From positions 1-64,000 of the IMG/VR virus record IMGVR_UViG_3300025508_000008: 64,000 nucleotides of DNA. One strand, 5' to 3'. The position numbers were made by a program, and so were the translations under genes. The DNA comes from a virus. Shown piece by piece: positions 1 to 64,000 of the stretch (position 1 is its first letter; each line of letters opens with the position of its first letter). The notes beneath the pieces are model-generated. The model saw nothing but the letters and a program-made list of their open reading frames with translations, ran no database searches and was not told the DNA's origin.

Positions 1-76
1 AGTTACATTTATAAGAACTACGCCTAACAAAGTATATAGCAAATAGCTCTTTTATGTATTTAATAAGTCTTTTCAT
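1..76 (-). CDS. Partial small protein, runs off the window
   Basis: An ATG at 76 opens a frame that stays open to the left edge of the window, so only about 25 residues are visible. They begin MKRLIKYIKELFAIYFV, a basic and then hydrophobic stretch that could be a membrane anchor. A promoter-like element lies about 90 bases upstream. I do not recognise the protein and its length is unknown. Confidence 0.45.
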   Translation of the reverse strand, partial: MKRLIKYIKELFAIYFVRRSSYKCN

Positions 77-165
77 TATTCAAAATTTCGTTTTATTTAA
101 TTAATTCGGTGTTGGCTACTTGCCATATACAACAACGTTATAAACAATTAAAAAAGACATACAAC

Positions 166-199
166 AATAAATATAAGTAATAAGGTCGTTATGCTCCAA
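166..199 (-). promoter_or_regulatory. Phage promoter motif (weak -33)
   Basis: The minus strand carries TATATTTAT at the -7 position, with a TTG about 20 bases upstream but one base out of register with the better copies. It would serve the partial gene ending the window. The rest of 80-289 shows no gene. Confidence 0.4.
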
Positions 200-289
200 G
201 CAATCTAATTGGCTCTTATTTATACGTTTGCAACCGTGTCCAAAGCCTGTATGAACCTTACTACTCGTATACTTAACCGTTAGCAAACA

Positions 290-478
290 TTAGTATAATG
301 ATATTGCCATACATATTAATCCAAGTAATCCACCAAAAGCCATTCCTATAAGAAAGTTTGTTGAGTTAAAACGTTTACTAACACTAAATATACCCAATAT
401 GTCATTTAGTGCTTCCTCTTGGGTTATCTCGTTATTTTTAGCTAATCTTATTATTAGCTTTATTCTGTGTTTATCCAT
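290..478 (-). CDS. Small membrane protein
   Basis: About 63 residues from the ATG at 478. The first half is charged (MDKHRIKLIIRLAKNNEI), and the last 20 residues form one transmembrane segment ending MAISLY. In-frame ATGs at 520 and 553 exist but would overlap the preceding gene, so I prefer 478. It lies 19 bases after the neighbouring small gene, suggesting co-transcription. Function is unknown. Confidence 0.5.
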   Translation of the reverse strand: MDKHRIKLIIRLAKNNEITQEEALNDILGIFSVSKRFNSTNFLIGMAFGGLLGLICMAISLY

Positions 479-497
479 ACTGTATAGATTCTTTACA

Positions 498-719
498 TTA
501 CATCCTTTCCTGTCTTCCATATTTACTCCACTGGTACACTCCATCCTTCTCATGATAGGCTACTTCCTCGTCGTACATTTCTCTGGATATCAATCCTTTA
601 TGGTACTTTACTGTTACCGCCATTATACGGAAAGGAGTATATACTATACCGTCCTTCTGCCAACATTTGACATCCTCCAACCATACCATACCTTTTTTCT
701 TATATCTACTCATTAACAC
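498..719 (-). CDS. Hypothetical small basic protein
   Basis: Seventy-three residues, starting MLMSRYKKKGMVWLEDVKCW, rich in Lys, Tyr and Trp. It has no membrane segment, signal peptide or known motif. It sits in a run of short early-type genes. I do not recognise it. Confidence 0.55.
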   Translation of the reverse strand: MLMSRYKKKGMVWLEDVKCWQKDGIVYTPFRIMAVTVKYHKGLISREMYDEEVAYHEKDGVYQWSKYGRQERM

Positions 720-743
720 TCTTCCATTATTCTGATGTTTTTA

Positions 744-935
744 TTAATGATTACTGCATTCTAGGTGATAGTTTAAAGTTAGTATTCTATCATCGTATCG
801 TATCTCTCTATTAAGGTAAGGGTATTGTTTTTGTATCCATCCATGACATACAAAGCATTGACGTCTCCTTCTTGCACGTTTAACCGATTCTTTCTTAATA
901 TTACCGTATCCGGTTAAGTATCTTACTTTTTTCAT
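744..935 (-). CDS. Small Cys-containing hypothetical protein
   Basis: Sixty-three residues from ATG 935; a longer in-frame start at 977 would run into the conserved repeat at 962-1001. An Arg-rich segment is followed by CFVCHGWIQ and, near the C-terminus, HLEC. The spaced Cys and His residues suggest a small zinc-binding fold that could bind nucleic acid. No family is recognised. Confidence 0.5.
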   Translation of the reverse strand: MKKVRYLTGYGNIKKESVKRARRRRQCFVCHGWIQKQYPYLNREIRYDDRILTLNYHLECSNH

Positions 936-961
936 CCTATAATGGTTAATGCAGTTCGTCA

Positions 962-1001
962 AAAATGCGCGATGCACCTTCGGTAGAGATGAAACGCCCC
1001 C
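962..1001. repeat. 40-bp intergenic repeat, copy 1
   Basis: This block (core GCACCTTCGGTAGAGA, flanked by AATGCGCGA and AACGCCCCC) is nearly identical to 32193-32232. Both copies lie between genes, just after a stop codon. It contains no ORF. Its role is unknown; a processing, regulatory or replication site is possible. Confidence 0.7.
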
Positions 1002-1003
1002 TC

Positions 1004-1159
1004 CTACCTTTTGTAGATTCTCAACTCCATCTGCTCTATATTAATCTTAGCAGTATAAATCTTTGGATCGTACTTCTCTTTAAGCTTTCCTATCATCCAC
1101 TTATTCTTACTATAGTTCTCCATGGACTTTATAGTCCTAAATTTTCTTTCTATTAGCAT
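1004..1159 (-). CDS. Basic small protein, possibly leaderless
   Basis: A 51-residue frame beginning MLIERKFRTIKSMENYSKNK, Lys/Arg rich with no membrane segment. The ATG lies only two bases after the end of a strong promoter motif (1161-1194), so a transcript would start at or inside the first codons. Either the mRNA is leaderless or the internal ATG at 1123, just after a GGACT/AGTCC hairpin, is used. Function is unknown. Confidence 0.5.
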   Translation of the reverse strand: MLIERKFRTIKSMENYSKNKWMIGKLKEKYDPKIYTAKINIEQMELRIYKR

Positions 1160-1160
1160 A

Positions 1161-1194
1161 CCTAAATATAAGAAATATAGATACGCTAGTCAAC
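1161..1194 (-). promoter_or_regulatory. Phage promoter, GTTG-N20-TATATTTAG
   Basis: On the minus strand GTTG and TATATTTAG are spaced exactly as in the other strong copies (34 bases in all). It drives the small gene ending at 1004. Confidence 0.75.
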
Positions 1195-1261
1195 TATTTC
1201 TTTAAGTTCTTTTAAAGTATTTTGACAGATTATTAGTTACTTTTCTAACAGATTAAACTTA

Positions 1262-1795
1262 TCATACTGTTGGTTTTCCGAACATTACTTTTCTATATTT
1301 TTTTCCTCCTAAAACACGATCATATGAACCATCGTCATACATTTCTATTTCTTTACCCTTAAGGGCCTTACGTATTGTGTCTTCGTCTGTAACTTGTGTT
1401 ACATTTGCCTTAGATAAGATATCAGCCATTTTACCTGATGCTTCAATATAGGTTCCGGAATTACTTAATTTACTTATTGTACGACCTATTGAACCTCTTT
1501 TACCTTGGCTTGAACCATCATGTCCTAAACCAACATACTTAGTTCCACCTGATCTTTTTTTAGTTACTGTAACAGCATCTATTTCTGGGTCATCATCTAA
1601 GTCGATAACTTCATAATCTGAACCTGCTAAATCACTTACTGATTTATAGTTAGGGTGACCGCCAATTGGTCCGTAAGCATTTTGAATTAAGTCTAAGATG
1701 TTACCTTCTACATCTTTAAGTTCTGATGATGATATAGGTTTCCATTTATTTTTTGGTATATCTATCTCATTTAGAAGGTCTATTAATTTAATCAT
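1262..1795 (-). CDS. Phage GNAT-like protein of unknown role
   Basis: One hundred seventy-seven residues. The N-terminus MIKLIDLLNE is typical of many phage proteins. A central segment with YGPIGGHPNYKS, the acidic DLDDDPEIDAV and GLGHDGS, followed by KRGSIGRT, matches what I remember of a phage family related to GNAT acetyltransferases; this is by memory only. It overlaps the hydrolase gene upstream by four bases (ATGA), so the two are translationally coupled. The stop is TGA followed at once by an in-frame TAA. Confidence 0.6.
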   Translation of the reverse strand: MIKLIDLLNEIDIPKNKWKPISSSELKDVEGNILDLIQNAYGPIGGHPNYKSVSDLAGSDYEVIDLDDDPEIDAVTVTKKRSGGTKYVGLGHDGSSQGKRGSIGRTISKLSNSGTYIEASGKMADILSKANVTQVTDEDTIRKALKGKEIEMYDDGSYDRVLGGKKYRKVMFGKPTV

Positions 1796-2253
1796 AAGTA
1801 AGTATGTTTACTATACATAGTGGTAAAAACATCAAGTGGCGTCCTATGTCCCATACCCTCAATTTCATCATATTCAGCTTTATTACCAAAAATAGACCAT
1901 AACTTCTTAGTTAACTCAGGATTAATAACATTATCTTCAGTACCTAAAATAATGGTACGTTTATAAGTATTATTATAATATTCATAATCTGGGTCTATTT
2001 CTCTGCTATGTAAAGCAGGATTAAATAATAAAACATCAACTCCTAATCTTGAACCAATAACATCCGCAACATAACCACCCATACTAGAGCCAATAATTAA
2101 ATCAGGAATACCTAATGTAAGTATAAACTCATGTAAGTTTAAAGTTTCATAATTCATTCCGGGTGCATAAACCATCCCTTTTGTTGATAAGAAATTCACT
2201 TTATAACCTCCCTGTTCGCTTTCTAAACCGTGTAGATATACTATTTTTTTCAT
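1792..2253 (-). CDS. YqiA-like alpha/beta hydrolase (esterase)
   Basis: A 153-residue small serine hydrolase. It shows the N-terminal YLHGLES strand and oxyanion segment, the nucleophile elbow GSSMGGY (Ser near residue 57), and a C-terminal GMGHRT with the catalytic His. Its length fits the YqiA/UPF0227 family. It lacks a signal peptide, so it should act in the cytoplasm on an unknown small ester. It is the first gene after the promoter at 2274-2307 and is coupled to the next gene. Confidence 0.75.
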   Translation of the reverse strand: MKKIVYLHGLESEQGGYKVNFLSTKGMVYAPGMNYETLNLHEFILTLGIPDLIIGSSMGGYVADVIGSRLGVDVLLFNPALHSREIDPDYEYYNNTYKRTIILGTEDNVINPELTKKLWSIFGNKAEYDEIEGMGHRTPLDVFTTMYSKHTYL

Positions 2254-2273
2254 AACCTATTGTTTTAATTATA

Positions 2274-2307
2274 CCTAAATATACGAATAATAACTATGTC
2301 AATCAAC
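2274..2307 (-). promoter_or_regulatory. Phage promoter, GTTG-N20-TATATTTAG
   Basis: A perfect copy of the 34-base promoter grammar on the minus strand. It precedes the hydrolase gene starting at 2253. Confidence 0.8.
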
Positions 2308-2308
2308 T

Positions 2309-2593
2309 TTACCTCTCTAGTATTTTTATAACTTTTGGAAGAATATCTAGTTTAGCTGATCGGTACGGTGTCATTGTCTTTCCTAGCTTAGGTCGTATTA
2401 GCTCAGCCATTTCACTTTTAGCATAGTTAAGTGTATCTCTTATGTTCTTCTCTCTGTCATTCTCTAACCCCTTCTCATACGATTCTATAAGTAGTTCTAA
2501 ATCTTGTATAATCATTAAAGTCTCTATACCTTCTGAGGTTTTAAGCTTCTCTGATATTCTTAGGATTTCTTTAATTAGACCTATTCGTGTCAT
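2309..2593 (-). CDS. Hypothetical helical protein
   Basis: Ninety-four residues, predicted almost entirely helical by composition, with charged heptads (EKLKTSEGIETLMIIQDLEL). No known motif. Its start codon overlaps the stop of the 54-residue gene upstream (ATGA), so the two are coupled. Function is unknown. Confidence 0.6.
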   Translation of the reverse strand: MTRIGLIKEILRISEKLKTSEGIETLMIIQDLELLIESYEKGLENDREKNIRDTLNYAKSEMAELIRPKLGKTMTPYRSAKLDILPKVIKILER

Positions 2594-2754
2594 AATTCTG
2601 TTTGACTATTCTTACTATTGCTTCCGGAAATAGCTCCTTCCCATTTGTAGGCTATACTTTGATTAACTAACGGTAGATGGTATTCTATAATCTCGTTTTG
2701 GTAGTTACGGTCTGTATAAACTTCTTCACTTTCTTTTTCAATTATTATTCCCAT
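2590..2754 (-). CDS. Small hypothetical protein
   Basis: Fifty-four residues starting MGIIIEKESEEVYTDRNY, ending in TGA that overlaps the next start by four bases. That coupling is the main evidence that it is a real gene. Composition is ordinary, with no membrane segment. Confidence 0.55.
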   Translation of the reverse strand: MGIIIEKESEEVYTDRNYQNEIIEYHLPLVNQSIAYKWEGAISGSNSKNSQTEL

Positions 2755-2796
2755 CTTTTCTTTTTTTTAACATTATAGAAATCGTAGCAGACCTAC

Positions 2797-3168
2797 CTAC
2801 TGTGTACTGTGTGTAGCCCGGTAGGAACGTAGTTGCTGTTCTAATGTCTTTTCGTAAACATCTACATGTTCTTTTGTCGATTTCTTCTCCTGTGCCTGTC
2901 CTACTTGCAGTAGCCATGTCTTTACATCTGCTCTTAATGTTCTACTTGTGAAGACTTCCTTAGCTATCGCTAATGGCTTACACCTTTCCGAGACTGGTTT
3001 TAAAAATTCTACCTGTGTTCTAAGATTTAGTGCGTTTTGCTGTTGTTTTGTAAGTGACCGGAGTCCGCACCACCTACTTTGAACTCTTCTTACTTTCTTC
3101 GAGTCTCTTTCTAAGATCTCTTGAGGGATTTCTTCCTTTATAAAAGGACTGCGTTTCTTGTATGGCAT
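2797..3168 (-). CDS. Hypothetical basic protein
   Basis: One hundred twenty-three residues, strongly basic at the N-terminus (MPYKKRSPFIKEEIPQ, then KKVRRVQSRW). The rest is helical and charged, which could suit nucleic-acid binding, but no fold is recognised. It lies directly after the promoter at 3194-3227 and is probably its first gene. Confidence 0.6.
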   Translation of the reverse strand: MPYKKRSPFIKEEIPQEILERDSKKVRRVQSRWCGLRSLTKQQQNALNLRTQVEFLKPVSERCKPLAIAKEVFTSRTLRADVKTWLLQVGQAQEKKSTKEHVDVYEKTLEQQLRSYRATHSTQ

Positions 3169-3193
3169 AACTAATTAATTTTGTTTAATAATA

Positions 3194-3227
3194 CCTAAAT
3201 ATACGAAAGATATTATAGTTTAGCAAC
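3194..3227 (-). promoter_or_regulatory. Phage promoter, GTTG-N20-TATATTTAG
   Basis: A full match to the 34-base motif on the minus strand. It overlaps the last codons of the gene ending at 3220 and reads into the gene starting at 3168. Confidence 0.8.
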
Positions 3228-3390
3228 TTAAGTATTGGTAAAATTTCTGATTACTAAAAGACCATTTTGGCTTGTTTCCTTTCTGGTAAGTTAGTGTAGC
3301 ATCTATTGTACGTATTGTTGCTAATACGTTACTCTTAGTCTGTACAACATACTTTCCTGATTTCTCCGGTAATTCTTTACTCCATTTCAT
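3220..3390 (-). CDS. Small DUF551-like protein
   Basis: Fifty-six residues from ATG 3390, which overlaps the upstream TGA by four bases (ATGA); a longer in-frame start at 3402 is less likely. The start MKWSKELPEKSGKYVVQT resembles the W-x-x-x-LPE-x-G-x-Y-V opening of small DUF551-like phage proteins, whose function is unknown. Confidence 0.6.
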   Translation of the reverse strand: MKWSKELPEKSGKYVVQTKSNVLATIRTIDATLTYQKGNKPKWSFSNQKFYQYLSC

Positions 3391-3593
3391 GACCAATCCC
3401 AATCGTTGTAAACTAACCTAAACTGATTCTGCCCTTTAAGGTATATTTCTCCGTAATCGTCTATATACCATTTAAAATCTTCATTTACTATATCAGGAGC
3501 TCCAAAGTGTGATGTAAATACGCTTCCGGAAGGGTACTTTTCTCTTAATATCTTCTCTATAACATTCCTGTAAGGAGTGAGTTGTTTAGCCAT
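3387..3593 (-). CDS. Hypothetical small protein
   Basis: Sixty-eight residues, aromatic-rich C-terminus ending NDWDWS. The stop TGA overlaps the next start. No motif is recognised. Confidence 0.55.
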   Translation of the reverse strand: MAKQLTPYRNVIEKILREKYPSGSVFTSHFGAPDIVNEDFKWYIDDYGEIYLKGQNQFRLVYNDWDWS

Positions 3594-3608
3594 ATACTGT
3601 TACTGTTA

Positions 3609-4427
3609 TTATAAGTTTTCTTTAATCCAATCTTTTAAAGTTGTTTTGTAATTAGAATATATTTCAAAATCACTATTAAGTTTGTTAAATAATATAGTAA
3701 CCTCTTCTCTACTATACATCTTCTCATTTGAAGGTTTAACTAATGTAGTTTTACATTTATTACAATACACTTTAGTTCCTACCCAATGTAATCGTTTAAA
3801 TGGATGTTCACATGTTTCAACTGAAGTAATAGTAACTTCATTGTTTTGGTTTAGTTTAATAGTATACCAAGTTTCACAACCATTAACATCACAAAGTTTC
3901 ATATCAGTTAAACAAGGTGTCACTCCTTCTATAGTACATTTATGATTAACTTCATACTCAACTTCCCACTCTCCATCTGGATTAGAAACATATTCTTTTA
4001 TGAATGATTGTTGTACTTGTGGTACAGATGTGCATTTATGTTTAACTAACTGTCCATCATAATGATGTCCAGCTTCATTACGTATATCTAATTTACATTT
4101 ATTACAATTAGTAAGCTTAGGGTCAGTAGTTGCTATGATTTTTCTATCATTCCAATGTACTTCATCTATGTCTTCAACTAAATAAGGTTCAGCATCTTTA
4201 AAAGGTTTACGTTCAGTAGCACACTCTAAATACATAGCCCAATCACCTACTTGAATAGGCTCTACATCTTGTGATACTGTGATGTATGCGTATTGAGGTT
4301 TACAGCAATTAGATTTTTGAGCATCTTTTTCTAGAACAATTAAATCCATATCCCAATTATATACAATCTGTCCTTTTTTACCGTAACCTTCTGTTGGTAG
4401 CATTACTACCTGTATTGGTTGTTTCAT
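3609..4427 (-). CDS. Large Cys/His-rich hypothetical protein
   Basis: Two hundred seventy-two residues with several Cys pairs: CNKCKLD near the middle, CDVNGC, and CEHPFKRL with YCNKCKTTL towards the end. They suggest two or more zinc-ribbon modules. The N-terminal third (VGDWAMYLECATERKPF) resembles a conserved segment of proteins from other Bacteroidetes phages. The last 60 residues are helical. Function is unknown; a nucleic-acid or assembly role is only a guess. Confidence 0.65.
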   Translation of the reverse strand: MKQPIQVVMLPTEGYGKKGQIVYNWDMDLIVLEKDAQKSNCCKPQYAYITVSQDVEPIQVGDWAMYLECATERKPFKDAEPYLVEDIDEVHWNDRKIIATTDPKLTNCNKCKLDIRNEAGHHYDGQLVKHKCTSVPQVQQSFIKEYVSNPDGEWEVEYEVNHKCTIEGVTPCLTDMKLCDVNGCETWYTIKLNQNNEVTITSVETCEHPFKRLHWVGTKVYCNKCKTTLVKPSNEKMYSREEVTILFNKLNSDFEIYSNYKTTLKDWIKENL

Positions 4428-4442
4428 AGTTATAAGTTTTCT

Positions 4443-4658
4443 TTACTTATTAAAATCTCTACAATCAACACACATTTCGCTACATTTTGCACCCTCACCA
4501 TAAGTATCTGCATCGTGGCAAATAAACGATTTGCTAACACTACCTATACGTAATTGCTTTATTTCTGCTTCTAAAGAATCTATGTATAACTCTTGGTCTG
4601 CTATCAATTGTATTTTTGTAGCCTTATTAATATAATCTTTTCTATCAGGTCTTTTCAT
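4443..4658 (-). CDS. Small Cys-rich hypothetical protein
   Basis: Seventy-one residues. The first half is helical (IADQELYIDSLEAEIKQL). The C-terminus carries CHD and CSEMCVDC, probably a zinc site. The start is the ATG at 4658; one codon upstream is TTG. Confidence 0.5.
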   Translation of the reverse strand: MKRPDRKDYINKATKIQLIADQELYIDSLEAEIKQLRIGSVSKSFICHDADTYGEGAKCSEMCVDCRDFNK

Positions 4659-4669
4659 CAAAGATTGTC

Positions 4670-4849
4670 TTACTCCTCAAGGTCTATGGCGACCCAGAAA
4701 ATTGCCATAAAGATCGCTATACATGTAAATATCGAGCTTGTCGCTCTAGCTGTTTCTGACCATAATAAAGGATTAATTTCCAGGGTTATGAATGCCGAAG
4801 TAGCGTATATTGCTACTATTGCTAATAATGCTATTAAGAATGTCTTCAT
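4670..4849 (-). CDS. Small two-segment membrane protein
   Basis: Fifty-nine residues with an N-terminal hydrophobic helix (MKTFLIALLAIVAIYATSA) and a second one near the C-terminus (FTCIAIFMAIFWVAI). Its ATG overlaps the upstream TGA by four bases, which supports it. It is probably an inner-membrane microprotein; function is unknown. Confidence 0.6.
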   Translation of the reverse strand: MKTFLIALLAIVAIYATSAFITLEINPLLWSETARATSSIFTCIAIFMAIFWVAIDLEE

Positions 4850-5046
4850 AAGCTTCCTTTTAATTTACTTATCTGAATTTGAGTATCTAGAATACCTTCC
4901 TCTTGGTCAATTATGCTCATTTCCAACATTCCTAATGCGTAGGCTTGTATCATATAACTCTGCATTTCAGGTTCGAGATTTCTAAATCCTAATTCTTCTA
5001 GGTTTTGTGTAGCTATTTGGGTTCTCTCTTCGTCTGTAATTGTCAT
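4846..5046 (-). CDS. Small acidic hypothetical protein
   Basis: Sixty-six residues, start MTITDEERTQIATQNLEE, acidic and helical. Its TGA overlaps the next gene. No motif is recognised. Confidence 0.55.
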   Translation of the reverse strand: MTITDEERTQIATQNLEELGFRNLEPEMQSYMIQAYALGMLEMSIIDQEEGILDTQIQISKLKGSL

Positions 5047-5059
5047 GGTCTTCTATCTA

Positions 5060-5332
5060 TTAACGTATTAGAATTGAATCTGTAACCTTTGCACAATCTT
5101 TTAACAGTATCTTATAAGAAGTGACACTGTCTGTTAATAGTATATTGTTACCTGCTTTAATAGTTCCATTCTCTAACAACACTAGATTCGGATTATCAGA
5201 ATAAAATATGAAATTTAATGTATCGACTGTGGCATCGAAACGAGTCGCCTCTACGGAGTAATTACATTTTCTAACTTCTCCACATCCTACTCCTACGAAG
5301 GATAATACTAATACTAATAATACTTTTTTCAT
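5060..5332 (-). CDS. Small lipoprotein
   Basis: Ninety residues. A signal peptide (MKKVLLVLVLSFVGVGC) ends in a lipobox whose Cys is at residue 17, so the mature protein should be lipid-anchored in the envelope. The rest is a short beta-rich domain with two further Cys residues. A promoter at 5366-5399 sits just upstream. Confidence 0.65.
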   Translation of the reverse strand: MKKVLLVLVLSFVGVGCGEVRKCNYSVEATRFDATVDTLNFIFYSDNPNLVLLENGTIKAGNNILLTDSVTSYKILLKDCAKVTDSILIR

Positions 5333-5365
5333 TTTGTTAATTTATTTAAATAGTTTTTAATTGTT

Positions 5366-5399
5366 TCTAAATATACGAAATATATTTTAAATATCAAAG
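5366..5399 (-). promoter_or_regulatory. Phage promoter, variant -33
   Basis: TATATTTAG is perfect on the minus strand; the upstream element reads TTTG, one base shifted from GTTG. It lies upstream of the lipoprotein gene starting at 5332. Confidence 0.65.
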
Positions 5400-5421
5400 T
5401 GCTAAGTGTTAAAGTCTTATA

Positions 5422-5490
5422 TTAATCAATATCTAATATTCCGGTTACTTCTGCTAATGGTACAACTACCACCACATCCTTTAATTCCAT
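5422..5490 (-). CDS. Possible 22-residue peptide
   Basis: A short frame (MELKDVVVVVPLAEVTG) whose ATG overlaps the last codons of the upstream membrane gene. The overlapping start and sensible composition are the only support, so this is tentative. Confidence 0.25.
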   Translation of the reverse strand: MELKDVVVVVPLAEVTGILDID

Positions 5491-5690
5491 TCTGCTAAAA
5501 ATAATGCGTACATTAGTCCTACTATTATTATGACATCCCCAAGTACGCAGCTGATTACATATGCTCCCATTAGTAGCTTCCTCCATGGTGGAGATTGTTC
5601 ATAATACTCTACAGGATTTTCTACTTGAGGCCCTAAGCCTATGAAGTTTATGAATCCCATAAGTGCGAAAAATATTGCTAGTCTTATCAT
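5481..5690 (-). CDS. Small membrane protein, two helices
   Basis: Sixty-nine residues with hydrophobic helices at residues 3-20 and 42-65, joined by a polar loop. It overlaps the upstream gene by four bases. It belongs to a run of envelope proteins (5.0-6.6 kb). Function is unknown. Confidence 0.6.
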   Translation of the reverse strand: MIRLAIFFALMGFINFIGLGPQVENPVEYYEQSPPWRKLLMGAYVISCVLGDVIIIVGLMYALFLAEWN

Positions 5691-6190
5691 AATCTCTTAA
5701 ATCTCTTACCTACCCTAATTAGTCCGTTAAGTTTCCATTCACTATCTAAGTCTTGGTCCCATATCACCATATCTTCTCTAGTATCGTAACTCCACAATCC
5801 TCCTATGAAGAAATTAGACTTACCTATAAAAATATCTCCTCCTATTTGAAACCCTACTAAAGGATATGATCCGTAAAGTTCTCTCTTAATAATACCCAGC
5901 TTTATTCCTGTATAGGCTCTTGCTGTCCTACTTCTGTTATGAATATTAAATCCCAAAGGTGTTGCACTTAGTTCAAAGTAAGTCTTCCCATTTAAGTCCG
6001 GAAATACAAACACCTGTGCATTAAAGTACATCTGAGTCATCTGGTATTCTATACCTCCTCCTACGTTAATCCCATCTTTAGCGGTAGCTACAGGATCTGA
6101 GAGTATAAAGTATTGAAATCCTATATCCTGTGTGTAGGCTAGTAGGGGTATTAGCAGTATTGCTGTAAATATTACAACTCTATTTCTCAT
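5687..6190 (-). CDS. Secreted outer-membrane-like barrel protein
   Basis: About 167 residues from ATG 6190; an in-frame ATG at 6214 would overlap the upstream gene more. A signal peptide (MRNRVVIFTAILLIPLLAYT) is followed by alternating Gly- and aromatic-rich strands (GGGIEYQMTQMYFNAQVFVF, VGFQIGGDIFIG) like small outer-membrane beta barrels. It may alter the host surface. No family is named. Confidence 0.6.
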   Translation of the reverse strand: MRNRVVIFTAILLIPLLAYTQDIGFQYFILSDPVATAKDGINVGGGIEYQMTQMYFNAQVFVFPDLNGKTYFELSATPLGFNIHNRSRTARAYTGIKLGIIKRELYGSYPLVGFQIGGDIFIGKSNFFIGGLWSYDTREDMVIWDQDLDSEWKLNGLIRVGKRFKRL

Positions 6191-6428
6191 GGTCCGTCTT
6201 TTTCTCGATTTCATCTACCCTGTCTTCGAGAGAATCTATCTGGTCCTCAAGGGAACTGATAGCATCAGATGTCTTATCGAAGAATTTTTGGGACAGTTCT
6301 ATAAATGTCTTTTGGGTCTTAACTAAAGCAGTCGACCTTTCTAACTCTCTCACTCTATTCCTAAGCATAGACACGTCGATCAGTAACCCTACGCAGAATA
6401 AAGCTAATATACTAATTAGTCCTATCAT
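6180..6428 (-). CDS. Membrane-anchored coiled-coil protein
   Basis: Eighty-two residues: one N-terminal transmembrane helix, then a long charged coiled coil (SSLEDQIDSLEDRVDEIEKK). This is the architecture of an inner-membrane spanin or scaffold, but the lysis genes lie elsewhere, so the role is open. It abuts its neighbours on both sides. Confidence 0.6.
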   Translation of the reverse strand: MIGLISILALFCVGLLIDVSMLRNRVRELERSTALVKTQKTFIELSQKFFDKTSDAISSLEDQIDSLEDRVDEIEKKTDHEK

Positions 6429-6631
6429 TATTTCTTAGATGTGTTAGAGTTTCTAAATAATATTCCACAAAGCAGGTTAAGTCCTAATGCTTGCCAGAAT
6501 GAGATTGGATGTGTTCCGTCTACTGCAGATAGTAAACATCCGTTCCACAGCAGTTGTAATAGCCATGCTAGTAGTATGGCTATTGCCACCACTACTACCA
6601 CTACTGCTATAATTGTACCTAATCTTTCCAT
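6428..6631 (-). CDS. Small membrane protein
   Basis: Sixty-seven residues with a strongly hydrophobic helix at residues 5-29 (IIAVVVVVVAIAILLAWLL) and a second weaker one near residue 50. The stop overlaps the next start. It could be holin-like or involved in exclusion; neither is shown. Confidence 0.55.
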   Translation of the reverse strand: MERLGTIIAVVVVVVAIAILLAWLLQLLWNGCLLSAVDGTHPISFWQALGLNLLCGILFRNSNTSKK

Positions 6632-6632
6632 A

Positions 6633-6827
6633 TTAGTAAAATATAAATTTTTGATTTGTTTTAACGTTCGTAAACGACCTAGTTATACTTCTTCCTCTTG
6701 GCTTTCTTTCTAACTGTTGGTAGGTTATTCCTTTTATTTCAATATGCATTCCTTCCATCACTGTTGGGGTAATCTTTGCATTTACTTTCCGGGATGAGAT
6801 AAAGTAGCATTCATTGTTATTGTTCAT
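6633..6827 (-). CDS. Hypothetical small basic protein
   Basis: Sixty-four residues, soluble, with a basic middle (ERKPRGRSITRSF). No motif is recognised. Confidence 0.5.
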   Translation of the reverse strand: MNNNNECYFISSRKVNAKITPTVMEGMHIEIKGITYQQLERKPRGRSITRSFTNVKTNQKFIFY

Positions 6828-6876
6828 ATAATCTAAGTAGGTTAAGTTTAATTAAAAGCTCTTTCAGAGCCCATTA

Positions 6877-7722
6877 CTATTGTACTAAGTCAGAAGCTAG
6901 TCTGAATAGTTTTTTATTTACTTCAAGGTCTTTTTCAAAAGAAGTAATCTTGCGAACTTTTCTAACTTTAGCACCTTTTAGTGCTGCATGGAAGTCTCCT
7001 TGAGTGATTTTTTCTTGAATAATATTAAAGACTGCCCAAAGGTCATCTCCTTCATCGGCTTTTCTTTTAGGCTCTAGTATATCTTCAATTGTTTCTTCAT
7101 CATACTCGTACTTTGATTTATCCTCTTCTTTAACTCCTGCTCTAATTAGTAAAGCATCTAGTGCAAGTTGATTCTTTTCTTCTTGAGTAAGTACCTTTTT
7201 CTTCATTTGATTCATCACCTCTACTCTCTTTGGAAGATCCTTTACTGCCTGGTCAACGACTTCTCTAAGTTCTGTAAAAGTATACCCTTTGTGTGCGATA
7301 CGAAAGTCTGAGAATTTTTCATCAGCAACTACTAGTCCGTTTGAGCATACTAACCTAAATATTCCTACTGAGAATCTGAATGATTGTAATCCGTCATGAC
7401 TGTTTGACATAATAATCCTTGGAAATGCGTCATCTCCTTCTTTACCTTTAATAATAATGTCAGGGTTTTGAAATGAGATCATATGCTTTGAATAGATCGT
7501 ACTAGCACCCCTACTCTTTCTCATAGCAGCTGTAACAGGTTTCCATCCTAACTTTGCTAAATCGTCAATAATTGTCTCGGAGTTAACAAATAAGTACTTA
7601 TCGGTAACGTCTGGGTTAGTAGCTCCTTTAGCGAAAGCAACTGGACATTGTTTACGTACTTGTTCTTTTGTAAGGTAAGAATTTAAACCTTTTTCGAATT
7701 TTGTAATAATTTCATTTTCCAT
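6877..7722 (-). CDS. DUF932 phage/plasmid protein
   Basis: Two hundred eighty-one residues. The block SHDGLQSFRFSVGIFRLVC followed by SNGLVV is the signature of the DUF932 family found in phages and plasmids. The N-terminal part carries an S-K-H repeat-like region and the C-terminal half is highly charged. The family's function is not established; it is common near early genes. Promoter 7749-7782 drives it. Confidence 0.75.
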   Translation of the reverse strand: MENEIITKFEKGLNSYLTKEQVRKQCPVAFAKGATNPDVTDKYLFVNSETIIDDLAKLGWKPVTAAMRKSRGASTIYSKHMISFQNPDIIIKGKEGDDAFPRIIMSNSHDGLQSFRFSVGIFRLVCSNGLVVADEKFSDFRIAHKGYTFTELREVVDQAVKDLPKRVEVMNQMKKKVLTQEEKNQLALDALLIRAGVKEEDKSKYEYDEETIEDILEPKRKADEGDDLWAVFNIIQEKITQGDFHAALKGAKVRKVRKITSFEKDLEVNKKLFRLASDLVQ

Positions 7723-7748
7723 GATATAACCTTTTATTTATTTCTATA

Positions 7749-7782
7749 CCTAAATATATGAAATATACCTAAGTAAAGCAAC
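7749..7782 (-). promoter_or_regulatory. Phage promoter, GTTG-N20-TATATTTAG
   Basis: A perfect 34-base copy on the minus strand, 26 bases upstream of the DUF932 gene. Confidence 0.8.
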
Positions 7783-7797
7783 TAATTAAGTAACTTC

Positions 7798-8040
7798 TTA
7801 AAAAGCCTTTAAGAAAGTTCCGTCTTTGTCAGATAAAACTTGAACCTTAAACTCCTTATCTAAGTGAGAGATTACTTCTTCTCCTGCGAATTGCATATAC
7901 ATCGGAAAGGTCTGGGTAAAGATACTTTCCGGAAGTACGTCTTGCCCTTTCTCTCTTCTCTTCTCAGAATAATACGTATACACAGTTCCTATATTTATAT
8001 GTTGTGCATTTCTCATCTTAAGGTAGTCAGCTCTGTTCAT
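7798..8040 (-). CDS. Hypothetical small protein
   Basis: Eighty residues, soluble, start MNRADYLKMRNAQHINIGTV. It lies one base after the preceding gene. No motif is recognised. Confidence 0.55.
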   Translation of the reverse strand: MNRADYLKMRNAQHINIGTVYTYYSEKRREKGQDVLPESIFTQTFPMYMQFAGEEVISHLDKEFKVQVLSDKDGTFLKAF

Positions 8041-8041
8041 A

Positions 8042-8344
8042 CTACTTCTGTTTTAGTACTTCTTTTCTTAGTAAATAAGCATCCAATGCTCTTTCACCCT
8101 CGTCTAATGTTTCGTAAATCTCTAAACACCTGTCTAGGGCCTGTTCCCACTGGCTAGATGTTAATGTTATTTCGTAAGTAAATTCTATGTTGTTAAAGCT
8201 GATTTCAAATAAGGTAGCTGTCTTTCTTTTATCTGCTAAAGCTTCTTGTATACTTTCGTAAATAGCATCTGTAATCCCAAGATCATTCTTAGTATCAAAC
8301 ATTCTCTCAAAGTCATCCTTATTACCAAAAACTAATTTCTTCAT
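8042..8344 (-). CDS. Hypothetical protein
   Basis: One hundred residues, acidic, mixed alpha/beta (ATLFEISFNNIEFTYEITL) with a helical C-terminus. It is packed tightly between neighbours, forming a three-gene unit from the promoter at 8675-8708. Function is unknown. Confidence 0.55.
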   Translation of the reverse strand: MKKLVFGNKDDFERMFDTKNDLGITDAIYESIQEALADKRKTATLFEISFNNIEFTYEITLTSSQWEQALDRCLEIYETLDEGERALDAYLLRKEVLKQK

Positions 8345-8345
8345 A

Positions 8346-8672
8346 TTATAACCTATTTCCTGATATTTTTATTAATCTATCTGTGTGAGGAGTATTGACG
8401 ATTTTACCTGTACCTGTGTTTTTCACTTCTGTATTTGTTCCAGAAGCATAAACAGGTCCTCTATATACGATTACTTCCATCTTAGCATTAAAAACTTCTC
8501 CTTTACCTTGCACCTTTACCGGTTGAGTAATTCTCCTCTTTCCGTCAAATGATCGAAACTCTTTTGCTGTAGTCCTATACCATCCTTCGAGTCTAGGCAA
8601 CCATACTTCTAATACTCCTGCGGTATTAAAATCGTATTTAAGTTTTCCTGTATTTCCTCTTTTTTCTGCCAT
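8346..8672 (-). CDS. Hypothetical basic protein, probably leaderless mRNA
   Basis: One hundred eight residues, basic and beta-rich, start MAEKRGNTGKLKYDF. The ATG comes four bases after the -7 box of the promoter at 8675-8708, so the message should begin at or next to the start codon. Function is unknown. Confidence 0.6.
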   Translation of the reverse strand: MAEKRGNTGKLKYDFNTAGVLEVWLPRLEGWYRTTAKEFRSFDGKRRITQPVKVQGKGEVFNAKMEVIVYRGPVYASGTNTEVKNTGTGKIVNTPHTDRLIKISGNRL

Positions 8673-8674
8673 AC

Positions 8675-8708
8675 CCTAAATATACGAATTATTTAACAGT
8701 ATACCAAC
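8675..8708 (-). promoter_or_regulatory. Phage promoter abutting a start codon
   Basis: A full 34-base copy on the minus strand. The gene's ATG is at 8672, which leaves almost no leader. Confidence 0.8.
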
Positions 8709-8709
8709 T

Positions 8710-9048
8710 TTAATCGTCTATTAAAGATATTTTAACATTCTCCCACTTGCCGTACTTCCTAGTTTTATTTACTAAGAAGTCTACCCGGTTTATCCACCTC
8801 TTATTCATCCTATCCTGTACTGTCCATATTCCATCTAAATCTCCAGCTCCTTCCACACAAACCTTAGCTCCAAAGACAAATCCATGTTTCTCCAAATCTC
8901 TTGAAACTGCTAACCACCTATGTCCGGCTGGATTATCTGGATTAATTTTACTAAGTGATGCTGTTGTTAGATAATCCTCGTTACATTGGGCAGGATCAGC
9001 GTGGTATATTGTTGCTGTTACGAGTAGTACTGTTAAAAGTGTTTTCAT
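8710..9048 (-). CDS. Secreted 3D/RlpA-like barrel protein
   Basis: One hundred twelve residues. A signal peptide (MKTLLTVLLVTATIYHADPA) precedes a small domain with FGAKVCVEGAGDLDGIW and TVQDRMNKRW, resembling the double-psi beta-barrel (3D/RlpA-like) domains that act on or bind peptidoglycan. It is probably periplasmic. The catalytic Asp pattern is only partly visible. Confidence 0.55.
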   Translation of the reverse strand: MKTLLTVLLVTATIYHADPAQCNEDYLTTASLSKINPDNPAGHRWLAVSRDLEKHGFVFGAKVCVEGAGDLDGIWTVQDRMNKRWINRVDFLVNKTRKYGKWENVKISLIDD

Positions 9049-9061
9049 ATAGCTTACTATT

Positions 9062-9331
9062 TTAGTTAGTTACCTTTTTTTCAGCGATTTTAACTCGTTG
9101 AAATTTCATCTTATTTCTAAAACTACCTACTATGTCTTCTACTAAGTCCTGAGAAGGGTTTGCTTTTAGGAGCTGTAGTCTAGGAGTGTACATAGCTTCG
9201 TATCTGTTAATCTGTAGCTGTATATACTTTTTAGCGTTATGTAGCTGTTCTACTGTTTTGCAAGACTCTATTAGTCTATAGCCTTTCTTGCTCGATTTTT
9301 GAAAATACGTTAAATCATCTACTCCAATCAT
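9062..9331 (-). CDS. Hypothetical basic helical protein
   Basis: Eighty-nine residues, helical and basic (KKYIQLQINRYEAMYTPRL). It is the first gene after the promoter at 9353-9386. No motif is recognised. Confidence 0.55.
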   Translation of the reverse strand: MIGVDDLTYFQKSSKKGYRLIESCKTVEQLHNAKKYIQLQINRYEAMYTPRLQLLKANPSQDLVEDIVGSFRNKMKFQRVKIAEKKVTN

Positions 9332-9352
9332 ATTAGTTCTATTTGTTATAGA

Positions 9353-9386
9353 TCTAAATATATGTATACTATTTCAATTAAGCAAC
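9353..9386 (-). promoter_or_regulatory. Phage promoter, GTTG-N20-TATATTTAG
   Basis: A perfect 34-base copy on the minus strand, 22 bases upstream of the gene starting at 9331. Confidence 0.8.
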
Positions 9387-9392
9387 TTTCTT

Positions 9393-9542
9393 TTAGAACA
9401 TATCTAGGAAAGAAGTTCCTATGTCTTTATCTTTTAGCTTCTCATTTCTTTCATGAAGCTTAACTAAATCGTCTGCTACTTGAACTGTACGAGGCTTTCT
9501 TGTTGGAAATGTATGCAGTTTCTTTTTCTGTTTCTTTGCCAT
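9393..9542 (-). CDS. Small basic protein
   Basis: Forty-nine residues, start MAKKQKKKLHTFPTRKPR, very basic at the N-terminus. Its ATG overlaps the stop of the upstream HNH gene (TAATG), supporting translation by coupling. It may bind nucleic acid. Confidence 0.55.
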   Translation of the reverse strand: MAKKQKKKLHTFPTRKPRTVQVADDLVKLHERNEKLKDKDIGTSFLDMF

Positions 9543-10174
9543 TATTGTCTTGAGATATACTTGTCACCCGGCTTTTCTTCTTCCTGATATAGGTTTAGGG
9601 ATTTAAGGTGTTCTATTTGATACTCGTCTAACTCCCAATCTACTTGTTCACCATTCTTATCTAAATAGTCTTCCATATCCTCTACTTGCTTCTCTGTAAT
9701 AGGAGAGACTGCGTAAAGAAATGAGCAATTGTAACACATGAACTCTAAATTATCTAGATTCCAATTCTTCTTATCTCCATTCTTATGATGAAGTACTAGA
9801 GGGATTTTTGTGTCAACAATACGCCTTTCAGTAAATCCACACCTACTACACTGTTCTTCTATAAGTGCTTCAAATAGTATTCTCTGTTTAATCTTCTTAG
9901 GATCAAAATGCTCTACTGGGATTCTTCCTTCAATTAGATCTAATATAGGAGGTTCTTTGCCGTTTCCTGATAAGTATTTCGGAATACCTTTTCCAGCCTG
10001 GTTCTTATGAGATTCAAATAAAGTTCGACCGTCTTCAGCTACATACATCTTCGCATACTTTTTGAAGTGTGTGAAAGAGACATGTAAGTACCTAGCAGCA
10101 GCTCGATTTGATCGAGTTGTCTTCATAGCTCTTTCGACATCTTCTTTCTTTAGTATTTTAGACGGTCTTCCCAT
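9542..10174 (-). CDS. HNH endonuclease with N-terminal helix-turn-helix
   Basis: Two hundred ten residues. Residues 5-50 (SNRAAARYLHVSFTHFKKYA) look like a DNA-binding helix-turn-helix. Around residues 108-150 lies an HNH core: CSRCGF, then VLHHKNGDKKNWNLDNLEF and MCYNC. Both Cys pairs and the catalytic His are present. It may cut DNA in packaging or recombination, or be a homing-type enzyme; the sequence does not decide. Confidence 0.75.
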   Translation of the reverse strand: MGRPSKILKKEDVERAMKTTRSNRAAARYLHVSFTHFKKYAKMYVAEDGRTLFESHKNQAGKGIPKYLSGNGKEPPILDLIEGRIPVEHFDPKKIKQRILFEALIEEQCSRCGFTERRIVDTKIPLVLHHKNGDKKNWNLDNLEFMCYNCSFLYAVSPITEKQVEDMEDYLDKNGEQVDWELDEYQIEHLKSLNLYQEEEKPGDKYISRQ

Positions 10175-10563
10175 TAGTAATCTATCCCCTCAACTTCTCT
10201 AGACTCTTCTTCATCCTCTTCCTCTTCTTCTTCTTCTGGGTTAGGGTTTTTTGAGTCTTTTCTTATCGCATCCTCTACTTTATTGCTCATAGATGTTGAA
10301 TTATCGACTTCATCTACATCGAAGTACTCTATGTGAGCCCTCCTTCCTTCAGTCCTTGCAGCCTGTTCAGCAATTGCTTTAGCTTTATCTTGGTCCATTA
10401 TAATAAGATCATTATAAGTATGGTCACCTGACCCTTCTACTGTGGTGATTCCTACTACGGGTTTCACAGTTGAACAGTTTATGCAGACGTGAAAGCCTAA
10501 TTCTTTTCTCTTCTTTGGAAAATACAAGCCACATTTCGGGCAAGGTATCATTTCTAATGTCAT
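10174..10563 (-). CDS. Zinc-ribbon protein with acidic tail
   Basis: One hundred twenty-nine residues. An N-terminal zinc ribbon (CPKCGLYFPKKRKELGFHVC) is followed by a charged linker and a run of more than ten Glu/Asp residues near residue 110. Such architecture suits a transcription- or replication-associated factor. It ends right at the start of the HNH gene. Confidence 0.6.
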   Translation of the reverse strand: MTLEMIPCPKCGLYFPKKRKELGFHVCINCSTVKPVVGITTVEGSGDHTYNDLIIMDQDKAKAIAEQAARTEGRRAHIEYFDVDEVDNSTSMSNKVEDAIRKDSKNPNPEEEEEEEDEEESREVEGIDY

Positions 10564-10606
10564 TTATAACCTTCTTTAGTGTTAGTGTTTATGATAGGCT
10601 TGGGGC

Positions 10607-11011
10607 CTACTTTTGGTATCTCTGTATTACTTTCCATACATCTTCCGGAGCTTTAAAAGATACTGTTTCTTCTTGTTTTTGCACTTCTATTACGATTGTT
10701 CCATCCCATTCTGAGTCTGGTACTAGTTGGTATAGGTATAGCTGTATTAGTGCTAATTGCTCTTTATTGAAGGCTAGTTTAAATAAGTTCTCTATTACTG
10801 CAAAGAACTGATCTTCATAAACTGTCATATCCATACCTATCTCCTCCTCTAGAAACTCTCTCCTGTCTTCAATCTTCCTTAACTGTTCAAGTACTTCTAT
10901 AAAAAGTGTTTTGTTCATATTCTCCTGGGTAGGTTCGTTAACTTTTATACGGTATTTGAGATCAAGATGATTCTTGAGACTCTGTCGAATTACGTCTTTT
11001 AGCGATTTCAT
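10607..11011 (-). CDS. Hypothetical helical protein
   Basis: One hundred thirty-four residues, acidic and helical, start MKSLKDVIRQSLKNHLDLKY. The N-terminal MKSLKDVI style is common in phage structural proteins. It lies seven bases from the next upstream gene. Unknown. Confidence 0.55.
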   Translation of the reverse strand: MKSLKDVIRQSLKNHLDLKYRIKVNEPTQENMNKTLFIEVLEQLRKIEDRREFLEEEIGMDMTVYEDQFFAVIENLFKLAFNKEQLALIQLYLYQLVPDSEWDGTIVIEVQKQEETVSFKAPEDVWKVIQRYQK

Positions 11012-11017
11012 AATAAA

Positions 11018-11431
11018 TTATGCTATCTGCTTTTGATCAGGATCTGTAGTTGGTGCTGGTGCCGGTGCTGGTAGGTCTTTAGGATTTTGAGCCGATAAAG
11101 CTTTCCTAACTATCTTATCGAAATACTCTATATATACGAAGAATGCTACTATCGTCTTATCCTTTAAGTTCCTATCTCTTTCTACTCTCATCTCATAGTC
11201 CTCCAATCCTATCTCTAACCTCTTCTCTAATTCAATTGCAATATCGTTTTGCTCTGTTGGAGTCATTTCTCCGAAAGTAGTCGGTATAAATTGAATCTTT
11301 AAACCTTTCTTTTGCGGATCTTCATTTACGTCTACCTTCAGTACGAATTGATGTCCTGCAAATTTTATTTTAGCCGCTTCACTAATTACTTTCCTTAGCG
11401 TCTCTATTATGAGTGTTTTTCCTTTTATCAT
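11018..11431 (-). CDS. Hypothetical protein with Pro/Ala tail
   Basis: One hundred thirty-seven residues: mixed alpha/beta body, then a PAPAPAPTTDPD low-complexity tail. Paired with the preceding small gene in one unit. Function is unknown. Confidence 0.55.
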   Translation of the reverse strand: MIKGKTLIIETLRKVISEAAKIKFAGHQFVLKVDVNEDPQKKGLKIQFIPTTFGEMTPTEQNDIAIELEKRLEIGLEDYEMRVERDRNLKDKTIVAFFVYIEYFDKIVRKALSAQNPKDLPAPAPAPTTDPDQKQIA

Positions 11432-11483
11432 CTATTTAAGATATGAAATGTTTATATGCTTTACAAATAAATAGCTAAAAATC

Positions 11484-11657
11484 TTAGCCGAATAACATTG
11501 ACTTGGTATTTGACGTATCCTCATTTAGAATCTTGTGTCCAACAATCTCTCTATTTCTACAATACTCACTTATACTCTTCTTTATATTCTCTGTTAGAAA
11601 CTGGAATTCATACGTAGTTCCTGATGGTAGTGTAAACTCTACAGTGTATTTTTTCAT
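11484..11657 (-). CDS. Hypothetical small protein
   Basis: Fifty-seven residues from ATG 11657, which overlaps the upstream glycosyltransferase TGA (ATGA). Start MKKYTVEFTLPSGTTYEF, beta-rich. It is the last gene of the glycan operon. Confidence 0.55.
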   Translation of the reverse strand: MKKYTVEFTLPSGTTYEFQFLTENIKKSISEYCRNREIVGHKILNEDTSNTKSMLFG

Positions 11658-12835
11658 AGTCTTATTAGTGTTTTTTGGTATTCGTTCATTTTCCATATAT
11701 CAATAAATAGGTTTCCTAACTGAAACTTCCCTATCTCTCCACTGTCCTTAATGATTTCAGGTAGTTTCTGTATAGTGTTAAAATCCTCTTGAGTAAAAGC
11801 TTTTCTATCTATATGTACTAAAATATCCTCTTTAGGCATCTGCTGTCCAATCACCTTTATCTTATCCTCTAGCTTAATTACAGTATTAGGTTGCTCTTTT
11901 TCTATGTAAGCAATAGTAAGTACTTGCATTTCATCATCAATGTATATACGATCACACCAAGGCTCTAAAGTCTCTAACATCTGTAAGTTACATGTCTTCA
12001 CTATAAACCCTATGTTGTACTTTGGCGGTATGATAGGTTTCATTAAAGGATCGTGTTTAATAAATGATCCCCACTTACGAATAAAGTTACGTCCATTCTT
12101 AGTTGTAGTGTATATCCATTCATCAGAATTCTTTCCTGCTGCTCCTCCTGCATGTTTATTAAACCTGGAACCTCTTGAGGTAAAGTGGTAGACTAGTCCA
12201 TCCCAGCTTTGTATAATCTTATACCCAGCTAACACAAACCTGTTAAATATGTCTGAGTCTTCTTTTGACTGAGGTGCAAAGAGTTCATCATGTCCTCCTA
12301 TTGCTAAAAAGTCTTCCTTATACATACACCAAGGTGCAAAGATACCTTCTGTTGTTTTATCTTTATTCTCTCTTTCGAAATGTCCAATTGCGTTCATTAC
12401 TCCGCCGAAGTCTATTTCATCTACCTCATTACCCCAATCTTGAGTTATCTTCTCAGGTCCAGGCGGATGTAATGGAGGCTCTATTCTTGTTGCGGATACA
12501 ACTGTTTGTGGCTTAAGGTGCTTAAGTATGTTCTTATCTAGATGAGGACCTGCTATCATGTCAGCATGAAAGGCCATAATGATATCTGTTCTAGCCATCT
12601 CTATCCCTTTATCAAACATTCCTACAATGCCTATCCGTTCCGGTCCAGGATTACTATACACAATAAGATCTTCATCGTCTTGAGCATCTATCCACTCCTG
12701 TGTTCCGTCTGTAGAAGCATCATTCAGTACTAATATCTCATGCTTAGTTAGTAAGTTACGTATTGACCTGTAAGCTAATTGAAGGAACTCTAAATTATTC
12801 CTTGACGGTATTACAAATGTTATCTTCTGTTTCAT
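11654..12835 (-). CDS. Family 2 glycosyltransferase with C-terminal extension
   Basis: Three hundred ninety-three residues. The N-terminal GT-A fold shows ITFVIPSRNNLEFLQLAYRS, the nucleotide-binding LVLNDASTDGTQEW and a metal-site segment (IIMAFHADM) where HAD replaces the usual DxD. Residues 245-393 form an extra domain of unknown type. It should transfer a sugar from an NDP-sugar in the cytoplasm. It begins the last part of the overlapping glycan operon. Confidence 0.8.
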   Translation of the reverse strand: MKQKITFVIPSRNNLEFLQLAYRSIRNLLTKHEILVLNDASTDGTQEWIDAQDDEDLIVYSNPGPERIGIVGMFDKGIEMARTDIIMAFHADMIAGPHLDKNILKHLKPQTVVSATRIEPPLHPPGPEKITQDWGNEVDEIDFGGVMNAIGHFERENKDKTTEGIFAPWCMYKEDFLAIGGHDELFAPQSKEDSDIFNRFVLAGYKIIQSWDGLVYHFTSRGSRFNKHAGGAAGKNSDEWIYTTTKNGRNFIRKWGSFIKHDPLMKPIIPPKYNIGFIVKTCNLQMLETLEPWCDRIYIDDEMQVLTIAYIEKEQPNTVIKLEDKIKVIGQQMPKEDILVHIDRKAFTQEDFNTIQKLPEIIKDSGEIGKFQLGNLFIDIWKMNEYQKTLIRL

Positions 12836-13101
12836 AATTTCTTTGGAACTCTATTATGTACTGTATGTTTATCGTCACAAGTCATACACGTACATTTATT
12901 ATAATCTTTATACTCTTCAGGACGGTTCATATCAAAAACATATGCTACTAGTGTGCTCATATGATCTGTTGCATTACATTTTGGACAACATTCATGAGCA
13001 AGCCTGTACCCTTCTCTTAACTTCTCTGCTTTCTCACTTCTTTCCCAAAACTCTTTAACCTGTTCTTCGGTAAGTGATGCAAGGTGTTCATTTATGTTCA
13101 T
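12832..13101 (-). CDS. Small zinc-finger-like protein
   Basis: Eighty-nine residues. Helical N-terminus, then CCPKCNATDH and CTCMTCDDKH, probably one zinc site. It overlaps both neighbours in the glycan operon. Function is unknown. Confidence 0.55.
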   Translation of the reverse strand: MNINEHLASLTEEQVKEFWERSEKAEKLREGYRLAHECCPKCNATDHMSTLVAYVFDMNRPEEYKDYNKCTCMTCDDKHTVHNRVPKKL

Positions 13102-13933
13102 TTCTCCATTGCTTTATGTAATCTATTATGTCTCTTTTAGGTTCCCATCCCAATACTTCGTTAGCTACTATACTATCGTTCAGAGTATCCTGAGCTTCCC
13201 CTGGTTTGTCTTCTATGTATGTAGGAGTGTTCTCAAATGCTTCTGCTATATCATTTACAGAATAATTTTTTCCTCTTCCTAATTCAAATATATACCCGTA
13301 CTTGGTTTGGTAGAGAATTTCTACTAATGCATCAACAATATCAAATACATGAGTGAAATCTCTTCTTTTTGTTCCATCTCCGTAAATCTCACAGGGTATA
13401 TTGTTCTCAATATTATGCATCCACCTACCTACTAGAGTAGTGTACCCTCCCTCAGTCAACTGATATGGTCCATATACGTTATAAAAACGAGCTATAGAGG
13501 CATTCAATCCGTAATGAGTTTGATACAGTTTGATAATATCTTCTCCCAAGTCTTTAGAGAATGAGTAAGGGTTTTCGTATCTTCCATTGTGTATTGAAGA
13601 CGAACCTGCATAAACTAGAGGAGTGTTTGTTCTAACACAGTGCTTAACTACTTCATAAGTTCCTTCAAAGTTAGTTTCAATATACTCCTCCGGTCTCAGG
13701 AAGGAGGGCTGTATCCTAGCGATTGCAGCTAAGTGGTAAATCATATCAAAATCTTTATCCATCAAACCGATGTGTGCTATATCCCCTGTATGGTAGTTAC
13801 ATCCGCCTAGTTCGTTTAATACCCTACCTGTTGAGTAGTTATCTAAGGACTCTACTTCATGCCCATCTTTTAGTAATCTCTTTATTAAATTTGTTCCTAT
13901 AAATCCTGCTCCTCCGGTTACTAGTACTTTCAT
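13088..13933 (-). CDS. NAD-dependent sugar epimerase/dehydratase
   Basis: Two hundred eighty-one residues, extended SDR fold. The NAD-binding GGAGFIGTNLIKRLL is at residues 7-21, followed by DNYSTG, IYHLAAIAR and the catalytic PYSFSKDLGE (Tyr-x3-Lys). The closest type is UDP-glucose 4-epimerase or a related NDP-sugar enzyme. It would supply a sugar for the neighbouring transferases. Confidence 0.85.
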   Translation of the reverse strand: MKVLVTGGAGFIGTNLIKRLLKDGHEVESLDNYSTGRVLNELGGCNYHTGDIAHIGLMDKDFDMIYHLAAIARIQPSFLRPEEYIETNFEGTYEVVKHCVRTNTPLVYAGSSSIHNGRYENPYSFSKDLGEDIIKLYQTHYGLNASIARFYNVYGPYQLTEGGYTTLVGRWMHNIENNIPCEIYGDGTKRRDFTHVFDIVDALVEILYQTKYGYIFELGRGKNYSVNDIAEAFENTPTYIEDKPGEAQDTLNDSIVANEVLGWEPKRDIIDYIKQWRNEHK

Positions 13934-13934
13934 A

Positions 13935-14159
13935 TCAAATATTTTTTATTATTAGAACAACTACAGCAGGAATTAGCCCCCAAACAAAGTCCATCCACTC
14001 AGCAGTCCCCTTTTTTAAAAGTTTATCCCAAATAAGCTCCTTTCCTGCAAGGATTAAGACTACAGAGAAGAATCCCCACAAATTAAAAATGGGGATTAGT
14101 ATTACTGACATATACAGGCTCCCTACGAAATGGTCTTTTTTATCTTGAGCTATCTTCAT
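13935..14159 (-). CDS. YfiM/DUF2279-like small membrane protein
   Basis: Seventy-four residues from ATG 14159, overlapping the upstream TGA. The pattern KKDHFVGSLYMSV, GKELIWDKLLKKG and AEWMDFVWGL recalls the YfiM/DUF2279 family. There are three hydrophobic segments. Function is unknown. Confidence 0.55.
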   Translation of the reverse strand: MKIAQDKKDHFVGSLYMSVILIPIFNLWGFFSVVLILAGKELIWDKLLKKGTAEWMDFVWGLIPAVVVLIIKNI

Positions 14160-15067
14160 ACCGTAAACTGGTGTTTCCATTTTGATTCGTGGTAACATTC
14201 TTTATAGTTCAGTAAAGCATCATTACTACATTGCTTGTAAAATTCCTCATTTTCATTTAACTTTTTAATAAGGTACCTAGCTTCTTCTAAATCCCCATCA
14301 CTTACAGTCAAATTAGGATGACATATCTGTTGGGTATTCAAACCTTTATACCCTACACAGGGAATACCTAAATAAGCACAGTTTAGTGCAAAAGTGCCTG
14401 CAGCATGAGTCCTCATTAGGTGTACCCCTATCTTTCTTTTAGATAGTTCTGTTATCCATTCATCCCATTGTACATAGGGCAGTTTTGTGATACCTAACTG
14501 TTCCTCTCCTTCAGACCTTCTTCCCATATTAGGGGAGTATATCTCATCTGTAATACTCTTAGCAATCATAAAGGAGTCAAATCCGCCATACCAGCTTTTA
14601 AAGTTACCTCCTATCATAACTCCCGTACGTTCACTAACAGGATAAATCTTCCCTATGGGATCCTCTATCATCAGAGAAGAGAGTACTTCTACTTCGGTCT
14701 TTCCTGTAAGTCCTTTATAGTAACTTCTATCTTGTTCATTATGTACAAGTATTAAATCAGCCTCCATTAAGCTATTAAAGTAGTGTATTTGATTAGGTAG
14801 TTCATAATCTTGAAAGTACCAAAATGGACCTTCCTGCATTACAGCTACCTTCTTACACATCGGCTTAAGCTTTTTTATATTTACATACTCAGGATGATTC
14901 TTTGAATTAATTACAATTGCTAAATCGTATTCCTTCTGAGGTACTTCCTGTAAGTTGTAGTGATCAGCATTCAATGCTACCATCCATGCAAACTCTGTCC
15001 TCATGTTAGGATGATTCCTAGGAACTTTTCCCTTAAATCCCATCTCTGTAAAAAATGCTACTTCCAT
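14156..15067 (-). CDS. GT-B type glycosyltransferase, probable
   Basis: About 303 residues from ATG 15067; the codon four positions upstream is TTG. The N-terminal half has ADLILVHNEQDRSYY and the C-terminal half has a nucleotide-site-like stretch (LMRTHAAGTFALNCAYLGIP, CVGYKG) as in GT-B enzymes. It is coupled to genes on both sides. The donor and acceptor are unknown. Confidence 0.65.
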   Translation of the reverse strand: MEVAFFTEMGFKGKVPRNHPNMRTEFAWMVALNADHYNLQEVPQKEYDLAIVINSKNHPEYVNIKKLKPMCKKVAVMQEGPFWYFQDYELPNQIHYFNSLMEADLILVHNEQDRSYYKGLTGKTEVEVLSSLMIEDPIGKIYPVSERTGVMIGGNFKSWYGGFDSFMIAKSITDEIYSPNMGRRSEGEEQLGITKLPYVQWDEWITELSKRKIGVHLMRTHAAGTFALNCAYLGIPCVGYKGLNTQQICHPNLTVSDGDLEEARYLIKKLNENEEFYKQCSNDALLNYKECYHESKWKHQFTV

Positions 15068-16014
15068 ACGTCTTCCCAAGTTTTAGATTTATGATTTGGA
15101 TTGAATATATTATAACAATTCTCTTCTGAGTATTTGTTTGCTTTTACGTACCATTCGTTACTTCTTCTTTTTTGGTTTAAAGTACCTCCTGTCTCTCCTT
15201 TAATGAACTTTCTCTTCTCAGGATGATTTCTATTATGAACATTTAGTATGTTAGCTATAATGTATTGAGGCGTATCTTTTAGCAGTTTCTTAAGCATCAA
15301 CATAAAGGCTGTATCTTCATGTACAAAGAACACCGACTGCGGTATAGTAACTCCTGCTTTTATTACTTCAGAGCTTATAACTAATCCACATCCGTTAAAT
15401 TTATGATCTGTAATCATTCTTAATTCCGGACGTTCAACCTTAGCATTAATCTCATTCATCTCTTTCTTAGTCATCGTATACTTAAGTGACCACCAATTGT
15501 CATAATCGTTTTCGATAAAAGGCTTATCAGTGAAGTCAGGATGCTCTAAAGGCTTCCAAGTATTGTCCCACATCTTACATATTCCAAATGTAGCTATGTA
15601 CTTCGGTTGAACTCTTTGATGAAGAGTATCTAAAACCGTAAAGGCTTGCTTAGGTACTAACATATCAGCTTCGCCCCATACTAGTACATCAACCTCTGTA
15701 CAGTACGTATTATTAAACTCTCTTCTATAGTCTGCAATAGTTACCAGGGTGTTAGTCTCCTCTATGTTACAGTTATAGTTTAACTTGTTAAGCTTCTTAC
15801 ATTGAAAGTAGAACTTATTAAGCAGTCCTAGCATTGTAGCTTTTCTATCATCTATCTGCTCCAATTGCTGGTTGGTTACAAACAGAATATCTATCTCTAC
15901 ATTCTCTTTTCCGTACTCATCTACAGCTTCCATAAGAGTTTCTATATACTCTTCTAATACGTTTATCTCGTACCACTGTACAAGACATCCTATTGCAAAT
16001 TTTGTCTTATTCAT
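15058..16014 (-). CDS. Glycosyltransferase-like protein, GT-A type
   Basis: Three hundred eighteen residues. A Rossmann-like N-terminus (IDILFVTNQQLEQ), a possible metal site (VLVWGEADMLVP) and a C-terminal HEDTAF acidic motif resemble GT-A transferases. It overlaps the methyltransferase gene upstream. Substrate is unknown. Confidence 0.6.
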   Translation of the reverse strand: MNKTKFAIGCLVQWYEINVLEEYIETLMEAVDEYGKENVEIDILFVTNQQLEQIDDRKATMLGLLNKFYFQCKKLNKLNYNCNIEETNTLVTIADYRREFNNTYCTEVDVLVWGEADMLVPKQAFTVLDTLHQRVQPKYIATFGICKMWDNTWKPLEHPDFTDKPFIENDYDNWWSLKYTMTKKEMNEINAKVERPELRMITDHKFNGCGLVISSEVIKAGVTIPQSVFFVHEDTAFMLMLKKLLKDTPQYIIANILNVHNRNHPEKRKFIKGETGGTLNQKRRSNEWYVKANKYSEENCYNIFNPNHKSKTWEDVWK

Positions 16015-16603
16015 ATCTTAATATTATTCCTTCATTACCTGTTAGAATAAAGGAGCTTCCATCATTTCTGTTTACCTCATGACCTTTCTCATGTCCAAGG
16101 TACCTCTCAAAAAAACCTTTCTTATTTCTAAAATCATCTATAGCATGACCTACACCTGCTGATTTTGGATGAGAGTAATCGTCAAAGATTAAGTAGATAG
16201 GTTTGTCCTTAGCTTTATACTTAATAGCTCGAAGAATATCTTTTTCAACTGCTTGGTATGTATGTATACAATCCACTACAACAGCATCTAGCTCATTAGG
16301 TACATCTTTATACGTAGTATCGTTGTAAGCATCTCCTAGTATAAATGTGATATTCTCTCTTCCTTCACATATCTTCCTAGCCTCTTCGAAACTGTTTACG
16401 TTCTTCTCAACTGTATAGACCTGTTCAGCCATATAAGACAGTAGGTAGGAAGTCCATCCGTAATTTGTTCCAATCTCTAATACGTTTTTAAAATTCTTAT
16501 CCGCTGCAAACATTAAGAGATCTTCCTTCCACTTTAATGAAGTAGTGTCTTTCCATCTGAACTGCTTGTCAGGAATTCCTTCTAGTATCTCTTCTGTATT
16601 CAT
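16007..16603 (-). CDS. Class I SAM-dependent methyltransferase
   Basis: One hundred ninety-eight residues. SAM-binding motif I reads VLEIGTNYGWTSYLL, followed by VYTVEKN and ITFILGDAYND, with DAVVVDCIHTYQAV later (Methyltransf_24 type). In this operon it probably methylates a sugar. Confidence 0.75.
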   Translation of the reverse strand: MNTEEILEGIPDKQFRWKDTTSLKWKEDLLMFAADKNFKNVLEIGTNYGWTSYLLSYMAEQVYTVEKNVNSFEEARKICEGRENITFILGDAYNDTTYKDVPNELDAVVVDCIHTYQAVEKDILRAIKYKAKDKPIYLIFDDYSHPKSAGVGHAIDDFRNKKGFFERYLGHEKGHEVNRNDGSSFILTGNEGIILRYE

Positions 16604-17367
16604 TCTCCGTATAATTCTTTATATGTTCTTTCCATCCAGTATGCTACATGTCTAGGATTTTGAGGGATTGCATTAAAATGGTAGACCCATCCTGCTTTTG
16701 TAAAATGTAACTCATCAGAAAAATAACTATGACCTGGTAGATGTAATAGATTTTTCCTATACAAATCCTGTAAGTTGTAACATTCAGGTAGGTATTTTAC
16801 AACTACACCTTCTCTCTGCACTAGGTAGTTGATTATTGTCTGATCTGTTCCTGCTTTGATTAAAGGTTGTAGTTCGTTAATCTCTCTAAGGTTGTCTGTA
16901 TAGAAGTCTTGAACAGTTTTATAAAATCCTTTCTGTTCTTTTGTTATTATTTGAAATCCTCCGTTAAAGTATTCCCATACAGGAACGTAGGGCTGGTCAG
17001 GAAAGAGTTCATCTCCCCAACCTTTTATACTCCTAAGAGTCCATTCGTAGCATCCATTATTGAGTACGGTTGAGAACTGTTTTGCTTCATTAAAGAAATT
17101 AGGACAGTCAGGATGTATGATTGTATCTGCATCAACGATTAAGACCTTATTATACTCTATTCCATTACTTTCTAACATATCAAGTACGTAATACCTCTGT
17201 AAAGTAATCTTCATACGTCTAGGATCCATTATAGGATCAGTCCATTCTATAACTTTTACATCATCATACTGTTCAGCCCATTTCTGCCAGCTTTTAACTG
17301 AGTAGTGGTATGGAGTATTTCTCTTATCTCCTGTGTTTATATTCGGTATAAATACTATATCTGGCAT
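16600..17367 (-). CDS. Glycosyltransferase, GT-A with DxD
   Basis: Two hundred fifty-five residues. KVLIVDADTIIHPDCP contains the metal-binding DAD motif, and WEYFNGGFQII plus a late HLPGHSYF fit GT8-like or similar GT-A enzymes. It overlaps the next upstream gene by 13 bases. Confidence 0.7.
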   Translation of the reverse strand: MPDIVFIPNINTGDKRNTPYHYSVKSWQKWAEQYDDVKVIEWTDPIMDPRRMKITLQRYYVLDMLESNGIEYNKVLIVDADTIIHPDCPNFFNEAKQFSTVLNNGCYEWTLRSIKGWGDELFPDQPYVPVWEYFNGGFQIITKEQKGFYKTVQDFYTDNLREINELQPLIKAGTDQTIINYLVQREGVVVKYLPECYNLQDLYRKNLLHLPGHSYFSDELHFTKAGWVYHFNAIPQNPRHVAYWMERTYKELYGE

Positions 17368-18116
17368 ATATTTATTCGTTGAAATCGTTTATCAGCAGGA
17401 TTGGTATCCGATATTATCTGTAGATTCAAGTTATGAAGTTTTAACCAATCATACAACTGTTCTGTTGTTTTTATTGAATCGTTTGTATAAGTGTTTTCAG
17501 CTGTATTCGGCTTAAAATCTACTTTCTTATAATCGTATGAATGTGCTCCTGTACCTAAATCCCATCCTACTGTAACTATTTTAGTACATCCTATTAGTAA
17601 TGCCATTGGTATGGCTTGCTCATACATTATAGAAGTCCCCCACCAAGTCTTTGATTCATTTTGTAACATTAGTAGCTTATTAAAGTCAGCTGCTTTATGC
17701 ATACATTGTTCATAGGTTATTGTAGGAGGGTTAACAACCGGTACCCATAGGTCAACAGGATGTGGTTTGATTGCTAGTTTGGCTTGTTGCTCTTTTACAT
17801 ACGATTGAGACAGTCCATAGAATATGATTGTGTCTAAATGCTCATAATCATACCCGTTTACTTTATCAAAGTTATATGTGTTAACTATATGAAAATCACT
17901 CTGACCTCTTATCTTATCGTAAGCTTGTTTAATAGAGAGTATTACTATATCATCTCTGTCATAAAGCTCTGAAAGATCTTGATCATTTAAGGAAGGGCCT
18001 GGAGCTAGTATAACGGCTGTCTTTCCTTTATACTTGTCTTTCAGATAACCTCTTCTCATGTTAACTGTTAACATGTCTAGTAAACTGTCTTTGATGTTAG
18101 GTGTCTTAGAATTCAT
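17355..18116 (-). CDS. GT42-like or MptE-like transferase
   Basis: Two hundred fifty-three residues. KTAVILAPGPSLNDQDL at residues 31-47 matches the nucleotide-binding loop shared by GT42 sialyltransferases (CstI/CstII) and the DUF115/MptE family. Because NeuB- and NeuA-like enzymes lie a few genes away, a transferase using a CMP-activated nonulosonate is the best inference, but I cannot exclude the DUF115 alternative. Confidence 0.55.
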   Translation of the reverse strand: MNSKTPNIKDSLLDMLTVNMRRGYLKDKYKGKTAVILAPGPSLNDQDLSELYDRDDIVILSIKQAYDKIRGQSDFHIVNTYNFDKVNGYDYEHLDTIIFYGLSQSYVKEQQAKLAIKPHPVDLWVPVVNPPTITYEQCMHKAADFNKLLMLQNESKTWWGTSIMYEQAIPMALLIGCTKIVTVGWDLGTGAHSYDYKKVDFKPNTAENTYTNDSIKTTEQLYDWLKLHNLNLQIISDTNPADKRFQRINICQI

Positions 18117-18657
18117 AATTAAACTCCTTTATATCTTTATCGAACCAAGTCCGTACAAGTTCCTTAGAAGCATCATTGTAGTAGGTCCTATAATCTTTCT
18201 TAACTGTTATGTTTAGTTTCGGTAGGGGTGGAAGAGTGCCAGAGTATACATCTCTGCTTAACTTAGCATAATCCTCTTGTAAATTTTCATAACGAAGTAC
18301 ATGTTTAACTAAATACTTTCCACCATCATGAATACAGTCCAAATTATTCATATAATCCATACTTAGTTTTTTCTTGGCCACTAGTTGAGCTGCTATCCAC
18401 CTATTGAAGTTTTTATTCTTACTCTTGTTAGCTCCTCTTACTCTAAATTCAAATAGAGATACCATCCTGTCGAATGGATTTCTCACTATTGCTATAGACT
18501 CACACTCGTCAAAGTTGTTGTACAGTTCTCTTAATCTTTGAGCTGTCTTATGTCCTCTGAGTTTAGGCTGTACCCCTAATGCTTGGTGCATACTAGTACC
18601 GGCATTTTTAGGAATATGTACAAAGAATGTATTATGTTTTTTACTATAGTTATTCAT
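18106..18657 (-). CDS. PAPS-dependent sulfotransferase
   Basis: One hundred eighty-three residues. FVHIPKNAGTSMHQAL is the 5'-phosphosulfate loop, and IAIVRNPFDRMVSLFEF is the 3'-phosphate motif of Golgi-type carbohydrate sulfotransferases. The protein is short, so it is a minimal form. With APS kinase at 22.4 kb it should put sulfate on the glycan. Confidence 0.8.
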   Translation of the reverse strand: MNNYSKKHNTFFVHIPKNAGTSMHQALGVQPKLRGHKTAQRLRELYNNFDECESIAIVRNPFDRMVSLFEFRVRGANKSKNKNFNRWIAAQLVAKKKLSMDYMNNLDCIHDGGKYLVKHVLRYENLQEDYAKLSRDVYSGTLPPLPKLNITVKKDYRTYYNDASKELVRTWFDKDIKEFNYEF

Positions 18658-19336
18658 CTTCGCTTGGTTCGTTATACATTACAGGTTTTCCGTCTTTATC
18701 GTAATTTAGTATCTTACTTGATGCTAAGGAAGGTCTTGTACCTTGTTTATAATCAACCAGGCCAGGGTATCGACTACAGTCCCAATATTTGTACGGTGTT
18801 GTGTGATTCTTAACTTTTTCTTCTATCCTTAAAGCTGCCTCTCTTTCAGGCTCACTACCAAAAGTCATCTTCTTAGTATGAAACTCTCCATGAACTTCGT
18901 TAAAGTATTTGTAGGTGTCAGTTAGGAATAGTTTATCTAATAACCTATACTCTGCTCCTTCTATATCAAACTTAAGAATATTATAATCTTCCTCTTTTAA
19001 GTTCTCCACTATCCATTCAGAAAAGTCAATTGCTTGAACCTTTATGTACACGTCTTTTGATAACCTGCCTGTTGTCTTCCCAAAGAAGACTGTTCCACTC
19101 TCTGTTGAATTTGGAGATACATAGAACTTAAGTATAACATTCTCATCCCATGCTGCTCTATGATATACATGTACTTTCGGATTCTTCTTAAAATGCTCTT
19201 TTAATCTCTCTGCTAGGAGAGGTAGAGTTTCGAATGTATGTATTTCATAGTCCTCTACACCGTTCAGTATCTTCTGTAGTGCATAGTTTGTACTCTGTCC
19301 TTTGTTTGCTCCTAAATCAATAAATACCTTCTTCAT
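18650..19336 (-). CDS. FkbM-family methyltransferase
   Basis: Two hundred twenty-eight residues. Motif I is FIDLGANKGQSTNYAL. The FkbM-type ILKFDIEGAEYRLL follows near residue 125. It probably methylates a sugar hydroxyl. It overlaps both neighbouring genes. Confidence 0.8.
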   Translation of the reverse strand: MKKVFIDLGANKGQSTNYALQKILNGVEDYEIHTFETLPLLAERLKEHFKKNPKVHVYHRAAWDENVILKFYVSPNSTESGTVFFGKTTGRLSKDVYIKVQAIDFSEWIVENLKEEDYNILKFDIEGAEYRLLDKLFLTDTYKYFNEVHGEFHTKKMTFGSEPEREAALRIEEKVKNHTTPYKYWDCSRYPGLVDYKQGTRPSLASSKILNYDKDGKPVMYNEPSEDE

Positions 19337-20015
19337 ATATTTTTTCTGCTACGTTAAATTGCCAATGTTCGTCTATATCAAATGTTTCAAATTCTTCGAC
19401 TTCGTATAGGTCTAGATCTTTCTCAGGTTTTTGCCATGTTCCGCACCATTTACCTTCTCCTATTAAACTCATTCTTGAACCATATAAACAATGTGCTGCT
19501 TCTAGGACAGGTAGTGCTGCTTTGGTATTTAGTAAGTCTTGTCCCTGTGGCCATTGAGATATCATTTTCTTTGTTCCGAAGGGTTGCCAATAGAAATTCT
19601 TCTTCTTTATCACAGAAAACATTCCATCCTGTGCTCCTTCCTTCATATAACTTTCTATAAACTTTTCGATAGTTCTTACTCTAAGCATAGGATTGCATCC
19701 GCTTACCATTACTACGTAAGTGTATGGAAGTTTATTATACCATTCAAACAGAACCTGTATTCCATTATCTACGTTAGCTGACTCATGACTTCTTTTGTAA
19801 ATGTTGATTGGATACTTTTCTCCTATCTTTATCAATCCCTCTTCGTGTGCTGCTAGGTAGATTTGATCATTAGGTATCAACTCTGACTTGACTAATTTCT
19901 CTAACACAATATCAGTTAAAGTTGTTCCTGCAAAGGGCCTTACCATTTTATAAGGAACTCTTTCTGAGTTTAGTCTTGCCTGTACAATGAAGCATATATC
20001 TTTTATGTCTTTCAT
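19317..20015 (-). CDS. CMP-nonulosonate synthetase-like cytidylyltransferase
   Basis: Two hundred thirty-two residues. It begins ICFIVQARLNSERVPYKM, the NeuA-type nucleotide-binding start with the Arg/Ser pair, and continues TTLTDIVLEKL. It lies directly after the NeuB-like gene with a four-base overlap, so it would activate the NeuB product with CTP. The C-terminal part diverges from classical NeuA. Confidence 0.75.
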   Translation of the reverse strand: MKDIKDICFIVQARLNSERVPYKMVRPFAGTTLTDIVLEKLVKSELIPNDQIYLAAHEEGLIKIGEKYPINIYKRSHESANVDNGIQVLFEWYNKLPYTYVVMVSGCNPMLRVRTIEKFIESYMKEGAQDGMFSVIKKKNFYWQPFGTKKMISQWPQGQDLLNTKAALPVLEAAHCLYGSRMSLIGEGKWCGTWQKPEKDLDLYEVEEFETFDIDEHWQFNVAEKIYEEGIY

Positions 20016-21064
20016 AGTTTACGTACTAGTGTATTTTTTGGAACGAAATGTTCTGTTTTTGTTCCTGTAATTTTATGTCTATCCTCCCACTTAAGTCCGT
20101 TTCCTGGGCTTATCATATGGAAGTCTTCTTCCTGTAGTAAATGTCCTTTCGCCAAGTCTTTGTTAGTTGCTAAAGATCTTTCTAGTTTTTCTCTAGCTCT
20201 TTCCACACTCTGGTCTCTGTACATTTCTACATTACCCATTGCCTGGTCGAGTGTTCTAATATCATGTACCATTTGATGAAAGGTTTCAATATCAGCTGAA
20301 CCTGCATGATCTGTTCCTTTCATATTAGTATCTAAAGTGACGTGTTTTTCTATTATCTTTGCTCCCATAGCTACTGCTGCAACAGGTATATGTGTTCCTA
20401 GGCTGTGGTCTGAATATCCTATTGTTTTGTTAACTAGCCAGGTGTTTAGGTACGTTATGGTGTTGAGGTTTATTCTTGAATATTCAGCAGGGTATTGAGA
20501 TAAGCAATGTAATACGCTTATGTTAGTTTTTTTAGCATTAATGAAGATAGTTAAAGCTTCTATTAAATCCTGCTTAGATGCCATTCCTGTTGACAGTATT
20601 ACATCATGAGGATGTTGTGCTATTTCAGTTAGTAGCGGTATATTAGTTAAGTCTCTAGATGCTACTTTAATCTTATCTATAGGAACTAATCCTAAAAGAC
20701 CCAGTGTCTTAATTGAGCAGAATGTCTCTACAAAGTCGAATCCCTTACTCTTAATATACGCTGCTAATTCAGCATGCTCTTCGTAAGACAGTTCTAAAAA
20801 TTCTCTATGCTCTCCGTAAGTTTTACCAAAACTATGTTTACCTTCGTAGGGCTTTTCCATACCCTCTTTACTAAGCTCTTCAGTTAAGTCTCTCTTGGTT
20901 AATTTAATAGCATTAACCCTATTTAACCTGTTACCTGTAATTTCATCATAAGGATACCTATCAAGCTGGTCGACAATCTTCTTGGCTATATTTATATCAC
21001 CATTATGATTCTGACCTATTTCGGCTATAATGTATGTCTCTTTATCTGCTTTTATAAAACTCAT
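20012..21064 (-). CDS. neuB: NeuB-type nonulosonate (sialic acid) synthase
   Basis: Three hundred fifty residues, the usual family length. The TIM barrel shows IIAEIGQNHNGD, KVASRDLTNIPLL, VLHCLSQYPA, GYSDHSLGTH and IIEKHVTLD. A C-terminal SAF-like antifreeze domain (RSLATNKDLAKGHLLQEEDF) completes it. The enzyme condenses phosphoenolpyruvate with a hexosamine-type sugar to make a sialic-acid-like sugar. It is coupled to the cytidylyltransferase gene. Confidence 0.88.
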   Translation of the reverse strand: MSFIKADKETYIIAEIGQNHNGDINIAKKIVDQLDRYPYDEITGNRLNRVNAIKLTKRDLTEELSKEGMEKPYEGKHSFGKTYGEHREFLELSYEEHAELAAYIKSKGFDFVETFCSIKTLGLLGLVPIDKIKVASRDLTNIPLLTEIAQHPHDVILSTGMASKQDLIEALTIFINAKKTNISVLHCLSQYPAEYSRINLNTITYLNTWLVNKTIGYSDHSLGTHIPVAAVAMGAKIIEKHVTLDTNMKGTDHAGSADIETFHQMVHDIRTLDQAMGNVEMYRDQSVERAREKLERSLATNKDLAKGHLLQEEDFHMISPGNGLKWEDRHKITGTKTEHFVPKNTLVRKL

Positions 21065-21378
21065 ATCTCTTCTATCCTTTTAGTTCTATCACAAATTAAT
21101 AAGTCATATGGAGGCTTCTCTCCTACACTTAGGTGATGATACCTACATCCCCAAATCTTTAACTGTTCTTTAGTTAGGTGCTCATAAGTATCACGTAATA
21201 GTGTATCTACCGATCCTCTAGCTGTCCAGTATGTAATTGTATGACCTTCGTTAAACAGCTTATTGATCTTCTTTATCGCCTTTTTATCAGGTGATGCTAA
21301 ATGATACTCTCTTATACCTTTATATTGACAAATTGTTTCATCTATATCTACGTATATGTTCATTTTTTTTTCTGTCAT
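21061..21378 (-). CDS. HAD-superfamily capsule-type phosphatase
   Basis: One hundred five residues. YVDIDETICQY is the catalytic DxDxT motif, TYWTARGS carries the motif II Thr, and LLICDRT fits motif IV. The length matches small HAD enzymes of polysaccharide loci. It could dephosphorylate a nonulosonate 9-phosphate or similar sugar phosphate. Confidence 0.75.
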   Translation of the reverse strand: MTEKKMNIYVDIDETICQYKGIREYHLASPDKKAIKKINKLFNEGHTITYWTARGSVDTLLRDTYEHLTKEQLKIWGCRYHHLSVGEKPPYDLLICDRTKRIEEI

Positions 21379-22007
21379 AATGTCTCGTAGTAAGCGTTTT
21401 GCTGTTCTTGCTTATCAATTGACTTATGGTGGTACAGACACCATTCCTCTATCTTAGGTAGTGCTGAATAGGTATCGAATCCTTTAATGGTTTCGTGTAC
21501 CTTTCCTTCCCATTTAATATTCTTATTCTTTACTGAGTGATTAAACCTGTTTTTATAGATTCGGCTTTGTCTGTCCGGAAAGTTAACCCATCCGTTCTCA
21601 TCTACATGCCATCCCCACTTCTTTGTATGTTCTTCAGTTAACCCTTCTACTGTATTGATTCTTGAAACTGTAATTAAGTCTACATCTGAGTTTTCAAGTA
21701 CGTATGGAAGGTTTTCAAGTAAGAAGTAGTGAGGTAATTCATCTGCATCTATTTGGAATATAAAATCTCCTGTACAGTAGGAGCTTAGTATGTTCTTCCA
21801 TAGAGAAAAATTACCATTGAATTCTTGAGATCCAAAAACAATATCTGGGTCTTTAGAGAGGTTTTGTTCTACTAATTCGTTTCCGTTCACCTTATCGTAA
21901 AGTACTACGATCTCGTCCTCTTCTCTCTTATATTTCTTAAGGTGTAGAAGGAGTTGTTGTATTTCCCTTACTTCGGTGCAAACTGTAATTGCATATGATA
22001 TTCTCAT
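21375..22007 (-). CDS. Family 2 glycosyltransferase
   Basis: Two hundred ten residues. ISYAITVCTEVREIQ opens a GT-A fold, and FIFQIDADELPHYFL contains the DAD metal site; YHHKS follows near the end. This resembles short GT2 enzymes such as KdtX-like transferases. Coupled to the HAD gene by ATGA. Confidence 0.8.
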   Translation of the reverse strand: MRISYAITVCTEVREIQQLLLHLKKYKREEDEIVVLYDKVNGNELVEQNLSKDPDIVFGSQEFNGNFSLWKNILSSYCTGDFIFQIDADELPHYFLLENLPYVLENSDVDLITVSRINTVEGLTEEHTKKWGWHVDENGWVNFPDRQSRIYKNRFNHSVKNKNIKWEGKVHETIKGFDTYSALPKIEEWCLYHHKSIDKQEQQNAYYETL

Positions 22008-22009
22008 AA

Positions 22010-22156
22010 TTATAATTTAGAGTGTTTTAAAAAGGCATTATACATATCTATATCAGAAAAATGAAACCACTCATCAGCATTTTCTACTGTATCGTGTTCC
22101 ATCATCCATTTGTGAAAACTAATTGCTGTATTCTGTATGATAAGTGTACTGTCCAT
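22010..22156 (-). CDS. Small hypothetical protein
   Basis: Forty-eight residues, start MDSTLIIQNTAISFHKW, acidic and aromatic. It fills the gap between two operon genes and is in good register, so I accept it. No motif is recognised. Confidence 0.5.
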   Translation of the reverse strand: MDSTLIIQNTAISFHKWMMEHDTVENADEWFHFSDIDMYNAFLKHSKL

Positions 22157-22161
22157 AACTT

Positions 22162-22374
22162 TTATTTTTTATCTTGTACTCCGAATTTGGAATACTTATA
22201 CCAAACTCTTTCGTGGATGTAATATAAGAACATTTTTGTGATAATCTCTACTCCCCCAATAGAAATTCCTAGTGCCCAACTTCCTGTAAGTATTGCAGAA
22301 ATAACCATTGTATCAATAGTTCCTACTACTCTCCAAGTTAATGTCTTCAGTATATGTCTTTTAGTCTCTACCAT
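22162..22374 (-). CDS. DUF2061 small membrane protein
   Basis: Seventy residues. KTLTWRVVGTIDTMVISAIL followed by WALGISIGGVEIITK and ERVWYK is the DUF2061 pattern, with two membrane helices. In other genomes this family accompanies APS kinase, as it does here. Function is unknown. Confidence 0.8.
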   Translation of the reverse strand: MVETKRHILKTLTWRVVGTIDTMVISAILTGSWALGISIGGVEIITKMFLYYIHERVWYKYSKFGVQDKK

Positions 22375-22819
22375 TTCCTATAAAAGTCCTAACAGCACTC
22401 CAAATCTCTCTTCCTGAATCCATAGGAGTAGTTGCTGTGGTGTCTACTAAGTGAAAATCCACTAAAGGCGGTTCGTAGTTATCTAACTTATAATGATCTC
22501 TTTCCCTAACACTATCCGTATGTATGTAAAACTCTATAAGATCTCCATTCAACTTCTTCTTAAAAGTTTCTCTTTGAAATTTGTAAGGAGATACGAGAGA
22601 GACTATTACGGTCTTTTTTTGGTTGTGCAGGTAATGTGCTATTTTCTGAGCTGTTTTTATGTTCTCTAATCGTCCTTTTCTTGTATAGTCTTGATTCTCT
22701 GTAAGGGCTCTAAGATCGTCTCCGTCTATTCTGAAAGCCCAAGGCAGATACATATCTTGCAATGCATCTGCTAATGTTGTCTTTCCTGCTCCAGGCTGCC
22801 CTGTTAACCAAATTATCAT
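22361..22819 (-). CDS. cysC: Adenylylsulfate (APS) kinase
   Basis: About 152 residues from ATG 22819. A P-loop LTGQPGAGKTTLADAL is at residues 5-20, then FRIDGDDLRAL (substrate motif) and NIKTAQKIAHYL, as in CysC. It phosphorylates adenylylsulfate to PAPS, the donor for the sulfotransferase at 18.1 kb. Its length is slightly under bacterial CysC. Confidence 0.85.
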   Translation of the reverse strand: MIIWLTGQPGAGKTTLADALQDMYLPWAFRIDGDDLRALTENQDYTRKGRLENIKTAQKIAHYLHNQKKTVIVSLVSPYKFQRETFKKKLNGDLIEFYIHTDSVRERDHYKLDNYEPPLVDFHLVDTTATTPMDSGREIWSAVRTFIGNGRD

Positions 22820-22820
22820 A

Positions 22821-23273
22821 CTACTTCTCCGGTTCGTCAAACATTCCTATATGTTCTGCAGCATCCATAAAGTCAGTTTGTTCAAAATGCTTTACATTCT
22901 TCATATCCATTTTATGAGTCTGGTCAGATGACATCTGTACATCTCCTTCTTGCATAGGGATTGCTTTAACAGCAGCCCAACGCCAATCCTTATTAGAGGT
23001 TCCGTCTAAGAATACCATTCCCTTCTCAGGAATAGTTAACGTAGCAGGTAACCAAACAAGTCCTTGCTTATCTTTATACTTTATATCCTTATAAAGTTCA
23101 GGAGCTGTTTTGTAGGCATTTACTACTATCTCACTCTTCTCTTTCATCAGGTTACTAGTTGTAAATCCACATCCCCAGCACAACCATGTTGTTACCTCAT
23201 CGTTAATTTGCTGTTGATAACAGGCATTTCCGTTACATCTTGTACATGTCACTAAGGTATCTCTATGTTCCAT
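22821..23273 (-). CDS. Zinc-ribbon hypothetical protein
   Basis: One hundred fifty residues. The N-terminus has CTRCNGNACYQQ and LCWGCGF, a zinc ribbon. The remainder has conserved-looking tryptophans (WLPATLTIPEKGMVFLDG). I have the impression of similar proteins in other large phages, but cannot name a role. Confidence 0.6.
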   Translation of the reverse strand: MEHRDTLVTCTRCNGNACYQQQINDEVTTWLCWGCGFTTSNLMKEKSEIVVNAYKTAPELYKDIKYKDKQGLVWLPATLTIPEKGMVFLDGTSNKDWRWAAVKAIPMQEGDVQMSSDQTHKMDMKNVKHFEQTDFMDAAEHIGMFDEPEK

Positions 23274-23276
23274 TTT

Positions 23277-24572
23277 TTATATTTTTTTAAGTTTCGGAAG
23301 TGTTAGTTTAGGTAAATCTAATGGCGGTAGAGCTAAATTTACCTCTTGAGCAAACTTGGGAACATTTGTGTCTAATATGGTTTTTAATGTGTCAACCATC
23401 TTTTCATAACTAAACTCTGTTCTGCTCTTATGCCCTTGTCTTTTTGCTAAAGTTGCCCACTTTTTATAATTAGTGTGAACGTCTTTTAAGGCCTTTCCCG
23501 TATCCGCAGCATCAGGCGTAAACCATTCTGCCTGCTCTATAATAATCTCTTTTACTAAGACGGACTTGTGCACTGGTTTTAATACTCCTTTAACAGGTCT
23601 TATAAACTCACTACTTAGAAAGTCTGTCTGCCCTGACCAGTACGAAGCTATAATCGGCTTATTAACTAAGCTGAATTCTAAGAACGGTCTTCCAAACCCT
23701 TCTCCTTTAGGTAATGAAAGAAAAGCTTTAATCTTTGGATGATTATAAAGTGAATTCATCTCTTTATCTGATACCTCTCCATGAAGTAGGTAGACATTAG
23801 GCAGTTTACCTTTTACAGTCTTTCTTACTGCTTCTATCTGTTCCAATATCCTATTTCTATCTAAGGTAGAGGTTGTTACACTATGACTTTTCATAACAAG
23901 TGCTGGTGGATTCTTTTTATTCTTAAAAGTCTCTAAGAATGCCTTTAAGGTGAATCCCATATTCTTTCTATCTTCTCCAAAAGCACCTTGCATCCAATGT
24001 CCTGTTGTAAGGTAGCAGAATGACTCTGGTATTTTATCTAGGGTTTCTGTTACGTCGGTCTTTTCTTTACTTACTATGTATTTTGTAAGATCTGCACCTT
24101 CGAATAAAACCTCCATTTTGGTTTTGATCTCAATATTCTCTACATGTTGTTTTGTTTTTGGATCTGTTAAGTCAAACTTACTTCTCTGAAAAGATTCTAA
24201 TGCATGTTTTGAAGATACCAACATTAGGTTCATGTTATTAGCTCCTTTGATCCAAGAAGGATCACATAGAGTTGTTTCAATTCCTGCAGTAACTCCTATA
24301 TTATACTTACCTACCGCTTTAAATTCGTTAGGAATAGTGATTTGAATCCATACTTCAGGTTGGTCTGCCATATTGCGAATGATTCTTGATGAAAGTTCAG
24401 TATCGTTATGATCTTTTAAATACCCCCATCTAGTCTCTCCCCATCTTTGAGGTAGTATCTTTACATCGTATTCGTTTGTATCAATCAATGCTTGTACAAA
24501 GTCTCTTGATCTTGCTCCGTAACCTGAGTATGTGTCTATTGGACAGCTTACTACAACTTTTGCTTTACTCAT
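23277..24572 (-). CDS. GT-B glycosyltransferase (GT4-like)
   Basis: Four hundred thirty-one residues. The N-terminal domain starts with VVVSCPIDTYSGYGARSRDF, where the Gly-rich loop binds the acceptor side. The C-terminal domain has LPKGEGFGRPFLEFSLVNKP, the EGFGxPxLE donor motif of GT4 enzymes. It probably acts early in glycan assembly. Confidence 0.82.
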   Translation of the reverse strand: MSKAKVVVSCPIDTYSGYGARSRDFVQALIDTNEYDVKILPQRWGETRWGYLKDHNDTELSSRIIRNMADQPEVWIQITIPNEFKAVGKYNIGVTAGIETTLCDPSWIKGANNMNLMLVSSKHALESFQRSKFDLTDPKTKQHVENIEIKTKMEVLFEGADLTKYIVSKEKTDVTETLDKIPESFCYLTTGHWMQGAFGEDRKNMGFTLKAFLETFKNKKNPPALVMKSHSVTTSTLDRNRILEQIEAVRKTVKGKLPNVYLLHGEVSDKEMNSLYNHPKIKAFLSLPKGEGFGRPFLEFSLVNKPIIASYWSGQTDFLSSEFIRPVKGVLKPVHKSVLVKEIIIEQAEWFTPDAADTGKALKDVHTNYKKWATLAKRQGHKSRTEFSYEKMVDTLKTILDTNVPKFAQEVNLALPPLDLPKLTLPKLKKI

Positions 24573-24573
24573 A

Positions 24574-26025
24574 TTAGTAGTTTATTAATTTGTGTGTTAT
24601 TTTATTATCTTTCTTAAATTCTCCAATTGTATAAAGTTCAAAAGATTTTCTTGGTACGAATTCATCGAAACCTTTATCTAAAGTCTCTATAACATTTTGA
24701 CCCATCTTACGTGCTGTCATTCTAGCTTCATCTCCTCTTACCCATTCATGACCTGCAAAACCTCTCTCATCTCTCTCTGTTTTTGAAAGTGAGTATACTT
24801 CAAAGATCTTATCTGCTGCATCCTTAGGTGAGCATCTATCGTCAAATATGTAAGGTGTTATTGGTGATCCTGCTAATGAAATATTAGAAGGGAATACAGG
24901 CACCGCCCACTCCCCACAATCTTTTAACGTTCCTCTATGGTTAGAAGGAAAATCAGGTGTAAGGTTTGCCCAAGCTCCGTCTTTGTCTGTAAATCTCATC
25001 TGATCTTGCATACCTCCTGTAACATTTGCAATGATCATTGTACCTGCCATAAGAGATTCTGTTAATGCTAATCCCCATCCTTCGTTAGAAGATAGTAAGA
25101 TTGTAGCATCTGCTATATTGTACAGTACATTAAGTTGAGCTGTTTCGACTTTCTCTGTTGAAAAAGCTACATGTACATAATCCGGATCACAAATAGCATC
25201 TCTCACTGCTCTAAGGTCTGTACCATGTTGATCAACTCCGTCTGTATGAAGTATGAAAGTACATTTCTTAGCTTTCTCTTTACCTATCCTATCACAAAAC
25301 ATTTTATAAGCGAAGATTGTATCAGCTGTATGCTTTCTACTAATATTTCTAGAGTTATAAAAGAGTACGAATTCAGAACCTTTTTTATTTAGAAGAGTTT
25401 TTTTGACTTCTTCTAATTTCATAAAATCTTCATGACCTTGTTTTATAGGGTAGTAGTGTTTTTCGTTTATACCATGAGGTACATACTCTATAATCTTATT
25501 CTTAGCTTTATCCCCTAACACTATTTCATTTATGTTCTTAGTCTGTTTTGAGATAGCCATCAATACATCTACAGATTCATAGTAAGGTTTGTTGTACATA
25601 GGTGCTGGATAGTCATCCCATATATTTAACCAAAAGATTGGAATTTTACTTCTGATTTCTCTCTCTATTTCGAAAAGCCATAACCAATACCTAGGGTCTG
25701 TAAATATCATTAAAGCATCTGGTTTCTCAACCTCGATAAGCTCTCTTAATATTTTTACATTACCGTATCCTGTATACGGCACTAACCTAACATAGGCATC
25801 GTCTATATCTGTTTCCTTATTTACTTGTTGAGACAGATCAAGTACTTTACCCTCTTCAGGATGTTTTACTGCTGCTCCTAAGTTTACCCAGTTAAAGTGG
25901 TGTGCTGTTCCAAGCACTATCTCTTTACCCATTGTACCTACTCCTGAATGCATTCTAATGTCATCGCACAGTAATAGTATTTTTTTACGTTTAGCTTGTT
26001 CTATGTAACGAAACTTATCCTTCAT
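24574..26025 (-). CDS. GT-B glycosyltransferase (GT4-like)
   Basis: Four hundred eighty-three residues. ILLLCDDIRMHSGVGTMGKE opens the N-terminal domain, and LLSSNEGWGLALTESLMAGT is the donor-binding EGxGL-x3-E motif. It is the first gene of the 14 kb glycan operon after a short RHH-like gene. Confidence 0.82.
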   Translation of the reverse strand: MKDKFRYIEQAKRKKILLLCDDIRMHSGVGTMGKEIVLGTAHHFNWVNLGAAVKHPEEGKVLDLSQQVNKETDIDDAYVRLVPYTGYGNVKILRELIEVEKPDALMIFTDPRYWLWLFEIEREIRSKIPIFWLNIWDDYPAPMYNKPYYESVDVLMAISKQTKNINEIVLGDKAKNKIIEYVPHGINEKHYYPIKQGHEDFMKLEEVKKTLLNKKGSEFVLFYNSRNISRKHTADTIFAYKMFCDRIGKEKAKKCTFILHTDGVDQHGTDLRAVRDAICDPDYVHVAFSTEKVETAQLNVLYNIADATILLSSNEGWGLALTESLMAGTMIIANVTGGMQDQMRFTDKDGAWANLTPDFPSNHRGTLKDCGEWAVPVFPSNISLAGSPITPYIFDDRCSPKDAADKIFEVYSLSKTERDERGFAGHEWVRGDEARMTARKMGQNVIETLDKGFDEFVPRKSFELYTIGEFKKDNKITHKLINY

Positions 26026-26034
26026 GTAACTGTA

Positions 26035-26208
26035 TTATTTATGTTTGTGTATTTGTTCTCGAAAGTCCTTATTATTAATATAGAGATAAATTGCACGAGA
26101 GGCAAGTTTTTGAAAAGAAAAATTATTCTCTAATGCTTTTATTTGAAAATCTTTATAGCTTTCAGGGTCCACCATAACAGATGTCATTTTTTTATCTTTA
26201 TTTCTCAT
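26035..26208 (-). CDS. Small ribbon-helix-helix-like protein
   Basis: Fifty-seven residues. A basic start (MRNKDKKMTSVMVDPESYKD) forms a strand, followed by two helices (FQIKALENN, FQKLASRAIYLYI), the layout of small RHH DNA-binding proteins. It lies just upstream of the glycan operon and could regulate it. This is inferred from pattern only. Confidence 0.55.
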   Translation of the reverse strand: MRNKDKKMTSVMVDPESYKDFQIKALENNFSFQKLASRAIYLYINNKDFREQIHKHK

Positions 26209-26244
26209 AACTATTTACCTTGTAGTATATACATATATACTTTT

Positions 26245-27183
26245 TTAGAAATCAGCATCAGGACACAGCCTTTTTTTCTTTAATTCACAGAATCTACATG
26301 CATCCTTAGAGGGAGTTGTAGCATACTCCTGGCGTATGTACTGTCCATCCTCTCCTACTGCCTGTTTTACAAAATTTTCCAATAACGTAACTGCTTGCTT
26401 CATCTTTCTAGGTCCTGCTGGTGGTTTAAATTCCTGAACTCTTTTTTGCATTGAAGCAAACTCAGCATCTTTAGGAACCTGTCGTTTAACTATAAAATAC
26501 ATTACCTCTATATCATCAAGAGGAATGTTAAACTGTTCACTGAAGTAGTATTTGTATAGGAGTATTTGTGCTTTCTTATTGTCGTCTGCTTTTTGAAATT
26601 TATTCCAGCCCTTCGTGGAAGTCTTAATATCTACGATAAGCCACTTATTTACTCTTTCATCGTAGAATACCAAATCTATCTTACCTTTGAAGAATACTTT
26701 AGGGCGTAACTCCCTGTACAGGACTGTCTCTATCCCAGCCAAATACACTCCCTTAGTAGTAAAGTATGCTGCTCTCTTTTTCTGTATAAAATCCAAGATA
26801 TGCTTACCGTCTAAAAAGAACTTTTGCACCTCATCTGCATCAGAAAAGTCTTCAAAATTATTTCTTTTTCTATCTTTGACGTAAGCGTTTACCATATTCT
26901 CATATAGTAGAGCATCAAGTTCCATCTCATTAGCATCCTTAACTTTGTGATAGTATAACACCTCTAACCATGTTTGTATGGTCTCATGTATTGCTGTTCC
27001 AAAAGTCATATGGATAGACGGTAAGGTAGGTATTTCTTTTGTAAGGTGTAAAGCTTCCCACTGTCTTGGGCAAGTAGCATAGTGAACTAATCCACTGTAG
27101 GAAATATGTGTATTCTCTTCGTAATTTTGCTTTACGCTATAGTCCCAGACTTCTTTTACTTTCTCAGGTATCTTCTTAGGCAT
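26245..27183 (-). CDS. PD-(D/E)XK nuclease, RecB/Cas4-like with Fe-S Cys
   Basis: Three hundred twelve residues. ISYSGLVHYATCPRQWEALH carries the first Cys near residue 38; KIDLVFYDERVNKWLIVDIK is the catalytic D-x(n)-D-x-K core; and ACRFCELKKKRLC near residue 304 provides three more Cys. Four Cys placed this way suggest a 4Fe-4S cluster as in Cas4 and AddB. It probably acts as an exonuclease in phage recombination. Confidence 0.85.
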   Translation of the reverse strand: MPKKIPEKVKEVWDYSVKQNYEENTHISYSGLVHYATCPRQWEALHLTKEIPTLPSIHMTFGTAIHETIQTWLEVLYYHKVKDANEMELDALLYENMVNAYVKDRKRNNFEDFSDADEVQKFFLDGKHILDFIQKKRAAYFTTKGVYLAGIETVLYRELRPKVFFKGKIDLVFYDERVNKWLIVDIKTSTKGWNKFQKADDNKKAQILLYKYYFSEQFNIPLDDIEVMYFIVKRQVPKDAEFASMQKRVQEFKPPAGPRKMKQAVTLLENFVKQAVGEDGQYIRQEYATTPSKDACRFCELKKKRLCPDADF

Positions 27184-27433
27184 AGCTTTCCTGATTTTTA
27201 ATCTCTCTCTCTAAATACCATAAAGCTTTTTTCAGGTCCTGTACAGTGTTACTCTTTTTTCCTGCTCTAGAAATGTACTTAACTGTATTTCCTAGACAGA
27301 AACCTAATTCCCAGGCTTCTATAACTTCTATGGCCTCGTAGGGATTACCTTCTCCTCCGTAATGGCTAGGATGATCAACCCATTCTTTCTCAGGCTTTCC
27401 ACTGTCCCCGTATACCTCACTATTTTTTGTCAT
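27176..27433 (-). CDS. DUF3310 protein
   Basis: Eighty-five residues. VDHPSHYGGEGNPYEAIEV, ELGFCLGNTVKYISRAGKK and LKKALWYLEREI together make the DUF3310 signature, widespread in phages and of unknown function (possibly nucleotide-related). It overlaps the nuclease gene. Confidence 0.85.
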   Translation of the reverse strand: MTKNSEVYGDSGKPEKEWVDHPSHYGGEGNPYEAIEVIEAWELGFCLGNTVKYISRAGKKSNTVQDLKKALWYLEREIKNQESYA

Positions 27434-27457
27434 ATATATAATATAGGAAATTATTCC

Positions 27458-28633
27458 TTACGACATATACACTATTTTGTTTTTTTCTGGGTGAATGCTG
27501 TTTGGTATCCAGTCTGTAGTACCATCTTCAAACTCTACCTTAGTTCGGTAGTGTCCTTTCTCTATAACTTTCTTAATCCTCTTACCTTGCTTCTGTGTGT
27601 CTGCTAGGTGCAGGGTGTCTTTATAACTCTTCATAGCCTCTACCAACGCTTCATTTGGAGGTTCAGGATTTTCAATACCATCAAGTAATGCTTCCGTATC
27701 CACCTCTGTTAGAACTAACTTTTCGTACTGCTCTCTTACTTTAGGGTCACCATGTTCAGCTAACCATTCACCAATTACGTTATTTTCCGGAAACTTGGGA
27801 CTCTCTTTGGACTTAGGTTCTTCTTTCGGAGCTTTAAGCCTATCAAAAGCAAAATTTGCTGCTATAACCAATGCTATAGCCAATGGATCAAATACAAAAA
27901 TAATAACAAGGAGTAGCCAGTTAATAATATTACTCATTGGTGCACCGGTAACCTCTGCAAGATACCTTAATGGGCCTAATTCCCCTGAAAGGTTGTTAGA
28001 CGTCTTCACTTCAACGATCTCAGTATCTAACCTAAATATCCTACTGTTAAGAGTGTCTAGTTTTACAATTACCTCCTCTTGTCTGGTTGTTGAATTATTT
28101 AACTGTTTTTCAAATGCTTGTCGTGTAGCTCTTGATGTTGTGTTAACCAGGTTACCGTTCTTATCGGTATAAGTTATCCTATTACCTGCAAGGCCTGCTT
28201 GTAGTTCTGAGATTCCTTTGCTTAGTGTACCTCTCTCTGTGTTGTACAGATCTCTTTGCTGTATGTAGTTAGCTTTCTTTGTCTCTAGTAATTCAATCTG
28301 CGTATCTACATTTTGAGACTTATTAGCTGTTTCTTGGTATGCTGCTGATAGGTATCCGTAAATCCCCATAGAGGTTATAAGCATTAACACTAATAAAGCT
28401 CCTACAAAATAAGTCTTAAACCACCTATTTAATTCTTTCCAGTACTGGTACAGTAGAGATGCTACGATAAGCTTAGCTACCTCTAAACTACCTGCCATAA
28501 TCATTACCTGTGTTTCTGCTCCTGCAAATAGCTTACTTAGTCCCGAGACTGAGTATATTGCTGCTGATGCACTTACTGATAAGGCTGTGACTGCTATAAG
28601 GAAAGGGAAAAATTGCTTCTTTAAGTTCTTCAT
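27458..28633 (-). CDS. Membrane protein with coiled coil
   Basis: Three hundred ninety-one residues. Four hydrophobic segments lie near residues 10-30, 40-60, 75-95 and 238-262, enclosing a coiled coil (residues 105-215). The C-terminal 120 residues are cytoplasmic and charged, ending in an SH3-like KVEFEDGTTDWIP. Similar proteins occur next to lysis genes of other large phages. Function is unknown. Confidence 0.65.
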   Translation of the reverse strand: MKNLKKQFFPFLIAVTALSVSASAAIYSVSGLSKLFAGAETQVMIMAGSLEVAKLIVASLLYQYWKELNRWFKTYFVGALLVLMLITSMGIYGYLSAAYQETANKSQNVDTQIELLETKKANYIQQRDLYNTERGTLSKGISELQAGLAGNRITYTDKNGNLVNTTSRATRQAFEKQLNNSTTRQEEVIVKLDTLNSRIFRLDTEIVEVKTSNNLSGELGPLRYLAEVTGAPMSNIINWLLLVIIFVFDPLAIALVIAANFAFDRLKAPKEEPKSKESPKFPENNVIGEWLAEHGDPKVREQYEKLVLTEVDTEALLDGIENPEPPNEALVEAMKSYKDTLHLADTQKQGKRIKKVIEKGHYRTKVEFEDGTTDWIPNSIHPEKNKIVYMS

Positions 28634-28636
28634 AAA

Positions 28637-29038
28637 TTACTGTATTGCTAAAAAGAGCCCTCCTATCAAGGCTCCTACTGAAACTGTCTTCCACAGTACA
28701 ACTTTCGTTTTTAACTTTTTTGTATCCTTTATAAGGCTTTTAGATAAGTCACTTGAAGTATTTATTTGCTGACTTTGTAGTAGTATGATTGACTGGTTAT
28801 TAAAGTCTTTACTCTCTAGTAATTTTACAATCTTATCCTTCTCAATCTCTCTAGTCTCTACCTTAAGTAACTTCTCCATAGTAAGTTGAAGCTGTTCTGA
28901 ACATCCGTCTCCTTTTATAAGGTCCTTTATAATAAGTCTCGTAATGTCGGGCCTAAGTCTAATTGTTGTTGTATCTGTCTGCGAAGTAGCGTTGAAGGCT
29001 ATTAAGAGAAAGAGTATCAATGCTGCTAATTTTTTCAT
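28637..29038 (-). CDS. Possible outer spanin-like protein
   Basis: One hundred thirty-three residues with a signal peptide (MKKLAALILFLLIAFNATS), a periplasmic helical region and a C-terminal hydrophobic helix. It starts inside the 3' end of the upstream membrane gene in another frame (80-base overlap), an arrangement typical of Rz/Rz1 spanin pairs. There is no lipobox Cys, so this is tentative. Confidence 0.5.
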   Translation of the reverse strand: MKKLAALILFLLIAFNATSQTDTTTIRLRPDITRLIIKDLIKGDGCSEQLQLTMEKLLKVETREIEKDKIVKLLESKDFNNQSIILLQSQQINTSSDLSKSLIKDTKKLKTKVVLWKTVSVGALIGGLFLAIQ

Positions 29039-29303
29039 CTGTCTGTCTTTTAATTACGTTAATGTTAGTATCTAATTTTGCAATATCATTAGAGATACTT
29101 GGGATGACGTTATCTTTAATGTCGTCAATCTTACCTATTAGTGCTATGTTTAACTGTGAGGTTGAATCTATCTCTACTTGAAGATTCTCAATAATGGCAT
29201 GATACTTTGCAATATCCGTTGTAACTGTTCTGGTGGTTATTATATTCCAGATAACTAAACTGCCGATAATAAGAAATAGTAAATCCTGTCTTGTAAGTTT
29301 CAT
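28959..29303 (-). CDS. Possible inner spanin-like protein
   Basis: One hundred fourteen residues: an N-terminal membrane helix (LLFLIIGSLVIWNII), then a long periplasmic coiled coil. The C-terminus SIDTLSLNSLQRYFADRY recalls the conserved end of Rz-like proteins in Bacteroidetes phages. It overlaps the next gene. A promoter at 29319-29352 precedes it. Confidence 0.6.
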   Translation of the reverse strand: MKLTRQDLLFLIIGSLVIWNIITTRTVTTDIAKYHAIIENLQVEIDSTSQLNIALIGKIDDIKDNVIPSISNDIAKLDTNINVIKRQTDEKISSIDTLSLNSLQRYFADRYNNN

Positions 29304-29318
29304 ATGATCAGTTTAATA

Positions 29319-29352
29319 TATAAATATAGGAAAAGGTTAGTAAACCACCAAC
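29319..29352 (-). promoter_or_regulatory. Phage promoter, GTTG-N20-TATATTTAT
   Basis: A 34-base copy with T in the last -7 position, 15 bases upstream of the spanin-like gene. It also covers the gap after the holin gene. Confidence 0.75.
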
Positions 29353-29379
29353 CTTCCTTATGTTTTTTATTAAAGCCCC

Positions 29380-29787
29380 CTATTCCTTGTGTTTATCTAT
29401 ATTCTTTAACATATCCTGTAGGAAGTCTCTTTTAACAAATCCTGCCATAGTAGCATTTTTTAATATACTAACTATTTGAAAGACTAGGAAAGGAATTAAT
29501 ACTGTTTGACTTAGCCAAGATACTTCCATGTAGCTTTTCTCAACTGCTAGGAGAGTAGTAAGTAGTATAGTCCAGAAGATAAAAGTCTTAAGCACTTTTA
29601 TAGCCTTGTAGGTCTTGAACCCCTCTCTTATACACCCTGCCCAGATTCCGAAGAACCCGTCAACAAATATAACTAGCCCTAAAGCTATATATTCCTTAGA
29701 ATTCTCCACAGTTATCCCTAGGAAATATGATCCGATGAATGATAGCATAGTTGTAATAGTTAGTAAGTATATTAGCCCTGTTTTCAT
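29380..29787 (-). CDS. Holin, Bacteroidetes phage type
   Basis: One hundred thirty-five residues with four hydrophobic segments. GLVIFVDGFFGIWAGCIREG is the conserved heart of the phage holin family common in Bacteroidetes. It would permeabilise the inner membrane at lysis. Its position between spanin-like and DUF5675 genes supports this. Confidence 0.75.
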   Translation of the reverse strand: MKTGLIYLLTITTMLSFIGSYFLGITVENSKEYIALGLVIFVDGFFGIWAGCIREGFKTYKAIKVLKTFIFWTILLTTLLAVEKSYMEVSWLSQTVLIPFLVFQIVSILKNATMAGFVKRDFLQDMLKNIDKHKE

Positions 29788-29814
29788 AATAACGGTTAAA
29801 TGTTTTCCTATTAG

Positions 29815-30288
29815 TTATACAGTATCAAAGTCTTTATATGTGATTGTAACCTCGTCCCCTCGTTCTAATGCTTTTGCAATTGGTGGATATATTCTCTTGT
29901 ATGCGTTTACTGATGATGAAATTACTCCGTCTTTAGTTACATTCTGGTTCTGTCCATCTCCAACAAGTAAACACCCAGCAGTATCTTCATCTGTATTCCC
30001 TACATGTATAAGGATATACTCAAATCCCGGTACATCCTGTACGTGTAGCATTCCTTTATGCATTGATCCGTACTTAGTCGTGTACTTATTATGAAAGCCT
30101 CCTACTTTACGAAACTTTATCTTATAGGTTCCGGCTGGGATGCGTGTTTCGCTATGTACTTTCTTTGATCTATACTCATCTTCAAGAGTGTAACATAGAA
30201 ATCTAGTTCCTTGAGTTACATCAAGCATTATACCTAAGGTAGAATCTTTTGCAGAACTGAACCTCAGCACTTCTAGTTTTAAAGTCAT
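29815..30288 (-). CDS. DUF5675 protein, putative lysis enzyme
   Basis: One hundred fifty-seven residues from ATG 30288 (an open frame continues upstream but overlaps another gene). The beta-rich body shows GTRFLCYTLEDEYR, RIPAGTYKIKFRKVGGFH, FEYILIHVGNTDEDTAGCLL and VGDGQN, the DUF5675 pattern; the late His, Asp and Cys could form an active site. This family is often found in lysis modules, so an endolysin role is inferred. TAATG overlap with the small membrane gene. Confidence 0.7.
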   Translation of the reverse strand: MTLKLEVLRFSSAKDSTLGIMLDVTQGTRFLCYTLEDEYRSKKVHSETRIPAGTYKIKFRKVGGFHNKYTTKYGSMHKGMLHVQDVPGFEYILIHVGNTDEDTAGCLLVGDGQNQNVTKDGVISSSVNAYKRIYPPIAKALERGDEVTITYKDFDTV

Positions 30289-30503
30289 TATATTTCTTTG
30301 TTTTGGTTTTTGTTGATGAAAGCTCTTATACCATCTAGTAAGGTATCTGGAGATAATAATAAGGTAATTCCTGATGCTATTGTTATTCCAAAAATCATTA
30401 ATTCTATATCCTCTTTTAGTAAAAGGTATGCTATTCCTGCTCCTATTAATAGAAGTCCTGCTAATGTAGATTTCCATGCCTTAAAGTTATTTAGGAGTTT
30501 CAT
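30288..30503 (-). CDS. Small two-helix membrane protein, lysis module
   Basis: Seventy-one residues with helices at 12-30 and 35-53. Start MKLLNNFKAWKSTLAGLL. It is coupled to the DUF5675 gene (TAATG) and may be a second holin or antiholin. Confidence 0.6.
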   Translation of the reverse strand: MKLLNNFKAWKSTLAGLLLIGAGIAYLLLKEDIELMIFGITIASGITLLLSPDTLLDGIRAFINKNQNKEI

Positions 30504-30531
30504 AGGTACGTCTTTATTATAAATAGCACAT

Positions 30532-30560
30532 AAAAAAAAGACCCTTTCGAGCCTCTCTTC
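30532..30560 (-). terminator. Rho-independent terminator with GAAA loop
   Basis: The minus strand forms an 8-bp hairpin (AGAGGCTC, loop GAAA, GGGTCTTT) followed by a run of eight T. It ends the large RNA region and fixes its strand as minus. Confidence 0.8.
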
Positions 30561-31347
30561 CTAATTAAAATAAAAAAAAATGTTTAACCTTAATGGTTTA
30601 GCACCCTCTTTCTTATTAGCTCCTAGCTCCATTGGTCTCTGCATCGTTACCACAGATTTAAACATTGGTGGCAGACTTGTACTATGGTTTACTAATAAGA
30701 GTAGGGTCACGTAGTAAGGGATAGGCGACCTTAAAATATCTTTTTAACTACTTGTTGAGAACTCATATGTGTTGTACTAAACGCATTATATATTAGTATG
30801 TTATGGTACATTCCTTTCTCAAGGGAACAACACATCCAGTATCACGACTGGTATCTTTATGTAAATTAACTTCTGTTTCGTTTTCAGCCGTTATAAATTA
30901 TGAAATACTAATAGCTGTAAAATGTTACTATTGTTCACATTCTACCTTAGTACCAAGTAATCCTTTTTTATTTAATTCACAAAGGTTTCAATGTTTAACC
31001 TTTACTTTCTATTTTATTACGAGTGAACTAGCACACTCTTTCTATCATATTACTAGTTGTTAATTTTTAGAATAGTATAATGTTCTGTTAGGATATAATT
31101 TGAACTATTATTGTGTCTTTATACTATCCTATGTATTTTAAAAAACTCTTTGCCCAATTCAGCTATGGGATATGTTTCAGTAGTACTAGCAACTTAATCT
31201 TTCCTACCCTACTTTATACATCTCCAATAAACACAACTGCTGATACAGTTTAATAACAAAGACTGGTGTGCTTAATGAGAGCCAGTAGAGGAGTGGATAC
31301 TTCTGTGCAATTGGGCTACATGTTATTGTTTATCTTCAATCAAAGAG
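30561..31347 (-). ncRNA. Large structured non-coding RNA, about 0.8 kb
   Basis: This block has no convincing ORF but many long pairings. CTCTTT plus GCCCAATT at 31146-31159 pair with AATTGGGC (31309-31316) and AAAGAG (31342-31347). A 12-bp stem joins 31069-31080 to 31119-31130 with one G-U. Smaller hairpins include CCAGT/ACTGG near 30840, GAGTG/CACTC near 31030, AACTG/CAGTT near 31240 and AAAGGTT/AACCTTT near 30985. A terminator follows. Size and phage context recall GOLLD and ROOL RNAs, but I cannot show membership. Confidence 0.75.
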
Positions 31348-31356
31348 TTTAATTAT

Positions 31357-31578
31357 TTAACCTAAGTCTTCAACCTCCTTAGGCATAAATTCAGTATTTA
31401 CGTGCCCGCAACTCATGCAGGCGAATACTGGAATTGGGATATAGGACGGTTTGCCCGTACCTGTCAGTATGCCCGAAGCTTTTCGAATATGTACTGCTTG
31501 TTGGAAGAAGTTCCCCCCGCATTCATCGCAGGTTACTCCTTTTGTTTGATTGATATCTAAGTTCATTTGTGGATCCAT
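31357..31578 (-). CDS. Zinc-binding hypothetical protein
   Basis: Seventy-three residues from ATG 31578 (upstream in-frame codon is TTG). CDECGGNFFQQAVHIRKASG and CMSCGHVNTEFMP form a zinc ribbon with a conserved loop (GTGKPSYIPIPVF). I have the impression of relatives in other large tailed phages. Function is unknown. Confidence 0.65.
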   Translation of the reverse strand: MDPQMNLDINQTKGVTCDECGGNFFQQAVHIRKASGILTGTGKPSYIPIPVFACMSCGHVNTEFMPKEVEDLG

Positions 31579-31595
31579 ATTATGTGTCTTTTTTG

Positions 31596-31802
31596 TTAAT
31601 CGCAAGTTTTTCTTACTTTCATTTCATCTACAGCCATTGTATACACAACTCTAGGAGATAGTAGTGGGCAGTCTCTTGAATACTGTACCATAAGCTCTAC
31701 AAGCTCTTGAGGAATTTCATAAACCCTGCTAGGTGTGAAGCTTGTATTTGATATTCTACCCTCGGCCACGAGTTCTTCGTATTTTTTTATTGAGTCACTC
31801 AT
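31596..31802 (-). CDS. Small hypothetical protein
   Basis: Sixty-eight residues from ATG 31802, overlapping the upstream stop (TAATG). Start MSDSIKKYEELVAEGRIS. Helical and soluble; unknown function. Confidence 0.55.
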   Translation of the reverse strand: MSDSIKKYEELVAEGRISNTSFTPSRVYEIPQELVELMVQYSRDCPLLSPRVVYTMAVDEMKVRKTCD

Positions 31803-32077
31803 TACCACTCTTTATTAACACCTTTCTTCACTCTAACAGGTTCGTATAGTTGATCCCCTGTTAATATAATAGGCACGACAATTGTCTCTACAAAAAGTAT
31901 GTCCAATACTATATTACCGATGTTAACCTTATATTCAATATTTTCGTTTTTTGAATCGCTATCAAACCATCCATAAGGTTCCACTGTTACTGTTTCTCCG
32001 TCTATTACGAAATCTTTACTGTCTGCACAACTTACAAATAAAGTTAATGCTAGTACTAGGTATGTTATTTTTTTCAT
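31802..32077 (-). CDS. Small lipoprotein
   Basis: Ninety-one residues. Signal peptide MKKITYLVLALTLFVSC ends in a lipobox with Cys at 17. A hydrophobic stretch near residues 55-72 could be buried or a membrane segment. Promoter 32095-32128 lies just upstream. Confidence 0.65.
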   Translation of the reverse strand: MKKITYLVLALTLFVSCADSKDFVIDGETVTVEPYGWFDSDSKNENIEYKVNIGNIVLDILFVETIVVPIILTGDQLYEPVRVKKGVNKEW

Positions 32078-32094
32078 TTGACTTATTATATAAT

Positions 32095-32128
32095 GTAAAT
32101 ATAGCGATTATTCTACAATTTTACAACT
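32095..32128 (-). promoter_or_regulatory. Phage promoter, GTTG-N20-TATATTTAC
   Basis: A 34-base copy on the minus strand, 17 bases upstream of the lipoprotein gene. Confidence 0.75.
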
Positions 32129-32192
32129 ATTTTGGCTATTCTTCACAAGAAAACCCCGCCAAGTTATTGGAAGGGCCTTACTATGTTTGTTG

Positions 32193-32232
32193 AAAATGCG
32201 CGAGGCACCTTCGGTAGAGAGAGAACGCCCCC
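32193..32232. repeat. 40-bp intergenic repeat, copy 2
   Basis: Nearly identical to 962-1001 (core GCACCTTCGGTAGAGA), extended here by a run of C on the plus strand. It sits between the gene ending at 32247 and the promoter at 32095-32128. Confidence 0.7.
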
Positions 32233-32246
32233 CCCCCTTGCTCTTT

Positions 32247-32561
32247 TTACTTGCTCTCTGCTACAGACTCTTTTCTGTAGTCTGTTACAAGTTTCTTAAT
32301 GTTTCCAATATGCTTACGGGCATTAGCTTGTGACTTTTTAGTTTGTCCTTCATGTCCTAATACAAACGCTTCAAATTCAGCGGTAATCTGTTCAAATAAT
32401 CTTTGTTTTTCACTCATCGGTTCTTGATTTTTTTCTTCTTTTGTTATTTTTGGGTATGCAAATTCGGTCATAATTAACGTACTACCCCTATACGTCCATT
32501 TATCTATTAGACCGTATTCATTCTTGTATTCTACTACTCTTTTTTTTCCTGCAATCTTCAT
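32247..32561 (-). CDS. Hypothetical protein next to groEL
   Basis: One hundred four residues: a beta-rich start ([20 protein letters not shown]), then a charged helical C-terminus. Its start touches the groEL stop, so it belongs to the chaperonin operon. Function is unknown. Confidence 0.6.
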   Translation of the reverse strand: MKIAGKKRVVEYKNEYGLIDKWTYRGSTLIMTEFAYPKITKEEKNQEPMSEKQRLFEQITAEFEAFVLGHEGQTKKSQANARKHIGNIKKLVTDYRKESVAESK

Positions 32562-34189
32562 TACATTCCAAACATACTAGGGTCTACTCCTCCCTGGGCT
32601 GCTTTCTTACCTGTACTGTGTACTACTGCCTCAGTTATTAACATTGTCCCTGCTACTGATGCTGCATTCTCTAATGCTAGTCTTGTAACTTTAGTCGGGT
32701 CTATAATACCCTCTAAGAACATGTTTACGCTCATCTGTGTTCTCGGGTTATATCCTGCCCATGCGTCTTGTTGACTCATCACTGCATATTCGATATCTCC
32801 TATCTTATCTTTTGAGTACCCTGCGTTTATTAGTATCTGAGCAAATGGTTTTTCTATCGCTTTGATTGTAATGTCAAATCCGAGTTTCTCATCTCCAGAA
32901 ATACTTTCATCAGAGATTAACTGTGCTAATACCTTAGAAGCGTTTAGTAGGGCTATTCCACCACCAGGTAGTATACCTTCTTCTAAAGCTGCTTTAGTTG
33001 CATGTAGTGCATCGTCTACTCTATCTTTCTTCTCTTTCATCTCCACTTCAGTGTGTCCGCCTACGTATACAATTGCTACGCCCCCTATAAACGAAGCTAA
33101 CCTCTCTTGAAGTTTTTCGATTTCGTAAGTAGATTTGCTTTCATCAATTTGTGACTTAATCTCTTCTACTCTCCTACTGATTGCTTCCTCTTCTCCTTGT
33201 GCATCTATAATTGTAGTATGCTCTTTACCTACAGTCACTTTCTTAGCTTTTCCTAACCACTTAGCGTCGAACTTATCTAACCTCATCCCTCTTTCCGAAG
33301 AGACTACTGTTGCTCCTGTTAGTGTTGCTATATCCTCTAAGACAGCTTTCTTTCTATCTCCAAACTCAGGTGCTTTAACTGCTGCTACTTGAAGAATGTT
33401 CCTCATCTTATTAACCACTAACGTAGATAATGCTTCGGCATCTATGTCATCTGCAATAATGAGCAGTGATTTATTCTGTTGTGAAGCTGCTTCTAGTAGA
33501 GGCAGTAACTCTTTTACTGTACTTAGTCTCTTATCTGTAATAAGTATTTGAGGATCCTTTAGTACTGATAGCATTGAGGTGTTATCTGTAACAAAGTACG
33601 GTGACTTGTATCCTCTATTAAACTGTATACCTTCTACAGTCTCTAAGTATGTGTCTCCTGTTCTTGATTCCTCGATTGTTACAACTCCGTCTCTACCTAC
33701 CTTATCCATTGCTGCTGAGATAAGTTCTCCTACTTCCGTATCGTTGTTAGCTGAGATTGTAGCAACTTGTTTTAGTTGATCTTCTTCGGTAATTTCTTTA
33801 GAAGTGTCTTCTAAGTAGTTTACCACTAGGTGCACTGCTCTATCAATACCTCTTCTCACGTCTACAACATTAGATCCTTTCTTAATAGAACTCAATCCCT
33901 GTTTGTATAACTCTCTCGCTATCAAAGTAGAGGTTGTTGTACCGTCTCCTGCTTGATCTCCTGTTTTAATAGAAGCCTGCTTTACTAGCTGTGCTCCTAT
34001 ATCTTCAACTTTACCTTTCAGGTCTATCGACTTTGCTACAGTAACACCGTCTTTAGTTGACCCTTGGCCTTCAATAATAACATTTCTTCCCGAAGGTCCT
34101 AAAGTCGCTACTACTGCATCTGCTAATTGATCAACTCCGCTAAGTAGTTGCTTTCTTGCTTTGTCTGAAAAAACTATTCTTTTACTCAT
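32561..34189 (-). CDS. groEL: Chaperonin GroEL
   Basis: Five hundred forty-two residues, normal for GroEL. It contains [27 protein letters not shown], the nucleotide-binding [14 protein letters not shown] and [24 protein letters not shown] and [11 protein letters not shown]. The C-terminus ends [10 protein letters not shown] without the long Gly-Met tail of cellular GroEL. It folds proteins in the cytoplasm with the GroES-like cochaperonin encoded just upstream. Confidence 0.95.
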
Positions 34190-34490
34190 TGTCTTCTTCT
34201 TCTATTATTGCTAAAATTTCTCTATCTTGTACTATGTAGTACTCTTGACCTTCGAAGTCAATTTTCATAGTCCCTAGTTTAGGAACTAACACTACGGATC
34301 CTACTTCTGCATTTACAGCAATATATGAACCGAATTCAGACATACGTCCTTCTCCAACAGCTATTACTTCTCCCATCTCTGGTTTCTCTTTTCCCATATC
34401 GGGAATTACAATATTACCGTATGTTTGTTCGCCTTCATCTATAGGCTTGATTAACACACGGTCATTTTTAGGTTTAAGTATTTTACTCAT
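34182..34490 (-). CDS. groES: Cochaperonin GroES
   Basis: One hundred two residues, the usual length. KPKNDRVLIKPIDEGEQTYG opens the GroES fold, GNIVIPDMGKEKPEMG forms the mobile loop and GEVIAVGEG follows. It overlaps groEL by eight bases. A weaker promoter-like element (CGTATATTAAAT) lies near 34515. Confidence 0.9.
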   Translation of the reverse strand: MSKILKPKNDRVLIKPIDEGEQTYGNIVIPDMGKEKPEMGEVIAVGEGRMSEFGSYIAVNAEVGSVVLVPKLGTMKIDFEGQEYYIVQDREILAIIEEEDNE

Positions 34491-34531
34491 CTTTATAATT
34501 AGTTGTTTTATTTAATATACGAAATTTATTT

Positions 34532-34897
34532 TTAATAGTACACTATCTTTACAGGTATGTTGTAGTATTCACACAGGTCTATTGTGCTTTTTGTTCCTTT
34601 TGACTTTCCATCCCAAAATGCTATACATGCATTGCAGTTTTCTACAATAAACCTATTACGTAGAAAACCTGCTTTTTTACCGTGTTTATCCCAGTCAGCT
34701 GGAAATATTAGTTTAGGTGCTTTACATATGTCTGCCCAATCTTCTCCGAATGTATCTGCTCCTGGTGCTGCTCCACTTACTACTAATCCTACTTTCCCTA
34801 TGTAAGGGTCCATTGCTTTGTTAAAGATAGATCTATTCCCAAAATCTCTTCCTCCTACTATTGCAAGCTTTACTCCTTCTACACCCTTAATGCCCAT
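34532..34897 (-). CDS. SLOG-domain protein (YspA/DUF2493-like)
   Basis: One hundred twenty-one residues. KLAIVGGRDFGNRSIFNKAM, VVSGAAPGADTFGEDWA and FLRNRFIVENCNACIAFWDG form the Rossmann-like SLOG fold that binds nucleotides. Related domains occur in DprA and in nucleotide-signalling systems. It overlaps the polymerase gene by 11 bases; role unknown. Confidence 0.8.
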   Translation of the reverse strand: MGIKGVEGVKLAIVGGRDFGNRSIFNKAMDPYIGKVGLVVSGAAPGADTFGEDWADICKAPKLIFPADWDKHGKKAGFLRNRFIVENCNACIAFWDGKSKGTKSTIDLCEYYNIPVKIVYY

Positions 34898-37223
34898 CTC
34901 TCCAGTTTATTGATATTTCGGGCGGCGCTTTTAAAGTTACGCCTGGAAGTACTAAGTTGTTTTCCATTATCTCCTGTGCTATTGGTGCAAATTCTTTTGC
35001 TTGATCTTTTCTTACGTTTATAATAAGTTGATCATGCACCTGTGCTTGTACTACAGCATCGATACCCATCTCTATAGCTTTTCTGTTGATTTTTAATGCT
35101 GCTCTGTTTACAACGGATGCAGCTAAACTCTGTAACTGGTAGTTTAAGCAGTTATTTAGTCCATTCTTATAATCTCTATATAATTGGAGTACTTCTGCTT
35201 TTCCATGCACCTCTTCAAGACGTTTTCTAAATCTCCAATCTAGCATTTGATCGCCTACCTTGCTAAAGATTACTTTCACCTTAGGTAGGTGTCTAATACG
35301 CCCTACATAGTTTTTGATATAACCATGTTCCTTAACTTGCACTCTTGATGCTTCCATCCACTCTTTTAGTTGAGGAAATCCATCTAAATACCCCTTAACA
35401 AGCACCTTAGCTTCTTTTTGAGGTATATCCAAAGTTTTACCTAGTGCAAAATCTTCCATTCCGTAGGGTACACCAAGTGCATATCCTTTTGCTTTATTTC
35501 TCTTTACTGGATCAATTTTCTTTAAGAATACTGGAGATTTAGTGTCGGGTGAAACTCCGTTAGGGTAGGTTTTTGTGTCTTGTTCTAATTTTTCAGTCTT
35601 AATTGCAATTGTTGAATAGAAATCCCATCCGTTATTGAAAATATCTTGAAGGTTCTTATCTCCTGTAACTGAGGCGAAGCAATGTGGTTCTAGTGATGTG
35701 TAATCCGCATCAATCAGTAACCTACCTTCTCCTGATATTAGAAAAGCCCTTACTAAGTTTGTATAGTTAACGATAATGGGTACATCTTCTCCTTCTTCTT
35801 TCGGTTTTGGTAGTTGTTGTGCATCTGAACCGTACCTTCCGGAAACTGTTCCGTTCTGTTTATAGTAGAAGTAGTATCTACCGTCTTCGTTGTTATCTAA
35901 AAAACGGTCAATGTATGTCGACTTTATCTTAAGCAGTTTGTTATATATTCTAAGATTTTCTGCCCAGTCGTACGTTTTGGATAGATGCTCTATCATATCC
36001 ATATCAAACTGTTCCTTACCCTTCTTAGTCTTACTCTTAGCCTTAACCCCCATATAGTTAAATACAATGTCTCCTAAGTGATCTTTTGACTGTATATTAA
36101 CTAATTCACCATCATTCTCTTCCTTCCAGAGCGACATAGATATCCTTGCTAACTCAACTTCATCCAGCAGGTTATTATCTCCTGTCTGTAAAAACTCTTT
36201 AACCTTACTGTCTTCAAGCTCTTCTATGTTCTTCTGAGTGAGTGAGTATTTACCTGTCTTTTCTGATCTTGGCAGTGGCAGTGAGTACCTATTTACCAGT
36301 TCTTGAGCCCAATTGCCTTTATGGTTAGGCGGATACTTTTTAAAAGCTGTATCCATTACCCATTCCTTAGCTTCGGGCCTAGCCAGTATACTGCCTATTA
36401 CTACTTTCTTATTTTCCTCAAGATCTTTAGTTATTTCAATTAGAGTCTTATTAAGTAGTTCCATATCTAAATCCACTCCGAAATCCTCCATTGGAATAGT
36501 TACCTCTCTGTAGATTGGCATAACTTCTTCGTTAAAGAAGAAATCTTCTAACCCCTCTTTTTCTAGTACTTTAAGAAAGTGGTAACATAGCCTGTACGTT
36601 AAATCGGTATCAGCTGATGCATATTCTGAAAGTATTTCTAGGTCTGCTTTGAAGATTTCGTAGTTCGCCTTTGTTACACTTCCTCCGTTTTTCTTAATAG
36701 ACTCTTTTAACCTTATTTGCTCTTCGTTAGCTGATTTTTCAACATCTAGTCCGATCTTATCTTGAACAGAGATAGCTAAAGGCTTTAATCCAAAGACTCC
36801 CATACCTGCTCCTTCTTCTTGAACTGTGTGAACAAGTAAGGCTGTATCAACCCAGAGCGATGGTAGTAGGTTAACCCCTAAATCGTTTTTTGTGTAACGG
36901 CAGTCAAAGGAAGCATTATGCATTATAAGCTTTTTACCTATTAACATACCCAGTAACTTAATTGAAAGCTCTCTAGCACTAGTACCGTTAATGAACTGTT
37001 CTTCTAGTACTTGCTTCTCAGCATTCCATACAAGAATAGGTAGGTAAAAACCTACTCCAAGTTTACCCGTAACTGACCATCCTATTACTTTACCTTTCCT
37101 CATATTTAACGAGGTCGTCTCTGTATCGTAGGCTAGTGCTTCCGAATCTGCTATATGTTGAAAGAGTAATCTTAGGGTCTCTTCATCCTGTACTGTGTAA
37201 TACTCTTTTTTTATTTCTTGCAT
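34887..37223 (-). CDS. polA: DNA polymerase I, family A
   Basis: Seven hundred seventy-eight residues. The 3'-5' exonuclease begins with ALAYDTETTSLNMRKG (first catalytic Asp near residue 33). The polymerase domain shows motif A DADYTSLEPHCFASV, motif B KRNKAKGYALGVPYG and motif C AQVHDQLII near residue 730. No 5'-3' exonuclease domain is present, as in T7-like polymerases. It should be the replicative enzyme. Confidence 0.95.
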   Translation of the reverse strand: MQEIKKEYYTVQDEETLRLLFQHIADSEALAYDTETTSLNMRKGKVIGWSVTGKLGVGFYLPILVWNAEKQVLEEQFINGTSARELSIKLLGMLIGKKLIMHNASFDCRYTKNDLGVNLLPSLWVDTALLVHTVQEEGAGMGVFGLKPLAISVQDKIGLDVEKSANEEQIRLKESIKKNGGSVTKANYEIFKADLEILSEYASADTDLTYRLCYHFLKVLEKEGLEDFFFNEEVMPIYREVTIPMEDFGVDLDMELLNKTLIEITKDLEENKKVVIGSILARPEAKEWVMDTAFKKYPPNHKGNWAQELVNRYSLPLPRSEKTGKYSLTQKNIEELEDSKVKEFLQTGDNNLLDEVELARISMSLWKEENDGELVNIQSKDHLGDIVFNYMGVKAKSKTKKGKEQFDMDMIEHLSKTYDWAENLRIYNKLLKIKSTYIDRFLDNNEDGRYYFYYKQNGTVSGRYGSDAQQLPKPKEEGEDVPIIVNYTNLVRAFLISGEGRLLIDADYTSLEPHCFASVTGDKNLQDIFNNGWDFYSTIAIKTEKLEQDTKTYPNGVSPDTKSPVFLKKIDPVKRNKAKGYALGVPYGMEDFALGKTLDIPQKEAKVLVKGYLDGFPQLKEWMEASRVQVKEHGYIKNYVGRIRHLPKVKVIFSKVGDQMLDWRFRKRLEEVHGKAEVLQLYRDYKNGLNNCLNYQLQSLAASVVNRAALKINRKAIEMGIDAVVQAQVHDQLIINVRKDQAKEFAPIAQEIMENNLVLPGVTLKAPPEISINWRDGH

Positions 37224-37657
37224 GTTACCTCGTATCTTACTAGTAGTTCTGTATTACTTCTTTGGATCTTATCTCCTTCATTATATGTACCGCTCCATCT
37301 AAATTCGTTTCCGTACCTACTTCCTGATACGAAGTAACAGTCATGAGGTATCATGAAGATTCTTTCGTTTATTCCGTCAATTATCCTGATGTGATCAAAG
37401 CCGTCTTTTTTACTGTCTCCTGCATTACCTATCCGTAAAGTACTTCCATTCATAAGGTAGTTTGTAAACTTAGTTTCTATTCTTGTATTGTCGTCTGTGA
37501 TCTCATCATGACCTGTCCTATTTACAAAAGTATTACCTGCATCTTGTGCTACCTTAACCTCTATTATTAATGCTTGAAATTTAGGATCCTCTAAAAGTAT
37601 GTCGATGTTATCGTCTAACCACTTTTTCAAGTCTCCTTTATTATATGTGTACTCCAT
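37211..37657 (-). CDS. Hypothetical protein
   Basis: One hundred forty-eight residues, alpha/beta with FVNRTGHDEITDDNTRIETK and an acidic core. It overlaps the polymerase start. The pattern E-x-K around residues 50-65 faintly recalls restriction-type nucleases, but this is weak. Confidence 0.5.
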   Translation of the reverse strand: MEYTYNKGDLKKWLDDNIDILLEDPKFQALIIEVKVAQDAGNTFVNRTGHDEITDDNTRIETKFTNYLMNGSTLRIGNAGDSKKDGFDHIRIIDGINERIFMIPHDCYFVSGSRYGNEFRWSGTYNEGDKIQRSNTELLVRYEVTCKK

Positions 37658-37675
37658 AACCTTTTTATACTTACT

Positions 37676-37933
37676 CTAATACTCCCCGTACAGGTCAAAT
37701 TTCTCTGGTTCTGGCGGTGTTGTAGTTATTGTTGTTACTGTTATTGCGTAAAGCTCTCCCTTTAGTGGGTCTAGTTTATAGGAACCTTTATGTTTAGTAG
37801 CTCTCATATAAGCGGTAAGTGCTGGTACTAGTCCTACTATTACATTACTCGGAATAAGAGATACCATCTCCCAGCTATCCCCCGGTGGCTTCCTTGTTGC
37901 TATTAATTCTAAATGTTCCTGTACTTCTTTCAT
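37676..37933 (-). CDS. Hypothetical protein
   Basis: Eighty-five residues, soluble, beta-rich C-terminus (ELYAITVTTITTTPPEPEKF). It lies between polymerase-associated genes and queF. Unknown. Confidence 0.5.
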   Translation of the reverse strand: MKEVQEHLELIATRKPPGDSWEMVSLIPSNVIVGLVPALTAYMRATKHKGSYKLDPLKGELYAITVTTITTTPPEPEKFDLYGEY

Positions 37934-37936
37934 AAT

Positions 37937-38851
37937 CTACTGTTGAGCTGTTTTTTTAAATAACACATCTGTATTTTCGTACCTCGGTAATACACTTTCA
38001 AGAAGATTAACCGAAGATGCCCTCACTGAATGTATGTCTAAGCCTCCTCTTCTGTTGTATATGTTCGCTACAAGAAGTTCTTCTGGTTTATATTTCTCAA
38101 GTAACGTACTGTATATGATCTCTGTCACATTTTCGTGGAAATGTTGAGAGTCTCTAAACGAGATAATGTACTTAGTAAGGGATTCTAGTGTAGGTGCCGA
38201 TGTACCGTTTATAAGTATGTAACAGTTCCCTGTATCTTTTTGATTTGTAATCTCACAATTACTCCTTAGGTTAGCTGTATGGAATGTCATAAATGTACCG
38301 GGCATTCCTGGTACTATGTCTTCCTGCAATAATTCAGGGTTTTCCTTATACTCTGTTACGTTATAACGGTTATCATCTACATTATTAAAAAGTCCCGTGT
38401 CTACCGGGTTTGTCTTAAATCTTGCTTCGTGTGCAATATGCAGGGTTGCTGTAAAAGATCCTCCTACTGCTTCAGAAAGATCGTCTTGAATTACTTGCTC
38501 TACCTCTTCTTTACTGCTAAACTTCTCTAAATCGAAAGAATTTAAGTAAAGTTTAAATGATTTTGACTCTACCATAGATTTTGATGAGGCAAGGTACATT
38601 ATCTTAAGTACTCCTGTAACCGGCATGCCGTTTGGACCTATAAATGACATTTCGTATGCATGCCATACTTCGTAACCTACAAAGTCGGTATTGTCAATAT
38701 TTGATTTTGACCTGTTAAGAGATCTTGGAAGAGGTACCAGTAGTGCCTTATCGTGCTCCTTAGGAGTTACGTACGCCTTTACTAGAGACCCGTCTCCTGC
38801 TTTTCCCAAATGTTTAGATGCTAACTCTCTTAGCTGTTCTGATTCGTTCAT
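37937..38851 (-). CDS. queF: QueF, NADPH-dependent preQ0 reductase
   Basis: Three hundred four residues, the two-domain (E. coli-type) QueF length. The N-terminal domain has LVPLPRSLNRSKSN and the substrate motif ESKSFKLYLNSF. The C-terminal domain has LRSNCEITNQKDTG with the catalytic Cys, FHENVTE and RRGGLDIHSVRAS. It reduces preQ0 to preQ1. With FolE, QueD, QueE and the DpdA-like gene it points to a deazaguanine in phage DNA. Confidence 0.88.
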   Translation of the reverse strand: MNESEQLRELASKHLGKAGDGSLVKAYVTPKEHDKALLVPLPRSLNRSKSNIDNTDFVGYEVWHAYEMSFIGPNGMPVTGVLKIMYLASSKSMVESKSFKLYLNSFDLEKFSSKEEVEQVIQDDLSEAVGGSFTATLHIAHEARFKTNPVDTGLFNNVDDNRYNVTEYKENPELLQEDIVPGMPGTFMTFHTANLRSNCEITNQKDTGNCYILINGTSAPTLESLTKYIISFRDSQHFHENVTEIIYSTLLEKYKPEELLVANIYNRRGGLDIHSVRASSVNLLESVLPRYENTDVLFKKTAQQ

Positions 38852-39381
38852 TTTATAAATTCTAATATTTGTTTAACTCTTTGTTTTGGTGAGCCTGTTA
38901 CTGTTAGGTATTCCTGACCTACAAGGTTAAGTCCTTTTAGTGTTGAGTGAAAATGTGCATCTATATTTTTTCTCCAACTTTCATCTACACTCCTTACTCC
39001 ATCATCTACTGATTCAAACTCAATCGGAAAATAAATGAAATGAGTATATTTTCCATGTACTCTCATCCAAGTATCAAAAATGTAATTATAAGTCTCCTTA
39101 CTAATGTCTCTCATATGGTTGGAGTATACAAGAAGATCTAAATAACACCTATCCAGTATAGTATTTTCAGTAGTTAGTAGTGATTCTAGATGAAAAGAAG
39201 ATATTGCTAACTGCGTTTCTGATGTACCTTTCTCATTAATTGGAAATCCGTACTCAGCTACTGTTCTAGTTGATTCATTAATAAACTTATAGTCCGGTAA
39301 ACTACTTTTAAGCAGTTCGTATACCGTAGTTTTACCTGTGCTGCTTGCTCCTACTAGCGCTACTTTATTCTCTAATTTCAT
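38848..39381 (-). CDS. P-loop kinase-like ATPase (NadR/AAA_28 type)
   Basis: One hundred seventy-seven residues. VALVGASSTGKTTVYELL is a P-loop, and FINESTRTVAEYGFP plus TILDRCYLDLLVYS match NadR-like nucleoside kinases. It probably phosphorylates a nucleoside or nucleotide; the substrate is open. Overlaps queF by four bases. Confidence 0.75.
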   Translation of the reverse strand: MKLENKVALVGASSTGKTTVYELLKSSLPDYKFINESTRTVAEYGFPINEKGTSETQLAISSFHLESLLTTENTILDRCYLDLLVYSNHMRDISKETYNYIFDTWMRVHGKYTHFIYFPIEFESVDDGVRSVDESWRKNIDAHFHSTLKGLNLVGQEYLTVTGSPKQRVKQILEFIK

Positions 39382-39935
39382 TCAAACTTTTTTAATAGAT
39401 TTTTCCACATGTATATACTTCTGTCTCTTAATGTAAGAAATAATTCATCAAGCTCTATCTGAAATGCATTAAATATTTCTGAAGAGATTATAGTGCCTTC
39501 GTCTACACCTGCTACTACTCTGTGTATTACTGCTCCTGCTTCTTTGTATTTACCTGATTTAATCCCTTCGTAAGCCCTTACTTGAGGATCCTTTCCTTTT
39601 AGCTCAGGATATAGGGTTATCAGCCCAGGGTGTCCGTTGTATATTAGGTATTCATCACATATATACGGAGGAAGTATTCTCAACCACCCGTGTAAAGTTA
39701 TTACCGGATTCTTATAATACTCTATTACACCTAGGTAATCTGAAGGGGTTGGTTTATTAGGGAGTGTTATTAGCTTTTGGCTCTCTAAAATCCTGTCATC
39801 TACCGTTCTTAGGTGGTCTGGTCTATGGTTTGTAACTATCGCGTCTGGCCAGTATCCTATACTTTCGGATAGGTCTGCTATCTCTGCTCCTGTTTGACTA
39901 AAGAATGTAATCCAAGGTCTTTTTAGTTTTGTCAT
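39378..39935 (-). CDS. Formyltransferase-fold protein (PurN-like)
   Basis: One hundred eighty-five residues. LHGWLRILPPYICDEYLIYN is followed by GHPGLI, YPELKGKDPQ and GAVIHRVVAGVDEG, matching the catalytic part of glycinamide ribonucleotide formyltransferases, with the H of NGHPG placed as in the family. The N-terminus is shorter than PurN. It may modify a nucleobase or nucleotide in the DNA-modification pathway. Confidence 0.75.
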   Translation of the reverse strand: MTKLKRPWITFFSQTGAEIADLSESIGYWPDAIVTNHRPDHLRTVDDRILESQKLITLPNKPTPSDYLGVIEYYKNPVITLHGWLRILPPYICDEYLIYNGHPGLITLYPELKGKDPQVRAYEGIKSGKYKEAGAVIHRVVAGVDEGTIISSEIFNAFQIELDELFLTLRDRSIYMWKNLLKKFE

Positions 39936-40126
39936 TTTATTTTCTTAATAACGTCTTCAGGTTGAACCGGATAGTAGTATTCCCCGTCATACATCCTATA
40001 ACGTGTTTTATGTATCGAATAGACACTGTCTGATTTCATTATTCTCTCAACAGTGCCTTTTATAGTTGATCCTGCGAATCTAAAAGATAGTTTATCTCCT
40101 ACTTTGTATTTAAGTTTTTTTACCAT
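39932..40126 (-). CDS. Small SH3-like protein
   Basis: Sixty-four residues. KYKVGDKLSFRFAGSTIKGT suggests a small beta barrel. It overlaps neighbours on both sides. Function is unknown. Confidence 0.55.
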   Translation of the reverse strand: MVKKLKYKVGDKLSFRFAGSTIKGTVERIMKSDSVYSIHKTRYRMYDGEYYYPVQPEDVIKKIK

Positions 40127-40904
40127 TTGTGAACCATTTAAATTTATGTATATTACTTAAAATCAGATTAGTATCATCTACTTTGTGATTTATAAGTTCA
40201 AATAATTTTTGGGATTCTTTATTCCATAGTCCGTCTTCTCTGTACCCTATTCCTTTAATCCCGTGTACAACCGGATTTGACGTATCTAAAGAGTATATCC
40301 AGGGATATTCTGAGTATAATGAGAATTCCTGTGGTAGTCCGCATCCTAATAAATGGTGCTTCTTTTCTGTATTGATAATACCGTCTTTTAGTAGCTCTCC
40401 AAGTAGCTTTGCACGTCCTAGCATCCAACTAACGTACTTGTTAGGGTGTGGTACAGATTCTGTGTAATACGAGTAATCAAAGGATATAGCTATCATATCT
40501 ACCTTTGCTATCTTATCCATATATTCGTAGCATCCTGCAATACTTTCGTATGTCTTTCCTTGCACTACCCCTATCTTCTTGCCCGGAAGGTCTTTATATT
40601 TGAAGTTCCAGTAAGACATTTGTGACATAGTTTTCTTAGTGTCTTCTAATGCATCAGGAACAATGTACCAAGCCGGCTTAAGAAACTTTACCCATTCTAC
40701 AAACTTGTCTGCATCAAAGGCTTCTTCCAACTCAAAAATAGAGTTATCAAGTATAACCTCTCTTCCATCTTCTATAGCATCTACAAATAACTTAAGATAC
40801 TCCGGGTCTTCTTCAAGTAGGTGTACCAGTGCGTAATCGTAATCAGTTATTGCCTGTACTTCTTTAAAGATTCCTTTCGGACTTTCATGTGCTATTTTAA
40901 TCAT
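40110..40904 (-). CDS. dpdA: DpdA-like DNA 7-deazaguanine transglycosylase
   Basis: Two hundred sixty-four residues, matching phage-type DpdA. EVILDNSIFELEEAFD, AWYIVPDALEDTKKTM, KIGVVQGKTYESIAGC, HHLLGCGLPQEFSLY and SLDTSNPVVHGIKG form the tRNA-guanine-transglycosylase-like barrel with its conserved Asp residues. The enzyme swaps guanine in DNA for preQ0 or preQ1, protecting phage DNA from restriction. Overlaps its neighbours on both sides. Confidence 0.8.
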   Translation of the reverse strand: MIKIAHESPKGIFKEVQAITDYDYALVHLLEEDPEYLKLFVDAIEDGREVILDNSIFELEEAFDADKFVEWVKFLKPAWYIVPDALEDTKKTMSQMSYWNFKYKDLPGKKIGVVQGKTYESIAGCYEYMDKIAKVDMIAISFDYSYYTESVPHPNKYVSWMLGRAKLLGELLKDGIINTEKKHHLLGCGLPQEFSLYSEYPWIYSLDTSNPVVHGIKGIGYREDGLWNKESQKLFELINHKVDDTNLILSNIHKFKWFTNGKKT

Positions 40905-41082
40905 CTAATCCAGCGGAGTTATAAACGGAATCTGTCCAGTCTTTTATAGCTTTTTCAAAATCTTCCGTCAATTCGTTATAATTATTTAACATTTCCGTGA
41001 TTGCTTGCATTGCTACAGAATACGGCACCATTTCCATCTTACGTGATTCTACGTATACTTTATGTTTACTTAAATCTACCAT
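40897..41082 (-). CDS. Small hypothetical protein
   Basis: Sixty-one residues, start MVDLSKHKVYVESRKMEM, helical and acidic C-terminus. It is coupled to the dUTPase gene and to dpdA. Unknown. Confidence 0.55.
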   Translation of the reverse strand: MVDLSKHKVYVESRKMEMVPYSVAMQAITEMLNNYNELTEDFEKAIKDWTDSVYNSAGLDD

Positions 41083-41522
41083 TAACTGTCTGATGATCCA
41101 AAGCCTTTTTTGCCTCTTTCTGATTCTTCTATTTCTTCTGTGAATGCTACTTCACAGTCTATCATTTCAAAAATGACAAATTGAGCACAACCTTGACCTT
41201 TTAGAATTGTAACATGACTTGGGCCGTCATTATATAACTTAACTCCTAAATCCCCCCTGTAGCCATTATCTATAACTCCGAAATGAGGCTTAATTCCATG
41301 TTTAAACCCTAATCCGCTTCTTGCTTCAATCCTAAACCAGTAGCCTGGTGTAATTCTAGCTAAAGTGAGCCCTACAGGAACTACTGCTGAGTTTCCTGGC
41401 ATTATTACGGTATCTTCGACTGCAAATAAATCAAAGCCAGCATCTCCAACTACAGGGGATTCATGATTTCTTTTAGGGAGTATTGCGTCAGGGTGTGTCT
41501 TTAAAAACTTTATTTCCATCAT
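41082..41522 (-). CDS. dut: dUTPase
   Basis: One hundred forty-six residues, trimeric dUTPase length. Motif I is GDAGFDLFAVED, motif II RSGLGFKHGI, motif III VIDNGYRGDLGVKLYN, motif IV GQGCAQFVIFE, and the C-terminal motif V reads ERGKKGFGSSD. It hydrolyses dUTP to dUMP, keeping uracil out of DNA. Start ATG 41522 or the adjacent 41519. Confidence 0.93.
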   Translation of the reverse strand: MMEIKFLKTHPDAILPKRNHESPVVGDAGFDLFAVEDTVIMPGNSAVVPVGLTLARITPGYWFRIEARSGLGFKHGIKPHFGVIDNGYRGDLGVKLYNDGPSHVTILKGQGCAQFVIFEMIDCEVAFTEEIEESERGKKGFGSSDS

Positions 41523-41692
41523 GATTTCTTACCTAATGTTAAAGTTTTCTCAGGAAAGTCTCCTTTTTTGCCCATCCATTCTAGTACTTGAAAATCATTC
41601 TCAGTTAGGAAACTAATATTACGTTTTAACTGTTGAATCATATAATACGCTCTACGTTCTTGTGAGCTGCCTCTGTTGCTGTTTAATCCCAT
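41519..41692 (-). CDS. Small hypothetical protein
   Basis: Fifty-seven residues, start MGLNSNRGSSQERRAYYM. Its TGA overlaps the dUTPase start, which supports it as a coupled gene. It has the shape of a short helical DNA-binding protein but no motif. Confidence 0.55.
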   Translation of the reverse strand: MGLNSNRGSSQERRAYYMIQQLKRNISFLTENDFQVLEWMGKKGDFPEKTLTLGKKS

Positions 41693-41704
41693 AACTTTAT
41701 TTTT

Positions 41705-42436
41705 TTACTTTTTTGATAACTCTATATTTTTGTAAAATTCTGCTTTTGCTGAATCTTCGTTTAAAAATGCTCCTGTTAGTTTAGCTGTTTGCATTGAAGC
41801 ACCTTGATGCTTTACTCCTCTACAGCTAACACAGTTATGTGTTGCTGATATCATTACTGCTACTCCTTGATTACCTTCACAGATTTTAGTTACTGCATTG
41901 TGAATAGCTACTGTAAGCTGTTCTTGAATAGCTCCTCTTCTTGAGAAGTGTTCTGCTATCCTATTAAGTTTTGATAACCCTACTACCATTCCATCCTTAG
42001 AAGCAATATATGCTATACTTACAGTGCCCATAATAGTCTGGTGATGGTGTGAACACATTGAATTAATTGGTATGTTAGACTCTTGCACTATTCCGTCATA
42101 TCCGTCTGAAGGAAATGCTGTAATTTCTGTTAGTGGTTCAAATCTTCCTGACCATAAATCATTTACGTATGCTTTAGCTACTCTACGAGGAGTATCTGAT
42201 GAGTTTGGATCGTTTCTCCAATCACATCCTAAAGCTGTTAGAAAATCTCCAAAAGCAACTTGTGCTTTTCCTATGATAACATCCTTTTCCTGTTCTGTAA
42301 GCTTTGCCGGTCCTTCCTCCATCGCTGAAAGTGGGTCTTGGTGTTTTGTTATATTCTTTCTCTCTAAATGTAATGATATACCGTTTGCATAACCTGCTTT
42401 TACTAGTTCAGTTCCTTCTATAAACTTTTTACTCAT
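41705..42436 (-). CDS. folE: GTP cyclohydrolase I (FolE)
   Basis: Two hundred forty-three residues. The catalytic core shows NSMCSHHHQTIMGTVSIAYI with Zn-binding Cys and His, then GLSKLNRIAEHFSRR, QEQLTVAI and VMISATHNCVSCRG with the second zinc Cys. It converts GTP to dihydroneopterin triphosphate, the first step to preQ0. The N-terminal 60 residues are extra. Confidence 0.92.
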   Translation of the reverse strand: MSKKFIEGTELVKAGYANGISLHLERKNITKHQDPLSAMEEGPAKLTEQEKDVIIGKAQVAFGDFLTALGCDWRNDPNSSDTPRRVAKAYVNDLWSGRFEPLTEITAFPSDGYDGIVQESNIPINSMCSHHHQTIMGTVSIAYIASKDGMVVGLSKLNRIAEHFSRRGAIQEQLTVAIHNAVTKICEGNQGVAVMISATHNCVSCRGVKHQGASMQTAKLTGAFLNEDSAKAEFYKNIELSKK

Positions 42437-42475
42437 GTTCTCTTAAGTGTTTATTATAATGTATGAATTATTCCT

Positions 42476-42901
42476 CTATTTTACAAGATAATCTTGTATT
42501 GCTTTTGCTTTTACGTCCTCCCAAGGGAAAACCATCCAGTGGTCATCGTAGATTGTCTGGCCTATTAATGTAGGTATAAATCTAGAAGTTCTTCTGTATG
42601 CTAAAGCTGCTGTTATAAACTTATGCTGTGTATATTTCAGGAACGTATCTCCTGTATCTGATATATCATCAAAAATTATAATTCTCTCTTTAACCGAATC
42701 ATGTTCCTGTCCCCAACATGCTGTATGTAACTCTATAAAGGGTATGTCGTATTTATGTGAAAATATAACTGCAGGTATTAGTCCTCCTCTAGGAATTCCT
42801 GTTACGTATGCAGGTATGTTATTCTGTTCTCCTAATTGATCTCCGATTGACTCTATCTGAGTGTTTACCCAGCTCCAGTCGTATTTGACTTTTTGTGGCA
42901 T
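42476..42901 (-). CDS. Phosphoribosyltransferase, type I
   Basis: One hundred forty-one residues. VTGIPRGGLIPAVIFSHK is the PPi loop and IIIFDDISDTGDTF the PRPP motif. It would attach phosphoribose to a purine-like base, possibly salvaging a deazaguanine or hypoxanthine. It sits between folE and queE. Confidence 0.82.
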   Translation of the reverse strand: MPQKVKYDWSWVNTQIESIGDQLGEQNNIPAYVTGIPRGGLIPAVIFSHKYDIPFIELHTACWGQEHDSVKERIIIFDDISDTGDTFLKYTQHKFITAALAYRRTSRFIPTLIGQTIYDDHWMVFPWEDVKAKAIQDYLVK

Positions 42902-42902
42902 T

Positions 42903-43088
42903 TTATGAAACGTTTTGAGTCCAGTAGTCTACAGGGCACCTGTAAGATGCTATTTGAGATTTGGATCCTGTATTACCTACTCTGTTTAACTTCTCCTTTA
43001 GGTAGTCCCACTGCTTTGGTGATAGACTATAATGGTGTACTCCTTCTGTGAAGCCTCTTAACCATTGCACAAATTGGTCTTCTGTCAT
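42903..43088 (-). CDS. Small hypothetical protein
   Basis: Sixty-one residues, start MTEDQFVQWLRGFTEGVHHY, the same opening seen in many short phage proteins. Ends one base before the phosphoribosyltransferase start. Unknown. Confidence 0.6.
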   Translation of the reverse strand: MTEDQFVQWLRGFTEGVHHYSLSPKQWDYLKEKLNRVGNTGSKSQIASYRCPVDYWTQNVS

Positions 43089-43180
43089 AACTTTATTACT
43101 TTTACTTAAAGAAGAATTCTTCTTATTTTAATATCTAAGGCTTCCCTGCACTGTTACCGTTTCTCAAGGACTTGAGTCAC

Positions 43181-43474
43181 TTAGTAGTACAGGTCTAACT
43201 GCTTTTCTCCCCACTCGTACCGTTTTAGCAGTTCTCTGTCTGATTCTGTTGCAAACATAACTACGTCAAAAGGAATTCGACATGTGACTATGTATTTCCT
43301 TAATTCTGCAAGAGTGACGTACTCTTCCTCAACTCCTTGCCAAGGGTCTTCTGAAATGAGGTATACTGTATATTCATTCGCTTTATAGTCCCATACAGGA
43401 TGTCCTCCTATTGTTACAGTATGTTGTAATCTCTCATCACCGATGGTGGTGATAAGTTCTTTAAAATTTATCAT
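43181..43474 (-). CDS. Hypothetical acidic protein
   Basis: Ninety-seven residues, acidic alpha/beta, start MINFKELITTIGDERLQHTV. The gap 43089-43180 downstream holds two short palindromes (AAGAAGAATTCTTCTT, CTCAAGGACTTGAG). Function is unknown. Confidence 0.55.
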   Translation of the reverse strand: MINFKELITTIGDERLQHTVTIGGHPVWDYKANEYTVYLISEDPWQGVEEEYVTLAELRKYIVTCRIPFDVVMFATESDRELLKRYEWGEKQLDLYY

Positions 43475-43537
43475 TAATTAATTGTTTTTAATATATAGCT
43501 TGGTAATGTACCTAACTGCATAATAATTACAAAATAA

Positions 43538-44380
43538 TTATACACAACGTTCTGTGTTAAATGCCATTATATGAGCTCTACCTGTAAACTTGTACCCCTT
43601 ATCTCTGCACATATCCATTACTACCGGGTATGATTCAAATAAAGACTCTCTGTCGTCTCCTGCTGGCATGCACCATGTTCTACCTTTTATTATCTTTTTA
43701 ATCTCATCAAGATCGAACGGATCCGTATAAGCAGAAGCTCCAAAAGATTTCTCCTCTAAGGTTTCTGCTAACTTATCTAAAAAAGCTTCAACTTCGGGCA
43801 ATACTCTCAACTCTTTATCAATTACCGGTTTTATATGAAAATCGTAATTATACATGATTGCATCAGCTATAGTGTCTGCATTCAGCCTGAACTTATTATG
43901 CTGTTTTATCATCTTCTCGTTTACTATATTACCTATAGGTGTTGTTGCTCCAACAACTGGTACAGAATTACTAAACTTAGGGCTAATAGATAGCAGATTA
44001 ATAGGATGGTCTGTGGCGAGAAAATGAGAGCCTTCAGTTTCGATCGTAATGAAAATTTCCCTTTCATGTGCAAAATGTGTTAATTCGTTTACTAGTGTTG
44101 GATGCATTGTCGGGGAACCCCCTGTTAGCATCATTTCTGTGATATGCGGGTTTGCATCGTACATATCTATTATGTCTTGGAATTTATATACTCCCTTTTC
44201 CGGATGAATGCTCGTATACCAGGAGTCACACCATCCTCCTTCTCCGAAGTAGCATCTGTGGGTACATCCTGTTGTTCTTACTACAATGGTTGGATGACCT
44301 TGTCTTGATCCTTCTGACTGTACTGCTGTATATACCTCTAGTACCGGCAGTACTTTATTATAATTCTCTAATCTTTTCAT
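43538..44380 (-). CDS. queE: QueE, 7-carboxy-7-deazaguanine synthase
   Basis: Two hundred eighty residues, radical SAM. VQSEGSRQGHPTIVVRTTGC opens the domain; the cluster Cys are in GCTHRCYFGEGGWCDSW, a CX3CX7C spacing with an insertion in the usual CX3CX2C. MMLTGGSPTMHP (SAM GGE-like) and ITIETEGSH follow. It turns carboxy-tetrahydropterin into carboxydeazaguanine. Partner of QueD at 45 kb. Confidence 0.85.
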   Translation of the reverse strand: MKRLENYNKVLPVLEVYTAVQSEGSRQGHPTIVVRTTGCTHRCYFGEGGWCDSWYTSIHPEKGVYKFQDIIDMYDANPHITEMMLTGGSPTMHPTLVNELTHFAHEREIFITIETEGSHFLATDHPINLLSISPKFSNSVPVVGATTPIGNIVNEKMIKQHNKFRLNADTIADAIMYNYDFHIKPVIDKELRVLPEVEAFLDKLAETLEEKSFGASAYTDPFDLDEIKKIIKGRTWCMPAGDDRESLFESYPVVMDMCRDKGYKFTGRAHIMAFNTERCV

Positions 44381-44388
44381 ATCCTAAT

Positions 44389-44505
44389 TTACTTTATAAA
44401 CAGGTACACTAAAAATACTACCCCAACTACTGTACCCGCAAGTACTGTTGTCACACCTAAAAATAGTAATACTCCCTTAGTGCTATTTGTTTCGTTTTTT
44501 TTCAT
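44389..44505 (-). CDS. Single-helix membrane peptide
   Basis: Thirty-eight residues with a short polar start (MKKNETNSTKG) and one transmembrane helix (VLLFLGVTTVLAGTVVGVVF). It lies between a small gene and queE. Function is unknown. Confidence 0.5.
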   Translation of the reverse strand: MKKNETNSTKGVLLFLGVTTVLAGTVVGVVFLVYLFIK

Positions 44506-44579
44506 CTTTTAATTCTATTGCGTAGACTTCAAATGTCCATTGCTGTTCTGCCCTATCCTCAATTGTTTTCTGATGGATT

Positions 44580-44828
44580 TTAAGTAGGCCTGTTTTTTTT
44601 AAGCTCCTCGTATATTCTTTGCCCTGCTTGTCGTTCTATATCTGCTAAGATAAATTTAGCATTGGACTCTCCTAGTCGTTCTACCAAGGCTAAGTCAATC
44701 GTATGTTTTGATTGAATCTTCGTAGGCATTGTATCAGTACGTCCTATAGTGTACATTTTCAACCTCTCTTCCGGGATCTCAATATGCTTACCAGTAATCC
44801 CTAATACTTTTGCTATGAACTTTCTCAT
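44580..44828 (-). CDS. Hypothetical protein, possible frameshift
   Basis: Eighty-two residues, start MRKFIAKVLGITGKHIEIPE. Near its end lies an eight-A run, and the +1 frame continues for about 33 plausible residues (GLLKIHQKTIEDRAEQQWTF) to 44494-44496. Either a frameshift adds this tail, or a second small gene without an ATG follows. Overlaps the queD stop by four bases. Confidence 0.5.
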   Translation of the reverse strand: MRKFIAKVLGITGKHIEIPEERLKMYTIGRTDTMPTKIQSKHTIDLALVERLGESNAKFILADIERQAGQRIYEELKKNRPT

Positions 44829-45397
44829 GATTTTCTATCATCATACTCTAACACTCCCTTTTCGATTGCATAATTTCTAATACCCTCTAGGTTCTGTTTA
44901 CTGAAGTTTGTAGCTTCCTTTATTGAGATACTATCCCCATAACACTCTGTCCAGCAATTAGGAGTTTCGTAAATTTTAATTTTATGTATTGCTAACCCTG
45001 TTGGAGTATCTTTATATAGAGTCTCAGACAAAACAACCATTGCTAAAAATACCTCTTTTGCAATATTCTCAACGGTTGGATTACAGTATTCATCTTCACC
45101 ATTTAATGACATTAACCACAATTTAGACTTATACTCTTTTGTAGTTTCAATAATCTTTGTATCCTTAGGATTTAAAATCATCCCATGGTCTAAAATATCA
45201 TCTATCCACTGGCAAAAGACTCTTTTAATTTCTTTAAAATCAATTGCATATCCTATCTCTTCCATATTCTCAAAAGAGAATGTTAATTCATATAGGTAGG
45301 TATGTCCGTGTAGGTTAAAACATTTCATTGCTTCGTTCATGACTCTGTGTCCTGAATCGAAATTACCTTTACGGCTAATGTACTGTGTTTTTTTCAT
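44825..45397 (-). CDS. queD: QueD, 6-carboxytetrahydropterin synthase
   Basis: One hundred ninety residues, longer than typical QueD (~120). Zinc ligands appear in GNFDSGHRV and CFNLHGHTYLYEL; the catalytic Cys is in AMKCFNLHG, and YETPNCWTECY follows near the end. It makes carboxytetrahydropterin from dihydroneopterin triphosphate. The C-terminal 35 residues are an extension. Confidence 0.85.
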   Translation of the reverse strand: MKKTQYISRKGNFDSGHRVMNEAMKCFNLHGHTYLYELTFSFENMEEIGYAIDFKEIKRVFCQWIDDILDHGMILNPKDTKIIETTKEYKSKLWLMSLNGEDEYCNPTVENIAKEVFLAMVVLSETLYKDTPTGLAIHKIKIYETPNCWTECYGDSISIKEATNFSKQNLEGIRNYAIEKGVLEYDDRKS

Positions 45398-45399
45398 AT

Positions 45400-45669
45400 T
45401 TATACTAGTTCTTCTATTATTCCTATTAACTCACTAATTACAAGTACTCCTGTAGCTACAATCAAACTATACGGAATAAAGCAATACCCTATAATACGTA
45501 CTCCTGATTTTACGAATGAAATGAATTGGTGTAGTTTTGGATCGGGAATTTTTGAGATCTTTTCCTCTCCTGTTGAAATGCTTCTAAGTTCATTTCGTCT
45601 AGTAGCGTTGAATGTTCGAGAGAGATAAGAACTCTCTGTACTCTGTCCTGATTTACTGTATGTAGCCAT
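45400..45669 (-). CDS. Small membrane protein
   Basis: Eighty-nine residues from ATG 45669 (the upstream in-frame codon is GTG). A Ser/Thr/Arg-rich N-terminus precedes one or two hydrophobic segments (SLIVATGVLVISELIGII). Promoter 45711-45744 lies upstream. Function is unknown. Confidence 0.55.
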   Translation of the reverse strand: MATYSKSGQSTESSYLSRTFNATRRNELRSISTGEEKISKIPDPKLHQFISFVKSGVRIIGYCFIPYSLIVATGVLVISELIGIIEELV

Positions 45670-45710
45670 TTTCGTGTTTTTATAGTGGTGCTGTGACACT
45701 TGTCATATAT

Positions 45711-45744
45711 ATATAATATAAGACTTCTTACTCTATTCTGCAAC
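45711..45744 (-). promoter_or_regulatory. Phage promoter, GTTG-N20-TATATTATA
   Basis: GTTG and a TATATTATA -7 box with the standard 20-base spacing on the minus strand, reading into the small membrane gene and queD operon. Confidence 0.65.
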
Positions 45745-45752
45745 TATTCTAT

Positions 45753-45783
45753 AAAAAAATAACGGAACTTTCGCTCCGTTACC
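45753..45783 (-). terminator. Rho-independent terminator
   Basis: TAACGGA pairs with TCCGTTA around a GCGAAAGT loop, followed by seven T on the minus strand. It ends the gene at 45801. Confidence 0.8.
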
Positions 45784-45800
45784 TTTTACTGTTTTCTGTA

Positions 45801-46103
45801 CTATGCTACTGGTTCTCCTGTTCCTGATCCTACTATTGGTGCAATACCAACTTTAGCTTTAAGACGTCCCCAGAAGGCTACTACTAGCCCTATTGCAGTT
45901 ACAACTTCTCCCCAGATCGAATCTGCTGAGGCTGCAATTTCTCCTGTTCCTGCAACTATTTCGCTTACTGCGCCTGCTACGTCTACTGAACCGCCTGTAA
46001 GAGCTGTTACTACAACGCCTATTGCTGCTACAATAACGCCAATGATTGTTTTAGATTGATACCAAGCTTTTGCTTGCTCAAACTTGTCTTGAATTGTTCC
46101 CAT
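45801..46103 (-). CDS. Small hydrophobic protein, holin-like
   Basis: One hundred residues with hydrophobic segments at 20-37 and 67-80 and Gly/Ala/Val-rich composition (WYQSKTIIGVIVAAIGVVVT). The start resembles small phage holins, but the lysis module lies at 28-30 kb, so the role is unclear. A terminator follows. Confidence 0.6.
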   Translation of the reverse strand: MGTIQDKFEQAKAWYQSKTIIGVIVAAIGVVVTALTGGSVDVAGAVSEIVAGTGEIAASADSIWGEVVTAIGLVVAFWGRLKAKVGIAPIVGSGTGEPVA

Positions 46104-46171
46104 TTGTTCTTTAAGTATTTATATTACATGTAATTATACATATAAATATACCCCAGTAACAGTAACCCGCT

Positions 46172-47248
46172 CTACTTAGACGGTTTCATTACGATTAGTT
46201 CTACTCTACGAGCAACATCGTGTACGAACTGCTTACTACGTTTTTTATCTTTACCAAACGAATCAAACGATATTCGTGATTTATCAATTCCCATAGCTAC
46301 AAATTTTTCAAATAATTCATTAGTGCGTTTTTCTGATAGCTTTTGGTTATAGTTATCTGAACTTGTAGTTGCTGATGCAAAACCTTTTATAACTAGTGTC
46401 CAAGTCTTATTTTCATCTAACTGTGTATATACTTTATAGGTTGCATTTAACTCGGTATCTTTAATATTGAATTTATCATGATCAAAAAATACAAATTCTG
46501 ATTGTGGGTATAGTGAATTGTATGTTTCGTAGTACTCGTTGAACTCTTCTTGTGTAAAGTTAACAACTGGGCTATTGGTTACGTACTCGTTCTTAACTAT
46601 GTTGTTATTTACGATTGGAGTTGCATCCGGTTCTTGGTACCAATCAGCATGCTCTCTATCTTTCTTTCCCAGGTAGGCTACGATTCCTACTGAGACTGTG
46701 TTTATAACTGATGTGATCCCGTAGTTATTGTTGTCGTAGATTCCGTCAAGAGTCCTATCTTGAGAGACACTACCTAGTATAGAATAATCGGCTTTTAAAG
46801 CTACTTTCTTACTAATTTTATAAAGTGCAGTTAGTCCTGCTCTTGTATTTAGTACGGTCTCATTGTAACTGTTGTCACCGTCTATAAAAGATGCTCCTAA
46901 TCCTCCGTGTGCTAGTAAATTCCAGTCATCAGAGTACAGGTCTAGTAATCTAAAGATATTTACTGTAGCTTCTAGGTTAGCTGTTAGTATGTCTGTATTA
47001 ACAGATTCTCCTTCTAGTGACCTAAGGTCTAAGTCATCATAGCCTATATTAACTCCAAGTCCGAATTCCGGGTTAAAGTTATACCTAGCCCCAGCACCTA
47101 AATGGTACTTTGAGTTTGTAGTGACTGCTGATTCATCATTTAGGGAGTGAATACCTGCTTCGACATCGATTGCCCACTTGTTGAATTCCTGTCCGTAACT
47201 GGTTGCAGTTATAAGGAATATTGATAATATTAATAGTACTTTTTTCAT
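46172..47248 (-). CDS. OmpA-family outer-membrane protein
   Basis: Three hundred fifty-eight residues. Signal peptide MKKVLLILSIFLITATSYG, then an eight-stranded-type beta barrel (GAGARYNFNPEFGLGVNIGY), then a C-terminal OmpA-like peptidoglycan domain (residues 235-355) with FFDHDKFNI, VIKGFASATTS and LSEKRTNELFEKF. It would sit in the host outer membrane, which is unusual for a phage and may change surface properties. Confidence 0.8.
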   Translation of the reverse strand: MKKVLLILSIFLITATSYGQEFNKWAIDVEAGIHSLNDESAVTTNSKYHLGAGARYNFNPEFGLGVNIGYDDLDLRSLEGESVNTDILTANLEATVNIFRLLDLYSDDWNLLAHGGLGASFIDGDNSYNETVLNTRAGLTALYKISKKVALKADYSILGSVSQDRTLDGIYDNNNYGITSVINTVSVGIVAYLGKKDREHADWYQEPDATPIVNNNIVKNEYVTNSPVVNFTQEEFNEYYETYNSLYPQSEFVFFDHDKFNIKDTELNATYKVYTQLDENKTWTLVIKGFASATTSSDNYNQKLSEKRTNELFEKFVAMGIDKSRISFDSFGKDKKRSKQFVHDVARRVELIVMKPSK

Positions 47249-47275
47249 CTTCTTATATTTACTTTATTTAATTAA

Positions 47276-48412
47276 TTAATCTTGACATTCTCCTAAACTA
47301 TCTCCATGATCTATGTGAGCAGCAACTGCACTTTGAGGAACATAGATAGTAAAATACTGTGGTACATTCCCGATTACTCTCTGATGACACAATGCTACTT
47401 TCTGTGGATCATCTTCACTAGGACAACAGTTAGGTTCTAAAGTACAATCACATAATGTTTCTGTATCTGTAATTTCATCTTCATCTAATTCCATATCTCC
47501 GTCTAAATCTAGACCACTAATAATAACTACACAGTTACCGTCTTGATACATTCTTATAATAGAGGTATATCCATTATTACCGTTAGTACCGTCCGTTCCG
47601 TCTGTACCATTTGTACCATTCGTACCGTTTGTACCATCAGCCCCATCTACACCATTATATCCATTGTAAACGTAGTAAATATTAATAGAGCCATCATAAT
47701 GAGTAATTGTAATTGTTATACCTTCATCAGTATATACAATATCAATAGTATCTCCATCTTGACCATTCGTACCATTAGTACCATCTTCTCCATCTTCTCC
47801 ATCTTCTCCATCCTGAGCATAATATATAAAGATTCTATTAACTTCCTCTCCATCTTCTAGGAATATAATGTAATACCCTCCTTCAGATTCTTCAGTTCTA
47901 ATAGTACACGATATACCATCTTCTCCAGGATTTCCATCTATACCGTCAATTCCGTCAACCCCATCAATTCCATCTGTTCCATTAGGAATAAAGACAACTT
48001 CAATTTGGTCTCCAGTCTGAATGTAAAGGTATATACCGCTTTCTGTTACTTCTGTTGTAACAATTACATTAACTCCATTAACTCCATCAATACCGTCAAT
48101 ACCGTCAATACCGTCTTTTCCGTCAGCACCATCTTGTCCGTCAATACCATCTTGTCCGTCAGCACCATCCACACCATCACTAGGGTAAGGGATAAGAATT
48201 GTACTAGTAAGGTCTCCATCTGTATAGATGTAAATATACCATCCTTCCTCAGATTGTACTGTTGAACTAGTTATAGATGTACCATCTACACCGTCTTTAC
48301 CGTCTATACCGTCTATACCGTCTATTCCATGGGTTAAAAGGCTCATTTTGTCTACACTGCACGCTGTTAAAAGCGCCAGTACCATTGTTAAACATAAAAA
48401 AATTTTCTTCAT
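47276..48412 (-). CDS. Collagen-like lipoprotein
   Basis: Three hundred seventy-eight residues. A signal peptide ends in lipobox LLTAC (Cys near 18). The body consists of four to five blocks of Gly-x-x repeats dominated by GxDGxDG, separated by 30-residue beta segments (EGWYIYIYTDGDLTSTI type). The C-terminus is Cys-rich (CDCTLEPNCCPSEDDPQ). Collagen-like phage proteins often form fibres; the lipid anchor suggests a host-surface role instead. Preceded by a long structured leader. Confidence 0.8.
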   Translation of the reverse strand: MKKIFLCLTMVLALLTACSVDKMSLLTHGIDGIDGIDGKDGVDGTSITSSTVQSEEGWYIYIYTDGDLTSTILIPYPSDGVDGADGQDGIDGQDGADGKDGIDGIDGIDGVNGVNVIVTTEVTESGIYLYIQTGDQIEVVFIPNGTDGIDGVDGIDGIDGNPGEDGISCTIRTEESEGGYYIIFLEDGEEVNRIFIYYAQDGEDGEDGEDGTNGTNGQDGDTIDIVYTDEGITITITHYDGSINIYYVYNGYNGVDGADGTNGTNGTNGTDGTDGTNGNNGYTSIIRMYQDGNCVVIISGLDLDGDMELDEDEITDTETLCDCTLEPNCCPSEDDPQKVALCHQRVIGNVPQYFTIYVPQSAVAAHIDHGDSLGECQD

Positions 48413-48600
48413 TTTAAATTATTCATTTTAATTTCGCTTACTCTTAACCCGGTAAACTTAAGGTATTTTTTCTAAAGATATTAAATTAAATACATTTCAT
48501 CAAGATTAGTCGACGAAATGCTAATATAGTCGTTGAAACGATTTTCAACATGAGCTTATAAATAGCTCTAATTATAAAGATAGTTAATATCTTTATGCTA
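48413..48600 (-). promoter_or_regulatory. Structured 5' leader of the collagen-like gene
   Basis: After a TATATTTGG -7-like box at 48602-48610, about 185 bases of leader carry hairpins: AAAGATA/TATCTTT, GAGCT/AGCTC, TTGAAA/TTTCAA and CGAC/GTCG, between about 48600 and 48510. The layout suggests RNA-level control or mRNA stabilisation. Confidence 0.55.
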
Positions 48601-48618
48601 TCCAAATATACTACATAC

Positions 48619-48649
48619 AAAAACCGCCCATATTTTTACATATCGACGG
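48619..48649 (-). terminator. Rho-independent terminator after ribonucleotide reductase
   Basis: CCGTC and GGCGG plus ATAT/ATAT pair with one G-G mismatch, followed by five T on the minus strand. Confidence 0.65.
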
Positions 48650-48668
48650 CTTAGTAGTGGTTGGCTAT

Positions 48669-50738
48669 TTAAATTTCACATGCGCCTCCGCCACATGCTA
48701 TAGATTCCGTAAAGCTTGTTAAGTCTTCACTTTCTTTTACTAATGAAAGGTTAATGTCTGTTAGAAATTGAAGCAGGTAGTCGTACTCCTCTTTTGATAT
48801 ATTCTCAAAAGGTGTTTGCTTATAGTTTCCTCCGTCGTACGGTAGAACCGATAATCCGTTATAACAATCTTTATGTTTCCACATCCATTCTCCAACTTCT
48901 TCCCATTCCCCATCTTTAATAGAAACTGTACAGGAAACATTGTGAGTATTACTCCCTGTCCTATGTCCTGGCTTAATCCATTTGTCTGAGATTAGTTTAA
49001 CTCTTTCTAGAAGTTCGATAGGTGTCTCTGTTCTTAAGATTGCTCCTTCAGGTGCTTTTTGAGGTACTTTTAATACCGCTGTAAGTTCAGGAGTGAAGTA
49101 TTCATCTTCAATAAGTTGAGGTATCATTTTAACCAGGTATCCGTAGATAGCTTCATCTTTATTGATACGTAACCTTCTTAAGTAGTAATCCCAGAACCAT
49201 GCATGTATTCCTGATGATGTTCCTAATACTAGTGAAGTTGTTCCTGCTGGTTTAACTGCTGTTGTTCTAGCTGCAGGGTTAATTCCTATTATCTTAGCGA
49301 TTGCCGTATTCACCTCTTTAACAAAGTTTGCTGCTTTTTCAAAGTCTAGTTCTAAGTTCGTTTCTGAAGCTATTCCTGTCATGCTAACGCCTATTAGGGC
49401 ATCTTTTTCTGTATTCTTTCTCCAAATATCTCTCAAGTAGTGAAAGTCTGTGTACCCTGCTTGAAGAGTTCCTATAAACGAAGCTGCTTTTGCTCTACCT
49501 TCAAAATCTTCTTGACTTTCTATAGTAGCCATGTTGATCTCTGTAAGATTACAGAACTGGTAGGGCCTTAGTGCAATCTCACAACAAGGATTAGTTCCCC
49601 ACTCTTTATCGTTTGTTAAGTATATTCCAGGCTCTCCTGATCCTGATTCTTCAATCTGTTTCCAAACTTTCTTAAATGTACTTTTAGTAATCTTATGACG
49701 TACTAGAGAAATTGAGTTATTAGCCCTCCCTCTTTGAGGTTCAAAGTAGAACCAAGGAAGTGTTCCGTTTTTCTCTAAGTCTTCAAAATCTTCTTCTGAT
49801 ACCCAGTAGCAAGTTTTAGTGTATGTTTTACCTGTGTTGTCCTTTACCGTTACTTCTAAATCTAAAAACCTCTTTCCTTTTGATTCATGCCATGCATGTC
49901 CCATGATAGGCTCTCCTTGATTATCTACCCCTGTCTTAACAGTTGCACGATCGTACATTAGAATCTCAAATTTAGATTTAGCTTTTATCATAGCTTTACT
50001 CTTAAGATCGAATAAAGCAATCATTGCTGCTCTACGAATTCCTCCTGCTAATACTGCATCTGCAATATAGCATTCGATATCGTAACACTCCATGTCTGTC
50101 AGTTTCTCTCCGTCTTTCTTACTTCTCAATACCTTCTCTATATTCTCTAAACAAGCTTTAAGTGGTAACGGTCCTGGTGCTTTCCCTCCTGTTGTTACCA
50201 GTAAAGCTCCTTTTTCTCTAATGTCTGATAAATCAAAATCAATATGAGATCGTACACTTCCTGTATAGGATTTCATCAGAACTTTAATTGAATCTGCCCA
50301 ACCTATAATACTATCCTGGACTACATAGCGTTTTCTACGGTCATAGTTAGGTCTTCTTATTTCCGGTAATTTTTCAATATTGTGATTCTGTACAGAGAAT
50401 CCTACTCCTGTTCCTCCTAAGAGTAGAAACATAGTCTCACTAAATGAGTGAATGCTGTCTATCGGCAAGAATGCACAGTTGTAAACTCTTGAATTGTTAA
50501 GCTCTATTCCCTTACCTCCAAATTGTAGGGATCTCATAGAAGGTAGAACTTTTTTAGGTATCACGTAATCTGCATAAACAGATTTAATATTATCTTCTAG
50601 TTGAGGGTACTTTTTAATATGCATTTGCATATTTCGATCAATTAACTCTTCCCACGTCTCTCTTCTGTCTAATTCCGGGATGTACTTTGCGTACTTTGTG
50701 TAGATAGTTATGTCACTCAGGACTTTTTTGTCTGTCAT
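48669..50738 (-). CDS. nrdJ: Class II ribonucleotide reductase (B12-dependent)
   Basis: Six hundred eighty-nine residues. Conserved blocks include SMRSLQFGG, NCAFLPIDS, LLGGTGVGFSVQ, ADAVLAGGIRRAAM, NPCCEIALRPYQFCNLTEIN, AVKPAGTTSLVLGTSSGIHA and the C-terminal CGGGACEI redox pair. Active-site Cys are present. It makes deoxynucleotides using adenosylcobalamin, so it needs no oxygen. A segment around residues 265-315 (KTYTKTCYWV) is an extra insertion compared with my memory of the family. Confidence 0.9.
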   Translation of the reverse strand: MTDKKVLSDITIYTKYAKYIPELDRRETWEELIDRNMQMHIKKYPQLEDNIKSVYADYVIPKKVLPSMRSLQFGGKGIELNNSRVYNCAFLPIDSIHSFSETMFLLLGGTGVGFSVQNHNIEKLPEIRRPNYDRRKRYVVQDSIIGWADSIKVLMKSYTGSVRSHIDFDLSDIREKGALLVTTGGKAPGPLPLKACLENIEKVLRSKKDGEKLTDMECYDIECYIADAVLAGGIRRAAMIALFDLKSKAMIKAKSKFEILMYDRATVKTGVDNQGEPIMGHAWHESKGKRFLDLEVTVKDNTGKTYTKTCYWVSEEDFEDLEKNGTLPWFYFEPQRGRANNSISLVRHKITKSTFKKVWKQIEESGSGEPGIYLTNDKEWGTNPCCEIALRPYQFCNLTEINMATIESQEDFEGRAKAASFIGTLQAGYTDFHYLRDIWRKNTEKDALIGVSMTGIASETNLELDFEKAANFVKEVNTAIAKIIGINPAARTTAVKPAGTTSLVLGTSSGIHAWFWDYYLRRLRINKDEAIYGYLVKMIPQLIEDEYFTPELTAVLKVPQKAPEGAILRTETPIELLERVKLISDKWIKPGHRTGSNTHNVSCTVSIKDGEWEEVGEWMWKHKDCYNGLSVLPYDGGNYKQTPFENISKEEYDYLLQFLTDINLSLVKESEDLTSFTESIACGGGACEI

Positions 50739-50858
50739 CTGTTATTATTAATATTTTTTAAGGTTTTTATATAAAACTAAATCTAAGTCTGGGTTAATAA
50801 ATAGTGGTGGAGATTCGTATAAGGTTATTTTACTTTCTTATAATGTTCTCTATTACTA

Positions 50859-51521
50859 CTAACTATGGTGATCATGAGTGTGTTGAAGTAACCCTTTAAC
50901 TTCTCTACCCTCTATTAACTTTAAAACTTCTTTTAGTGAGTATGGTCTAAATTCCGGATGTCCATCTACTCCTACATCTAACATCCTACCTGGCCCTACT
51001 CTGTCTGAAGTGGGTGTATGTATGTGTCCGTGTAAATGCATTACTCTTTTAGCCATACCGTTCCAAGATGCGAAAGGATAGTGACATAGTACAAATCTGT
51101 ATTGACTTGCTTTTGACTGCCTACCGTCTATTGCTTCGTTTGGAACTTTTAATGATAAGAATTGATAATTTTTTACTGTTTCAAAAATTCTATGTTGTTT
51201 ATCAAAAGCTAGATTGGTAACATCGTAATCATGGTTACCTTCAAGTAAGTGAATATTCTTACAATGTACTCTTCTTCTAAACTCTAAAACTTTCTCTTCT
51301 CCTCCAAAGGACCAATCTCCCATGTGTATTAGGACGTCATCTTCCCCTACTGTTGCATTTATGTTATCAACAAGAGTAGTGTTCATATGATCTAATGATT
51401 TGAATTTACGAACTTTTTTCTCTACAGACCATTCAGTAGTTGCACTACATATATTCTTATGGCTATAATGCGTGTCTGAAGTGAAGTATATTGTCTGTTT
51501 TCTGTCTAATGTAATCTTCAT
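50859..51521 (-). CDS. Metallophosphoesterase
   Basis: Two hundred twenty residues. TIYFTSDTHYSHKNI, IHMGDWSFGG, LLEGNHDYD, RFVLCHYPFASW and HLHGHIHTP give all five metal-ligand blocks of the calcineurin-like family. It may cleave a cyclic or nucleoside phosphodiester. A terminator lies upstream at 51535. Confidence 0.88.
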   Translation of the reverse strand: MKITLDRKQTIYFTSDTHYSHKNICSATTEWSVEKKVRKFKSLDHMNTTLVDNINATVGEDDVLIHMGDWSFGGEEKVLEFRRRVHCKNIHLLEGNHDYDVTNLAFDKQHRIFETVKNYQFLSLKVPNEAIDGRQSKASQYRFVLCHYPFASWNGMAKRVMHLHGHIHTPTSDRVGPGRMLDVGVDGHPEFRPYSLKEVLKLIEGREVKGLLQHTHDHHS

Positions 51522-51534
51522 ACTGTTAATATAG

Positions 51535-51567
51535 GAAAAAAGCCCTGAGTTAACAAGGCTTTTTTAA
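51535..51567 (-). terminator. Rho-independent terminator
   Basis: AAAAAAGCC and GGGCTTTTTT pair around a short loop, with a trailing T run on the minus strand. Confidence 0.8.
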
Positions 51568-51594
51568 GTGTATTTTTATCTGTCTTATGTTTTA

Positions 51595-51711
51595 CTAATT
51601 CTTCGGGGCTTTCATCCCTTTAGCAACTTCTGCTCCCAGTAAGGCTGATAGAAGTCCGTCACTTCCTTTACCGTTACTCCCTCCTGTCATATATACTCCG
51701 TCGAATCTCAT
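51595..51711 (-). CDS. Tiny Gly-rich protein
   Basis: Thirty-eight residues from ATG 51711, which overlaps the stop of an upstream membrane peptide frame (ATGA); a 53-residue version starts at 51756. It contains MTGGSNGKGSDGLLSALLGA. Weak support. Confidence 0.4.
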   Translation of the reverse strand: MRFDGVYMTGGSNGKGSDGLLSALLGAEVAKGMKAPKN

Positions 51712-51827
51712 ACTGCCAATAGCAGTCCTACTATTACTACTGTCTTCATTACCCATACTATAATAGGGAGTAGAACTAGGTCGTTACCTGCTTCTCTAAC
51801 GAACCAGTTAAGTAGGTGCTCTAAAAT
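51708..51827 (-). CDS. Possible membrane peptide with non-ATG start
   Basis: A 39-residue frame (ILEHLLNWFVREAGN, then a hydrophobic helix PIIVWVMKTVVIVGLLLAV) has no ATG at its start; ATT or an internal ATG would be used. Its TGA overlaps the next start, and a 20-residue frame (51821-51883, MEVTLSVF) lies just before it. Tentative. Confidence 0.3.
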   Translation of the reverse strand: MLEHLLNWFVREAGNDLVLLPIIVWVMKTVVIVGLLLAV

Positions 51828-51916
51828 ATGTTAACTGTGAATAGTAGTATTCCTACTGTAAATACTGATAATGTAACTTCCATAACCTTTATTTTTATTT
51901 TCTAAATATAGTAATT

Positions 51917-52381
51917 TTATTTTGATATATCTACTGTATCTACAAGAATCTTATACCCTGTTGGAATTTTCACAAAACCAGTTACTACTCTCTTTATTCC
52001 TTTTTTTGCCGGATAATGGTAGTTCATGTTACCGCCTACTCCTATATAAGGTCCACCTGAGGGATCTACCATATCTAGTTTAGTGCGGTCAGGAGTAACG
52101 AGTTCTTGGTACTGTTCAGCGATAATACAAGGTCCTAGGTATTTGTCATCCCTATCATAAAGGGATCTATGAACTTCTTCTTTAAACTCTGCTAAGCTCA
52201 AAGTATGCTCACGAGGTGGAGTACCTTCTACTTCCAGATACTTCCTATATGCCTCTGTATAATTATTTGGCCAGCCTATTCGGCAATATTGAAAACTACC
52301 TTCCCATAGTATGCTTCCATCCTCATCTAACGAAAAGGTGTAAACATCATTATATCGGTTTATGTACTCTACTTTATTCAT
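51917..52381 (-). CDS. Hypothetical protein
   Basis: One hundred fifty-four residues, acidic alpha/beta, start MNKVEYINRYNDVYTFSL, with GPYIGVGGNMNYHYPAKKG near the C-terminus. No family recognised. Preceded by a promoter that overlaps a terminator. Confidence 0.6.
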   Translation of the reverse strand: MNKVEYINRYNDVYTFSLDEDGSILWEGSFQYCRIGWPNNYTEAYRKYLEVEGTPPREHTLSLAEFKEEVHRSLYDRDDKYLGPCIIAEQYQELVTPDRTKLDMVDPSGGPYIGVGGNMNYHYPAKKGIKRVVTGFVKIPTGYKILVDTVDISK

Positions 52382-52403
52382 AGTATAACCTCTATTTTAC
52401 TTA

Positions 52404-52437
52404 CCTAAAGATAATAAAAAAAGCTCACCGAAGCAAG
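52404..52437 (-). promoter_or_regulatory. Phage promoter, TTGCTT with TATCTTTAG
   Basis: TTGCTT and TATCTTTAG at the standard spacing on the minus strand. It overlaps the hairpin of the terminator at 52414-52444, so ending one transcript and starting the next share DNA. Confidence 0.55.
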
Positions 52438-52444
52438 CTTTTTT
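52414..52444. terminator. Terminator hairpin with T tracts on both strands
   Basis: AAAGCT and AGCTTT pair around CACCGAAGCA, with A and T runs on either side, so it could end transcription in both directions. Confidence 0.6.
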
Positions 52445-52451
52445 AAATCTG

Positions 52452-52690
52452 TTTTTTTAAAATATTTTATTCTACGAGAATTCTAAGTTGAGTTTTATGC
52501 CACTAACCCTGTGGCAGATAGGAAGCCTTGTTTATACTCCCGAAACAATGTTAAACCTTGCTTTACACGGGTACTCTCTGACTTAAAGAGTGATTTTCAG
52601 TCTGTCGAATTATGTATAGTTATGTGGCTCTTAACCACCTAAGTGTTTTTCGAAGTACCTCAGTCTTTTACTACGTTAAAATATTTTAAA
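52452..52690. ncRNA. Structured RNA next to Ro60 gene, Y-RNA candidate
   Basis: About 235 bases between the Ro60 gene and the next gene have no ORF. Arms at 52457-52471 and 52676-52690 (core TAAAATATTTTA) pair over 15 bases and close the region. Inside lie TGCCAC/GTGGCA, ACTCT/AGAGT, GTGG/CCAC and CCCG/CGGG stems. Bacterial Ro60 genes are typically next to Y RNAs, so this is a candidate. I see no clear tRNA-like T arm, and the strand is undecided. Confidence 0.55.
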
Positions 52691-52717
52691 AGAACGTTTT
52701 CTGTGTATAAATACACA

Positions 52718-52745
52718 AGAGGACCCGAAAGTCCTCTTTTTTTTT
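52718..52745 (+). terminator. Plus-strand rho-independent terminator
   Basis: AGAGGAC pairs with GTCCTCT around CCGAAA, followed by nine T on the plus strand. It could end a plus-strand transcript of the structured region, or act as the 3' end of the Ro60 message on the other strand. Confidence 0.65.
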
Positions 52746-54288
52746 AAATTTCTATAGCTTCAATTGCTTTGATTACAGCTCTTGGATCTATTTCAACTCT
52801 TTTTACTAGCTCATACATTTCTGATGAGTATCCAGCTAACTGGTAAAGTTTTTGAGTTGTTGGCTTAAACATTGTAGTTGAATATCCACAGATGTTTATT
52901 GAATATACGTGCATCTTGTTATAGTTGCTTGGTGAAATGTACGAAGCTCCTTGCATATCCGAGATAATAAAGATTCTGTCGTACTTATTCCCAATCGTAC
53001 TAAAAATACCATTAAACTCAGTTCCATACCCTACAGTTCCCTGTAATTTTCTAAACTGATTTTTAATAGTATTTATACTATCTAAAGGATTGAACTTAAT
53101 TGCAGCGACACTACTAGCGAAGTGGTATACATCGGCGTTAATCCCTTTACCTAAAGTTGCAGCTACTAAAGCAGCTTTTTCAATAGCAGATTTACTACCA
53201 GGTTTCCCATTTGCTAATCTGATCGATGATCCCATTGATCCTGAACTATCAAAGATAACTGCAGTTTTACCTGCTGGAAATAGTGATGTTAGGTTCGGAA
53301 TCGCAAGTTCGTAAGCTTTATCTAGTGCTGTAATGAATGGTAACGCTTTTGACGCTCCTATATCCTGTAGTAACACTTCTAATGCTAAATCGATTTGGTG
53401 AGGGAATACTAGAGATTTTCTAATAGTTGCTTCATCTGTTAAGATAGCAATTGCTCCGTCAATCAATTCTTTATTTGAACTAGTTTGTAAGATATTACGT
53501 AAGTTACGTAGTAACGCTAAATACCCTATTTTTTTAGTTGCAATTAATTCAGCATAATTTGATTCCTTAGCTTGTGTTAACTCTACCTTAGCTTCCGCTT
53601 TAGTAATAGTACCTTCTTTTACTTTCTTAGCAACATCTTGTCCAGCTGATGTATTCTTATCTTCAACAGTGTTGAATTGCTTTAACTCTCCAGTCATTAA
53701 CTGTTTGAAAGTTTTTTGCATATCTTCACTTGGTTTTGGACGAACTAAGTTTACAATATCAACTAAGGAAACATCTTTATTCTTTCCTTGGTATTTTGCT
53801 AACTCGTAAGTATCAGCAGCCTCTAAAGCAGCTTTAAATCCTTTCTTCATTGCGTTTGGCAATGGTTTTCCGGGATTGAAGTGTTGATAACAAGCTACTA
53901 TTTCTAGTAAGTCATCTAACCTAAACACGATACCTCCTGTTTTAAATTTCTTACTTCTCTTTGAGAAGAATTTACGTGCAATTCCTCTACCTGATAGGTA
54001 AGGTGCTAATGCTACTGCTCCAAACTGGGTAACACTTCTTTGGCCCATTACAGATCTAGCATATACTAGTGCTTTAGCTACGAATTCAGGTTCTTTTTGA
54101 GCTAACTTTACGATAAGCTCTTTGAATCTAACTTCTCTGTCTGATAATTTCTCGTAATAAGTATTATCAAAACCTGTTGCTAAAATAGCAACTAATTCAT
54201 GTTTTGGATCTAATTTGTAACCTTCACCTCCTTGGTGGTTTGTTACTGTAGGTGTTGCAGTCTTTTTGTTTTTGTTGTAAACTGACAT
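52744..54288 (-). CDS. Ro60/TROVE protein with vWA domain (Rsr-like)
   Basis: Five hundred fourteen residues, the length of Ro60 orthologues. Residues 1-330 form the TROVE HEAT-repeat ring (HELVAILATGFDNTYYEKLS, FRLDDLLEIVACYQHFNPGK, YLALLRNLRNILQT). Residues 340-510 form a von Willebrand A domain with an intact MIDAS site: DSSGSM near 347, Thr of GYGTEF near 421 and SDMQ near 442. Ro60 binds misfolded and Y RNAs and guides RNA trimming. It lies right after the tRNA array, separated by a terminator, with a structured RNA on the other side. Confidence 0.88.
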   Translation of the reverse strand: MSVYNKNKKTATPTVTNHQGGEGYKLDPKHELVAILATGFDNTYYEKLSDREVRFKELIVKLAQKEPEFVAKALVYARSVMGQRSVTQFGAVALAPYLSGRGIARKFFSKRSKKFKTGGIVFRLDDLLEIVACYQHFNPGKPLPNAMKKGFKAALEAADTYELAKYQGKNKDVSLVDIVNLVRPKPSEDMQKTFKQLMTGELKQFNTVEDKNTSAGQDVAKKVKEGTITKAEAKVELTQAKESNYAELIATKKIGYLALLRNLRNILQTSSNKELIDGAIAILTDEATIRKSLVFPHQIDLALEVLLQDIGASKALPFITALDKAYELAIPNLTSLFPAGKTAVIFDSSGSMGSSIRLANGKPGSKSAIEKAALVAATLGKGINADVYHFASSVAAIKFNPLDSINTIKNQFRKLQGTVGYGTEFNGIFSTIGNKYDRIFIISDMQGASYISPSNYNKMHVYSINICGYSTTMFKPTTQKLYQLAGYSSEMYELVKRVEIDPRAVIKAIEAIEI

Positions 54289-54324
54289 AACGATTTGATT
54301 TTAAAAAATTAATAAATATTTCTA

Positions 54325-54366
54325 ATAAAAAAGGGATTAAAATGCTTTTATACTTTTTAATCCCTT
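54325..54366 (-). terminator. Terminator ending the tRNA array
   Basis: A 12-bp stem (AAGGGATTAAAA with TTTTAATCCCTT) with a six-T run on the minus strand. It separates the tRNA transcript from the Ro60 gene. Confidence 0.85.
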
Positions 54367-54410
54367 GTGTTGTAAGTAGAGAATGTTAAGAAGAGCGTTT
54401 GTTTCTGAAT

Positions 54411-54440
54411 GCGAAGTAACTCTGTCTATGACTACTACTT
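54411..54440 (-). repeat. tRNA-linker element M6
   Basis: Copy of the conserved linker: AAGTAGTA, variable bases, GTTACTTCGC on the minus strand. No tRNA half follows. Confidence 0.6.
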
Positions 54441-54498
54441 ATACTGTTCAAGGGAATGGGTGCAGTGGGATATTGTTAATTAGATTTGAAGTCTGAGT

Positions 54499-54524
54499 CG
54501 AAGTAACCCGGTTGCTAACCACTT
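54499..54524 (-). repeat. tRNA-linker element M5
   Basis: AAGTGGTTA and GTTACTTCG on the minus strand. It lies downstream of the second permuted tRNA, and the sequence between M5 and M6 looks like a decayed unit. Confidence 0.6.
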
Positions 54525-54567
54525 GAATATGTTGTTATAAGGGAATGGGTGATGACAGCTAGTTTTA

Positions 54568-54660
54568 ACGCGCCTTTACCAATTTGGCCACCTCCCAAGA
54601 TTTCTTACTTTCTTAGTTGGGAGGGAAGGACTCGAACCTCCAAATACGTGCTCTAAATGC
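54568..54660 (-). tRNA. Permuted tRNA gene, anticodon read as UUA
   Basis: The 3' half (54660-54617) comes first: anticodon stem end and loop, a five-base variable loop, T arm GGAGG/TTCGAGT/CCTTC and acceptor CCTCCCA. A 19-base spacer follows, then the 5' half (54597-54568): acceptor TGGGAGG and D arm GCC/AATTGGTA/GGC. Rejoined they make 74 nt with a 7/7 acceptor and a perfect CGTGC/GCACG anticodon stem. The loop ATTTAGA gives UUA, an ochre-suppressor anticodon, on a Gln-like body. In the normal reading order the halves do not pair. Confidence 0.75.
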
Positions 54661-54686
54661 GATGTAACTGTATTATCTTACCACTT
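54659..54686 (-). repeat. tRNA-linker element M4
   Basis: AAGTGGTAA and GTTACATCGC, immediately before the 3' half of the UUA tRNA. Confidence 0.65.
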
Positions 54687-54733
54687 ATAATATGTTTAAA
54701 AATAAAGAAGGGAACGGCTAACAGAGTGTATAT

Positions 54734-54813
54734 CGTGCTCTACCAACTGAGCTACTGAAGGGATATATTCCCCCAGGCTGGATTCGAACCAGCGACCACG
54801 TCGTTACAAGCGA
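54734..54813 (-). tRNA. Permuted tRNA-Thr (UGU) gene
   Basis: The 3' half (54813-54769) precedes the 5' half (54761-54734) by seven bases. Rejoined: acceptor CCTTCAG with CTGGGGG (7 pairs), D arm GCTC/AGTTGGTA/GAGC, anticodon stem CGTCG/CGACG with loop CTTGTAA, T arm GCTGG/TTCGAAT/CCAGC, 73 nt in total, a textbook cloverleaf. The junction lies in the 5' side of the anticodon stem. A normal tRNA-Thr (UGU) also exists at 56201. Confidence 0.82.
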
Positions 54814-54836
54814 AGTAATTCTTATTATTACCACTT
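54810..54836 (-). repeat. tRNA-linker element M3
   Basis: AAGTGGTAATA and ATTACTTCGC directly upstream of the 3' half of the permuted tRNA-Thr. Confidence 0.65.
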
Positions 54837-54968
54837 TTTATTTTTTTGTATTTCAATGAACTTTATAGATATTTCTATCTTATAGTATAGAGATAAGTTT
54901 TTTAGTCTTATCTAGCAACTCTATTCTACTTTAATTTGAAAAAAGATTTTCTATTGGATAATATACTG

Positions 54969-55040
54969 TGTCCCCAGCAGGATTTGAACCTGCGACCAAT
55001 TCGTTATGAGCGAACCACTCTACCGCTGAGTTATAAGGAC
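54969..55040 (-). tRNA. tRNA-Met (CAU)
   Basis: Full cloverleaf: acceptor GTCCTTA, D arm with AGCGGTA loop, anticodon loop CTCATAA, T arm GCAGG/TTCAAAT/CCTGC. CCA is not encoded. Could be elongator Met or Ile (k2CAU). Confidence 0.85.
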
Positions 55041-55048
55041 ATTATTAA

Positions 55049-55138
55049 AGAGAGTTTCGGGTCTTTCAAGGTTACTTCCCTATAGCGAGGCTAACCTTTA
55101 CCTATATCGCCAGCTGTTATGAAGCTTCACTACTCTCC
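55049..55138 (-). ncRNA. Hairpin RNA between tRNAs, R1
   Basis: About 90 bases closed by GGAGAGT/ACTCTCT (7 pairs), with AAGGTTA/TAACCTT inside. tRNA-sized but without T-arm sequence; could be a decayed tRNA or small RNA. Confidence 0.4.
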
Positions 55139-55159
55139 TTAATGGTTTTTAAAATTAGA

Positions 55160-55229
55160 AGCGGTCGTGGGACTCGAACCCAACCGTAGGGTTATGAGCC
55201 CTGCATGCTACCAGTTACAACACCCCGCG
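55160..55229 (-). tRNA. tRNA-Met (CAU), initiator-like, imperfect
   Basis: Begins CGCGGGGTG like initiator tRNA, anticodon loop CTCATAA on a GGG/CCC stem, T loop TTCGAGT. The lower acceptor stem and one T-stem pair are mismatched, so function is uncertain. Confidence 0.65.
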
Positions 55230-55255
55230 ATGTTACTTTCTATTAAACTAATTAG

Positions 55256-55328
55256 CGGTCCACATGGGGGTCGAACCCACAATCTTCGCCGTGACAGGGC
55301 GACATGTTACCAACAACACTTCTGAACC
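55256..55328 (-). tRNA. tRNA-Asp (GUC)
   Basis: Anticodon TCGCC/CTGTCAC/GGCGA, D loop TGTTGGTA, T arm GTGGG/TTCGACC/CCCAT. Acceptor has one G-G mismatch. Confidence 0.8.
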
Positions 55329-55471
55329 GGTTACCTTTACATTCCAAAGGTTAAGCAGGTTTCGTTAATGGACTTTCCTTCCTTGTTTAGACTATCTGTT
55401 TTTACGCCTATATTTCAAAACTGGACTTGTTATCTAATATTCACTTAAGTAGTCATCTTAAGTTAGTTTTG

Positions 55472-55544
55472 TGGAGCCAATGGGATTCGAACCCACATCC
55501 TTTTCGTTGCAAACGAAATGCTCAGCCAGTTGAGCTATGACCCC
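55472..55544 (-). tRNA. tRNA-Ala (UGC)
   Basis: Anticodon TTTCG/TTTGCAA/CGAAA, T arm GTGGG/TTCGAAT/CCCAT, acceptor GGGGTCA with TGGCTCC including a G-U pair. Confidence 0.88.
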
Positions 55545-55549
55545 TAGTA

Positions 55550-55624
55550 AAAGTAGTTAATATGACGTTTGCTCAAGTTATGGTTGACTGCTCAGCCGTA
55601 CTTTAACGGTTCTTTAACTACTTT
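55550..55624 (-). ncRNA. Hairpin RNA between tRNAs, R2
   Basis: Seventy-five bases closed by a perfect 11-bp stem (AAAGTAGTTAA/TTAACTACTTT). No tRNA arms recognised. Confidence 0.45.
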
Positions 55625-55626
55625 AG

Positions 55627-55698
55627 TACTGCCGAAGGGTTTCGATCCCTCTTTTACACCGTGAAAGGGTGGTGTCCTAGCCAGTAGACGACGGCAGC
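55627..55698 (-). tRNA. tRNA-Glu (UUC)
   Basis: Anticodon loop CTTTCAC, T arm GAGGG/ATCGAAA/CCCTT, acceptor GCTGCCG/CGGCAGT. Confidence 0.85.
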
Positions 55699-55702
55699 AT
55701 TT

Positions 55703-55802
55703 AAATAGTAGGTAAGCTCCACATTTTCACTTACCTAACTTAGCGACCTCTATGGTTGTGAATCCATTTTAAAGGGGTTCCTCGGTTCTAAGTTTACTAT
55801 TT
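55703..55802 (-). ncRNA. Hairpin RNA between tRNAs, R3
   Basis: One hundred bases: outer AAATAGTA/TACTATTT, inner AACTTAG/CTAAGTT and AGGTAAG/CTTACCT, plus ATGG/CCAT. A multi-branched fold filling the whole gap. Confidence 0.5.
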
Positions 55803-55804
55803 AG

Positions 55805-55877
55805 AGCGGATGATGGGATTCGAACCCACAACATTTAGCTTGGAAGGCTAAGACTCTACCAGTTGAGCTACATCCGC
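55805..55877 (-). tRNA. tRNA-Gly (UCC)
   Basis: Anticodon TTAGC/CTTCCAA/GCTAA, T arm GTGGG/TTCGAAT/CCCAT, acceptor GCGGATG/CATCCGC (one mismatch-free stem). Confidence 0.9.
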
Positions 55878-55882
55878 ACTTT

Positions 55883-56128
55883 CTATTTCCTGTATGCTGC
55901 TTTTATATCTTCAACACTAAACCAATCATATTCTTTCAAATCAGAAAGAAACCAGTGACATTTATAATCAAAGATATTATAACTTGGAAATACTTTTCTG
56001 TAAGAATTACCGTCAGCGATTTTGTGAGGGTATCTTCTTACTGCTTTACTTGCCATCCTTTTAGCGTGTGGAGTATAGTTTCTGCTATAATCTGATACGA
56101 CAGGATGTTTCTTTTTACTTCTGCTCAT
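55883..56128 (-). CDS. Hypothetical basic protein within the tRNA array
   Basis: Eighty-one residues, start MSRSKKKHPVVSDYSRNYTP, basic N-terminus and acidic C-terminus. It lies between tRNA-Thr and tRNA-Gly in the same orientation. Relatives with this start are common in phages; function unknown. Confidence 0.65.
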   Translation of the reverse strand: MSRSKKKHPVVSDYSRNYTPHAKRMASKAVRRYPHKIADGNSYRKVFPSYNIFDYKCHWFLSDLKEYDWFSVEDIKAAYRK

Positions 56129-56200
56129 TGTTTTCTAGTTTAACGATTAACGTAACTAGAATACAGAGTTTTTAAATTTAGTCATAGTGTTTACTTTTTG

Positions 56201-56273
56201 AGCCTCTAACCGGGATCGAACCGATGACAATCACGTTACAAATGTGATGCTCTACCAACTGAGCTATAGAGGC
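56201..56273 (-). tRNA. tRNA-Thr (UGU)
   Basis: Acceptor GCCTCTA/TAGAGGC, D arm GCTC/AGTTGGTA/GAGC, anticodon loop TTTGTAA, T arm ATCGG/TTCGATC/CCGGT. Confidence 0.88.
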
Positions 56274-56329
56274 AATTAAATTAGAATAGCGCTTGAATGC
56301 CTTTTAAGTTCTCCATCAACCTCTAACTT

Positions 56330-56405
56330 TTATTAAAAATAACTTGTGTTATTCAACAATATTAATTTCAACTGTTTCTAGCTACACAATAGTTATTTTC
56401 TTTTG
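56330..56405 (-). ncRNA. Hairpin region between tRNA-Leu and tRNA-Thr
   Basis: AAAATAAC plus TTGTG pair with CACAA plus GTTATTTT around about 35 bases, followed by TTTTTAATAA. It may be a terminator or small RNA. Confidence 0.45.
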
Positions 56406-56480
56406 TACCTGAGAAGGGATTCGAACCCTCATGACCTAGAACCTAAATCTAGTGCGTAATGCCATTTCCGCCACTCAGGC
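56406..56480 (-). tRNA. tRNA-Leu (UAG)
   Basis: Anticodon CTAGA/TTTAGGT/TCTAG, acceptor GCCTGAG/CTCAGGT, T arm GAGGG/TTCGAAT/CCCTT. Variable arm is short for Leu. Confidence 0.82.
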
Positions 56481-56487
56481 ATCTCTT

Positions 56488-56510
56488 ATTATCCAATATG
56501 TCAATGATCT
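56488..56510 (-). repeat. 23-bp tRNA-upstream repeat, copy 1
   Basis: Contains ATTGACATATTGGATAAT on the minus strand, identical to 61595-61617. Both lie just upstream of a tRNA run. Confidence 0.7.
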
Positions 56511-56524
56511 CACTACTATTATAC

Positions 56525-56558
56525 CATAAATATACGAAGTTCTACTTTACCTACAAAC
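56525..56558 (-). promoter_or_regulatory. Phage promoter upstream of tRNA-Leu
   Basis: GTTTG and TATATTTAT at the standard spacing on the minus strand, reading into the repeat and tRNA-Leu. Confidence 0.7.
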
Positions 56559-56563
56559 TTTTT

Positions 56564-56737
56564 CTACTTATTTCTAATTATTTCTTCAATAATAGTGTAC
56601 CTGCTAGGGTAACTTGCAATAACATCTGTTTGGGACAAAAAAGTTATTCTTCCTTTATTTACTATATATGAATCTGCTATTATTTCTTTATAGAACTTAG
56701 CTGATGGCATATTAATATATAATTTATACTTACTCAT
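56564..56737 (-). CDS. Small hypothetical protein in the tRNA array
   Basis: Fifty-seven residues, start MSKYKLYINMPSAKFYKE, ending EEIIRNK. Plausible amino-acid use and position between tRNA-Cys and the next promoter support it. Unknown. Confidence 0.55.
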   Translation of the reverse strand: MSKYKLYINMPSAKFYKEIIADSYIVNKGRITFLSQTDVIASYPSRYTIIEEIIRNK

Positions 56738-56752
56738 ACTATTTTAATTTAG

Positions 56753-56824
56753 AGGGACATATCGGGATCGAACCGATGTAAATAGTTTTGCAGACTATCA
56801 CCTAAGCCATTCGGCCAATGTCCC
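56753..56824 (-). tRNA. tRNA-Cys (GCA)
   Basis: Anticodon ATAGT/CTGCAAA/ACTAT, T arm ATCGG/TTCGATC/CCGAT, acceptor GGGACAT/ATGTCCC. Confidence 0.88.
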
Positions 56825-56906
56825 TTAGGTTCTTCTTCTACTATTTTTTCTGTTGTTGCGTTCATTGTAACTGATTTTTAAATTAATCTTTTAACTGTTA
56901 TTGAGA

Positions 56907-56940
56907 CCTAAATATAATGATTAGATCTCAATTAACCAAC
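56907..56940 (-). promoter_or_regulatory. Phage promoter, GTTG-N20-TATATTTAG
   Basis: A full match on the minus strand overlapping the end of the HNH gene; it reads towards tRNA-Cys. Confidence 0.8.
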
Positions 56941-56948
56941 TTTCTTGT

Positions 56949-57500
56949 TTAGAAAAGTAAATAAGGTTTCCACTCTTCCGGAATGTATGTTGTCTTCTTT
57001 AGTAACATTAAATAGTGTGGACGTTGTGGTTTTGGTATATTTTTTGTATACTCTTCTACCATTAGATCCGCTTTTTCCCCATTACATTTCTTACAAGCTG
57101 TTACTAGATTATCCCATGCGTTTGGTCCTCCTTTTGATTGAGGAATAACGTGATCTAACGTAAGTAACTTTTTTGTAGTCTGTCCACAATATACACACTC
57201 GAAATTATCTCTTTTATAGATATTCTCTCTTGTTAGTGGTACCTTTTGAAAGTTAAGTTTCACATAAGTGAATACTCTAATAATTGATGGTTTATTAATC
57301 TCTAAATTTGGATTAACAACACCGAATGTCTCTGGGTATTCTGCTATAATGTCTGCATTACCTTTAAAAGAGATTACGAAAGCTCTTTCAGTAGTGATAA
57401 TGCTTCTAGGAATATAGCTAGAATCGACTACCAGAGTTTTACTGTAGCGATTTTTCATAATTTCTACTTTTTGGGTTAATGAAACATTTTCTTTTTCCAT
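56949..57500 (-). CDS. HNH endonuclease
   Basis: One hundred eighty-three residues. The C-terminal HNH domain shows RDNFECVYCGQ, TLDHVIPQSKGGPNAWDNLV and TACKKCNGEKADL, with all Cys, His and Asn residues. The N-terminal half has RAFVISFKGNADI, as in Cas9-unrelated RRXRR-type phage HNH proteins. Free-standing HNH genes inside tRNA arrays are often homing enzymes. Its ATG abuts a promoter. Confidence 0.82.
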   Translation of the reverse strand: MEKENVSLTQKVEIMKNRYSKTLVVDSSYIPRSIITTERAFVISFKGNADIIAEYPETFGVVNPNLEINKPSIIRVFTYVKLNFQKVPLTRENIYKRDNFECVYCGQTTKKLLTLDHVIPQSKGGPNAWDNLVTACKKCNGEKADLMVEEYTKNIPKPQRPHYLMLLKKTTYIPEEWKPYLLF

Positions 57501-57502
57501 AT

Positions 57503-57536
57503 GCTAAAGATCGCATATAATTATAACTCTACCAAC
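57503..57536 (-). promoter_or_regulatory. Phage promoter, GTTG with GATCTTTAG
   Basis: GTTG and a variant -7 box at exact spacing on the minus strand, three bases from the HNH start codon (leaderless-type). Confidence 0.6.
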
Positions 57537-57556
57537 TAAATTAGTAGTTTTCTTTG

Positions 57557-57629
57557 CACGCCTGGAAGGAATCGAACCTTCAACCTTTAGTTTTGGAGAC
57601 TACTGCTCTACCGATTGAGCTACAGACGT
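57557..57629 (-). tRNA. tRNA-Trp (CCA)
   Basis: Anticodon loop CTCCAAA, D arm GCTC/AATCGGTA/GAGC, T arm GAAGG/TTCGATT/CCTTC, acceptor ACGTCTG/CAGGCGT with G-U pairs. Confidence 0.88.
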
Positions 57630-57634
57630 ATTTA

Positions 57635-57757
57635 CTATGCCACTAATCTACTCTTAGTCTTCCACTTAACTCTGTAAGCGGTTTTGAAGGCTTTACTACG
57701 TCTTGTATTGGCGTAGCCGATCCTTAGCGATTCTTGGTTTCCCATTAAATTACTCAT
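57635..57757 (-). CDS. Small basic protein
   Basis: Forty residues, start MSNLMGNQESLRIGYANTRR, very basic C-terminal half (SKAFKTAYRVKWKTKSR). Possibly nucleic-acid binding; just upstream of tRNA-Trp. Confidence 0.5.
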   Translation of the reverse strand: MSNLMGNQESLRIGYANTRRSKAFKTAYRVKWKTKSRLVA

Positions 57758-57787
57758 TGATTTATTATTTAAAAATTTATATTTGAA

Positions 57788-58477
57788 TTAGTAGGCTATT
57801 TTTGCCCAACGTGTCTTTCCGCTCCAGATACTGTCTTTCAGTAGTATGAACGGTTGACCCTTAAGTACTACATCCCCTTTTCTTTGTGATTCTTTTGATT
57901 TTCCTATAACTCCCACTCTTATACTACGAGCAGTTTTCGCTTTCCACAGTATAGTGCTTCCTTCTACAGGCTCTATCAGCAATTCTCCTGTTGATTCCTG
58001 TATCTGTACATACCCTTTTTTGGTTAGTAGCTCTTTAATCTTATTTAAAACCTCTCCATCTTTATCTCCTCTCAATTTAATATAATCGGTGTAAGCTTCC
58101 ACAGTATTTTGGTCTTGTGCATAATCCCATAACTGGTATGTGTTTTTTTCTATCTCTAAGTGTACCTGTCTTAAGGAATCATAAGAGATTTTAATAATCT
58201 CTAATTTTACCTTCTCTCCTTGTAGATTTTCTTCTGAGATTTTTAAATCTTCCACTAAAAGTTCTGCTACATCTTTAAGTTTATTTGTTCTTAGCAGTAG
58301 TTCATTTTTTGCATCTCTTTCTCTTACTACCTCGTGTTTTGTCTCAACTGCATAGAATGCAGTAAGGAAGGAAACTATAACTAGTAACACTACTACGCCC
58401 CAAAGTACATTATTAATTGCCCTACTTTTTCGGGCATTCTTATTTGTTACTGCTATTAACTCCTTAATATTACTCAT
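57788..58477 (-). CDS. Membrane-anchored coiled-coil/SH3-like protein
   Basis: Two hundred twenty-nine residues: one transmembrane helix at 24-44 (LWGVVVLLVIVSFLTAFYAV), a coiled coil to about 120, then a C-terminal SH3-like domain (STILWKAKTARSIRVGV, WSGKTRWAKIAY). Fourteen bases separate it from the upstream membrane gene, suggesting a pair. Function is unknown. Confidence 0.6.
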   Translation of the reverse strand: MSNIKELIAVTNKNARKSRAINNVLWGVVVLLVIVSFLTAFYAVETKHEVVRERDAKNELLLRTNKLKDVAELLVEDLKISEENLQGEKVKLEIIKISYDSLRQVHLEIEKNTYQLWDYAQDQNTVEAYTDYIKLRGDKDGEVLNKIKELLTKKGYVQIQESTGELLIEPVEGSTILWKAKTARSIRVGVIGKSKESQRKGDVVLKGQPFILLKDSIWSGKTRWAKIAY

Positions 58478-58490
58478 AATTATAAACTAT

Positions 58491-58901
58491 TTATGTGCTG
58501 ATATATAATGCTAAATCACTCTCTACTGCTGTTATATCTTGTTCTGAATTAGGAAGTATCCCGTTTTCAATCCTGTTTACAGTTTTATCGAAGATTCGTA
58601 AGCCGTTTAGTTTCTGCTTTTGTACTTTTACTACGTTAAAGGACTTTGAAGCAAATGCTACCGGAAGTACCTCCCCTACAAACCCTGTTACTGTTCCCAT
58701 ATGTTCCCATAGCCCCTGTAATTTTGTAAGGAGTTCTGGCTTAAGTACGAAGAGAAGTCCAACAGCTACTGCAAGTACTATACCAACTATTATATAGGTA
58801 CGGGCTAATTTAATACGTGATTCTAAATCCTCTTTATAGAACTCGATATCATCTTTTAAATCTTCTATTAGTATTTTCTGCGCTTTTGACAGTTCTTCCA
58901 T
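58491..58901 (-). CDS. Membrane protein with amphipathic N-terminus
   Basis: One hundred thirty-six residues with a helical charged start (DLKDDIEFYKEDLESRIKLA), a membrane segment at 33-52, a second near 70-85 and a soluble C-terminus. The layout resembles membrane effectors of bacterial conflict systems, but only loosely. Paired with the next gene. Confidence 0.5.
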   Translation of the reverse strand: MEELSKAQKILIEDLKDDIEFYKEDLESRIKLARTYIIVGIVLAVAVGLLFVLKPELLTKLQGLWEHMGTVTGFVGEVLPVAFASKSFNVVKVQKQKLNGLRIFDKTVNRIENGILPNSEQDITAVESDLALYIST

Positions 58902-58925
58902 AATAATAAATAGTTTGGAATATTG

Positions 58926-58998
58926 TACCCCTCCTAGGATTCGAACCTAAAGTCGCCTCTTTAGAAGAGAGGTGCTTTTCCATTTAAGCTACAGGGGC
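58926..58998 (-). tRNA. tRNA-Arg (UCU)
   Basis: Anticodon CCTCT/CTTCTAA/AGAGG, T arm TTAGG/TTCGAAT/CCTAG, acceptor GCCCCTG/GAGGGGT. Confidence 0.85.
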
Positions 58999-59002
58999 AG
59001 AT

Positions 59003-59240
59003 ACCTAGTTTTCGTACTAGGTAAACGTGAATCCGTGCTCCCTTAGAAACACCTAAATTCAACAGCTGCTAGGCTGCTAATGCAAAGTTGTCGTTTGCGT
59101 AAATACTAATCTACTATCATCCACGTTTTCCATTGTCAAAACCAGTCGGCCCCATGGTCTTAAAAGTCTCATAGTGGAGCCGGAGAGTATCGAACTCTCG
59201 TCCAACGAAATGTCAATAATTATCAACGATTTGTATTTTG
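59003..59240 (-). ncRNA. ssrA: Circularly permuted tmRNA (ssrA)
   Basis: The acceptor piece (59240-59175) comes first and ends with T arm GAGAG/TTCGATA/CTCTC and acceptor CGGCTCC plus A. After a 21-base spacer the coding piece begins at 59153 with GGGGCCG, which pairs 7/7 with that acceptor, and a D-like TTTTGACA. Its tag frame GCA to TAG (59098-59069) reads ANDNFALAA, then a hairpin (ACCTAGT/ACTAGGT) ends the piece. tmRNA rescues stalled ribosomes; permuted forms are two-piece molecules in some bacteria. Confidence 0.88.
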
Positions 59241-59314
59241 TACCTCCAGTAAGACTCGAACTTACAGGTCTTAACGTCCGTAGCGTTATGTTTTTCCAGT
59301 TAAACTATGAAGGC
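59241..59314 (-). tRNA. tRNA-Arg (ACG)
   Basis: Anticodon TAACG/CTACGGA/CGTTA, T arm GTAAG/TTCGAGT/CTTAC, acceptor GCCTTCA/TGGAGGT. Its 3' end abuts the tmRNA acceptor piece. Confidence 0.85.
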
Positions 59315-59379
59315 AGTTGTAGGATATCGCTTAACCTACTAGATGTGATCAATATCTATTTTTTTATACGATTTTTTTG

Positions 59380-59463
59380 TACCCCTGACAAGATTCGAAC
59401 TTGCAAGCCTCTAAGGCAATAGGGCTTAAACCTATCGTGTATCGCCATTTCCACCACAGGGGC
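59380..59463 (-). tRNA. tRNA-Leu (UAA)
   Basis: Class II tRNA with long variable arm; anticodon ATAGG/TTTAAGC/CCTAT, T arm GCAAG/TTCGAAT/CTTGT, acceptor GCCCCTG/CAGGGGT. Confidence 0.88.
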
Positions 59464-59521
59464 ATTTGTAATGTCAAAAACTTCCCTAACGGAGGAAAAC
59501 TTCATTACGAGCTTATTTTTG

Positions 59522-59594
59522 GGTGAAAGACGGGGCTCGAACCCGCAATCGCTTGGACCACAACCAAGTGCTTTACCATTCAGCTACAATCACC
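59522..59594 (-). tRNA. tRNA-His (GUG)
   Basis: Anticodon CTTGG/TTGTGGT/CCAAG, with the extra G at -1 facing C73, the His identity element. T arm GCGGG/TTCGAGC/CCCGT. Two acceptor mismatches. Confidence 0.87.
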
Positions 59595-59606
59595 ATGTTG
59601 CTCTCC

Positions 59607-59933
59607 TTAATACTCTTTATATATTGCTAAATTATTTTCTACTAACCAATCACTAACGTTAACTCCTTCTATATACACTTCAGCTAAGTACCTTCCGTAC
59701 TTACCTTTCTTATCTTTTCGGGTCTTAATAGTAACTTCCTTACCTAGTACTAATTCTCTTAACCTATCTCTTGAAAATTTACCTGCTTCTTTTTCTTCTC
59801 CTCTAACTTCAGGAGCATCAATTCGTAGAATTCTTAACGGTTCTGTAAATGTCATGTTAAATCCTAAATCGATTTGTGCTGTTACAGTATCACCATCGTA
59901 AACTTTAATAATTTTTGCTTTGTAAGTATACAT
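59607..59933 (-). CDS. Staphylococcal-nuclease-like thermonuclease
   Basis: One hundred eight residues, a minimal SNase domain. KIIKVYDGDTVTAQIDLGF, LRILRIDAPEVRGEE, FSRDRLRELV and GKYGRYLAEVYIEG carry the metal Asp residues and both catalytic Arg residues. No signal peptide, so it would act inside the cell on nucleic acid. Confidence 0.9.
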   Translation of the reverse strand: MYTYKAKIIKVYDGDTVTAQIDLGFNMTFTEPLRILRIDAPEVRGEEKEAGKFSRDRLRELVLGKEVTIKTRKDKKGKYGRYLAEVYIEGVNVSDWLVENNLAIYKEY

Positions 59934-59956
59934 TATATTGTTTATTATAAATATTG

Positions 59957-60028
59957 TACCGATAGAGAATTTTGAAATCTCGACCTATTCCATATGAAGG
60001 AAGTGCTCTGCCTCTGAGCTATATCGGT
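59957..60028 (-). tRNA. tRNA with CAU anticodon (Met or Ile2)
   Basis: Acceptor ACCGATA/TATCGGT, D arm GCTC/AGAGGCA/GAGC, anticodon loop TTCATAT, T loop TTCAAAA with one T-stem mismatch. Third CAU tRNA, so an Ile tRNA needing lysidine is possible. Confidence 0.8.
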
Positions 60029-60037
60029 ATTATTTTG

Positions 60038-60164
60038 TGAACCATAAGGGACTCGAACCCTATACCTCCCCTCCTTTCCTACTTATAAGATCTATTAAGT
60101 ATTCATAATCAACGGAAATCACCAAGTATGTTATTGAAGTCAAGAACCTTAATCGATACAGCTC
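60038..60164 (-). tRNA. Interrupted tRNA-like sequence
   Basis: A T arm (TAGGG/TTCGAGT/CCCTT) and acceptor ATGGTTC at 60038-60060 could pair with GAGCTGT at 60164 (seven pairs, three G-U), enclosing about 127 bases, roughly 50 too many. No anticodon arm is clear. It may be an intron-bearing or decayed tRNA. Confidence 0.35.
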
Positions 60165-60197
60165 TCAGTCTCGCAATATACAGCCCATATTTTATAG

Positions 60198-60282
60198 CGG
60201 TAGATATGGGATTCGAACCCATGTAGCTTTTACACCCTACTTGTTTAGCAAACAAGCCTCTTTACCGTTTGAGTAATCTACC
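60198..60282 (-). tRNA. tRNA-Ser (GCU)
   Basis: Class II; acceptor GGTAGAT/ATCTACC, anticodon CTTGT/TTGCTAA/ACAAG, T arm ATGGG/TTCGAAT/CCCAT. Confidence 0.88.
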
Positions 60283-60290
60283 AGTTTTTG

Positions 60291-60362
60291 TCGGCCTAGT
60301 AGGATTTGAACCTACGACTTGCTGTGTATCGGACAGCTACTCTACCGCTGAGTTATAGACCG
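60291..60362 (-). tRNA. tRNA-Ile (GAU)
   Basis: Anticodon GCTGT/CCGATAC/ACAGC with C instead of the near-universal U at 33. D arm ACTC/AGCGGTA/GAGT, T arm GTAGG/TTCAAAT/CCTAC. Confidence 0.82.
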
Positions 60363-60365
60363 TGG

Positions 60366-60486
60366 TGGGGAAGGTTGGATTTGAACCAACAATGTCAAAT
60401 TTCAAGTTTGATTGTTTACCGAAGTAACTCAATTGTATTACTACCATTTCTGAAGAAAGTCTACGCGAGTTGTTTATTTCTTCCCC
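60366..60486 (-). tRNA. Interrupted tRNA-Ser-like (UGA), 121 nt
   Basis: Acceptor GGGGAAG/CTTCCCC with encoded CCA, T arm GTTGG/TTCAAAT/CCAAC and anticodon TCAAA/CTTGAAA/TTTGA. Between acceptor and anticodon arm are about 65 bases where a D arm should be, including linker element M1. The variable loop is short, unlike normal Ser tRNA. Likely intron- or insertion-bearing. Confidence 0.55.
60419..60447 (-). repeat. tRNA-linker element M1
   Basis: ATGGTAGTAA and GAGTTACTTCGG inside the interrupted tRNA-Ser-like gene. Confidence 0.55.
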
Positions 60487-60496
60487 ATTTTTACTG

Positions 60497-60570
60497 CTCC
60501 TTAGGTAGGTCTCGAACCTACGACCTATGCATTAACAGTGCACCGCTCTAACCAACTGAGCTACTAAGGA
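60497..60570 (-). tRNA. tRNA-Asn (GUU)
   Basis: Anticodon GTGCA/CTGTTAA/TGCAT, acceptor TCCTTAG/CTAAGGA, T arm GTAGG/TTCGAGA/CCTAC. Confidence 0.88.
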
Positions 60571-60576
60571 ATATAG

Positions 60577-60649
60577 TGGCTATTACCGGGATCGAACCGG
60601 TGACACCTAGATCTTCAATCTAGTGCTCTACCTACTGAGCTAAATAGCC
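60577..60649 (-). tRNA. tRNA-Phe (GAA)
   Basis: Anticodon CTAGA/TTGAAGA/TCTAG, acceptor GGCTATT/AATAGCC, T arm ACCGG/TTCGATC/CCGGT. Confidence 0.9.
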
Positions 60650-60758
60650 TGGCTGGGGTTTAGAGATTTTGTTTAATACTCTCTCCGGGGCCACCCCCTT
60701 TAAGTACTTTTTCAACCATTTTTTCCTGTTTCCTTCTTTCGGTTAGGTCTCCGCCTCG

Positions 60759-60829
60759 TGCCGCCAGTAGGAATCGAACCTACCCAGTAGAGTTTTACAG
60801 ACTCGCTCGGCACCTTGCCTGTTGTCGGC
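60759..60829 (-). tRNA. tRNA-Tyr (GUA)
   Basis: Anticodon GAGT/CTGTAAA/ACTC, acceptor GCCGACA/TGGCGGC with one mismatch, T arm GTAGG/TTCGATT/CCTAC. D arm is short and variable arm is class I, unusual for bacterial Tyr. Confidence 0.78.
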
Positions 60830-60869
60830 TTTAAAAAAATTAAGAGAAAGTTTAGAAGAGCTGTTTTGG

Positions 60870-60942
60870 TTGCAGATACGGGATTTGAACCCGTCACCTA
60901 TTGATTTGAAGTCAATTGCTCTACCATGTGAGCTAATTTGCG
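60870..60942 (-). tRNA. tRNA with UCA anticodon (opal suppressor type)
   Basis: D arm GCTC/ACATGGTA/GAGC, anticodon ATTGA/CTTCAAA/TCAAT, T arm ACGGG/TTCAAAT/CCCGT, encoded ACCA end. The acceptor CGCAAAT/ATCTGCA has two mismatches. Linker element M2 abuts its 5' end. UCA would read UGA, yet many genes here stop at UGA. Confidence 0.65.
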
Positions 60943-60966
60943 AAGTAACTCTTTCCATTACTACTT
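60940..60966 (-). repeat. tRNA-linker element M2
   Basis: AAGTAGTAA and GAGTTACTTCGC directly at the 5' end of the UCA tRNA. Confidence 0.6.
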
Positions 60967-60973
60967 AATTTTG

Positions 60974-61048
60974 TACTTCTTATAGGATTCGAACCTATGA
61001 CCTCTTGCGTGTAAAACAAGCGCTCTAAACCAACTGAGCTAAAGAAGT
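60974..61048 (-). tRNA. tRNA-Val (UAC)
   Basis: Anticodon CTTGT/TTTACAC/GCAAG, acceptor ACTTCTT/AAGAAGT, T arm ATAGG/TTCGAAT/CCTAT. Confidence 0.88.
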
Positions 61049-61054
61049 ATTTTG

Positions 61055-61128
61055 TGCCCCCGACAGGGATCGAACCTGTGACCTTCGAGTTAAAAGCTCG
61101 CTGCTACTGCCTACTGAGCTACGAGGGC
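61055..61128 (-). tRNA. tRNA-Lys (UUU)
   Basis: Anticodon loop CTTTTAA on CGAG/CTCG, acceptor GCCCTCG/CGGGGGC, T arm ACAGG/TTCGATC/CCTGT. Confidence 0.87.
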
Positions 61129-61181
61129 AAATCCGATTCGTGTTTTTAAAGAGAACCGTATATCGGCGAAAAACTCTATTG

Positions 61182-61254
61182 TCGGGATGACAGGAGTTGA
61201 ACCTGCCGCCTCTTGCTCCCAAAGCAAGCGTCTCACCAACGAGACTACATCCCG
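61182..61254 (-). tRNA. tRNA-Pro (UGG)
   Basis: Anticodon CTTGC/TTTGGGA/GCAAG, acceptor CGGGATG/CATCCCG, T arm GCAGG/TTCAACT/CCTGT. Confidence 0.9.
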
Positions 61255-61263
61255 GAATTATTG

Positions 61264-61336
61264 TTTCCCCAGCAGGGCTCGAACCTACACTCTTTGATGC
61301 CAAAAACCAACGTGTTACCAATTACACCATGGGGAA
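61264..61336 (-). tRNA. tRNA-Gln (UUG)
   Basis: Anticodon TTGGT/TTTTGGC/ATCAA, acceptor TTCCCCA/TGGGGAA, T arm GTAGG/TTCGAGC/CCTGC. Confidence 0.87.
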
Positions 61337-61339
61337 AGT

Positions 61340-61455
61340 TGCCCGTCTTTCCGGGCGTCAAACGATTGTTCAAGCGGCGAATGCCACTGCGTGGAAGAAA
61401 CCACAATTAAGAACCTCTACTTACCTACTATCGTTACACAGGCGTTGTTTTATTT
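61340..61455 (-). ncRNA. Hairpin RNA between tRNAs, R4
   Basis: GCCCG/CGGGC, GTGGC/GCCGC, GTGG/CCAC and AACGAT/ATCGTT pair within about 115 bases with no ORF. A small structured RNA is likely. Confidence 0.45.
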
Positions 61456-61457
61456 TG

Positions 61458-61549
61458 CGGAAGATGGCGGATTCGAACCCCCACATCTGTTACAATACTC
61501 GCTTTTCAAGAGCGCCGCCGCTACCCAGAATCTTTCGGCTTAATCTTCC
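61458..61549 (-). tRNA. tRNA-Ser (UGA)
   Basis: Class II; acceptor GGAAGAT/ATCTTCC, anticodon CGCT/CTTGAAA/AGCG, T loop TTCGAAT. First tRNA of the array, downstream of the 23-bp repeat. Confidence 0.85.
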
Positions 61550-61594
61550 TTGTACGCTACCTCCCTCCCTAAGGAAGGAAGTACCGTTATTTTA

Positions 61595-61617
61595 ATTATC
61601 CAATATGTCAATGATCT
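61595..61617 (-). repeat. 23-bp tRNA-upstream repeat, copy 2
   Basis: Identical to 56488-56510 (contains ATTGACATATTGGATAAT). It lies between the terminator at 61632 and the first tRNA, so it may start or process the tRNA transcript. Confidence 0.7.
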
Positions 61618-61631
61618 TATACTTTTTTACT

Positions 61632-61670
61632 AAAAAAAAATCCCGAATCTTTATTTGATCCGGGATTTTT
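61632..61670 (-). terminator. Strong terminator upstream of the tRNA array
   Basis: AAATCCCGGATC pairs with GATTCGGGATTT (12 bp, one G-U) followed by nine T on the minus strand. It stands between the promoter at 61871 and the tRNAs. Confidence 0.85.
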
Positions 61671-61698
61671 ATATATTGTTATATGTTGTTATATCATA

Positions 61699-61854
61699 TC
61701 AATATCCCGTATCTATTATTAATGGCTGGTTATACTTGCAAATTAAATTACTCGGTACACTAAAGCCATACCATTCCACAATCGAATTTACCCTTTTACT
61801 AAAGGACTGCATCGAGCTGCTTAAAATTGAATGTATGTTACGAATTGTTTTCAT
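61699..61854 (-). CDS. Small protein between promoter and terminator
   Basis: Fifty-one residues, start MKTIRNIHSILSSSMQSF, basic N-terminus. It is the only gene between a strong promoter (61871) and a strong terminator (61632). It could be an ordinary small gene or a leader whose translation affects the terminator. Confidence 0.55.
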   Translation of the reverse strand: MKTIRNIHSILSSSMQSFSKRVNSIVEWYGFSVPSNLICKYNQPLIIDTGY

Positions 61855-61870
61855 TGTTCTTGTTATCTTA

Positions 61871-61904
61871 GATAAATATACGAAGTTTTCCTTTCCTAGC
61901 CAAC
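61871..61904 (-). promoter_or_regulatory. Phage promoter, GTTG-N20-TATATTTAT
   Basis: A full 34-base match on the minus strand, 17 bases upstream of the 51-residue gene and ahead of the tRNA array. Confidence 0.8.
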
Positions 61905-61909
61905 TCTTT

Positions 61910-62182
61910 CTATTTATTTTTTTTCTTTCTTTTTTCCTTAGTTATATTTGCCGGTACTATTAATTCTGATTCTAGTAAATCTCCTACTAGTGTCTCCATT
62001 CCTTTCATAAGAAATTGTACCTTGTCCTCTATCTTCTCAAAGTCTGTATGTTGATTTCTTTTTAAAGTTTCAAGCTTTGATTCAAGGGCTTTAACCTTCC
62101 TTCCTGATTTTATACAAAATACTACAAAGTATACTATTAGTACTAAAAATCCTCCTAAAATAAATGCTAATGTTGCGCTCAT
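61910..62182 (-). CDS. Membrane-anchored coiled-coil protein
   Basis: Ninety residues: a transmembrane helix (FILGGFLVLIVYFVVFCI), a coiled coil, and a Lys-rich tail. Function is unknown. Confidence 0.6.
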   Translation of the reverse strand: MSATLAFILGGFLVLIVYFVVFCIKSGRKVKALESKLETLKRNQHTDFEKIEDKVQFLMKGMETLVGDLLESELIVPANITKEKRKKKNK

Positions 62183-62236
62183 AATGTTTATATGTCTTTA
62201 TAAGCTAAAAATTGATATTATCTTTCAGCCTAACAA

Positions 62237-62581
62237 CTAATCGTTAAGAATTTTTATAGATATTTTTGGTTTGTTCATATTTTCTGTGATATCTACCTTA
62301 ATATCTTTAACTGTGATATCCTTCTTACCTTCGTATACCTTAACTTCTTTGTACTCTACTCCTTCTATAGTAGCTATAACTGTAATCTTCTTTTTCTTCT
62401 TCTCTTCCTCGTGTTTACCTGTCTGACTACCTTGTCCTGCTTTTCCTCCTGGTTTTCCAGTCGGTGGAGTAATGATGTCCTCTATGATAATGTCAATAAG
62501 AATTCCGTTACTTGCTAAAGTGAAGGTATTTGCAAGGTTTTGTCCAATGGTCGCTATTTGATATGTATCTATTAGACTCAT
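62237..62581 (-). CDS. Virion-associated protein, probable
   Basis: One hundred fourteen residues: an N-terminal helical segment, a Gly/Pro/Lys-rich linker (PPTGKPGGKAGQGSQTGK) and a beta-rich C-terminus. It lies directly after the two structural-type genes. Function is unknown. Confidence 0.5.
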   Translation of the reverse strand: MSLIDTYQIATIGQNLANTFTLASNGILIDIIIEDIITPPTGKPGGKAGQGSQTGKHEEEKKKKKITVIATIEGVEYKEVKVYEGKKDITVKDIKVDITENMNKPKISIKILND

Positions 62582-62587
62582 ATCCTC

Positions 62588-63400
62588 TTAGTTTCGGTAT
62601 ATAGTGGTTTCTTGAGTACTTCCTGATCCTATTGTCTCAATAGTTTGAGATACTGTGTCAAACGTACGAGCTGTTTGAGTAACTAATAGTGGATTGTTTA
62701 CATCTAGTCCATGTAGCTGCCACACTTCAAACAGTTTAGACTGAAGGTCTGTTATTTGAGTTGATTGAGATATGTTTGCTTGTATTAGGCTTGATAGTTG
62801 AATTGACTGTGTTACTGATAGTTGTTCAATTGTTGTCAACTGAAGTGCTTGTGTAGGTTCTAATGAAGCTGTTACAGGTGAAGCAAGTAGAGATTGAATG
62901 GCTATTACGTTTCCATCTATTCTATATAGTGTTTCGTTTTCTGCTACTGTTAATCCTCCACTTCCCGATACTGATGATCCGTCAATTCGACGTACAATAT
63001 TAGAAGTATTAATGTTGATTGTAATGTTATTAGGTTCCCCTGATACTATATCTGCCGGAATTTTTATGTCTCCGCCATCTACATCGTAAACGTTTCCTAC
63101 AATGTTAAGGTTGTACTGTCCTGAATAGGGTTTAAACTTCCATCCATTAATTAGGAAGTATGTAACATCTAAGGACTGTCCTACAATAGTAGGATCACCA
63201 CCAATAGCATTGAAGGGATTGTAGTACTTTAAGTTATCGTATACAGATACCCACTCTTTCCAAGCAGAATATACATCTCTTTGCATATCTACATCCGTAA
63301 CTCCGTCGTTTATAAGAATCAGCCTATTAACTCCGTCAAAAGTTACCTTATGTCGAAGCTCCCAGTAATCCCATTGTCCATAATATAACGATGTCCACAT
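62588..63400 (-). CDS. Phage virion/tail-type protein
   Basis: Two hundred seventy residues. The N-terminal domain (LYYGQWDYWELRHKVTF, DGVTDVDMQRDVYSAWKEW) is of a kind I recall from virion proteins of large phages. A middle beta region is followed by a Ser/Gln/Thr-rich helical repeat (LSVTQSIQLSSLIQ, ANISQSTQITDLQS), suggesting a trimeric fibre or collar. This is inferred from pattern. Confidence 0.6.
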   Translation of the reverse strand: MWTSLYYGQWDYWELRHKVTFDGVNRLILINDGVTDVDMQRDVYSAWKEWVSVYDNLKYYNPFNAIGGDPTIVGQSLDVTYFLINGWKFKPYSGQYNLNIVGNVYDVDGGDIKIPADIVSGEPNNITININTSNIVRRIDGSSVSGSGGLTVAENETLYRIDGNVIAIQSLLASPVTASLEPTQALQLTTIEQLSVTQSIQLSSLIQANISQSTQITDLQSKLFEVWQLHGLDVNNPLLVTQTARTFDTVSQTIETIGSGSTQETTIYRN

Positions 63401-63412
63401 ATGTAATTTTGA

Positions 63413-63991
63413 TTAATGAGATTCTTTCCATCTGAAAAGTATTGTTACATTAGCATTACCTCCAGATTTGATAGATTTTGCAGCTAAGGTGAATATGGGT
63501 TGTGATACACCGTCCGCACTAAGTTTAAGTGTATTCTCCAAAGTTTCACTAATTTCACGTTGACTTACACCTGCACCGAATATTAATGCATCCTTACGAG
63601 TACCACCAACATATGAAGTTGCAGATTCATCTACTAAAAACGCTGAATCATTCGAGGCCGAAACGGTATAATTAGCTCCTATTAGTCCTGGATTTACAAC
63701 TACATCTAGTTCGATTGGATCACCATCCACATATACCTCAAAATTCGTTGGTATTAACGTTATTCTGTTCGTTTCACCAGAATGTACTGTTTTTGGTTTA
63801 GCTGATATGATTGGTGTATAACTACCTGATACTGCAACTGTTGGTGATGTATGAGAAAAATGATGACCAGGAAAATCGGCGGTTTGACTTTGACGAAGTA
63901 GTGAACAACATACCATTCTACTGTCAGTTCCGGTTGCAGCTGTATCTAAATTGAACTGTTCTAATCGGACTGGTAGTGTTCCTCGTCTCAT
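63413..63991 (-). CDS. Partial virion-type protein at the window edge
   Basis: One hundred ninety-two visible residues. The frame is open to the right edge (upstream codons read NPY before the first ATG), so the start may lie outside. The body is Ser/Thr/Gly-rich and beta-type (VAVSGSYTPIISAKPKTVHS), as in phage structural proteins. No family is recognised. Confidence 0.55.
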   Translation of the reverse strand: MRRGTLPVRLEQFNLDTAATGTDSRMVCCSLLRQSQTADFPGHHFSHTSPTVAVSGSYTPIISAKPKTVHSGETNRITLIPTNFEVYVDGDPIELDVVVNPGLIGANYTVSASNDSAFLVDESATSYVGGTRKDALIFGAGVSQREISETLENTLKLSADGVSQPIFTLAAKSIKSGGNANVTILFRWKESH

Positions 63992-64000
63992 GTACGGATT

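Follow-up and report, generated by a model that had tools for sequence, protein, structure and literature searches.

A probable two-module non-coding RNA gene in a flavobacterial phage, with covarying homologues in other phages

The locus

The window, i.e. the whole stretch of 64,000 nucleotides which was analysed (positions 1 to 64,000 of IMG/VR virus record IMGVR_UViG_3300025508_000008), contains a block of about 0.8 kb which had been described from its letters as free of genes. This description was borne out. The genes around the block are on the minus strand, and on this strand no open reading frame of at least 50 amino acids is found between the upstream gene, which encodes a Zn-ribbon protein (31605-31357), and the downstream gene for a protein of 71 amino acids (30503-30288). 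The sole frame of at least 50 amino acids inside the block, an 86 amino acid frame at 30803-31063, is on the plus strand. The Zn-ribbon gene has 63% identity to the Zn-finger gene of Flavobacterium phage immuto and yields weak zinc-ribbon matches in Pfam. The structured part of the block, read on the minus strand, extends from 31351 to 30598; its 5' module covers 31351-31141 and its 3' module about 31000-30598. The features of the locus, in the direction of the minus strand, are the following.

31357..31605, minus strand: gene of the Zn-ribbon protein, the upstream neighbour; its stop codon lies 5 nt ahead of the RNA block
31141..31351, minus strand: 5' module, found by covariance model R2; covariation in 25 sequences
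31341..31351, minus strand: 5' strand of the P1 helix, UAAACUCUUUG; partner strand at 31152-31142
31226..31248, minus strand: motif B, CUGUAUCAGCAGUUGUGUUUAUU, nearly invariant; GUUUAUU in motif B pairs with GAUAAAC at 31334-31328
31153..31169, minus strand: hairpin CCCAUAGCUGAAUUGGG with a CCCA/UGGG stem; compensated variants elsewhere
31001..31140, minus strand: linker between the modules, with a degenerate copy of motif F at 31043-31028
30598..31000, minus strand: 3' module, from motif C to motif F; match of model R1 at 30838-30598
30987..31000, minus strand: motif C, GGUUAAACAUUGAA, upstream of the R1 match
30836..30865, minus strand: UUUACAUAAAGAUAC followed by a hairpin, in the window CCAGU CGUGAU ACUGG; of the GUAA-loop type in many homologues
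30767..30835, minus strand: D helix, AUGUGUUG (30835-30828) with CAACACAU (30774-30767); encloses a GAGA-tetraloop hairpin at 30827-30811
30752..30766, minus strand: motif D2, AUGAGUUCUCAACAA (AUGAGUUCUCAGCAA as the conserved strand across homologues), near-invariant; complementary to the GAGA loop
30711..30751, minus strand: P3 arm, GUAGUUA (30751-30745) with UUACUAC (30717-30711); interior hypervariable
30598..30710, minus strand: P4, motif E (30710-30692) with motif F (30619-30598), a variable arm between them
30579..30589, minus strand: partial second copy of motif C, GGUUAAACAUU, 3' of motif F
30532..30555, minus strand: terminator-like hairpin with a GAAA loop and U8, at the 3' end of the minimum-energy fold; part of the locus

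Homologues in other phages

Comparison of the block with phage records by BLASTN yielded the Cellulophaga phages phi14:2 (Crassvirales) and phi4:1/phi17:2 (Lightbulbvirus), with 42 nt of the 5' module being 97.6% identical to phi4:1. The order of the motifs in phi14:2 and phi4:1 is that of the window, but open reading frames occupy the position of the linker and keep the 5' and 3' parts separate. Small open reading frames which had been deposited across the 3' part of phi14:2 are antisense to it and are marked as removed in the RefSeq copy. BLAST matches to Staphylococcus Kayvirus in AT-rich sequence were treated as chance, the conserved motifs being absent from those loci.

Scans of IMG/VR for exact motifs found motif F in 79 stretches, motif B in 66, and motif D2 in 112, and most of the loci with motif F also carry motifs C, D2, and E in the same order. 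The carriers amount to more than 100 contigs, some of them longer than 300 kb. Model R1 recovered 59 of 61 loci with the D2 motif which were outside the model, at about 72 bits or more. Two D2-motif matches with 29 bits in R1, L177 and L191, resemble coding sequence and were rejected. The window itself scores 151.1 bits with R1 and 138.8 bits with R2, values which are not independent because L007, a contig identical to the window, is contained in both models; the BLAST matches in phi14:2 and phi4:1 are independent of R1 and R2. Among 84,980 prokaryote species, represented by a single genome each, seven exact matches to motif F were encountered, none of them supported by R1, so that at this sensitivity the search gave no copy in cells or prophages. 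The plasmids searched contained no match.

Folding and covariation

The sequence-only reading had proposed that the block folds as one large RNA. Judged by the energy of the single sequence the fold is ordinary, with z scores against shuffled sequences of -0.80 for the minus and -1.26 for the plus strand and three of 20 shuffles equally stable on each strand. Folding energy was therefore discarded as uninformative evidence, being within chance on both strands. The block rises above chance because of its conservation and covariation in other phages, so that the proposal stands as regards a folded RNA and has to be amended to two separable modules plus a terminator of the locus. The long-range stems which had been named are present, GUGACCCUACUCUUAUUAG (30710-30692) pairing with CUAAUAAGAAAGAGGGUGC (30619-30601) and AAACUCUUUG (31350-31341) with CAAAGAGUUU (31152-31143).

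In 26 sequences of the 3' module 97.5% of the cells pair and 15 pairs show changes on both sides; none of 500 shuffles matches any of the measures, and slid versions pair at 40-54%. Alignment A5, made of 54 sequences outside the model, has 96.3% pairing cells, two-sided changes in 25 of its 32 base pairs (none of 500 shuffles as high), and, with P4 included, 136 cells changed on both sides compared to 15.8 in shuffles, figures to be read with the caveats that the shuffle control disregards relatedness, that the model served to fit A5, and that the loci were chosen by an exact 19-nt motif, which inflates the conservation of those same motifs. The D helix has two-sided changes in six of seven pairs in the 26 sequences and in all seven in A5. 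An alignment-free test, in which the pairing of a strand with its own partner was compared to that with swapped partners (n=86), gave z scores of -14.0 for P4 and -9.5 for P3.

In the 5' module both P1, which has two-sided changes in five of ten pairs, and the GAYAAAC/GUUURUU helix covary, and the stem of the hairpin at 31153-31169 is replaced in other phages by the compensated versions UUCCA/UGGA, CUUA/UAAG, and CCUA/UAGG. The first arm of this module yielded a z score of -4.2 for own versus swapped strands. Neither the second arm (z -1.1) nor the C-region arm of the 3' module (z -1.6) gave a clear signal, and these two are not claimed as proven helices. Combinations of G-U exceed those of A-C in the helices by about 3 to 1, which fits an RNA read from the minus strand. 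The search for covariation in homologous phages, suggested along with the sequence-only reading, thus strongly supports a large structured phage RNA, and it is almost certain from these comparisons that the block encodes a genuine one.

Near-fixed loops and exchangeable arms

Both modules recur across varied phage contexts, with loops that are near-fixed (GNRA-type tetraloops) and outer arms that are freely replaced. RNAs in which the GAGA hairpin has another stem mostly retain the GAGA loop. The P3 arm (GUAGUUA/UAACUAC) is absent from L013, L038, L062, L067, and L085. The arms are hypervariable, and some are nearly identical across otherwise different RNAs. One such P3 arm (AAUCAGGUGUGAGUUCAGUAAUCCUCCC...) is found almost unchanged in L054, L077, L078, and L031, in which other parts of the 3' module differ. 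Shared P3 arms look as if they had been exchanged between RNAs by recombination. Arms exchanged around a fixed core amount to a natural experiment that can tell the important parts of a large RNA from the others.

The 3' module of the window is preceded by a degenerate F-like and followed by a C-like copy, which suggests a past duplication; the order F then C occurs also in L032, L045, and L079. The UGAGAA of the GAGA hairpin is complementary to the UUCUCA of motif D2, and the two could form an internal or intermolecular contact, a pairing beyond the reach of covariation because both are nearly invariant.

Genomic context

The DNA polymerase of the window phage has 72% identity to that of immuto, and the two phages share the gene order DNA polymerase, GroES, GroEL, Zn finger, lysis genes, and holin. 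The lysis region with the GroEL gene (32561-34189 in the window) and its neighbours is syntenic with immuto, and a putative chitinase of immuto is unmatched among the window genes compared. From the Zn-finger gene of immuto to the next gene there are only 73 nt, containing a terminator with a tail nearly as in the window, TTTTTTTTGTGCTATTTATA, and R1 and R2 gave zero matches on the whole immuto record. The RNA is absent from this syntenic locus and is therefore, on comparative grounds, a discrete unit which either entered the lineage of the window, ahead of a terminator already present, or was lost from immuto. As to the terminator with a GNRA loop which had been counted with the folded block, a 12-bp hairpin with a GAAA loop and a run of U is indeed present, but it does not belong to the RNA family because immuto carries a terminator at the equivalent site without the RNA.

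The genes on either side of the 3' module vary from phage to phage, none being conserved beside the RNA. A tRNA or tmRNA lies within 1.2 kb of 17 of the 58 3'-module loci and eight of the 44 5'-module loci, compared to fractions of 0.18 and 0.13 at random positions (longer loci), an enrichment which is to be taken as suggestive because some of the carrier phages are related. For tmRNA alone the count is eight of the 58 3'-module loci, several of these tmRNAs being confirmed by Rfam. A tmRNA at a distance of up to 1.2 kb downstream of the 3' module is present in L043, L051, L059, L064, L078, L081, L004, and L031 (permuted), in six of these eight within 170 nt. Some 5' modules are located inside tRNA clusters.

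The tRNA cluster of the window is 24 kb away from the RNA block. It extends from 54968 to 61336 and contains 23 tRNA genes according to ARAGORN, or 24 tRNA matches according to Rfam, plus a permuted tmRNA (RF04321, 59069-59227, 64.3 bits). One tRNA (60867-60942), with the anticodon UCA and classified as tRNA-SeC by ARAGORN, could read UGA, either for selenocysteine or as a suppressor. Beside the cluster is a gene for a TROVE (Ro60-like) RNA-binding protein (52744-54288). A partnership in the manner of Ro60 and Y RNA was considered and rejected, as a TROVE gene occurs in only four of 43 module-carrying records, namely the window phage and three others.

Another protein family, phrog_15656, recurs beside or between modules in phi14:2, L015, L056, and L065. 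Its members lie between the modules or just downstream at 2075-2785 in L004, 9423-10097 in L056, 1011-1661 in L065, and 1162-1842 in L015. It is not judged to be a partner protein because relatives sit among packed genes in phi38:1 and Calle_1 with no obvious gap for an RNA. No neighbour common to the loci emerged as a partner protein.

Interpretation and alternative explanations

Single, duplicated, and reversed modules are found elsewhere: L026 has the reverse order, G013 has two 5' modules and one 3' module, and G031 two of each. By these arrangements the RNA is composed of two separable conserved modules and is not simply one unit. Our preferred reading, to which we assign a probability of about 80%, is that this flavobacterial phage has in the block a gene for a non-coding, trans-acting structural RNA with two modules. 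With the same degree of confidence the comparisons favour an action in trans over cis-regulation. Transcription would reach it by read-through from the genes upstream and stop at the terminator of the locus. The RNA would serve, in trans, as a stably folded scaffold, with the conserved loops making tertiary or intermolecular contacts and the variable arms pointing outward. If GOLLD and ROOL are a guide, it may function as an RNA-only assembly or as a ribonucleoprotein; self-assembly of their kind is a tentative idea.

The best surviving alternative, a serious contender somewhat short of even odds, is that two separate RNA genes are adjacent here by chance and encode distinct RNAs, which possibly cooperate as two strands. 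In its favour are the many contigs with one module and no detected partner, the reversed order in L026, the unequal copy numbers in G013, and the open reading frames between the modules in phi14:2 and phi4:1. Divergent partners may, however, escape the models or lie past the ends of the contigs, the modules adjoin on the same strand not only in the window but also in L065, L113, L132, and L144, and in the window neither a gene nor a terminator separates them.

An unlikely explanation is a cis-acting leader or processing element of the downstream gene. It draws on the many homologues in which an open reading frame on the same strand starts 10-120 nt from motif F, and a gene beginning shortly 3' of this motif in most homologous loci would suit a leader or a processed transcript. 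The downstream genes are unrelated between phages, however, a terminator-like hairpin stands between the RNA and the next gene in the window, and in several loci it is a tmRNA rather than a gene which directly follows.

Slightly less probable again is a mobile RNA element, intron-like or aided by a homing endonuclease, which spreads without benefit to the phage. Patchy presence, with the RNA gained or lost where the genes around it are syntenic, would be expected of such an element, as would tandem copies and arms common to different RNAs, and genes for HNH or homing endonucleases adjoin some copies. HNH genes are abundant in phages generally. No single mobility gene is associated with the RNA, and a group I or group II intron was rejected for want of any Rfam match and since the RNA lies intergenically, flanked by two complete genes which have the same order in immuto.

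That the RNA is a divergent member of GOLLD, ROOL, or HOLDH, all of which had been brought up in the sequence-only reading, is very improbable. Like GOLLD and ROOL it is encoded by phages, large, ornate, and at times near tRNA or tmRNA genes (PMC12286853). The Infernal/Rfam search which had been recommended left no credible Rfam 15 family for the block: none reached its gathering score, and up to E=10 there were weak unrelated matches only. In the homologues Rfam recognised just the neighbouring tRNA and tmRNA. The ROOL model RF03087 was silent in all ten carriers, the record of the window included, and did find the known member in plasmid pMP118 with 130.4 bits; R1 in turn had no match in pMP118. 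The GOLLD model RF02032, run without a positive control, was likewise silent in the ten carriers at E<=1, and the scan of the window was negative, so that membership in either family is unsupported. The absence of a Rfam 15 match bears on HOLDH only if the library holds its model.

Finally, a functional site in the DNA (an origin, or a site of packaging or recombination) or an overlooked coding region, which the intergenic, AT-rich sequence with inverted repeats and the formerly annotated small frames of phi14:2 might suggest, is hardly credible in view of the two-sided changes, the preference for G-U on one strand, the removal of those antisense frames from RefSeq, and the lack of an apparent common reading frame.

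Comparison with known large RNAs

To our knowledge just a handful of large structured phage RNAs without known function have been described, among them GOLLD and ROOL, which are RNA-only cages. GOLLD assembles as a 14-mer RNA cage and ROOL as a closed RNA nanocage. By Rfam 15 and the open-access literature the RNA described here would be a new family, of a broader kind (large phage RNAs without known function) which has precedents; searches of open-access papers brought up no description of it, and a preprint or subscription paper could already exist. Since the RNA occurs in the cultured phages phi14:2, phi4:1, and phi17:2 of Cellulophaga baltica, its transcription, deletion, and structure are directly testable. 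We tentatively envisage a new class of large phage RNA, in which two interchangeable modules join, on one strand or as separate molecules, to a folded or self-assembling particle whose contact loops are conserved and whose outer arms are hypervariable, and which phages of Bacteroidota would use alongside their own sets of tRNA and tmRNA.

Among the RNAs available for comparison, tmRNA and permuted tmRNA (RF00023, RF04321) are stable RNAs of the same phages and directly follow the 3' module in L043, L051, L064, L078, and L081; these models do not match the block RNA and found tmRNA separately in the same genomes. HOLDH had been brought up in the sequence-only reading as a further large RNA. Both GOLLD and ROOL are large RNAs of phages which lie close to tRNA islands and build cages (PMC12286853). 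ROOL resembles the block RNA as a large ornate phage RNA of unknown function and is often near tRNA islands (PMC12286853); it differs in that its model RF03087 matches neither the block RNA nor the other carriers. The likeness to GOLLD extends to a widely conserved 3' region with a 5' region which is not always there, a linker able to hold genes, and a suggestive proximity to tRNA and tmRNA genes at some loci (PMC12286853). Unlike GOLLD, the block RNA has other conserved motifs, modules which are separable and reversible, and, among the carriers found, phages of the Bacteroidota type, and on this sequence comparison it would be filed under neither GOLLD nor ROOL.
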